Source: Spartobacteria bacterium
Lineage (GTDB): Bacteria > Verrucomicrobiota > Verrucomicrobiia > Chthoniobacterales > UBA10450
Direction: 5' to 3'
DNA: 33,273 nucleotides
NCBI GenBank assembly: GCA_003167365.1
Contig: PMTM01000005.1
Location: forward strand, 1-33,273
Translations under genes and position numbers: made by a program
Notes under the pieces: model-generated
Databases searched by the model: none
What the model saw: only the letters and a program-made list of their open reading frames with translations
What the model was told of the DNA's origin: nothing
In this document: piece after piece, positions 1-33,273 of the stretch
How positions within the stretch are numbered: position 1 is the stretch's first letter
Layout: each line of letters starts with the position of its first letter

Positions 1-2
1 AC

Positions 3-1118
3 ACGGCCAGCGGTGTAGAAGCGCTCTATAGCAACACCACCGGCAGCAACAACACGGCCAACGGTTACCAGGCGCTCGATAGCAACACCACCGCCAGCAA
101 CAACACGGCCATCGGTTTTCAGGCGCTCGTGAGCAACACCACCGGCAACGACAACACGGCCAACGGTCTTGATACGCTTTATAGCAACACCACCGGCGGC
201 AACAACACGGCCAACGGTTTTGAGGCGCTCTTTAGCAACACCGGCGGCTTCCGCAACACAGCCAACGGTTGGGACGCGCTCTTTAACAACACCGGCAGCA
301 GCAACATCGCATTGGGCTCTGGAGCCGGTCTAAATCTCACAACGGGCAGCAACAATATCGATATTGGCAACGCTGGGGTTGCTGGCGAATCCAACGACAT
401 CCGCATCGGCGACCCAGCAAATCAGACAGCAACCTTCATCGCTGGAATAAACGGAGTCGATAAGAGCAGCGGTAATCCGGTTTTCATCGACGCTAACGGC
501 CAACTCGGCACAGGAGCGCTTGCGACCGGCCCAACTGGCGCAACCGGACCTACTGGCACTGCGGGAACCAGCGGAAGCAATGGAGCGACCGGACCCATCG
601 GTCCTACTGGCACTGCGGGAACCAACGGAAGCAATGGAGCGACCGGACCTGCTGGCCCTACTGGCCCTGCGGGAGCCAACGGGACGAATGGGGCAACTGG
701 TCTTGCCGGTGCGACCGGCCCCGCGGGTCCAGGCCCGCAGACGGTCTTTGCCTCTTCCTCGCGTTTTGTCGATACCAGGACCGGCAGCGGCAACACCTAC
801 GCTGGCCAGCATCTCAATGGCGGAGCCACCGCTACCTACCAAATCGGCGGCGTGACGGTGAGCGGCAACACGGTTCCGGCAAATGCACACGCCGTTATCG
901 GGCGCATCGCTGATCCAAATCCCGCTGGCCCCGGTGGAAATATTCTGGTCGGCGCGGCCAATCCGCCAGTGGGCGGAGTGATCGCGATTGTGGCCGGTGC
1001 GCCCCAAAACAGTTCCTTCATTAGCGCCTTGGATGCGAGCGGTAACCTCTATGTCAAGAATACTTCCGCGAGCGGTTCGACCGACATCATCATCGATATC
1101 CAGGGCTACGATCCATGA
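3..1118 (+). CDS. Repeat/collagen-like mosaic surface protein, 5' end missing
   Basis: The frame is open from base 3, so the true start lies outside the window; an internal ATG at 129 is only the first Met in view. The visible part has four blocks. First come six 17-residue repeats of the form NTAxGxxALxSNTTGxN (51-bp period). Next is a [19 protein letters not shown] linker, a motif I associate with tail-fibre and adhesin-like beta-rolls. Then roughly 70 residues of Gly-X-Y collagen-like triplets rich in GPTG and GATG (about 528-737). Last is a domain running from FVDTRTGSG to the terminal DIQGYDP. That DTR...DIxGY domain resembles one at the C-terminus of many secreted actinobacterial proteins. 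A secreted or cell-surface structural role is inferred; no signal peptide or endosialidase chaperone domain is visible. The stop is TGA at 1116-1118. Confidence 0.8.
21..326 (+). repeat. Six tandem 51-bp coding repeats
   Basis: The GCGCTC-type core recurs at 21, 72, 123, 174, 225 and 276, an exact 51-bp period encoding 17-residue units with NTAxGxxAL and SNTTG signatures. Copies are near-identical on the left and decay to the right, ending in the degenerate [10 protein letters not shown] unit. More copies probably lie left of the window. Confidence 0.9.
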
Positions 1119-1350
1119 ATTAATCCGATTTTACTTGCGCTACTTTTTGCCTTTATCATGCACAGCGTTCAACGAGGATAAAGTTATGTTGCGAAGCATT
1201 ACGCGCGCGCGGGGATTTCGGACAGATTCGGACACTCAGACTACGTAATTCTGCGTGAATCTGCAATACGCCCATTTTCTCGCTCTATATATAATACGCA
1301 GTTAGCCACGGGATTACGGCAGAATTGCGCAATGACGCGAACTGCCTGAA

Positions 1351-1378
1351 CTGGGTTCGACTCCCGTACGCGCTGCCA
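1351..1378 (+). other. tRNA-like 3' end (T-arm, acceptor strand, CCA) without a 5' half
   Basis: The order is exactly that of a tRNA or tmRNA 3' end: 5-nt strand CTGGG, 7-nt loop TTCGACT, 5-nt strand CCCGT, 7-nt acceptor strand ACGCGCT, discriminator G, then CCA at 1376-1378. Three T-stem pairs are Watson-Crick, one is a wobble and one is mismatched. No matching 5' acceptor strand (AGCGCGT) lies upstream. It may be a decayed tRNA or an attachment-site remnant left by an integrated element; chance is not excluded. Confidence 0.4.
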
Positions 1379-1410
1379 TTCCGTCAAGATTTCTGGCCCT
1401 CTAATAGATT

Positions 1411-1463
1411 GCAGGCGACATGCCTGCCGCTGCGTCCTTGCGGGTGACCCACCCGTCGCTACA
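1411..1463. repeat. Two adjacent hairpins with a CGCTACA tail, upstream of icd
   Basis: GCAGGC-gacat-GCCTGC (1411-1427) and CGGGTG-acc-CACCCG (1441-1455) are perfect 6-bp stems 13 bp apart, followed by CGCTACA at 1457-1463. The same tail ends the palindromes at 12559 and 33045, and the complement of the one at 32555. The element sits 11 bp before the icd start, so it would lie in the icd leader RNA or overlap its promoter. Confidence 0.5.
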
Positions 1464-1474
1464 CTTTCGGCTCT

Positions 1475-2785
<1,311 letters not shown>

Positions 2786-2818
2786 GACGAGATCAACAAT
2801 CGCTCCTGAAAGGAATCC

Positions 2819-5128
2819 ATGCGCACACTTCTCACCTACGTTCTTGTTGCCGCCGCCGGAATCAGCCCCGCTTTCGCTCAGAAGCGCAACATTACTGAAA
2901 AAGACTTCTTCGCCTTTGTTTGGATCGGTGATCCGCAGGTTTCGCCGGATGGATCGCGCGTAGCGTTTGTGCGCGTGACGGTGAATGAGAAGAAGGAGGG
3001 CTACGACACTTCGATTTGGACGGTGCCGACTTCTGGCGGCGAGCAACCGCGCCAGTTGACCAGCGGCAAGCATGATGGCGCGCCGCGCTGGTCGCCTGAT
3101 GGAAGATATCTGCTCTTTGTTCGCGCTACTGAGAAAGACGGGAAGCCGGAGCCGCCGCAGCTGTCGATGTTGGCGATGGCGGGTGGTGATTCGTTTTCGT
3201 TTACCGATTTGCCGAAAGGCGCGGGCGATCCGACTTGGTCGCCAGACGGAAAAGCGATTGCGTTCACCAGTTCAAGCAACGCTGAGGATCTCGAGAAGCA
3301 GGAGAAAAAGAAGAGCAAGGAAGAGGAATTGAAGAAGGCAGTGAGCGCGGAGGCTTCGGCGTCGCCTAAGAACGAGAAAGGGGCGGCTCGTTCCTCGCCA
3401 TCCAGTTCACCAAGCGCACCCGACGCGGCCGTGAAGAAAGCGGAGAGCGAGGCGGAACATGAGAGCGACATTCATGTGATCACGCACGCGGTTTATCGGG
3501 AAGACAACGAGGGTTATCTCGATCCGAAACATCCGCAGCATATCTGGACCATCCCTGCACCGCACAGCGCGGATGAAAAAATGCAACCGAAGCAGATCAC
3601 CTTCGGGCGTTTCGATGAAGGCGGGGTGGTCTGGTCGAAAGACAGTTCGCGAATTTATTTTACTTCGCTGCGCGTCGATGAGCCTTACTACGAATCGGGG
3701 AAGACCGAGCTGTATTCGATCAGCCTTACCGGCGGCGACGCGACAAAGCTCAATACGTTTGACATGGACGTGGGCGACTTGGCGCTCAGTCCTGACGGCA
3801 AACAGATAGCGTTCACCGCTTCGACAACGCAGCCGGTCAATTCATACACGCAGCCGGACTTATGGGTTGTCGATCTCATCGCGAACGCGAAGCCGCGGAA
3901 TCTGACTGCGGATTTTGATTACGATTTGGGCAGCGGAGTCTTCGGGGACAGCGCAGCTCCACGCGGTGGCGGGGGCAACGTTCCGGTCTGGTCGTCGGAC
4001 GGCCGCAGCTTGATTGAGATCTATGGAAAAGAAGGCCGAACTATTCTCGCGTCGTTTGATGTTGCGAGCGGTAAACCGACCGACCTGACGCACGGCAATC
4101 AAGCGGTTGTCCGTTTTCGCGCATCTACAAATTCTTCGAACATTATCTATACCGTCTCGACGGCGACGCGAATTAACGAGCTGTTCTCGATGGATGGCGC
4201 CGGCAGCGAACCGCGGCAATTAACGAACATTAACAACGAACTTTTCTCCAAGCTCAATCTGCCCGAGCCGGAAGAGATTTCGTATCAAAGTTTCGATGGT
4301 AAAAAGATTCAGGCGTGGGTCCAAAAACCACCGGGCTTTGATCCGGCAAAAAAATATCCGCTGATCCTGAACATTCATGGCGGTCCGCACGGCGCCTATG
4401 GCTATATTTTCGAGCATGAGTTCCAATGGATGGCGGCAAAAGGTTACGTGGTGCTTTATCCGAATCCGCGTGGGAGCACGACTTACGGCCAGGATTTTGG
4501 GAACGTGATTCAGTATCACTATCCGGGCGACGATTACAAAGATCTTATGGCAGGCGTGGATGAATTGATCAAGCGCGGCTACATCGATGACAAGAAACTC
4601 GGCGTGACCGGCGGCAGCGGCGGCGGATTGCTTACTGATTGGGTAGTCGGACAAACAACGCGCTTCGCCGCAGCGGTAGCGCAACGCGACATCGCGAGTT
4701 GGAGCGATTGGTGGTATTCGGCGGATTTTACTCTGTTTCAGCCGAGGTGGTTCAAGGGGCCGCCATTTGATGAAGAGCAGGATTTCAAGGTGCGGTCGCC
4801 TATCACTTATATAAAGAACGTAAAGACGCCGATGATGTTTATTCTCGGTGAGGTGGATTATCGGACACCGCCGGGAGCTGGTGGCGAGCAAATGTTTCGC
4901 GCGCTTAAGTTCCGAAAAATTCCTACGGTGATGGTTCGTTTTCCGAACGAGTCGCATGAGCTTTCGCGCTCCGGTCAACCGTGGCATCGAGTCGAGCGGC
5001 TGCAGCACATCGTCGGCTGGTTCGACCATTGGCTGATGGGCGTTGCGAAACCAGAATACGAAGTTGCTCCGCAGCAGGAGATACCGATTAAGAACAGCCC
5101 AGGGAAAGCGGTTACACCGTCGAGATAA
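2819..5128 (+). CDS. Secreted S9-family prolyl oligopeptidase-like peptidase
   Basis: A serine peptidase of the acylaminoacyl-peptidase/DPP-IV type (family S9), 769 residues. The N-terminus is a signal peptide (LLTYVLVAAAGISPAFA, probable cleavage after AFA), so it should act in the periplasm. An N-terminal beta-propeller is marked by repeated SPDG blades (SPDGSRVAFV, WSPDGRYLLF, WSPDGKAIAF, LSPDGKQIAF). It is interrupted by a charged Ser/Lys/Glu-rich insert at about 155-220. The C-terminal alpha/beta hydrolase has the nucleophile in TGGSGGG (Ser600), Asp680 in GEVDYRTPP and His713 in NESHE, a complete inferred triad. GAAAGGA just before the ATG is one of the few good ribosome sites here. It probably trims peptides for uptake; a link to the neighbouring carbon-metabolism genes is not evident. 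Confidence 0.93.
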   Translation: MRTLLTYVLVAAAGISPAFAQKRNITEKDFFAFVWIGDPQVSPDGSRVAFVRVTVNEKKEGYDTSIWTVPTSGGEQPRQLTSGKHDGAPRWSPDGRYLLFVRATEKDGKPEPPQLSMLAMAGGDSFSFTDLPKGAGDPTWSPDGKAIAFTSSSNAEDLEKQEKKKSKEEELKKAVSAEASASPKNEKGAARSSPSSSPSAPDAAVKKAESEAEHESDIHVITHAVYREDNEGYLDPKHPQHIWTIPAPHSADEKMQPKQITFGRFDEGGVVWSKDSSRIYFTSLRVDEPYYESGKTELYSISLTGGDATKLNTFDMDVGDLALSPDGKQIAFTASTTQPVNSYTQPDLWVVDLIANAKPRNLTADFDYDLGSGVFGDSAAPRGGGGNVPVWSSDGRSLIEIYGKEGRTILASFDVASGKPTDLTHGNQAVVRFRASTNSSNIIYTVSTATRINELFSMDGAGSEPRQLTNINNELFSKLNLPEPEEISYQSFDGKKIQAWVQKPPGFDPAKKYPLILNIHGGPHGAYGYIFEHEFQWMAAKGYVVLYPNPRGSTTYGQDFGNVIQYHYPGDDYKDLMAGVDELIKRGYIDDKKLGVTGGSGGGLLTDWVVGQTTRFAAAVAQRDIASWSDWWYSADFTLFQPRWFKGPPFDEEQDFKVRSPITYIKNVKTPMMFILGEVDYRTPPGAGGEQMFRALKFRKIPTVMVRFPNESHELSRSGQPWHRVERLQHIVGWFDHWLMGVAKPEYEVAPQQEIPIKNSPGKAVTPSR

Positions 5129-5166
5129 GTCTTTCGAAGAAAGAAATTTCCCGCTAGGACTGAGAC

Positions 5167-6741
5167 ATGGCGTCATCCTCGCTCTGGCAGCGCTTCCAAC
5201 AGTACTTCCTGCGTTACGACGATGTCGATTTTTCGATCGACATCAGCCGGATGAAATTTGGTGACGATTTCTTCGACAAGATGCGGCCGAAAATCGACAA
5301 GGCGTTTGCGGCCATGCGCGAGTTGGAGGCAGGCGCAATCGCGAATCCGGATGAGAACCGCATGGTCGGCCACTATTGGCTGCGCAATCCGGCGCTGGCT
5401 CCGAATCCCGATCTTCGGCGCGACATCGAAGAGACGAACAAGCACATCAAGGCGTTCGCGGCCGATGTTCATTCCGGAAAGATCGCGGCCGCGAACGGAA
5501 AGAAATTCGAGCACGTTCTTTTGATCGGGATTGGCGGTTCGGCGCTGGGTCCGCAATTTGTCGCAGAGGCTCTCGGCTCGTCCGCCGATCCGATGGACAT
5601 TTACTTTTTGGACAACACTGATCCAGACGGATTCGATCGGACCTTCGCCAAGATCGACAATCTTCTTTCGCAGACCTTGGCGATCGTAATTTCAAAATCC
5701 GGCGGGACGAAGGAAACGCGCAACGGGATGCTGGAGGCGGAAGCAAAATTCAAAGTCAAAGGAATTCCGTTTGGAAAGCACGCGATCGCCGTCACCGGAG
5801 AGGCAAGCAATCTCGATAAATACGCAGAGAAGAACGAATGGCTCACACGTTTTCCGATGCACGATTGGGTCGGTGGCCGCACTTCCATCATGAGCGCGGT
5901 CGGCCTCGCGCCCATGGCATTTCAGGGCTTTAAGATCGATAATTTTCTCGCGGGCGCCGCTGCGATGGATGAGCGGACGCGGGCCCATGACGCCACGCAA
6001 AACGCCGCGATGCTTCTCGCGTTGATGTGGCATTACGCCGGAAACGGAAAAGGCGAGAAAGACATGGTCATTCTGCCCTACAAAGATCGGCTTGCGCTGT
6101 TCAGCAAATATTTGCAGCAGCTGGTGATGGAATCGTTAGGCAAAGAAAAAGACCTCCAAGGCAACGTGGTGCATCAAGGCATTGCCGTTTACGGTAACAA
6201 AGGCTCGACCGACCAGCACGCGTACGTGCAGCAATTGCGCGACGGTGTTCTGAATTTTTTCGTGACGTTCATCGAGGTGGGCAAAGATCGAGAAGGTGCG
6301 CCCTTCGAAGTCGAACCGGGATTCACGAGCGGCGATTACCTCCAGGGTTTTCTGCGCGGCACGCGATCAGCGCTTTACGACAGCGGACGCGAATCGATTA
6401 CGTTGAGCATTACCAGCGTGGACGAGTTCCATGTCGGTGCGCTGATTGCGCTTTATGAACGCGCAGTCGGTTTCTATGGCTCGCTGGTAAACATCAATGC
6501 CTATCACCAGCCCGGAGTGGAGGCGGGGAAGACGGCGGCCACGAAATTGCTGGAATTGCAGAGTGAAGTGCGCGGCCAACTATCAAAGTCAGCCAAAACC
6601 GCCGAAGAGATTGCGCATTCCCTCGATGCCGACCCGGAAGATGTGTTTCATGCCTTGCGCCATCTTGCGAGCAATGATCCCGCCATCAAGACTTCAAAGG
6701 GCGAGCACGCGGGAGACGACAAATTTTCGCTCGCAAAATGA
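5167..6741 (+). CDS. pgi: Glucose-6-phosphate isomerase
   Basis: Interconverts glucose-6-phosphate and fructose-6-phosphate in glycolysis and gluconeogenesis, in the cytoplasm. At 524 residues it carries the SIS-type sugar-phosphate motifs [11 protein letters not shown] and [12 protein letters not shown] plus [11 protein letters not shown]. Catalytic residues by family comparison are Glu322 (MESLGK), His351 (STDQHAY) and Lys455 (QPGVEAGK). After Lys455 there is a tail of about 70 residues. It includes [20 protein letters not shown], which looks like a small helix-turn-helix-type fold; I recall similar tails in cyanobacterial and chlamydial Pgi, but this is from memory. It starts 38 bp after the peptidase gene and ends 34 bp before the kinase gene, consistent with one transcription unit. 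Confidence 0.96.
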
Positions 6742-6775
6742 TGCGGGAAGGTTTTTGATCGACAAAAAGACACTT

Positions 6776-7489
6776 ATGGCTGCGGTCGCGCCCCCCGGAA
6801 ATCAATCAGACATTAACGTTTCCTGGGACAATATTGTCCGCTTTGTGCGGCAACTCAGCCACGACCTTAGGAACGACTTGAACGCAGCCGGATTGCAAGC
6901 CGCTTTTGTCAGCGAGCTGACAGGGGAAGACGCGGAGCTCAAGGAGGAAGTCAAACGTCTGCGTGCGTTGATTTCAAAACTAGCAATAACACTGGAAGGA
7001 ATCTCTTCCGCGGTTGGCCAGATCAGTCCAAACATGATGCCATATCGTGTCTCGGACTTTGTCGAGGACGTTCGCCAGAAGATTCTCAAGGATTTTCCGG
7101 CGGAAAGCGCGGCGGTGAATTGGGAAAATCAAACCAGTGACGCGATGGTCTCGATCGATCCTCAGTTGCTTCAGCTCGCCTTGTTGGAGATTTTTCGGAA
7201 CGCATTTCAACACGAACGTGGCGAAGGACCGCTCGCCGCTGATGCCAGGATCAACAACGAGAAGTTTGTCTTTACTCTCAGCGAACCGAAAGCGCGTTTT
7301 GAGTTATCGACGGAGAATTGGGGACGCGAACCGATCGGAAAGGTGGGGCAGGGTCATTATGGCCTTGGCCTAAATCGAGTGCGGGTTATTCTCAAAGCTC
7401 ATGGCGGAGAATTGCGCGCTCAATACGACCCGAAAGCCTCGGAACTCGTCACAACCATCACGTTGCCAATTTCTGGCGCCGACAGATGA
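6776..7489 (+). CDS. Small soluble histidine kinase (NtrB-like, no sensor domain)
   Basis: A 237-residue two-component kinase made of only a dimerisation/phosphotransfer helix and an ATPase domain. The H-box is QLSHDLRNDLNA with His29 as likely phosphoacceptor. The N-box is LLEIFRNAFQHE with Asn142, and the C-terminal glycine box is GQGHYGLGLNRVRVILKAHG. There is no membrane segment and no recognisable PAS or GAF input domain, so it is cytoplasmic. Input presumably comes from a partner protein. ATG 6776 was chosen because an in-frame extension upstream would run through the pgi gene. The cognate regulator follows 42 bp later and glnD after that, which suggests nitrogen status as the signal, by analogy with NtrB; this is inference. 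Confidence 0.82.
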   Translation: MAAVAPPGNQSDINVSWDNIVRFVRQLSHDLRNDLNAAGLQAAFVSELTGEDAELKEEVKRLRALISKLAITLEGISSAVGQISPNMMPYRVSDFVEDVRQKILKDFPAESAAVNWENQTSDAMVSIDPQLLQLALLEIFRNAFQHERGEGPLAADARINNEKFVFTLSEPKARFELSTENWGREPIGKVGQGHYGLGLNRVRVILKAHGGELRAQYDPKASELVTTITLPISGADR

Positions 7490-7531
7490 ACGTTGCGGGC
7501 GTCCCCTTCCCGTCTTCGGCGAAGTTTGAAT

Positions 7532-8926
7532 ATGGGTGTCGAGAACCGGCGGATCCTGATTATCGATGATGAGCGTCCCATCCTGCTTACCCTCGATGCG
7601 CTGCTGAGCCGGCACAATTATCAGGTCGAAACTGCCGGCACGGCCGCAGCCGGACGCAAGCTGCTTAAGGACAAATCGCCGGCGCTGGTTTTGCTCGATC
7701 TTCAATTGCCCGACGCGGAAGGGCTGGAAATGCTCGATCAAATCAAGACCGAGCATCCTGGCACGCAGGTCATCATTTTGACCGCGCACGATACGTTGAG
7801 CAACGCGATCGAGTCGATTAAGCGCGGCGCCTATCATTTCATAAGCAAACCGTACGCATCGGAAGAGCTGCTCAGCCTGATGGACAGGGCGCTGGAGAAG
7901 CAATCGCTCCTGCGTGAAACCGAAGAACTCAGGCAAAGGACTCAGCAGCTCGAGAAACGGCTCGAGATAGCTGAGACACGGGCGGTGCCGATTTTCAAAA
8001 GCAAAGCGATGCAGCAAATCGAGGAGTTGATCAACGCGATGGCGCCATCGGAAGCAAATGTGTTGATCACCGGTGAGAGCGGAGTGGGCAAGGAAGTCAT
8101 CGCAAATCTCATTCACGTTCGCAGCCGGCGAGCGGAAAAACCGATGGTGAAACTAAATTGCGCGGCGTTTCCGCAAACGCTGATCGAAGGCGAACTGTTT
8201 GGGTACATGAAAGGCGCGTTCACCGGTGCGACAAACGATTTTCCCGGAATGATTTCCGAAGCGAGTGGCGGCACGCTATTCCTGGATGAAATTTCGGAAA
8301 TGCCGGCCGATTTGCAGACCCGGTTCTTGCGAGTGCTCCAGGAAAGGGAATACCGCTCTCTCGGTAGCACCCGGACACTTAAAGCCGACTTCCGCCTCAT
8401 CGCCGCGACGAATCGGCCGGTTGCGCAAGCTTTATCGGAAAATCGGCTTCGAACCGATTTGTATTACCGTTTGAACACCTTTCAAATTGAGGTCCCGCCC
8501 CTGCGCGAGCGAAAGGAAGATATTCCACCGCTGGTAGCGTTTTTCGTGAAGCAATTCGCGCAGCAACTTGGCAAATCGGAACCGGCCATTGCACCGGATG
8601 CTTTCCAAAAGCTGGTCGATTATTCGTGGCCGGGAAATGTGCGCGAGCTGCAAAACGCAATGGAATACGCGGTCGTTCTGGCTCGCCAAGATCTTGTCGG
8701 CGTAAAAGAGCTGCCAGCCGAAGTCCGGTTACCGACCGTGCTGCAAAGAACGGAGCGCGCCGCTGCGGCACAGCAAGGCGTGCAAAGTCTCGACGACGTG
8801 GAACGGGCGACGATTCTGCAGGCGCTGGCGCAATGTCACGGAAACAAAAAGAAAGCGGCGCAACTTCTCGGAATTCAGCGGCCGACTCTCTATAACAAAA
8901 TGAAGCGTTACGCGATCGAGCTTTGA
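7532..8926 (+). CDS. NtrC-family sigma-54-dependent response regulator
   Basis: A 464-residue transcription activator with three domains. The receiver (about 1-120) has the Asp12-Asp13 acidic pair, phosphoacceptor Asp56 in LLDLQLPD and Lys106. The AAA+ domain has Walker A GESGVGKE (Lys187), the sigma-54-contacting loop GAFTGA at 228-233 and Walker B LFLDE (Asp252-Glu253). A C-terminal Fis-type helix-turn-helix covers about 430-464 (GNKKKAAQLLGIQRPTLYNK). All elements needed for sigma-54 activation are intact. An upstream TTG at 7493 is in frame, but ATG 7532 starts directly before the first receiver strand and fits better. It is probably phosphorylated by the preceding kinase. Lying immediately before glnD suggests an NtrC-like role. 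Confidence 0.92.
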   Translation: MGVENRRILIIDDERPILLTLDALLSRHNYQVETAGTAAAGRKLLKDKSPALVLLDLQLPDAEGLEMLDQIKTEHPGTQVIILTAHDTLSNAIESIKRGAYHFISKPYASEELLSLMDRALEKQSLLRETEELRQRTQQLEKRLEIAETRAVPIFKSKAMQQIEELINAMAPSEANVLITGESGVGKEVIANLIHVRSRRAEKPMVKLNCAAFPQTLIEGELFGYMKGAFTGATNDFPGMISEASGGTLFLDEISEMPADLQTRFLRVLQEREYRSLGSTRTLKADFRLIAATNRPVAQALSENRLRTDLYYRLNTFQIEVPPLRERKEDIPPLVAFFVKQFAQQLGKSEPAIAPDAFQKLVDYSWPGNVRELQNAMEYAVVLARQDLVGVKELPAEVRLPTVLQRTERAAAAQQGVQSLDDVERATILQALAQCHGNKKKAAQLLGIQRPTLYNKMKRYAIEL

Positions 8927-9001
8927 CCAGCGCTCGTCCGGCGAGCATCTCGATACCTCCGCTGGCGCTGTGGCACACCCACGCTAAGCTCGGTCTTGTA
9001 A

Positions 9002-11779
9002 ATGACCCGCCATCTCGAACAGGTCCTGGCGCACGCAGAGAATCAGCTCGCTGTCACCGGTGCGCAACGTCCCACTGAAGTTCTCCCGGTCTACAAAAGG
9101 TTTTTGAAGATCGAAGAGCACCGCTTGCGTTTGAATCATCAGGCGGGCGGCGGTGGCCGGGAAATTTGCGCACGCCGCGTCGATCTCGTCGATGTCTTAT
9201 TGCGGCATGCCTTTACGGCCGCGACCACCGCGGCTCGCAAAGGAACCGGTGCCAGTGAGTCGGCGCTGGCACTCATCGCCCTCGGCGGATACGGCCGCGG
9301 CGAGCTCAATCCATTCAGCGACGTCGATGTCATGCTTTTGCATCGGCAGAGCGCGGGCCGGATTTCGCCATATATCGAACAGATGGTAGAGCAAATCCTC
9401 TATCTGCTTTGGGACATTGGTTTCAAAGTGGGACATTCCACTCGCTCGATCAAAGAAGCGATCGCGCAGGCAAACCGCGATATGCTTACGAAAACCGCGA
9501 TGCTCGAGTCGCGGTATCTCGCCGGTGATTCCCAACTGGCGGATGAGTTTCGCGAAGAGTTCCGGTCGAAATGTGTCGCCGGTTACGAACGCGAATACGC
9601 GGAATTGCGCATGCAAGATCAGGCGGCCCGGCATAACAAATTCAGCAACAGCGTTTATCTGCAGGAGCCGCATGTGAAGAGCGGTTGCGGCGGCCTGCGC
9701 GATTATCAGAACCTGCTTTGGATGTCTTATTTTAAGGAGGGCTCGCTTACGACAAAACATTTGGTTGGCAGAGACTGGCTGAGTCAAACCGATCAACGAC
9801 GGATCGAGACGGCCTACGATTTCCTTTTGCGCGTTCGCACCGATCTGCACTACGCGACCGGGCGCGCCACCGATGTTTTGCACCGTAACTTGCAGGAACA
9901 AATCGCTCAGCGCCTTAATTACTCCAAAAAAAGCGCGCAACTGCGCAGCGAGGCACTAATGCGGGATTATTATGAGCACACGCGCAACATTTTTCGTGTG
10001 ACCGAGCGGATCACGGAGCAATTCGCAAGTGGTTACTCCACAACGAGAACTCGATCCCTGTTCGGGTTTCTTCCGTTGCGCCGCGGCGACCAGAAACACT
10101 TAGGATCTTTTTACACGCGCAACGGGCAACTTCACGCGAGCCAGCGGGACCTCTTTGCAAAGAATCCCGAAGAAATGATGCAGGTGTTTCAACTCGCCCA
10201 AGAGCAACGTGTCGATCTTAGCCCTGAACTGGAAGATTTGTTGACGCGGTGTCTCGGACAAGTCACGCGAACGTATCGATATGCAAAGGGTCCGCGGGAA
10301 AGCTTTAAGGCAATGCTAACGCGCAAAGGCGAAGCCGGTCGCGTTCTCCGGATGATGCACCGGGTGGACTTTCTCGGGCGTTATATTCCTGAATTCGGCC
10401 AACTCACATGCCTGGTGCAGCATGAGTTTTGCCATCGCTACACGGCGGACGAACACACACTGGTTTGCATCGACAAACTGGATGCGCTGGCACGCACGGA
10501 GGATCCCAAGCTAATTTTATATAGGCGATTGCTCGAATCGCTCGAAGATCCGTTCGTTCTTTATCTGGCGTTGCTCCTTCACGATACCGGCAAAGCCGTG
10601 GGCGCCCGTCCGCATTCCGAAGCGAGTGCTTTGTTCGCACAGCGAGTTGCAACGCGGCTGCAACTTTCATCCGAACAGCGCAAGTCGCTCACTCTTTTGG
10701 TCGACCATCACCTGACTCTTTCAAATATCGCGCAGCAGAGAAATCTCGACGATCCGGCGACGGTTGAGGAGTTTGCGAACATCGTGAAAAACCAAAGGAA
10801 CCTGGACGCGCTGATGTTGCTGACGTTGGCGGACGGTCAGGGAACGAGTCCGGAGACCTGGTCGGACTGGAAGGAATCGCTGGTGTGGGAACTCTTTCAG
10901 GCCGCTTCGCAATATCTCGCCGACCAAAAAGCGTATCACGAGCAAACGAAGATTGAGCGCGAAGGTTCGCGCGCCGATGCCGCTCGACACTTATCCGGCG
11001 ATTATACCGACGAGATCGAAGCGCATTTCGATCTCATGCCGGACAATTACTTTAGGGCCTCGGGAGTTCCGGAGATCGTAACGCATCTCAAGTTATTTCG
11101 ATCGCTTCTCGAGAATATATCGGGGACTAACGATCGCCCGCTTGCGCCGGCAATCTCTTGGGAAGCATTTCCGAAGCAAGGACACACCATCTTCTCCATC
11201 TGCACATGGGATCGTCCGCATCTGCTGGCGAAGATTGCCGGTTCTTTTTCGGTCGTTCCCATCAACATCTTGAGCGCCGATATTTTTCCGCGCGCGGATC
11301 ATGTTGTTCTCGATGTTTTCCGCGTGTGCGACACCAAGGGACGCGCCGTCACTGATTCCAAGGATCTCGCATTGGTGGAAAAAATCCTGTGTGCCGCCCT
11401 TGAGAACGAAAGTTTCGATTTTGGTCCGTTAATGGAAAGAGCACGCCGCGAGCATCGCCATCGCCTCGCTCAAGAAGCGGAATTCCCGACCAGCATCGTC
11501 CTGGATAACAAGGCGCATCCGGCTTACACATTGATCCAGGTGCAAACGCCTGATCGGATCGGCCTACTGCACGAATTGCTCTCATGTCTCGGGCGTGAAG
11601 GAGTTCACATCGCGTTGTCGCGCATCAGCACGCAGACCGGCGCGGCGATCGATACTTTCTACGTTGTTGATGAAGCGACCCGCGGCAAAGTCACGGACTC
11701 TCATAGAATTTCATCTCTGCAGAAGCATCTTCAGGCAGCCGCGCTAGGAACTGCGGCGACCGACCGAACCTTCGCATGA
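9002..11779 (+). CDS. glnD: Bifunctional PII uridylyltransferase/uridylyl-removing enzyme
   Basis: Senses glutamine and adds or removes UMP on PII signalling proteins, controlling glutamine synthetase and nitrogen transcription in the cytoplasm. The 925-residue length and domain order match GlnD. The nucleotidyltransferase domain has GGYGRGELNPFSDVDVMLLH at 95-114, with Asp107 and Asp109 as metal ligands. An HD phosphohydrolase domain has LLLHDTGKAVG (His527-Asp528) for de-uridylylation. Two C-terminal ACT domains lie at about 727-800 and 840-915, for glutamine binding. The gene begins 75 bp after the sigma-54 activator and its stop overlaps the next gene's start (ATGA, 11776-11779), implying translational coupling. 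No PII gene or glutamine synthetase gene is in the window. Confidence 0.96.
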   Translation: MTRHLEQVLAHAENQLAVTGAQRPTEVLPVYKRFLKIEEHRLRLNHQAGGGGREICARRVDLVDVLLRHAFTAATTAARKGTGASESALALIALGGYGRGELNPFSDVDVMLLHRQSAGRISPYIEQMVEQILYLLWDIGFKVGHSTRSIKEAIAQANRDMLTKTAMLESRYLAGDSQLADEFREEFRSKCVAGYEREYAELRMQDQAARHNKFSNSVYLQEPHVKSGCGGLRDYQNLLWMSYFKEGSLTTKHLVGRDWLSQTDQRRIETAYDFLLRVRTDLHYATGRATDVLHRNLQEQIAQRLNYSKKSAQLRSEALMRDYYEHTRNIFRVTERITEQFASGYSTTRTRSLFGFLPLRRGDQKHLGSFYTRNGQLHASQRDLFAKNPEEMMQVFQLAQEQRVDLSPELEDLLTRCLGQVTRTYRYAKGPRESFKAMLTRKGEAGRVLRMMHRVDFLGRYIPEFGQLTCLVQHEFCHRYTADEHTLVCIDKLDALARTEDPKLILYRRLLESLEDPFVLYLALLLHDTGKAVGARPHSEASALFAQRVATRLQLSSEQRKSLTLLVDHHLTLSNIAQQRNLDDPATVEEFANIVKNQRNLDALMLLTLADGQGTSPETWSDWKESLVWELFQAASQYLADQKAYHEQTKIEREGSRADAARHLSGDYTDEIEAHFDLMPDNYFRASGVPEIVTHLKLFRSLLENISGTNDRPLAPAISWEAFPKQGHTIFSICTWDRPHLLAKIAGSFSVVPINILSADIFPRADHVVLDVFRVCDTKGRAVTDSKDLALVEKILCAALENESFDFGPLMERARREHRHRLAQEAEFPTSIVLDNKAHPAYTLIQVQTPDRIGLLHELLSCLGREGVHIALSRISTQTGAAIDTFYVVDEATRGKVTDSHRISSLQKHLQAAALGTAATDRTFA

Positions 11780-12525
11780 ACGTACTCATTCTCGCCGCCG
11801 GTTATGCGACACGGCTTTATCCCCTCACTCTGACCAAGGCCAAGCCACTATTGGAAGTGGCCGGCAAACCGATGATCGAATGGGTAATGGATAATCTCGC
11901 GGCCGTTCCAGATTTGGAAACAATTTACATTGTTACAAACGACAAGTTCGCAGCCGCCTTCCAAGCGTGGGCGGACGGCTATGAAAATCGACGCTCGAAT
12001 TTCAGATTCAAAATCATCAACGACGGTTCCACCAGCGACGATGACAAGTTGGGCGCGATTGGAGATATTAATTTGGTTCTCACGCGAGAGGACGATCTCA
12101 AAAAAAGCGACCTCATTGTCATCGCTGGAGACAATTTGTTCAGCGAGCCGCTCACTGATTTTGTCGAGTGCGCGAAACAGTCAGAAGTTGCGGTCGCCGT
12201 CTACGACGTCGGAAGCCTGGAAGCGATCAAGAAATACGGAAACATCAGCGTCGACGCCGAGGGGATCATTACGCACTTCGAAGAGAAGCCGGAAAAGCCC
12301 AAGAGCACTTTAGCGGCGATCGCGCTTTATTATTACTCCCGCGAAGTTCTTCCCCTTTTCATTACCTACATCGCAGCCGGTAACAATCCCGACCAACCCG
12401 GACGTTTCGTGCAATGGCTTTACACGCGCAAACCGGTGAAGACTTTCCAGATCAAAGGCAAATGGCTGGATATCGGAAGCAAAGAAACGCTGGAGGAAGC
12501 CAGCAAGGTTTTCGCGAAGTTGTAG
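11776..12525 (+). CDS. Sugar-phosphate nucleotidyltransferase (RmlA/GalU-like)
   Basis: A 249-residue protein of the NTP_transferase family, which makes NDP-sugars from a sugar-1-phosphate and an NTP in the cytoplasm. The N-terminal nucleotide loop LILAAGYATRLYPLT has Arg13 but reads GYATRL instead of the usual GxGTRL. KAKPLLEVAGKPMIEW follows, with Lys23 in KPLLEV. A metal-binding Asp119 sits in IVIAGDNLF. It is shorter than typical GalU or RmlA and lacks a C-terminal acyltransferase hexapeptide domain, so substrate cannot be assigned. It overlaps glnD by four bases, so it is co-expressed with that regulator. This pairing has no obvious functional logic, except that cell-envelope sugar supply could be tied to nitrogen state. 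Confidence 0.88.
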   Translation: MNVLILAAGYATRLYPLTLTKAKPLLEVAGKPMIEWVMDNLAAVPDLETIYIVTNDKFAAAFQAWADGYENRRSNFRFKIINDGSTSDDDKLGAIGDINLVLTREDDLKKSDLIVIAGDNLFSEPLTDFVECAKQSEVAVAVYDVGSLEAIKKYGNISVDAEGIITHFEEKPEKPKSTLAAIALYYYSREVLPLFITYIAAGNNPDQPGRFVQWLYTRKPVKTFQIKGKWLDIGSKETLEEASKVFAKL

Positions 12526-12558
12526 CCCCGAAAACGCGCCCTAGGTTAGCAATAGATT

Positions 12559-12584
12559 CGGCGGTCATAGACCGCCGCTACAGT
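12559..12584 (+). repeat. REP-like palindrome, family A copy 1
   Basis: CGGCGGTC-ATA-GACCGCCG is a perfect 8-bp hairpin with a 3-nt loop, followed by the tail CTACAGT. It differs from the copy at 33045-33070 at one of 26 positions. It lies between two convergent genes (stops at 12525 and 12593) and could act as a bidirectional terminator, although no T-tract follows. Confidence 0.8.
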
Positions 12585-12592
12585 AATTGGCG

Positions 12593-13012
12593 CTATTTCA
12601 ACCGGCCTTCGTCGAACTCAATCAAATCGAAGTAGGTGCGAATATCCTTTCGGCCATCGCCGCCGGCTTCTTTTAGAAAATGAGTGAAACGGGCCTTCTT
12701 TGCCGCCGTATCCGGATGACGCGAAATCATTTCTTTGTTCCAGTGTTCGACCTCTTCGTTTGAATGTTTGATGCCGTTTTCCTGAACCCATTGCAAAATT
12801 GCCTTGTCGTCCTCCAATCGATTGGCGGCTTCTTCAAACGCGTCGCCATTCAGTTTTAGAAACGCGAGCAAATGTTTGTCGAAGCCGACGGTTTTGTAGT
12901 TGTAACCGTTGAGCAAACCTTTGCGGTGAAGCTTCGCCTTATCGATCAAACGCGGCAGATGGACATATCCGCCCAGTTTTTCGTAGGGACTGCGAGGTCG
13001 CAGTTTTTGCAT
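12593..13012 (-). CDS. DUF5069 domain-containing protein
   Basis: A 139-residue soluble protein that I recognise as DUF5069 from its opening LRPRSPYEKLGGYVHLPRLI and the following DKAKLHRKGLL. It has no membrane segment or signal peptide and is rich in lysine and acidic residues. The central region is probably helical. The family is widespread in Verrucomicrobiota and some other bacteria; I know of no established function. The start is the ATG at 13012, nine bases after the stop of the zinc-ribbon bactofilin gene. It is therefore likely the last cistron of the bactofilin operon. Its stop lies 8 bp from the REP-like palindrome. Confidence 0.85.
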   Translation of the reverse strand: MQKLRPRSPYEKLGGYVHLPRLIDKAKLHRKGLLNGYNYKTVGFDKHLLAFLKLNGDAFEEAANRLEDDKAILQWVQENGIKHSNEEVEHWNKEMISRHPDTAAKKARFTHFLKEAGGDGRKDIRTYFDLIEFDEGRLK

Positions 13013-13021
13013 CCCTGAAAT

Positions 13022-13870
13022 TTAAGTTACAGGGAGCGGCTGAGCAACAGGGGCGGCAGTTTCGGGCGTGGTTTCGCTCGCCACAGCCGGCTTCTGCTCG
13101 GGCAACAATTCAGCTTGTGTGAAGTCCGCTTTGCCGATCACCAACTGGCCAGAAAAGATTCCGCCTTTTTCAACTGTGATCGCTTTCGCGGTGACATCCC
13201 CTTCGAGCACCGCGTTCTTATGAATCGTCACGTTCGTTTCCGCTATGATTTCGCCCAGCATTCTTCCCTTGATCTCAATACTGGAGACGCGGACTCGCCT
13301 GAAGAACTGGACGTCCGCTTTGCGTTCTACGGTCACGTGCTGCGCAGTCAACCGTCCAGGGATCTTCCCGACGAAGTTGATGGTCGCGGGCCCGGAACAT
13401 TGCAAATTTCCGCGCAATTTTCCTTCGATCAGCGCGGAACGGCAAACGACGTTCGTGCTGCTGAGATCCCCTTTGGAAGTAAGATGCAGGTCGCCGCGGG
13501 TGCGAATGCTTCGGCTGAAGCTCGTTGTGACTTTATAATCGCGCAGATCGATGTGTGCGCTGCATCCCGGGCAATTTGTCGATGTGGCCGCGTCACTGAC
13601 TTCATGTTTTCGCTTGCATTCGAAGCACGTGACGCTGCGACTTCGTTGCCGATTCCAGAAGCCTTCAGATTTCCGAAAACCGGAGGATTCCTGCGCAGCC
13701 GCCGCCTCCTCTTTCGCCCGAAACTTTAGTCCGGGCTTCGGCGCCGATGGCAAGAAACTATTGCCGCACTGGCGGCACATCGTGCTCTTCGCCGCCGCAT
13801 ACTCCATCTGCTTAAAGCCACAGTGCGGACATTCCACACTGGCCTTAGCAGGCAACGGCTTCGAGGGCAC
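13022..13870 (-). CDS. Bactofilin with two N-terminal zinc ribbons
   Basis: A 282-residue polymer-forming cytoskeletal protein. The C-terminal two thirds (about 115-245) is a bactofilin beta-helix of repeating short strands such as SALIEGKLRGNLQC, GRMLGEIIAETNVTIH and NAVLEGDVTAKAITVEKGG. The N-terminus holds two CX2C-X14-CX2C zinc ribbons of identical geometry: Cys14/17/32/35 and Cys82/85/100/103, joined by a basic, Ala-rich linker. Most bactofilins have only short disordered tails, so this fusion may give nucleic-acid or protein binding to a filament; that is inference. The start is GTG 13870, with no in-frame ATG between it and the upstream stop. It follows the simpler bactofilin by 32 bp. 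Confidence 0.88.
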   Translation of the reverse strand: MPSKPLPAKASVECPHCGFKQMEYAAAKSTMCRQCGNSFLPSAPKPGLKFRAKEEAAAAQESSGFRKSEGFWNRQRSRSVTCFECKRKHEVSDAATSTNCPGCSAHIDLRDYKVTTSFSRSIRTRGDLHLTSKGDLSSTNVVCRSALIEGKLRGNLQCSGPATINFVGKIPGRLTAQHVTVERKADVQFFRRVRVSSIEIKGRMLGEIIAETNVTIHKNAVLEGDVTAKAITVEKGGIFSGQLVIGKADFTQAELLPEQKPAVASETTPETAAPVAQPLPVT

Positions 13871-13902
13871 TAGTTCGCGGAGGTAGCCAAGCTAATTTAA
13901 CA

Positions 13903-14436
13903 TTACACGCGAGCGCCACCGAAAGCCGGGGTCTTGACCGGCTCATCGTGACGGACAACTTCCGGCCGAGCACCACTGGATGGTTTCCCCGTTGAAACGC
14001 TCATCCCGCTGGTCACTTCGGATTTTCCGACGAAGGTCGCGCCTTCCTCGATCACGAGCCGAGCGGCCTTCAGGTCGCCCTGCAACGTGCATTTCGATTT
14101 CAATTCGCAGCGCTCACTCACCGTGATGTTCCCCTGCACTTTGCCGAAAACCGTGATCGACTTCGTTTTGATTTCACCGCGAATGTCCGCATGTTCACCA
14201 ATCGTCAACACTCCTTCGGAATGAATCTCGCCCTCGACCCTTCCGTCGATGAGCAGCTCCTTTTGAAATTTGATCGAGCCTTTGATTTCCACGTCGCTCG
14301 ATAAGATGTCTTTTCCAGTGTGTTCAGCCATAAATTTTTGATAGTCGGTTGTTGATTGTGATTGTCTTGGTTGCTCGCTGTGAGCGGCGCGGTTGGTTTC
14401 CTCAGGTGCCGCCAACGATCCTTCACCGATCGCCGA
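13903..14436 (-). CDS. Bactofilin (polymer-forming cytoskeletal protein)
   Basis: A small bactofilin, 177 residues from ATG 14436. Bactofilins polymerise without nucleotide into membrane-associated filaments that position cell-wall enzymes or shape the cell. The beta-helix core spans LSSDVEIKGSIKFQKELLID through LVIEEGATFVGKSEV, with regular turns (VEGEIHSEGVLTIGEHADI, GEIKTKSITVFGKVQGNITV). A polar N-terminal tail of about 45 residues and a Pro/Ser-rich C-terminal tail flank it, as is usual. An upstream in-frame GTG at 14469 would add 11 residues (MLKKFIPQKP...); the choice is uncertain because neither has a strong ribosome site. It is the first gene of the bactofilin-bactofilin-DUF5069 cluster, with the tRNA-Ile2 upstream on the same strand. 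Confidence 0.9.
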   Translation of the reverse strand, partial: SAIGEGSLAAPEETNRAAHSEQPRQSQSTTDYQKFMAEHTGKDILSSDVEIKGSIKFQKELLIDGRVEGEIHSEGVLTIGEHADIRGEIKTKSITVFGKVQGNITVSERCELKSKCTLQGDLKAARLVIEEGATFVGKSEVTSGMSVSTGKPSSGARPEVVRHDEPVKTPAFGGARV

Positions 14437-14643
14437 CATTGGCTTCTGCGGGATAAATTTCTTTAACACGCGCTATTATTGCCACCTTCCCCGGAGCTGT
14501 CAACGGATTCTCACAGGTAAAACCCAGCTTTTTCACCGGTTATTCCCAAGGCGGAGGAGCTTATTCACTCCATTTTGGCTGGTTAGCATCAAGAACGATC
14601 CACAGCCAAATCTAAAATCTGCAATCTTAAATCGAAAATTCAC

Positions 14644-14716
<73 letters not shown>

Positions 14717-14867
14717 GCGTTGTTACCGATTGAAGCACACAATATCGCTTACAACCAATCTCGAAAGCGAGAGCTGCCGACTCGTGCGAATAAGAATTAC
14801 GCTTTCTTCTTTCCTCGAACGGGCCGACATGTCTACGCTCCGCCAGACACATCTCTAATTCTTTGCG

Positions 14868-15848
14868 ATGACCAACCAGCCGCCCGCCATTCAAACTTTG
14901 CAGCTGCCGCATATTCCGGTGCGGTTGATCGCCGGCGTCGTCGCGGTCATTCTGTTGATTGCTCTGGGGTGGACATCTTGTTACACGGTCCAGGCCGAAT
15001 CGGAAGGCGTCGTTTTGCGTTTCGGAAAGTTTTTGAAAACAGTCGAGCCCGGTCTGCAATTCAAACTTCCCTTCGGTATCGACCAGGTCACGGTTTTGCC
15101 GACGAGGCGACAGTTGAAACTTGAGTTCGGCTTCGTTACTCCGGGATACACAAACGTCGACCAGCCGGCAACAGATGTGGAAGAAGAAAGGTCGATGGTC
15201 ACGGGCGATCTAAACGCCGCGCTGGTCGAGTGGGTCGTGCAGTACCGCATCGACGATCCCAAACAATACCTTTTCGATGTCCGTAATCCCGGCCAGACGT
15301 TGCGCGATTTATCGGAAGCGGCGATGCGCGAAGTGATCGGCGACCGAACGGTGGACGAAGTCATTACCATCGGCCGGCAAGACATCGAAATTTCGGCGCT
15401 CGCGCGAATGCAGGAACTGGCAAAGCGTTACAAGCTCGGTGTCCGCGTCGATCAAGTGCAATTGAAGAACGTTAACCCGCCGGCCGAGGTGCAAGCGTCG
15501 TTCAACGAAGTGAACAAAGCGCAACAGGATCGCGAGAACGCGATCAACATCGCGAACGGCGATTACAACGAAGCCGTGCCGAAAGCGAAGGGACAAGCTG
15601 ACCAGACGATTCGCGGCGCGGAAGGCTACCGATTCAAGCGAGTCAATGAAGCGCAAGGCGACGTCGCTTCGTTTAACGCCATGCTCCAGCAATACATCAA
15701 AGCGCCGGAGATCACGCGCACGCGGCTCTATCTCGAAACAATGGGCGACGTGCTCCCTGCCACCGGAGAGAAGATTATTATCGACGATTCGATGCGGAAT
15801 GTCCTGCCGCTGCTGCCGTTGACCGGAAAATCTTTGGAGAAACGATGA
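14868..15848 (+). CDS. hflK: HflK, SPFH-domain modulator of FtsH
   Basis: A 326-residue membrane-anchored SPFH/prohibitin-family protein. With HflC it forms a large ring-like assembly around the FtsH protease and limits its access to membrane substrates. A short N-terminal cytoplasmic tail precedes one transmembrane helix (VRLIAGVVAVILLIALGWTS). The band-7 domain begins QAESEGVVLRFGKFLKTVEPGLQFKLPF. A helical region with repeated Ala/Glu/Lys (KAKGQADQTIRGAEGYRFKR) follows and ends in VLPLLPL. E. coli HflK is longer (about 419 residues), with a Gly-rich N-terminal tail absent here. The stop overlaps the hflC start (ATGA at 15845-15848). ftsH is not in the window. Confidence 0.93.
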   Translation: MTNQPPAIQTLQLPHIPVRLIAGVVAVILLIALGWTSCYTVQAESEGVVLRFGKFLKTVEPGLQFKLPFGIDQVTVLPTRRQLKLEFGFVTPGYTNVDQPATDVEEERSMVTGDLNAALVEWVVQYRIDDPKQYLFDVRNPGQTLRDLSEAAMREVIGDRTVDEVITIGRQDIEISALARMQELAKRYKLGVRVDQVQLKNVNPPAEVQASFNEVNKAQQDRENAINIANGDYNEAVPKAKGQADQTIRGAEGYRFKRVNEAQGDVASFNAMLQQYIKAPEITRTRLYLETMGDVLPATGEKIIIDDSMRNVLPLLPLTGKSLEKR

Positions 15849-16843
15849 ACAAGCGCGGCTGTCTTTCACTTGTGGCGATCGTGCTCGTCCTTGTCGTTTT
15901 GCGCATCGTGCTCGGATGCTTCTTCGCCGTTTACCAGACCGAGCAGGTCATCATTACGCAATTCGGCAAACCAATCGGCGATCCAATCACGGACCCGGGG
16001 TTGCACTTTAAGCTTCCCATCATTCAAGACGTCAATCGGATCGATAAGCGCTTTCTGGAATGGGATGGCGCGCCCGTGGCCATTCCCACGCGAGACAAGA
16101 CTTACATTCACGTCGATACCTTCGCCCGCTGGCGGATTAATGACCCCAAGACCTACTTCGTGCGATTGCATGATGAACGAAGCGCCCAGTCGCGCTTGGA
16201 AGACATCCTTGGAAGCGAGACGCGCAACGCCATCGCCAAACATGATTTGATCGAGATCGTGCGCACCGATAAAGACCGCAAACCGTTGCGTGACGAAAAT
16301 TTGAAAAATGCTTCGGCCGGCCTGGGAACGATCGGGGTGCTTCCCTCCATCGAGTATGGACGCTTGAAAATCGAAGACGAGATCAAGGCGAAAGCGGCCG
16401 TGAAACTAGCGGAGTTCGGCATCGAACTGCTCGATCTCCGGCTCAAACGAGTCAATTACAATCCGGACGTGCTCGATCGAATCTACCAGCGAATGATGAG
16501 CGAACGCCGGCAGATTGCGCAGCGGTTTCGCTCGGAAGGCGAAGGAGAAGCGGCCCGTATCGCCGGACAGAAGGAGCGCGACCTGAATGAAATTCAATCG
16601 ACGGCCTACCGCCAGGTGCAACAGATCCGCGGTGAAGCCGATGGGAAAGCGACCGAGATATACGCGCAGGCTTATACCCAGCACCCGCAAGCCGCCGAAT
16701 TCTACAATTTCCTCAAGAGCATGGAGACCTATCGGAAAGTGCTCACCAAAGATACCACGCTCGTCCTCTCCACCGACAGCGACCTGTTCGGCTTGCTCAA
16801 ACGCGCTAACGCAAAGCCTCAAACCTTGCCGCCGGCGCGCTGA
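15845..16843 (+). CDS. hflC: HflC, SPFH-domain modulator of FtsH
   Basis: The partner of HflK, 332 residues, close to E. coli HflC (334). It has one N-terminal transmembrane helix (LSLVAIVLVLVVLRIVLGCF). The SPFH domain opens with YQTEQVIITQFGKPIGDPIT and DPGLHFKLP. RTLVN-type core strands are replaced by VDTFARWRINDPKTYFVRLH. A coiled-coil tail follows (MMSERRQIAQRFRSEGEGEA) and continues to TEIYAQAYTQHPQAAEFYNF, a highly characteristic HflC segment. It is translationally coupled to hflK by a 4-bp overlap. It converges on the receiver gene, whose stop lies 66 bp downstream; no clear terminator hairpin is visible there. Confidence 0.95.
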   Translation: MNKRGCLSLVAIVLVLVVLRIVLGCFFAVYQTEQVIITQFGKPIGDPITDPGLHFKLPIIQDVNRIDKRFLEWDGAPVAIPTRDKTYIHVDTFARWRINDPKTYFVRLHDERSAQSRLEDILGSETRNAIAKHDLIEIVRTDKDRKPLRDENLKNASAGLGTIGVLPSIEYGRLKIEDEIKAKAAVKLAEFGIELLDLRLKRVNYNPDVLDRIYQRMMSERRQIAQRFRSEGEGEAARIAGQKERDLNEIQSTAYRQVQQIRGEADGKATEIYAQAYTQHPQAAEFYNFLKSMETYRKVLTKDTTLVLSTDSDLFGLLKRANAKPQTLPPAR

Positions 16844-16909
16844 ACCCACGCAGGAATCCAAACTTGAACCAACAAGCGGGCCATCTCGCCCCGACAAGTT
16901 CAGGCTGTT

Positions 16910-17320
16910 TCACCATTTGGGTTTTTCTCTAATCAGTCGGGCGATTGTTTGCTCAAGCTCGGCGGGGGAGACTGGTTTCTTCAGATACGCATCTCCGCAG
17001 ACGGATAGTGCCGCTTTCTGTTCCGCTTCTTCCGCATAGGCGGAGTAATAAAGAACAGGGACGTTCGGCTGCAGTTCCGATAATTCCTGGCACAATTCGA
17101 TGCCGGTTCCGTCGGGCAATCGCACATCGAGGATGAACAAGTCGAATTTTACATCTTTGGCCAATTGTAACGCTTCCGCGACCGTTCCAGCCGTCGCCAC
17201 CACATATCCGAACTCGCGCAAAGAAGCCGCAATCAGCAGCCGGAAATCTGGATCATCTTCAACGTGAAGGATGTTGGGTTTTTCGATGTTCTCTTGGGGC
17301 GGGTTCATGGCTTCGACCAT
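16910..17320 (-). CDS. Single-domain response regulator (receiver only)
   Basis: A 136-residue CheY-like receiver with no output domain. The acidic pocket is HVEDDPDF near residues 19-26, the phosphoacceptor is Asp65 in LFILDVRLPDGTG, and the conserved Lys is in YLKKPVSP. The short N-terminal tail (MVEAMNPPQENIEK) offers a second start at Met5. It lies 50 bp downstream of the hybrid kinase gene on the same strand. The kinase has its own C-terminal receiver, with a very similar LPDGTGI sequence. The lone receiver is probably a phosphotransfer partner or decoy for the same kinase; output by protein contact is inferred. Confidence 0.9.
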   Translation of the reverse strand: MVEAMNPPQENIEKPNILHVEDDPDFRLLIAASLREFGYVVATAGTVAEALQLAKDVKFDLFILDVRLPDGTGIELCQELSELQPNVPVLYYSAYAEEAEQKAALSVCGDAYLKKPVSPAELEQTIARLIREKPKW

Positions 17321-17370
17321 GTCACTCGAAGTTGCATCGCGCGAATGTTTTTTCAGCGACGTACTCGAGC

Positions 17371-19563
17371 CTATCCTCGATCTTGCAATAAACGCCAGAT
17401 GGTGGCTTCAAGCTTCTGAAGATTGATCGGCTTAGTTAAGTGCGCATTGAACCCGGCGTTTTGGGCGCGCTCGACATCTTGCTGCATGCCGAAACCAGTG
17501 AGCGCGATGGCCGGCGTTTTGTCCGTTTCCCGCACTTTCTCGATGAAATCGATCCCAGTGCCATCGGGTAATCCCAGATCGCAAAGAAGAAGATCGAAAT
17601 CTCCGCGCGCCGTCGCTTCCAAACCCAGCGCGACGTTTGGAACGCTCTCGATGGTGTAGCCGCGATTTTCCAACAGACGGACCAATGCGCGCGCGGTATC
17701 GGAATGATCCTCAATCAGGAGAAGCCTGACCTTACTGCGCGAGGTGACGGGCACGCGATTGGTTTCGCTCGATGGCGCTTTTTCGCGAGTGGTCGGAAAA
17801 CTCAGGGTAAAAGTCGAGCCGCGGCCCAGGCCTTCGCTTTTTGCATGCAATTCTCCCTCGAGCAACTCCACCAACGCATTCGAGATAGCCATGCCCAACC
17901 CGAGGCCGCCGTAGTGCCGATTGCGCGTTGGATCCGCTTGCTCAAATGGTACAAACAACTTGGAAATTGTCTCGGCCGTCATGCCGATGCCGTTATCGGT
18001 CACCGAGATATCGATATTGCCATTCGCGCCGTTGGACGTGGTAACAACGATTTCGCCGCGGGCGTCCGTAAACTTAACCGCGTTGCGAATGATGTTCCAA
18101 AGGACTTGCTGCAAACGGCTGGCATCGGTGTGGACATGGTGCTGCGCGGCCTTGAGTTGGAGGGAAAGGTTCAGTTGTTTGTTTTGAACTTCGCTTTGGG
18201 AAAGGTCGACCAGAAATTCGATGAGGGCATGCACGTCCGTGTTCTCCGGTGAGAAGGAAAGCATTCCGCGTGCGATACGGGTAAGATCGAGCAAATCGTC
18301 AATGATGCGTGCTTCGAGCTCGATGCTGCGGCGTAACATTTGCAGATCCGGATGCAACGACGGTGGAACTTCTTCGCTGGCTTCCCAAAGATTAATCGTG
18401 GCCAGGACCGGAGTGAGCGGTGTGCGCAGCTCGTGCGAAAGCATGGCCAGGAATTGATCTTTCGCTTTGCTTGCCGTTTCCGCAGCTTCCTTCGCTTCGA
18501 GTAATTCGCGTTCGGCGCGTTTGTGCTCGGAAAAATCGCGAAAGACGAGCACGACACCCCGAACGTCGCCATTAACATCGCGAATGGGCGCGCCGCTGTC
18601 GTCGATTGGGACCTCGCTTCCGTCCTTGCGAATGAGCAGGGTATGATTGGCCAGGCCCACGATCACGCCGTGTTTCATCACTTTCTCCACCGGACTTTCC
18701 ACCGGCTGGCGGGTGTGCTCGTTGAGAATGCGGAAGACCTCGGTCGTCGGCCGGTTTTGCGCTTCCTCAAATTTCCAGCCGGTGACTTGTTCGGCGACCG
18801 GATTCATGAAAGTGATTTGCCCCTCTTTGTCGGAGACCATGACGCAGTCACCGATGCTGGTAAGCGTCACGTTGAGTAAATCCTTTTGCTGCTGCAGTTC
18901 GAAACCACGCCGGCTGGATTCCCGAAGCGCGACATCGCGTTGGTGAAAAATTTCTGTAATCCGCCGGTAGGCCCATCCGAAAATTGCAATGTTAAGGACG
19001 CCGCTAAAAAGAAAGACCAGGGTGCGGGTGCGGGTCGTCCGGTCGCTCATCTTTGCGTCGGCTCCGAGCGCGGAAAGCTGTCTTTCTTTAAGCCGCGCTA
19101 CTTCAGCGCGCAGGTTGTCCATCAATTCTTTTCCGGAGCCCGCTCGAATAATTGGAACGACTGCAGCAAATCCCCCACTTCGGCGCTTCTCAATGGTGGA
19201 ACGCAATTCCCCCATTTTCTGCTGAATCAACTGGCCGATTCTCCCTATTTCGTCTGGGTTAATGTCAATCCACGGGAACCCCTGTAACTTCTCCAGCTCA
19301 CCTGGCAGGCGTTCCGATGCCTCGTTAAACGGTCGTAGATAGCTCTCGTCGCCAGTAATGATGAATCCACGCTGGCCGGTCTCAGCATCTTTTACGATCG
19401 ACTCCAGTTGCTCGAGCCGGGTGATTCCGTCACGCCGGAGCTGCTCGCGAGCGTGCGCCTCCAAAACACGATTTCCAAAAGCATAGGTCAACAAAATCGA
19501 TACGATCACGACCAGCGCCGTGATCGCAAAAACCGTCGCAATGACCCGCAATCGAACAGCCAT
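17371..19563 (-). CDS. Hybrid histidine kinase, CHASE3-PAS-HisKA-HATPase-REC
   Basis: A 730-residue membrane sensor kinase. A first transmembrane helix (VFAITALVVIVSILLTYAFG) is followed by a CHASE3 periplasmic domain with the signature DAETGQRGFIITGDESYLRPF (about 57-77). A second helix (VFLFSGVLNIAIFGWAY) comes next. A PAS domain starts near 236 (LNVTLTSIGDCVMVSDKEG), and its PAC segment ends GVVLVFRDFSEHKRAE. HisKA has His377 in MLSHELRTPLTP. The ATPase domain has NIIRNAVKF, DNGIGM and GGLGLGMAIS. A C-terminal receiver has Asp662 in LCDLGLPDG. The layout indicates an internal His-to-Asp relay; the final output is not encoded nearby except the lone receiver downstream. The ligand is unknown. 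Confidence 0.94.
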   Translation of the reverse strand: MAVRLRVIATVFAITALVVIVSILLTYAFGNRVLEAHAREQLRRDGITRLEQLESIVKDAETGQRGFIITGDESYLRPFNEASERLPGELEKLQGFPWIDINPDEIGRIGQLIQQKMGELRSTIEKRRSGGFAAVVPIIRAGSGKELMDNLRAEVARLKERQLSALGADAKMSDRTTRTRTLVFLFSGVLNIAIFGWAYRRITEIFHQRDVALRESSRRGFELQQQKDLLNVTLTSIGDCVMVSDKEGQITFMNPVAEQVTGWKFEEAQNRPTTEVFRILNEHTRQPVESPVEKVMKHGVIVGLANHTLLIRKDGSEVPIDDSGAPIRDVNGDVRGVVLVFRDFSEHKRAERELLEAKEAAETASKAKDQFLAMLSHELRTPLTPVLATINLWEASEEVPPSLHPDLQMLRRSIELEARIIDDLLDLTRIARGMLSFSPENTDVHALIEFLVDLSQSEVQNKQLNLSLQLKAAQHHVHTDASRLQQVLWNIIRNAVKFTDARGEIVVTTSNGANGNIDISVTDNGIGMTAETISKLFVPFEQADPTRNRHYGGLGLGMAISNALVELLEGELHAKSEGLGRGSTFTLSFPTTREKAPSSETNRVPVTSRSKVRLLLIEDHSDTARALVRLLENRGYTIESVPNVALGLEATARGDFDLLLCDLGLPDGTGIDFIEKVRETDKTPAIALTGFGMQQDVERAQNAGFNAHLTKPINLQKLEATIWRLLQDRG

Positions 19564-19638
19564 TTCCTTAGATTGGAAAGATTCTGGCTAAGTTAGCAAT
19601 GAATATTGTTCAGTCAGCGCCAGTAAAGCCGCGCTGCC

Positions 19639-19989
19639 TCACGATCGGAACATGAAATAGACGGCGCCAATCATGCACAAGCCTGCCCATAGAAAATCCA
19701 GCTTAAGCGGCTGGTGCATATAGAAGAGGGCGAATGGGGCAAAGATCGCCAGCGTGATTACCTCTTGGAGAATCTTCAGCTGGCCCAAGCTGAATTGTGA
19801 ATAGCCGATCCTGTTCGCGGGAACCTGGAAGAGATACTCAAACAACGCGATCCCCCAGCTCAAGAGCGCTGCAATATACCACTTCTTATCATTAAGATTT
19901 CGCAAATGCGCATACCACGCAAAGGTCATAAACACATTGGAGATACCGAGAAGGGTGACGGTGCGAATTAGGACTGACATAAACACCAT
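19639..19989 (-). CDS. DUF486 (DMT-superfamily) small membrane protein
   Basis: A four-helix integral membrane protein, 116 residues from ATG 19989. Helices include RTVTLLGISNVFMTFAWYAH, AALLSWGIALFEYLFQVPAN, VITLAIFAPFALFYM and FLWAGLCMIGAVYFMF. The motif FMTFAWYAHL and QVPANRIGYSQFSLGQLKIL are typical of DUF486, a small relative of the drug/metabolite transporter superfamily. No substrate is established for the family. Longer in-frame starts exist (to 20016), but 19989 is preceded by an AGAGG-like ribosome site 5 bases away. It is the most downstream gene of the minus-strand block, 82 bp after the unrecognised 150-residue protein. Confidence 0.85.
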   Translation of the reverse strand: MVFMSVLIRTVTLLGISNVFMTFAWYAHLRNLNDKKWYIAALLSWGIALFEYLFQVPANRIGYSQFSLGQLKILQEVITLAIFAPFALFYMHQPLKLDFLWAGLCMIGAVYFMFRS

Positions 19990-20071
19990 GCTGCCTCTAC
20001 CGGCCCGTTCTATCAAACGTATGTTGCGCCATGCGGAGAATGCTGACCGGGCCAGGAGAAGACTCCGAAAC

Positions 20072-20524
20072 TCAACCGTCTTCGTTCAATCGCTCGGCCA
20101 GATAGGCGTCGAAATCGGGAGCGGTCGGCTTGCGCAAAATGTGTTTGATCCAGCCTTCGCGCTCGAAGTTTTGCAGATGTAAATCCCAAACGCAGACCGA
20201 CGAATCGGAACCCTTCGCCGGCGTCAATGACTGAGGTTCGTTCAGACGAGAGAGATAGACTCGATGGAACAGCTCGTTTTCATTGCCCCAGAAATCGACA
20301 AACACGAAACAAGCATTTCGTCCGTCGTGCGCGCCAATGAAGCCGACTTTGTAATTATTAGCCGTCTCGTTTGCCAAAATATCGGCGGCAACACGCCTCG
20401 CCGCTTCGAGCACTTCGGGCCGCGGTAATTCCCGTTGCCACGCGATCCCGTAGAGTTTCATGCGCCATCCGTGAATCGACAACAGCTCGATGAATCGGAA
20501 TGAGCGCGGTTCGTACAGTTGCAT
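20072..20524 (-). CDS. Unrecognised 150-residue cytoplasmic protein
   Basis: I do not recognise the family. The protein is soluble, without signal peptide or membrane helices. It has a mixed alpha/beta look: strand-rich segments around FRFIELLSIHGWRMKLYGIA and KVGFIGAHDGRNACFVFVDF, and a C-terminal helical part after SSVCVWDLHL. The start at 20524 is an ATG five bases after the stop of the PAP2-like gene. A longer frame reaching 20824 would run through that gene and has low-complexity Arg/Ala composition, so it was not used. The tight spacing makes it a probable last member of the fahA-PAP2 transcription unit. Compositionally it looks like a genuine gene. Confidence 0.72.
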   Translation of the reverse strand: MQLYEPRSFRFIELLSIHGWRMKLYGIAWQRELPRPEVLEAARRVAADILANETANNYKVGFIGAHDGRNACFVFVDFWGNENELFHRVYLSRLNEPQSLTPAKGSDSSVCVWDLHLQNFEREGWIKHILRKPTAPDFDAYLAERLNEDG

Positions 20525-20529
20525 TTGAT

Positions 20530-21153
20530 CTATGGCCACCAGGCGGTCACCACGCCGCCGGCCATACCGAGCAAAGTTCCGGTCAACATTTCTGGCACGT
20601 CGTGCCGTTGCAAATACAGTCGCGACCAAAATACCAGCAGAGCAAGCGCCAATGCGATCACACCGAAAGCTGGCTGAACGCGAAAGAGAATCACCGTGCA
20701 ATAAAACGCGAAAAGCGCGTGCAACGAAAGTTTGATGCGAAAATTCGCAATCGCCGCGACCACGAGCAAACCCAGAGTGACAAATGCCCCGCGCGCCATA
20801 AAGGCGGGCGCGCGCAAGAACCAAAGTATGGAAACACCCAAGGCCGAGATCGGAATCGCCATGGGATAGAAACGATTGCGCTCCTTTCGCACGGAAACGT
20901 CCGCATCGCTCCAGCGGCCCGAGCGGACACCGCGAAACAGCAGCAACGCCGTCGGAAAAATCACCGAGAGCAGCAGCGCTAGCAAAACGGTGACGCCAAC
21001 CCGGTTCGGCAGCCGCAATGCGATCACGACGCCGACCGATAACGTTACAAACACCAACGGATGACCAATCCAGGAAATGGCGCGGGCAAAACGCACGCTC
21101 GCGTTCAAAGGCGATTGTCGGTCCTGCGGCGAAACCAACCCTGCGTCGTTCAT
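20530..21153 (-). CDS. PAP2-related integral membrane protein
   Basis: A 207-residue protein with about five or six transmembrane helices. Its layout resembles lipid phosphatase/PAP2 proteins. Polar clusters sit where the three PAP2 motifs should be: RKERNRFYP (motif 1 region), NFRIKLSLHALFAFY (Ser-x-His, motif 2-like) and WSRLYLQRHDVPEMLTGTLLG (SRx-x-x-x-RHx3E, motif 3-like). The final Asp of the classical SRx5Hx3D motif is Glu here, and a canonical PSGH is absent. Activity on lipid phosphates is therefore uncertain. The start overlaps the fahA stop by four bases (ATGA), implying co-translation. An upstream extension to 21252 was rejected because it lies inside fahA and is Arg/Cys-rich. Confidence 0.8.
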   Translation of the reverse strand: MNDAGLVSPQDRQSPLNASVRFARAISWIGHPLVFVTLSVGVVIALRLPNRVGVTVLLALLLSVIFPTALLLFRGVRSGRWSDADVSVRKERNRFYPMAIPISALGVSILWFLRAPAFMARGAFVTLGLLVVAAIANFRIKLSLHALFAFYCTVILFRVQPAFGVIALALALLVFWSRLYLQRHDVPEMLTGTLLGMAGGVVTAWWP

Positions 21154-22409
21154 GCAGGAACTATGCGCCCACTCACCTCGCCGAACCCGACTCGATATCC
21201 TTCGCCTTCGCACCAACCGGTAATGGCAAGCGCATCGCCATCCTCCAGCCATTTGCGCATCTCGCCGTTGGGCAGTTTCAACGGATTCGCGCCGCGCCAG
21301 GTCAGTTCGAGCATGCAGCCGCGCGAATCCTCGGTCGGTCCGCTAATCGTGCCACTAGCCAAGAGATCGCCGGGCTGAAGATTGCAGCCGTTGACGGTGT
21401 GATGAGCGAGTTGTTGCGAAATGCTCCAGTAAAGATTTTGGAAATTCGTTCGCGTGATCACGTGTGGCTCGCTCAATTTTTCGGTTTGCAATTGCGCTTC
21501 GAGATGAATGTCGATGGTGAAATCATTCGCCATCCGCAAATATGGCAGCGGCTCGGGATCTTGTGGCGGAAGCGTTTTGCGAAAAGGCTCGAGCGCATCA
21601 AGTGTCACGACCCACGGCGAAATGCTCGTGCAAAAGTTTTTGGCCAGGAACGGACCGAGCGGCTGGTATTCCCACGCTTGAATATCGCGTGCGCTCCAAT
21701 CGTTCATCAGCACCATGCCAAAGATGTGATCGACCGCGCGACCAATCGGCACTGGCTGACCAAGCGCATTGCCCGGCCCAATGAGGAATGCCATTTCCAG
21801 TTCGTAATCGAAGCTTTTGCTCGGACCAAAGACCGGCTCGACCGCGTCCGGCGGTTTGGTTTGACCCTGCGGTCGCCGCACATCGGCGCCACTGACAACA
21901 ATCGAACTGGCTCGTCCGTGATAAGCGACCGGCAGCCATTTCCAATTTGGCATGAGCGCGTTCTCCGGGCCGCGCAGCATCGTGCCGACATTGTGCGCGT
22001 GGTGATACGACGAATAAAAATCCGTGTAATCGCCGATGCGCGCCGGCAGCTGCATCGCAACATCTTTTTGCGCGTGAAAGACGCGGGAGCGCAGCGCAGA
22101 GTCGTCGCGCAGAGCCGGTGTGTCCGCGGCCAGAAGATTTTGCAGGACCTCACGCGTCTTCCGCCAGGCGGGACGGCCGAGCGCGAGAAACGCGTTGAGA
22201 GAGTCTTCCGAGAAGACCTGCCGATCTTTAAACTCCGGCAAGCGAAAATGCCCCTTTTCCTCGAGGACAGAAAGATCGACAACGTAATCACCGATCGCGA
22301 CGCCAACCCGGGGAGCGCGAGAGACGATATCGCGCGGTTTGAAAACTCCGAATGGCAGATTCTGAATTGGAAAATGCGAATCGGGCGCGACGTCGATGAA
22401 GGATTTCAT
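21150..22409 (-). CDS. fahA: Fumarylacetoacetase
   Basis: Hydrolyses 4-fumarylacetoacetate to fumarate and acetoacetate, the last step of the homogentisate branch of tyrosine and phenylalanine breakdown. At 419 residues it matches mammalian FAH in length, with a constant +4 offset for key residues. Metal ligands are Asp130 (YTDFYSS), Glu203 and Glu205 (DYELEMAF) and Asp237 (MNDWSARD). Catalytic or substrate residues are His137, Arg241, Gln244, Tyr248, Lys257 and the Glu of MLELTW. The N-terminal FAH_N domain opens with FIDVAPDSHFPIQNLPFGVF. All checked residues are conserved, so it should be active. Homogentisate dioxygenase and 4-hydroxyphenylpyruvate dioxygenase genes are not in the window. 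A paired-hairpin repeat precedes it. Confidence 0.96.
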   Translation of the reverse strand: MKSFIDVAPDSHFPIQNLPFGVFKPRDIVSRAPRVGVAIGDYVVDLSVLEEKGHFRLPEFKDRQVFSEDSLNAFLALGRPAWRKTREVLQNLLAADTPALRDDSALRSRVFHAQKDVAMQLPARIGDYTDFYSSYHHAHNVGTMLRGPENALMPNWKWLPVAYHGRASSIVVSGADVRRPQGQTKPPDAVEPVFGPSKSFDYELEMAFLIGPGNALGQPVPIGRAVDHIFGMVLMNDWSARDIQAWEYQPLGPFLAKNFCTSISPWVVTLDALEPFRKTLPPQDPEPLPYLRMANDFTIDIHLEAQLQTEKLSEPHVITRTNFQNLYWSISQQLAHHTVNGCNLQPGDLLASGTISGPTEDSRGCMLELTWRGANPLKLPNGEMRKWLEDGDALAITGWCEGEGYRVGFGEVSGRIVPA

Positions 22410-22421
22410 TTGAATTTAAAT

Positions 22422-22487
22422 AGGTAGGGACGTTTCTCCGAAACGTCCGTCGAATTCGTCGGACGGCTCGGAGAGCCATCCCTACCT
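22422..22487. repeat. REPIN-like inverted pair of hairpins
   Basis: Two 33-bp halves in inverted orientation match at 27 of 33 positions. Outer arms AGGTAGGGA/TCCCTACCT close the element. Each half folds alone: GGACGTTTC-TCC-GAAACGTCC on the left (perfect 9-bp stem) and, read on the minus strand, GGATGGCTC-TCC-GAGCCGTCC on the right (one wobble). The spacer is around the palindrome CGAATTCG. It fills most of the gap between the 304-residue gene and fahA. Confidence 0.8.
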
Positions 22488-23401
22488 TACAAAAATCCGA
22501 GAGCGCGTAAATCTTCGCGCGGTTCGTCAAAGCTACAACTGCCAAATGAAGTCACTAATTTTCTTCGCTCCTGGATCCGCTTCGTGTCGATCTTCCATCC
22601 GTGCCAGGCGAAACCATCGTCATCAAACGAAAACGAGGTCGTATCCTCGTCATCCAGCATTGCGACTGTCTGTTTTTCATCCCATCGGTGTTCCGCGGCG
22701 AGCACTCCTGCGCCAAGCACATTGAGAAAGCCGTACATCTTCGCCTTCACTTCGTCGCGGAATTGCCGCACCGGATGATGCAAGCCAGCGGTAAACTTGA
22801 TCGGGATTTCGTGTTTCTCCGATTCAACCAGGGCGCGCGCGATTTGCTGCGAATGCGGGAACGCATCTGCCGTGACGCCGCCGGTTCGCAACTTGTAGCC
22901 AAACGTGCGCGCGAGCGTGTTGGCGTGATGCTCCGCCAGCGAAGCGATCGTTTGCGCCGCTTGGTCGGCCGGCGTTTCCCAGAATGCGTCCAGTTCGCCG
23001 ATGATCGATTGCGCCTCGGCCAGCGAATCGGCGTTGATCTCAGCTGGCAGCGGCATCTCAAGTTGGCTGATGAAAACGATATCGCCATGGCGAGTCGCAA
23101 ACGACCGGATCGTTTCCATCGTCATCTTCAAAGCCGATCTGAAATCGTTGGCATTTTCCGTTTTCGGTCCGAGCGCCGAAATGCGTAGCGGATATTGCCG
23201 ATCGAATTGAGAAACACCGGCAGATGCCGCATCGAATTTTGCGATCGGAAGAACAAATGCACTCAGCACCCAGGAATCTGGCGAACGCACATATTGAGCC
23301 TGGTTCTTCAGCGCGGGTCCGAGCGCGAGGCTGCACGGCGGAAACATTCCGGCGTAATCAATCGATCGCGCGAGCAGAGCGTGAAGAGAAGCGGCCGCCA
23401 T
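22487..23401 (-). CDS. Conserved protein of unknown function between two FAH-family genes
   Basis: A 304-residue soluble protein without signal peptide or membrane helix. I recall the sequence type as a conserved, unnamed family in Verrucomicrobiota, Planctomycetota and Acidobacteriota. Hallmarks are an N-terminal LARSIDYAGMFPPCSLALG, a central RTGGVTADAFP and IPIKFTAGLHHPVR, then KMYGFLNVLGAGVLA, and a C-terminal FGSCSFDEPREDLRALGFL. Alternating strands and helices with Lys/His/Arg near strand ends (KFTAGLHH) suggest a TIM-barrel-like enzyme, but this is inference. The start is three bases after the stop of the FAH-superfamily gene, so the two are surely co-transcribed; fahA follows beyond a repeat. 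A role in aromatic acid catabolism is suggested by position only. Confidence 0.85.
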   Translation of the reverse strand: MAAASLHALLARSIDYAGMFPPCSLALGPALKNQAQYVRSPDSWVLSAFVLPIAKFDAASAGVSQFDRQYPLRISALGPKTENANDFRSALKMTMETIRSFATRHGDIVFISQLEMPLPAEINADSLAEAQSIIGELDAFWETPADQAAQTIASLAEHHANTLARTFGYKLRTGGVTADAFPHSQQIARALVESEKHEIPIKFTAGLHHPVRQFRDEVKAKMYGFLNVLGAGVLAAEHRWDEKQTVAMLDDEDTTSFSFDDDGFAWHGWKIDTKRIQERRKLVTSFGSCSFDEPREDLRALGFL

Positions 23402-23404
23402 GTG

Positions 23405-24382
23405 TTAACCTGGTCGCGCCACAACACGTGCGTGCAAGACTCCCAATCGCTCGATCTCGAGCTCGACGACATCTCCGGTTTTCAACCAGCCGCCCGTGTT
23501 TTCCGGACCGAGCTCGAGGATACAGCCGAAGCCAACCGTGCCACTACCGATCACGTCACCCGGAAAAAGATCAGCATCACGCGAAGCGTGCACGATCATT
23601 TTGGGAAACGTGTGATACAAGAACGAACTGTTGCCGCGCGATAGTTCGCGGCCGTTCACGCGCGCTTGCATCTGCAGCGAGAGAGTCTCGTTGTTGACCT
23701 TGTCCGCAAATTCATCGCGCGTGACCAGCACCGGCCCGAGGCCAGTGGCAAAATCCTTTCCTTTGGCCGGCCCGAGCCCGACCGGCATCTCCGCCCGCTG
23801 CAAATCGCGGGCGGTGAAATCGTTGATGATGGTGAAGCCGGCGACGCAATTCCAGGCCTGCGCCGGCGTGACATTGCGGCACCGTTTCCCGATGACAACT
23901 CCAAGCTCGAGCTCGTAATCAAGTTCCGTCGAACCGGCCGGCGCAAATACCGCATCGTCATCGCCAATGAAGCAATTTGGATTCGAGAAGTAGAAAACCG
24001 GTATTTCGTACCAGGCTGGATTCATATCTTCGCCGCGTCGCGCGCGGGCTGTTCTCACGTGCTGCTCAAATGCGTAGAAATCGCGAAAAGTCGAGGGCCG
24101 CAGGATTGGCGGAAAAAACCTGCGCACCCGCATCGTTTTCCCGCCGTCCTTTTGAAAAACGCGGCCGTGCTCCGGCCAGTCGCTTATTTTTCGCGTCAGC
24201 TCGGAGAATCTTGGCATCAGCGTGGGAAGAAACTGTTCCAGTGGAGCGCCCGGATTTTCCGGCAGTTCTCGCGCGCCAAAAAACTTGAGGAACGGATGAA
24301 GCGCGACCCAGTTCTGCGCATCAACGGAAACCGCAGCGACCGGTTTGTTTCCATTTTCGGGGAGAATGGTTGCGAGGCGCAT
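23405..24382 (-). CDS. FAH-superfamily hydrolase or isomerase
   Basis: A 325-residue protein of the fumarylacetoacetate hydrolase superfamily, clearly distinct from the full-length FahA downstream. The N-terminal part (RLATILPENGNKPVAAVSVD) is a short cap; the core begins at TFRDFYAFEQHVRTAR. Metal-site motifs are TELDYELELGVVIGK (two Glu) and TIINDFTARDLQRAEMP (Asp), followed by GPAKGKDFATGLGPVLVT. Members act on acylpyruvates, 2-hydroxyhepta-2,4-diene-1,7-dioate and related diketo acids, so the substrate cannot be fixed. ATG 24382 was preferred over an in-frame TTG at 24406 that would overlap the upstream gene. It sits 10 bp after the epimerase-like gene and 3 bp before the unknown 304-residue gene. 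Confidence 0.93.
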   Translation of the reverse strand: MRLATILPENGNKPVAAVSVDAQNWVALHPFLKFFGARELPENPGAPLEQFLPTLMPRFSELTRKISDWPEHGRVFQKDGGKTMRVRRFFPPILRPSTFRDFYAFEQHVRTARARRGEDMNPAWYEIPVFYFSNPNCFIGDDDAVFAPAGSTELDYELELGVVIGKRCRNVTPAQAWNCVAGFTIINDFTARDLQRAEMPVGLGPAKGKDFATGLGPVLVTRDEFADKVNNETLSLQMQARVNGRELSRGNSSFLYHTFPKMIVHASRDADLFPGDVIGSGTVGFGCILELGPENTGGWLKTGDVVELEIERLGVLHARVVARPG

Positions 24383-24392
24383 AATGAATTGC

Positions 24393-25331
24393 CTAATCGG
24401 AACCAAACTGCGGCGTCACCACAAACGAAGCGCCCAATTGCTTGCCTGGCGGAATCTTCTGAATGCCTTCCTTATCTTCGAACGCGCGCTGTTCGTGGTG
24501 ATCGGTCAGTCCCCAGCATGGCTCGATACAGAGAAAGGGTCCGCCATCCGACCACAACGTGAGGTAAGGCACGCCGGCTAGATCGACCGTCACCGAACGG
24601 CGGCGCGGTGGATCGACATAAACCAGTTCGCGATCGGGCACATCGATCAGCTCGAGGATGTACGAGCCGGGCAATTTCTCTTTGGCGAAGGGCATTTCGC
24701 CGCCGCCGAAATTTATGTCCTCGGTTTCTCCGGAGAGATAATTATCCGGCGAAAAATATCTTCGATATTTTCCGGCAGGCATTTGGAGATGAAAAGATTC
24801 GAATGAAGTCGCGGCGAAACCGGGGTGCAATCCAAAACCGACGTGTGCGGTCAGATTTGACTCGTCGTTCTTGAAATCGAAGGCAACTCTGACTGAGTTG
24901 CCTTCGATCGTATAGGTCAGATCGAGACTGACTTTGAGCGGATATTCGATTGTGGAAAAATCCTCCGGTGCGATTCGATACGTCAGAGCGCCATTATCGA
25001 TCTTATTTTTGACAAGCTGCCACGTCTTCGTTCGCAGAAAGCTGTGCGTGCCGCCCTTGATTTCCTGGCCGCGATACAAGCTGCGTCCGTCTTTAAGGCG
25101 ATGGAGAAAGTAACCCATCACGGTGGCGTGATTCGCCCAACCTTGTGATGGTTTGGTAATGTCATTGTCCCGGTAAAGAAAACCGATCCATTCGCCAGAT
25201 TCGTCCCGCCGCGCCAAACTGATCGGTTCCGCGCCGAACCGCGAGACGATAATGCGCAGTCCGGTTTCTTCGTCAGTTAGAATATCGAGCAATCGATCGT
25301 CCCGTTGCTCTTCGCGATGCGAAAACTTCAT
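24393..25331 (-). CDS. Aldose 1-epimerase/galactose mutarotase-like protein
   Basis: A 312-residue beta-sandwich protein of the aldose epimerase superfamily, which interconverts alpha and beta anomers of sugars. Supporting segments are an N-terminal RIIVSRFGAEPISLARR strand pair, WANHATVMGYFLHRLKDGRS (the usual N-R-hairpin region), LTAHVGFGLHPGFAA with the conserved His-Pro, and LTLWSDGGPFLCIEPCWGL with a conserved Glu near the end. It resembles the more divergent YeaD/LacX-type proteins rather than GalM. It begins 6 bp after the glutamate dehydrogenase stop and ends 10 bp before the FAH-superfamily gene, so it sits in the middle of an amino-acid catabolic operon. The reason is unclear; the true substrate may not be galactose. 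Confidence 0.88.
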   Translation of the reverse strand: MKFSHREEQRDDRLLDILTDEETGLRIIVSRFGAEPISLARRDESGEWIGFLYRDNDITKPSQGWANHATVMGYFLHRLKDGRSLYRGQEIKGGTHSFLRTKTWQLVKNKIDNGALTYRIAPEDFSTIEYPLKVSLDLTYTIEGNSVRVAFDFKNDESNLTAHVGFGLHPGFAATSFESFHLQMPAGKYRRYFSPDNYLSGETEDINFGGGEMPFAKEKLPGSYILELIDVPDRELVYVDPPRRRSVTVDLAGVPYLTLWSDGGPFLCIEPCWGLTDHHEQRAFEDKEGIQKIPPGKQLGASFVVTPQFGSD

Positions 25332-25337
25332 CGCGAC

Positions 25338-26600
25338 TCATGGGAACAATCCCCGGACGCTTTTCGCTTTTAGGACGCGCTCGACACCAATCGACATGGC
25401 GGCGGTGCGATGTGAAATTTTGTTCTCCTTCGCGCGCCGAATCACTTGGGTGAAGGAATGCTCGAGAATGCGGAAAAGTTTGTCTGTCACTTCCATTTCG
25501 CTCCAGAGAAACGATTGCAAGCCCTGGACCCATTCAAAGTAGGAAACGATCACGCCGCCCGCATTACAAAGAATGTCTGGAATGACGAATACTTCGTCCC
25601 ACCGTTTCTCGAGAATCAAATCCGCTTCGGGCGAAGTCGGGCCATTCGCGCCTTCCGCCAGAATCCGGCATTTCAATTGCGCGGCATTCTTCTCCGTGAT
25701 CACGCGATCGACCGCCGCGGGAACGAGCACGTCGCACGGCATAACGAGCATCTCGTTTGGATCGATCCGATCGCCCTGATCAAAGGCTTTCAGGTTGCCC
25801 TTCTTTATCACGTGCTGTTCGGCCGCTTTCACGTCGATGCCTTTTGGATTGTAAAGCGCAACGGTCGCGTCGCTGATGCCGACGATCTTAATGCCTGTTT
25901 TTAACGCAAGCGACAGCGCAGCAACCGAGCCGACGTTGCCGAATCCTTGCACGATGGCGGTGCATTTCGCCGGATCCATCTTGAGCATGTCCATCGCGCG
26001 TTCGATCAGGTAAACCACCCCGCGACCCGTCGATTCCCGCCGGCCTTCCGTTCCACCGATCGAGACCGGTTTGCCGGTGACGATCTCGCTTACGGAGTAA
26101 CCCTGATAAACCGAATACGTGTCCATGAACCACGCCATGACTTCCTCGTTCGTGCCCATATCCGGGCCCATGATGTCGGTGTGCGGACCAACGAACGGAA
26201 TCATCTCCTGCATGTAACGGCGGGAAAGCGCTTCGAGTTCGCGATGCGAAAGCGTCGCCGGATCGCACGCGATTCCACCCTTGGCGCCGCCGTAGGGCAA
26301 ATTTGCCAGCGCGCATTTCCAGCTCATCCACATGGCCAACGCCGCGGTCTCACCCATCGACAATGACGGCGCGAACCGCGTTCCACCTTTGGTCGGGCCG
26401 AGCGTTAGATGGTGTTGGACTCGATAACCTTGAAAAGTTTTTGTGCTCCCGTCATCCATGTGCACGGGCAACGTCACCGCGATGGCGCGCTTCGGATACA
26501 TGAGCCGATCGCGGTCGTTCTTGTCGATGTTCAGGTAATCAGCGATGACCTTAAACTGCGTGCAGGCCATTCGAAAAACATCGTCATCGTAAATACTCAT
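25338..26600 (-). CDS. Glutamate dehydrogenase (Glu/Leu/Phe/Val dehydrogenase family)
   Basis: A 420-residue cytoplasmic enzyme catalysing reversible oxidative deamination of glutamate to 2-oxoglutarate and ammonia. Active-site residues by comparison with clostridial GDH are Lys71 (GPTKGGTRF), Lys95 (WMSWKCALAN), catalytic Lys107 (LPYGGAKGGI) and Asp147 (GPDMGTNEEV). The Rossmann domain carries IVQGFGNVGSVAA. The chosen ATG 26600 opens MSIYDDDVFRMAC; an in-frame extension to 26648 adds an unlikely stretch. Cofactor specificity is not readable by eye. It heads the minus-strand block and lies divergent to the trans-sulfuration gene, so the 121 bp between them should hold both promoters. A CCGGG-act-CCCGG hairpin sits 10 bp before its start. 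Confidence 0.93.
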   Translation of the reverse strand: MSIYDDDVFRMACTQFKVIADYLNIDKNDRDRLMYPKRAIAVTLPVHMDDGSTKTFQGYRVQHHLTLGPTKGGTRFAPSLSMGETAALAMWMSWKCALANLPYGGAKGGIACDPATLSHRELEALSRRYMQEMIPFVGPHTDIMGPDMGTNEEVMAWFMDTYSVYQGYSVSEIVTGKPVSIGGTEGRRESTGRGVVYLIERAMDMLKMDPAKCTAIVQGFGNVGSVAALSLALKTGIKIVGISDATVALYNPKGIDVKAAEQHVIKKGNLKAFDQGDRIDPNEMLVMPCDVLVPAAVDRVITEKNAAQLKCRILAEGANGPTSPEADLILEKRWDEVFVIPDILCNAGGVIVSYFEWVQGLQSFLWSEMEVTDKLFRILEHSFTQVIRRAKENKISHRTAAMSIGVERVLKAKSVRGLFP

Positions 26601-26609
26601 GTATGCGTG

Positions 26610-26622
26610 CCGGGACTCCCGG
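26610..26622. promoter_or_regulatory. Short palindrome in the divergent intergenic region
   Basis: CCGGG-ACT-CCCGG, perfect 5-bp arms, 9 bases upstream of the glutamate dehydrogenase ATG. It could be an operator half-site pair or a leader hairpin that hinders ribosome access. A stretch this short may also be chance. Confidence 0.3.
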
Positions 26623-26721
26623 AAGAACAACCTATTTCCGCCTATCAAATCCAGCCGTCAAATGTAATTCGCTGGCGAGGCACTGGATTTTCGCTCATGT
26701 TCGAACGCCAATGAGATCGAC

Positions 26722-27837
26722 ATGAAAATTGAAACCTTGGCTGTGCATGCAGGGCACACAATCGATTCGGCGACCGGAGCCGTCTCGGCGCCCATTCATC
26801 TCTCCACCACATTTGAGCGCGACGTGGAAGGAAGTTACTCGCGCGGGTTCATGTACACGCGTAACAACAATCCGAATCGCGAGGCGCTGGAGCGAGGCGT
26901 CAGTGCGATCGAAGGCGGAGAAGCCGCCGCGGCATTCGGCACAGGCACGGCCGCCGCGATGGCTCTTTTTCAAGCGCTTTCGCCGGGAGACCATGTCCTG
27001 GCGCATGTCGACGCGTATTACGGAACGTCGCGTTTGCTGCGATCCCTTTTCCTCCGTTGGGGTCTGGAAGCGGATTTTGTCGACATGAGCAATCTCGATG
27101 ACGTGAAGAAATCGATGCGACCGAAGACGAAACTGGCTTGGATGGAAACGCCGTCCAATCCGCTGTTGAAAATTGTCGATCTTGCGGCGGTAACGAAAAT
27201 TGTGCGCGAGGTGGGCGCGGTCTCCGTTTGCGACAACACCTGGGCGCCGATTTTGCAGCGGCCGTTCGATCTCGGCGCCGATCTCATTGTTCACTCGACG
27301 ACAAAATATTTCGGTGGCCATTGCGATGTGGCCGGCGGAATTGTCGTGGCCAAGGCTGACAATGAATTTTTCAAACGCGTACGCAGCATTCAATACGAAG
27401 GCGGCGCGGTCCCCTCACCCTTCGATTGCTGGCTAATCTTGCGCGGAATGCGGACGCTGCCGTGGCGCATGCGCGCGCATTCCGAAAACGCGACAAAAGT
27501 CGCGAGCGCGCTCGCTCAACATCGACAAGTGGAACGCGTGCATTATCCGGGATTGCGCTCGCACCCCGGCCACGAAATCGCCGCCAAGCAGATGTCGATG
27601 TTCGGCGGCATGCTTTCGTTCGAAGCGAAGGGCGACCGCAAGGCGGCGATGTCGGTCGCCGCCAAGACGAAAATATTTATCCGCGCGACGAGTTTGGGCG
27701 GCGTCGAAAGCTTGATCGAACATCGCGCGTCAATTGAAGGTAGTGGAACAACTTCGCCGGAAGGATTGCTGCGACTGTCGATCGGTCTCGAGAACGCCGA
27801 CGACTTGATCGAAGATCTCGACCAAGCGCTGAAATAG
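26722..27837 (+). CDS. PLP-dependent trans-sulfuration enzyme (cystathionine gamma-synthase/lyase family)
   Basis: A 371-residue Cys/Met-metabolism PLP enzyme, acting in the cytoplasm. The N-terminal ETLAVHAG and TTFERDVEGSYSRGFMYTR are typical. The PLP region shows YYGTSRLL, WMETPSNPLLKIVDL, VCDNTWAPILQRP and the Schiff-base lysine Lys195 in HSTTKYFGGHCDVAGG. The C-terminus has IFIRATSLGGVESLIEHR and LRLSIGLENADDLIEDL. These features fit cystathionine gamma-synthase, cystathionine gamma-lyase or methionine gamma-lyase; the substrate cannot be fixed by eye, so no gene symbol is given. It is transcribed away from glutamate dehydrogenase and converges on murJ, with only four bases between the two stop codons. 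Confidence 0.92.
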   Translation: MKIETLAVHAGHTIDSATGAVSAPIHLSTTFERDVEGSYSRGFMYTRNNNPNREALERGVSAIEGGEAAAAFGTGTAAAMALFQALSPGDHVLAHVDAYYGTSRLLRSLFLRWGLEADFVDMSNLDDVKKSMRPKTKLAWMETPSNPLLKIVDLAAVTKIVREVGAVSVCDNTWAPILQRPFDLGADLIVHSTTKYFGGHCDVAGGIVVAKADNEFFKRVRSIQYEGGAVPSPFDCWLILRGMRTLPWRMRAHSENATKVASALAQHRQVERVHYPGLRSHPGHEIAAKQMSMFGGMLSFEAKGDRKAAMSVAAKTKIFIRATSLGGVESLIEHRASIEGSGTTSPEGLLRLSIGLENADDLIEDLDQALK

Positions 27838-27841
27838 CGTG

Positions 27842-29458
27842 TTATCGGCCGGTGAACTTACGTCGAACCAGTTCGACGACATCGTGCACTTCTGCTACGC
27901 GCAGCAAATATGCTGTGCCAAAAAATGTTGCGCTTGCGACCGCGATTGTGACGGTCAGTTCGACAATTTTTTTCCACTCCGGCAAATTGGAAATGGAAAG
28001 AAAGAAATATTGATTGGAGAACCAGCAAATCGCAGCCAGCGGCACGCCAGCGCCAAGCAGTTTAGTTATCGACCGGAACATTGCGCCGGTCTCCAGTCGC
28101 CCGGTGTAGCGCCGCATCATCACATAAAGAACGGCGAAGTTTGTGATGGCAACGACACTGGTTGAGAGAGCCAGCCCTTGATGTCCCCATTTCAAGTGCA
28201 ACGTGAGATACCAATTCAGCGCGAAGTTGATTAGGATCGACAATAAGCTGACCAGCATGGGTAGATTCCGCTTATCGAGCGCGTAAAAAGCGGGGGCTAA
28301 AACTTTCACCGACGCATACCCGGCCAGGCCGATCGCGTAAAAGCGCAGAGCTTCCGCTGTGCGCTCGGTCGCTTCCGCCGTAAATCGTCCGTGCTCGTAG
28401 ATGACGCTGATGATGGGATTAGCGAGAACGATGAGACCGATGGCTGCGGGAATGGTGAGGAGAAGAACCAGCCGAATGGCGTGAGCGAGCGCGACACGAA
28501 ACGCGGGAATGTCTCCGAGCGCCGCGTGACGCGAGACAAGTGGCAAAGTGACTGTGCCCACCGCAACGCCGAAAAGACCAAGCGGCAATTGCATGAGACG
28601 AAACGCGATATTCAGCCACGTCATCGGCCCATCACCGAGTGCGGACGCGAACCCGCTGTTGACCGCGACGTTCACCTGCACCGCGCTCGCCGCGATTGTC
28701 GCGGGGCCCATCAACGCCAGAATCGTGCGCACGCCGGGATCGCGCCAATTGAAGTCGGGTCGAAATTGAAATCCGACGCGGCCAAGCGACGGCAACTGCA
28801 CGACGAATTGCAAAAGCCCGCCGATCAACGTCCCGATCGACAATCCAATGAGACCGCGCTCACCGAAATGCGGATGCCACCAATCCGGTTGCGGATCGAG
28901 CCAATAGCAGAACGCGACGCCACCAATGATCGAGCCGAGGTTGAAAAAGCTCGAGGCCATCGCCGGCATCCCGAAGACATTCTTTGCGTTCAACATTCCC
29001 ATGACGAGCGCGGCGAGCGACACGAGCAGAATGAACGGGAACATGATCCGCGTGAGAAACACCGTGAGTTCCGCTTTCTCGGCTGGGAAACCGGGCGCGA
29101 GAATGTGAATGAGCGCTGGCGCGAAGACGACGCCCAGGAGCGTGACCGCGCTCATGAAAACGACCGTTAAGGTCGCGACCTTGCTGGCCAGATCCCAAGC
29201 CGATTTGTCGCCATCAGTCGCGATCCGGCGCGAGAACGTTGTGACAAAGGCGGTGGACAGCGCGCCTTCGGCAAAAAGATCGCGCAACATGTTCGGCGCG
29301 CGAAACGCCGTCAGAAACGCATCCATGCTTCGCGTTGCGCCAAATAGCGCGGCGAAAACGACTTCGCGAATCAGGCCAAGAACGCGGCTGCAAAGAATTG
29401 CAATCCCGACAACCCCCGTGGCGCGCGTGCTTATCCGTTGATTTCGGTCCGTTGGCAT
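27842..29458 (-). CDS. murJ: Lipid II flippase MurJ
   Basis: A 538-residue polytopic membrane protein of the MOP superfamily. It moves lipid-linked peptidoglycan precursor across the inner membrane. The N-terminus is diagnostic: SRVLGLIREVVFAALFGATR then DAFLTAFRAPNMLRDLFAEG and ALSTAFVTTF. Later segments FGVAVGTVTLPLVSRHAA and YEHGRFTAEATERTAEALRF with KVLAPAFYALDKRNLP are equally characteristic. About 14 transmembrane helices can be traced. ATG 29458 is used. The DUF2339 gene lies 70 bp upstream on the same strand, so the two could share a promoter. The arginine-rich N-terminal helix expected for lipid II binding is intact. Confidence 0.96.
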   Translation of the reverse strand: MPTDRNQRISTRATGVVGIAILCSRVLGLIREVVFAALFGATRSMDAFLTAFRAPNMLRDLFAEGALSTAFVTTFSRRIATDGDKSAWDLASKVATLTVVFMSAVTLLGVVFAPALIHILAPGFPAEKAELTVFLTRIMFPFILLVSLAALVMGMLNAKNVFGMPAMASSFFNLGSIIGGVAFCYWLDPQPDWWHPHFGERGLIGLSIGTLIGGLLQFVVQLPSLGRVGFQFRPDFNWRDPGVRTILALMGPATIAASAVQVNVAVNSGFASALGDGPMTWLNIAFRLMQLPLGLFGVAVGTVTLPLVSRHAALGDIPAFRVALAHAIRLVLLLTIPAAIGLIVLANPIISVIYEHGRFTAEATERTAEALRFYAIGLAGYASVKVLAPAFYALDKRNLPMLVSLLSILINFALNWYLTLHLKWGHQGLALSTSVVAITNFAVLYVMMRRYTGRLETGAMFRSITKLLGAGVPLAAICWFSNQYFFLSISNLPEWKKIVELTVTIAVASATFFGTAYLLRVAEVHDVVELVRRKFTGR

Positions 29459-29528
29459 CGGCGAGAAAAGACAACCGACTTAGCCTTTGCGAAAGAAAAA
29501 TCTCTCGGTCGAGCGTTTGCGAATATTG

Positions 29529-31718
29529 CTAGCTCTTCTCAATGCTTGGCGAAAGGAACCGCTGATAGATGAATGAGGCCACGATTGCGATCACTGCCAC
29601 GGAGATAAACGCTCCGATTCGATAGAGCTGATTCAAACTGTCGAGGTCGTGCAAAAATAGTTTTGCGAGCGCCAGGGAAAGCAGGGCAATGGCCGAAAGG
29701 CGCAATGGCCGGAGTTTTTTTACCACTCCCGCGACAAGCAACCCAAAGGCGAAAATCGCCCACGTAATCGTGTAGGTCATGTCGCGCGCAAAATTTCCGT
29801 TGAAAGAAAAGGTCAGGGTCGGCCCAATCGAAAAGTAATCGGCAATTTCGATGTTCAGGAGGAGAAAACCGAGAATCGCACCGAGGGAGTAAAGCAACGG
29901 CGCGGCGCGGCGTTCATAAGGTTTTTCGCGCGGCTCGCCAAACCAGTGCGCGCCCAGGAAAAAGCAAAGGGCGGGAAGTCCATAGGCGTAGATATACCAA
30001 TTGAAAATGTGGACACGGCTGCGCGCGTGATAATCGAAGACTGCGGGATTGAGCGCGAGCCTCGCAAACGCAGCGCAAAAGACGATGAGCGCAACCGCCC
30101 GCAGACGGCGATTGGGAATCCAGCGAAAGAGCAGGAGCAGTCCGACGCCTTCAATCGCCCAGCCGAGGGTGATCCATTCGTGTTCAAACTGGACGGGGAA
30201 GATTAGACTGATGAACAGCAAGACGGCGGCGCCTTGTGTAGCAAGACGTGAATCTGCGGAAGCCAGCGGAACGCGCTGCCGTTTTACAAGATAAGTCAAG
30301 CCAGCCGCGGCGGGCAAAGCGAACGCGATTGGCAGCAGTCCTATCCAATCATCTGGAAACCGCGCCCGGATGAGTTGGTAAACAAACCAGAATTGAAGCG
30401 GAGCCGCGGCCGCGCCGATCAGCCATGGCCAAAGACGATCGACGCCGCAAACATATGGCGTTGCCGCAAATAGCAAAAAGAGCGCGGCATACCACGCGAA
30501 TACGACGGCCGGCTGACCGCTTCCGAACATTCGGTCATGCCAAATCCATTCGGCCAACCAAGTCAATGCGAGAGCGCACATGAGAACGAAAGCAAGCTCG
30601 TTTACTTTCCGCCCCGTCGATCGAGTCGTCGTCCCCAGCGCAATCAGGCCAGCGTTTCCGAAAAAGAGAATCGGAAAAATAAAGTCCACGCTGTACCGGC
30701 GTTGATTGAAAATGAGAACGCTGCAAAAAATCAGCGCCGCAAATCCCGTCACTGCTGTTGCAATCGTACTCCACGGATCTCGCGTCCCCGACTGATTCTG
30801 AGCGATACAGATGGCTAGAAATAGTGCTTCGATTCCAAGAAAAATAGTTCGTGCAGTTTCCGCGCGCGCGGGGCCGAAGAAGTCGGCCGTCCAAGCGAAT
30901 TCAGTCGCAACCGATCCAATTGCCGCGAGCAGAATGAGATAATTCCAGCGCTTCAACGTGCTCACCGCGGCGATCCCACAGCTCAAGACGCCGATGTAAC
31001 CAAAGAGCGCCACCGGATTGTCCCGGTTCGTCCAAAACAACGCCGGCGTGAGGAAACCGCCGATTACGCCGAGCCAGGCGACGCTTTGCGCCGCGAGATG
31101 ACTCGCCAGAAACAGCGCGGCGCCGGTCACGATCCACATAAACACAGTTGCCGCCGTAAGCGGAATTAGGCCGTAAAGAGAATAGGCTGCGTAAATGTTT
31201 GCATACAAAATCAGGATACCGGTCGCGCAAAGGCTTTGCGCCGGGATGCGATAGCGGCGGACACCGGTCAATGCGCCGACCACGATGAGTGCCGCGCCGA
31301 CGATCGCGCCGGTAACGATTCGCATTACCGGCGTGATCAAATTGTTTTCGAATGAGTATTTAACGAAGAATACGACACCGAGAAAAAATGCGAGTCCACC
31401 GATCCAGGCAAAAAGTTTTACTCCGAGAATCGATTCCCAATCGGTTGGACGGATGGGCTCACTGGCCACCTGAGGAAGTGGTTGGCGGCCTGGCGCAGGA
31501 ATCGGCGGCGGTTTGAGAAAAGCCGGGAGCGGAGGCGGAATCGTAGGCCTCGGCGGAGTCGCTGCCGGAGCGCGACCCGCATTTTGCTCCTCCAATTTCA
31601 GCACGCGCCGTTTCAATTCCTCCACGCTCAATCTCAATTTGCCAAATTGCGCAGCAACCACGATCGAGACGACCAGGGAAGCGATAAACAAAAGGGCTAG
31701 CAGCACCATCGATTCCAT
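29529..31718 (-). CDS. DUF2339 large integral membrane protein
   Basis: A 729-residue protein with one N-terminal helix (LLALLFIASLVVSIVVAAQF). A short coiled coil (LRLSVEELKRRVLKLEEQNA) and a proline-rich linker (PPRPTIPPPLPAFLKPPPIP) follow, then roughly 20 or more transmembrane helices. The first core helix reads WESILGVKLFAWIGGLAFFL then GVVFFVKYSFENN, the hallmark of DUF2339. Function is not established for this family, and no catalytic motif is evident. ATG 31718 was chosen over an in-frame TTG at 31730. It is followed by murJ and preceded by the Nif3-like gene with a 39-bp gap, all on the minus strand; a link to envelope biogenesis would be inference. Confidence 0.9.
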   Translation of the reverse strand: MESMVLLALLFIASLVVSIVVAAQFGKLRLSVEELKRRVLKLEEQNAGRAPAATPPRPTIPPPLPAFLKPPPIPAPGRQPLPQVASEPIRPTDWESILGVKLFAWIGGLAFFLGVVFFVKYSFENNLITPVMRIVTGAIVGAALIVVGALTGVRRYRIPAQSLCATGILILYANIYAAYSLYGLIPLTAATVFMWIVTGAALFLASHLAAQSVAWLGVIGGFLTPALFWTNRDNPVALFGYIGVLSCGIAAVSTLKRWNYLILLAAIGSVATEFAWTADFFGPARAETARTIFLGIEALFLAICIAQNQSGTRDPWSTIATAVTGFAALIFCSVLIFNQRRYSVDFIFPILFFGNAGLIALGTTTRSTGRKVNELAFVLMCALALTWLAEWIWHDRMFGSGQPAVVFAWYAALFLLFAATPYVCGVDRLWPWLIGAAAAPLQFWFVYQLIRARFPDDWIGLLPIAFALPAAAGLTYLVKRQRVPLASADSRLATQGAAVLLFISLIFPVQFEHEWITLGWAIEGVGLLLLFRWIPNRRLRAVALIVFCAAFARLALNPAVFDYHARSRVHIFNWYIYAYGLPALCFFLGAHWFGEPREKPYERRAAPLLYSLGAILGFLLLNIEIADYFSIGPTLTFSFNGNFARDMTYTITWAIFAFGLLVAGVVKKLRPLRLSAIALLSLALAKLFLHDLDSLNQLYRIGAFISVAVIAIVASFIYQRFLSPSIEKS

Positions 31719-31757
31719 CGACGCGAGCAAATCAGGCTCGGTGCGCGATGTCGATGT

Positions 31758-32513
31758 TCAAAGGCCGGTCGGGCAATCGATAAATTCCCAGGGAACTTTG
31801 AATCGTTTGGACAAATGCGCGGCCAGCGCTTTTACGCCGAAGGTCTCGGTCGCATAGTGACCACCGAGCAAAAGATTGATGCCAAGTTCCTCGGCCGCAA
31901 CGGCAGCCCAGTGCGGCGCTTCGCCGGTGATGAACGTGTCGACCTTTTCCTGCGCGATCCGGTAAATTTCGGAACCAGCCGCGCCGGTAACGATTCCAAT
32001 CGTGTTGGCTTTTGTCGGACCGAAATTGAAAGCTTTGACCGTTCCACCCACGGCCTTCTTTAGCTTACGAACAATTTCATCGCGCGATTGAGAAGACTTT
32101 GCTTTCAACCCGATGCGCTGGCCTTTCTCTTCCAAAAATGGAATTGTCGATCTCAGGCCAAGCGCCGTGGCAAGCTGCGCGTTGTTGCCGGCGATTGGAT
32201 GCAAGTCGAGCGGCAAATGTGCGCTGTAGAGCGCGATGTCGCTTTCGAATGCGATCTTCAATTGCCGATGCAATCCGTGCGTAATCGGTTGCAATCCCGG
32301 CCAAAACAAACCGTGATGCACGATTAAGAGATCAACATCCTTCTTTGCGGCGCGCTTCAGAACCCGCGTGGAAACGTCGACCGCGGCTCCAATTTTCGTG
32401 ATCCGTCCCGAGTTTTCGATTTGCAGACCGTTCAGCGCATTGTCCCAATCGCCAATTTCGCCAACGCGCAAATACTCGTTCGCGCATCCCACTATTTCGG
32501 AAAGCGAAGCCAT
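31758..32513 (-). CDS. Nif3-like dinuclear metal centre protein
   Basis: A 251-residue protein of the Nif3/YbgI (GTP cyclohydrolase type 2-like) family, toroidal hexamers with a two-metal site. Probable ligands are His66 and His67 in LLIVHHGLFW, Asp103 with His99 in SAHLPLDLHP, and His219 with Glu223 in LLLGGHYATETFG. The opening IVGCANEYLRVGEIGDWDNA with NGLQIE is typical. Length matches the short form without the inserted PII-like domain. The cellular role of the family is not firmly known. It is divergent from the zinc-ribbon membrane protein gene, with a 38-bp near-perfect palindrome between them. Confidence 0.94.
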   Translation of the reverse strand: MASLSEIVGCANEYLRVGEIGDWDNALNGLQIENSGRITKIGAAVDVSTRVLKRAAKKDVDLLIVHHGLFWPGLQPITHGLHRQLKIAFESDIALYSAHLPLDLHPIAGNNAQLATALGLRSTIPFLEEKGQRIGLKAKSSQSRDEIVRKLKKAVGGTVKAFNFGPTKANTIGIVTGAAGSEIYRIAQEKVDTFITGEAPHWAAVAAEELGINLLLGGHYATETFGVKALAAHLSKRFKVPWEFIDCPTGL

Positions 32514-32554
32514 CGCGCTATTGTGACGCCGGAAATAAAAAATGCACGCTTGTG

Positions 32555-32592
32555 GTTGTAGCGGCGCTCGCCGCGGCGAGCGCCTCTACAAC
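32555..32592. repeat. REPIN-like 38-bp palindrome
   Basis: Two 18-nt arms match at 17 of 18 positions around a central GC; the left arm is GTTGTAGCGGCGCTCGCC. The left half also folds alone as GCGGCG-CT-CGCCGC. The TGTAGCGGCG head equals the start of the reverse complement of the family A elements at 12559 and 33045. It lies between two divergently transcribed genes, so it is not a terminator. Confidence 0.8.
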
Positions 32593-32675
32593 TTGCTTGA
32601 CGAACCCCGCGGGTCTTGTTGACTTTAATTGACGTGGAATATACCGACGCCCCAACAATTCAGCCAGCCGCGGAC

Positions 32676-33038
32676 ATGACCGGCAAGATGGCGTGTCCTT
32701 ATTGCGGGCACTTGTTGCCGAAAAATGCGGAGCACTGCAATCAATGCGATTGGACGCGGCAGGAAACACAAACCGCGGAAGGAAAAGCGAGCGACGCAGT
32801 CGCGGTCATGTTAAGCATCATTCCCGGGCTCGGCCATATTTACAAAGGACATAAGCTGGCGGGCTTTTTGTGGATGCTCGGAGCAGTTCCCGCCGGGATA
32901 TTCGTGCTGATTGCTGCGTTCGCGTCCGCTGGCTTCGGCGCTGCTCTTTTCTTTGTCTACTTGATCGCCTGCATGATTCACGTCTGGGGCATCGAGGACC
33001 GCGTCGTGCCAAAGAAAGACGAAGGCGAGCAGTACTAA
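32676..33038 (+). CDS. Small zinc-ribbon membrane protein
   Basis: About 120 residues from ATG 32676. The N-terminus is a CX2C-X10-CX2C zinc ribbon (Cys7, Cys10, Cys21, Cys24 in ACPYCGHLLPKNAEHCNQCD). The C-terminus has two or three hydrophobic helices. The segment between, IPGLGHIYKGHKLAGFLWML, resembles the TM2-domain pattern of glycine and tyrosine before a helix. No specific function can be given. In-frame alternative starts are a GTG at 32634 and a TTG at 32616; none has a ribosome site. A weak TTGACT at 32619 could be part of a promoter if 32676 is the true start. It converges on the epimerase gene, 25 bp away across a repeat. Confidence 0.72.
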   Translation: MTGKMACPYCGHLLPKNAEHCNQCDWTRQETQTAEGKASDAVAVMLSIIPGLGHIYKGHKLAGFLWMLGAVPAGIFVLIAAFASAGFGAALFFVYLIACMIHVWGIEDRVVPKKDEGEQY

Positions 33039-33044
33039 AAGGAT

Positions 33045-33070
33045 CGGCGGTTATAGACCGCCGCTACAGT
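33045..33070 (+). repeat. REP-like palindrome, family A copy 2
   Basis: CGGCGGT-TATAG-ACCGCCG plus the tail CTACAGT, differing from the copy at 12559-12584 only at position 8 (T for C). It again lies between convergent genes. Its tail includes the stop codon (TAG, complement of 33064-33066) of the epimerase gene. Confidence 0.8.
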
Positions 33071-33273
33071 TTTACCGCGCGATGAATTTCCTCGAGAATT
33101 TCGCGCATTCCATAGCGAAATTTCCATTGCGGATAATGCTGCTGAAACTTTCGCACATCGCCAATCCACCAAATATGGTCGCCGATGCGGTTGGTCTCCT
33201 CGTAACTGGACCTTAACTTCTCGCCGCTGATTTCTTCGCACATCTCGATCGCCTCGAGCATCGAGCAGTTGCT
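33064..33273 (-). CDS. NAD-dependent epimerase/dehydratase, C-terminal fragment
   Basis: Only the last 69 residues are in the window; the gene continues beyond the right edge. The visible sequence begins [20 protein letters not shown] and includes [20 protein letters not shown] then [20 protein letters not shown]. This ending is typical of extended short-chain dehydrogenases of the CDP-paratose/CDP-tyvelose 2-epimerase (RfbE-like) type, which modify nucleotide-activated sugars for surface polysaccharide. The Rossmann fold and catalytic Tyr-x3-Lys are outside the window. The final Leu codon and the TAG stop are part of the REP-like repeat. Confidence 0.85.

Follow-up and report, generated by a model that had tools for sequence, protein, structure and literature searches.

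A conserved TIM-barrel-like protein encoded beside fumarylacetoacetase is a candidate glutathione-independent maleylacetoacetate isomerase

The window, that is the whole stretch of 33,273 nucleotides that was analysed, carries on its minus strand a gene of 304 codons running from ATG to TAA (22487–23401), which we call X together with its product, P0001. Its ATG lies 3 bp behind the end of a gene for a short FAH-superfamily hydrolase of 333 amino acids (23405–24406, minus strand; PF01557, E 3.8e-59), and 77 bp separate its stop codon from the start of fahA (21150–22409, minus strand), which codes for a long fumarylacetoacetase of 419 amino acids, the enzyme of the next pathway step (TIGR01266 with 640 bits at a cut-off of 375; PF09298 and PF01557). 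The sequence-only reading had described an open reading frame of 304 residues 3 bp after an FAH-superfamily gene and followed by an intact fumarylacetoacetase gene, and coordinates and family matches bear this out; the strand, which it left unstated, is the minus strand. Further upstream and on the same strand are the genes of an aldose-1-epimerase-like protein (24393–25331; PF01263, E 1.3e-10), found upstream of X in many relatives as well, and of a glutamate dehydrogenase-family protein (25338–26648; PF00208/PF02812; NF040817 with 452 bits, below the cut-off of this model). As these genes share one strand with gaps or overlaps of only a few bases, the locus is likely a five-gene transcription unit with the glutamate dehydrogenase-family gene at its head, whose product would return 2-oxoglutarate to tyrosine aminotransferase.

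Between X and fahA lies a long, near-perfect hairpin of 70 nt (22415–22490, minus strand; AGGTAGGGA...TCCCTACCT; −47.9 kcal/mol as RNA, z −8.25), whose end motif is found only once in the window. It looks REP- or MITE-like and is not thought to be part of the enzyme system. At the edge of the window, a gene at 1–1118 contains 51-nt coding tandem repeats followed by collagen-like GPTG/GATGPAG repeats.

In the homogentisate pathway tyrosine is converted via 4-hydroxyphenylpyruvate to homogentisate and further to maleylacetoacetate and fumarylacetoacetate, which is finally split into fumarate and acetoacetate. In the genome of the window hmgA and hppD are found together on another contig, away from X (C21; L155 2842–7811), and the later steps of the pathway are complete except for the isomerase. 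Read by eye, the neighbours of this gene pair are folE-like (GTP cyclohydrolase I), 6-pyruvoyl-tetrahydropterin synthase (PTPS)-like and SDR genes, and a phenylalanine-4-hydroxylase-like gene lies near the corresponding genes of a relative (L161 1–1395). The pterin genes probably supply pterin for phenylalanine hydroxylation.

X has no match to any Pfam or NCBIfam model at E 1, the FAH model PF01557 included, and none among the sequences of solved structures (PDB); no Pfam family was matched consistently by 66 aligned homologues. The sole profile match in the PDB, a 4-alpha-glucanotransferase (E 0.057), is anchored on a DYAGLF motif and is regarded as fortuitous. The gene is kept in 24 of 25 genomes of the same family, with relatives at 52–68% identity, and at least 567 relatives were confirmed in a scan of public genome contigs; X is thus a real gene. 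Across the phylum Verrucomicrobiota it occurs in 5 of 288 genomes. The 80 loci among those listed in the scan come from Bacillota, Chloroflexota, Bacteroidota, Ignavibacteria, Planctomycetota, Calditrichota, Armatimonadetes, cyanobacteria and a Poseidoniia archaeal MAG, and plasmid records with X were found for Priestia, Streptomyces, Pseudonocardia, Rhodococcus, Nonomuraea and Kovacikia, in which the homologues, where annotated, are labelled 'hypothetical protein'. The earlier view of X as conserved yet uncharacterised is therefore accurate, with relatives in many phyla and coverage by no family model. In the libraries and open papers that we covered, the family is not described.

The genomic context of X is highly regular. 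Among the public loci listed that have at least 600 bp downstream of X, fahA is the next gene on the same strand in 65 of 72, and this linkage spans Bacillota, Chloroflexota, Bacteroidota, Planctomycetota, cyanobacteria and the archaeal MAG. One of the seven remaining loci is an overlap in ORF calling (L075), and the other six have no fahA next door; five of these six genomes (G325, G344, G357, G359, G366) have a full FahA elsewhere, in G357 only 3 kb from X on the same contig, and G767 is the only one with X and no full FahA. In every annotated record examined X stands beside fahA. The gene order is hppD-X-fahA-hmgA in Bacilli (in Priestia hppD-X-fahA-hisC-hmgA-permease), hmgA-X-fahA in Pseudonocardia and Rhodococcus, X-fahA in Streptomyces and hppD-hmgA-X-fahA in Chloroflexota and Poseidoniia. 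A homogentisate operon with hmgA or hppD and fahA is the context expected of an enzyme of EC 5.2.1.2. The sequence-only reading had linked X to this pathway and had set a gene-neighbourhood survey of the homologues as a check; the survey found X strongly tied to fahA, hmgA and hppD, and X almost certainly belongs to the homogentisate pathway.

The same association is seen when whole genomes are compared. In a sample of 398 genomes of Bacilli, 14 have a FahA above the family cut-off, and X lies directly upstream of fahA in 13 of them, while all 43 FahA-negative genomes tested lack X (Fisher p 6e-12); in the 288 Verrucomicrobiota X is present in 5 of 9 FahA-positive and 0 of 279 FahA-negative genomes (p 8e-9), both p values being overstated since related genomes are non-independent draws. 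The agreement between separate phyla is the stronger argument. Among 13 order-level relatives without X, FahA is above the cut-off in none. Single genomes deviate: G188 has a FahA and no detected hmgA, and in G759 FahA lies away from hmgA and X is absent. For hmgA itself the Pfam model of the HmgA C-terminus, PF04209, detects hardly any HmgA protein of these lineages, the Gram-positive type being among those missed, and an annotated Priestia HmgA was used as query instead. Annotation by Pfam alone would wrongly call the homogentisate pathway incomplete in these lineages.

These operons have an enzyme for every step of the pathway except the isomerisation of maleylacetoacetate. The known enzyme for this step, the glutathione-dependent MaiA of the GST-zeta type (TIGR01262, EC 5.2.1.2), is above the model cut-off in none of 68 X-bearing genomes, and in 66 of the 68 nothing is found even at E 0.001; isomerases of a kind so far unknown could still exist there. 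In plasmids of Sphingobium, Rhizobium and Acinetobacter, maiA fills the slot beside fahA. In the proteobacterial plasmids sampled, the neighbour of fahA is often maiA, and X is found in none of them although about a hundred of those among the matches listed hold fahA. Likewise, X is in none of the maiA records among the best 60 of each list. The absence of maiA alongside X is partly a lineage effect, because the sampled lineages mostly lack any GST matches. The idea that X marks only glutathione-free organisms is weakened by the cyanobacteria Moorena and Kovacikia, which carry X next to fahA.

Taken together, the pathway linkage, the co-occurrence with FahA, the absence of maiA and an isomerisation left as the only step without an enzyme suggest that X is a glutathione-independent maleylacetoacetate isomerase, a reading that we hold to be probable. 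The sequence-only reading had suggested an enzyme or partner protein of the pathway and had named no reaction; it is the absence of maiA that points to this one. X would convert maleylacetoacetate, the product of homogentisate dioxygenase, to fumarylacetoacetate, on which the fumarylacetoacetase of the adjacent gene acts, and would thereby replace MaiA, with which it shares the place in the pathway and the slot beside fahA. Both proteins are unrelated in sequence, MaiA having a thioredoxin/GST fold; X matches no NCBIfam model, TIGR01262 among them, and with its predicted TIM barrel it is not a member of the GST group.

An AlphaFold model of X built on 66 sequences is of high confidence (mean pLDDT 97.1, pTM 0.93) and shows a TIM barrel, as had been guessed from the sequence. 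A Foldseek search with this model gave many weak TIM-barrel matches; after realignment DERA and engineered DERA make up all of the 45 best solved structures (Z 13.4–15.5), and the next fold reaches 12.3. The predicted model of X is thus a DERA-type TIM barrel, which aligns with DERA structures with Z up to 15.5 and 3.6 Å over 223 residues at 7–13% identity. Among the matches is PDB 7p76, an engineered DERA variant; such variants carry out chemistry comparable to the iminium mechanism considered below. DERA (TIGR00126, EC 4.1.2.4) is the only characterised family for which such a likeness was found, and the likeness is structural: X matches neither TIGR00126 nor the Pfam DeoC model at E 1, the profile–profile probability is 3%, and most genomes with X have a separate true DERA. 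Membership in the DERA family was therefore dropped. Neither of the outcomes that the sequence-only reading had named as refuting it, homologues unlinked to aromatic catabolism or a confident match to an unrelated characterised family, was obtained.

The three motifs quoted in the earlier reading, RTGGVTADAFP and KFTAGLHHPVR among them, are all present, and their columns are invariant or nearly so throughout the family. Among the residues that stay unchanged down to 26% identity are Asp15, Glu142, Lys170, Arg172, Lys202, His208, Arg212, Asn227, Cys289 and Ser290; Glu115 is nearly invariant. In the model strands 6 and 7 carry Lys170 and Lys202, respectively, and Cys289 immediately follows strand 8, a position that in TIM barrels belongs to the active-site end. 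In the profile alignment Lys170 and Lys202 fall on Lys167 and Lys201 of DERA, its two catalytic lysines, of which Lys167 forms the Schiff base; with a profile probability of only 3% this correspondence depends for the most part on the fold and the order of the strands. By eye, Asp15 is located at strand 1 like Asp16 of DERA. In contrast, strand 8 of DERA, a lyase, is phosphate-binding where X appears to have Cys289.

A lysine at the Schiff-base position together with a cysteine at the barrel mouth suggests activation as an iminium and reversible thiol addition. Lys170 would form an iminium with the C4 ketone of maleylacetoacetate, Cys289 would undergo reversible addition at the C2=C3 double bond and so make rotation possible, Lys202, Asp15 and Glu142 could handle the protons, and Arg172, His208 and Arg212 could hold the carboxylates. 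This lysine/cysteine mechanism, which builds on the predicted model, is hypothetical, and we would give it somewhat less than an even chance.

Actinobacteria are known to isomerise the related compound maleylpyruvate with thiol-dependent enzymes. The mycothiol-dependent maleylpyruvate isomerase would share its chemistry with X on an analogous substrate and differs by its DinB fold. One could thus propose that the substrate of X is a different pathway metabolite, such as a side product, and that maleylacetoacetate is isomerised spontaneously or by another enzyme with bacillithiol or mycothiol. Three Opitutaceae (G094, G109, G156), which have hppD, hmgA and fahA and lack both X and maiA, speak for this proposal; in these a third solution must exist or FahA acts alone, and a few Opitutaceae thus contradict the assumption that every FahA needs X. 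G156 retains a remnant of X, with in-frame stops, directly before the intact fahA (L131 5309–5590; C1:1413308–1413589), which indicates that X was once present there and has since decayed. Against a different substrate stands the strict pairing of X with the long FahA and its mutual exclusion with maiA, which match the missing step exactly, and we regard this proposal as very unlikely.

Equally improbable, in our judgement, is that X cleaves maleylacetoacetate directly, as a hydrolase or lyase, and makes isomerisation superfluous. Hydrolysis of maleylacetoacetate in Bacillus, described in an older report that PMC4457819 cites, and the resemblance to the lyase DERA would agree with this. However, X travels with the long FahA, which would be needless beside a direct hydrolase, and the cleavage of a beta-diketone is of the Claisen type and not of the aldol type. 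Moreover, 16 Bacilli possess a second type of operon in which a short FAH stands beside hmgA and the long FahA is absent (for example G478 and G617; loci L213–L228, L242, L243). None of these 16 carries X, so that X goes with the long FahA rather than with hmgA as such. The short FAH of these pairs, to which the short FAH in the window (23405–24406) is 48–59% identical, may hydrolyse maleylacetoacetate directly and is the better candidate for a hydrolase. FAH proteins (PF01557) are operon partners of X with a different fold. The three-gene operon of about 3.9 kb described for the Bacillus cereus group in PMC4457819 and PMC6193087 seems by its size to be of this short-FAH type; the X family would therefore be no answer to the missing isomerase of that group, whose gene these papers give as not identifiable in B. 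anthracis (PMC4457819) and B. thuringiensis (PMC6193087).

Weakest of all is the suggestion that X serves as a partner without catalytic function or as a regulator, for instance by activating FahA or helping it to assemble: the nearly obligate adjacency to fahA would agree with it, but acid, base and cysteine residues that stay invariant where the strands of a TIM barrel end, in proteins only 26% identical, are the signature of an enzyme, and proteobacterial FahA has no such partner.

An isomerase role for X would also bear on older observations. Hagedorn and Chapman reportedly described in 1985 a glutathione-independent maleylacetoacetate isomerase activity in Gram-positive bacteria, which like the proposed activity of X needs no glutathione. 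In the open papers searched, we found no gene assigned to this activity or to a glutathione-independent maleylacetoacetate isomerase in general. A proteomic study of Rhodococcus globerulus detected HmgA and HmgB while the cells were using the pathway; the passages covered name no isomerase (PMC11889516). The reaction proposed for X is itself already known; what is new, in the scope covered, is the family. The most far-reaching form of our proposal combines several claims, namely that X represents an undescribed family with a DERA barrel which carries out cofactor-free cis–trans isomerisation by a lysine iminium and cysteine addition, that GST-zeta has in this family a counterpart widespread among prokaryotes and that the family accounts for the decades-old activity without a gene. 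This we put forward tentatively, and with somewhat less conviction than the mechanism taken by itself.

The breakdown of tyrosine and phenylalanine via homogentisate is textbook knowledge, yet many bacteria use this route with no recognisable maleylacetoacetate isomerase, as the two Bacillus papers state (PMC4457819, PMC6193087). If X is this isomerase, it supplies the missing step in Paenibacillus, Priestia, Streptomyces, Rhodococcus, Chloroflexota, Bacteroidota, Planctomycetota, soil Verrucomicrobiota and, among archaea, at least one genome, hundreds of 'hypothetical proteins' would receive a name and pathway maps would be corrected. If in addition the mechanism is true, X would be a natural aldolase barrel with the chemistry of iminium-type conjugate addition, which DERA has acquired through laboratory engineering.
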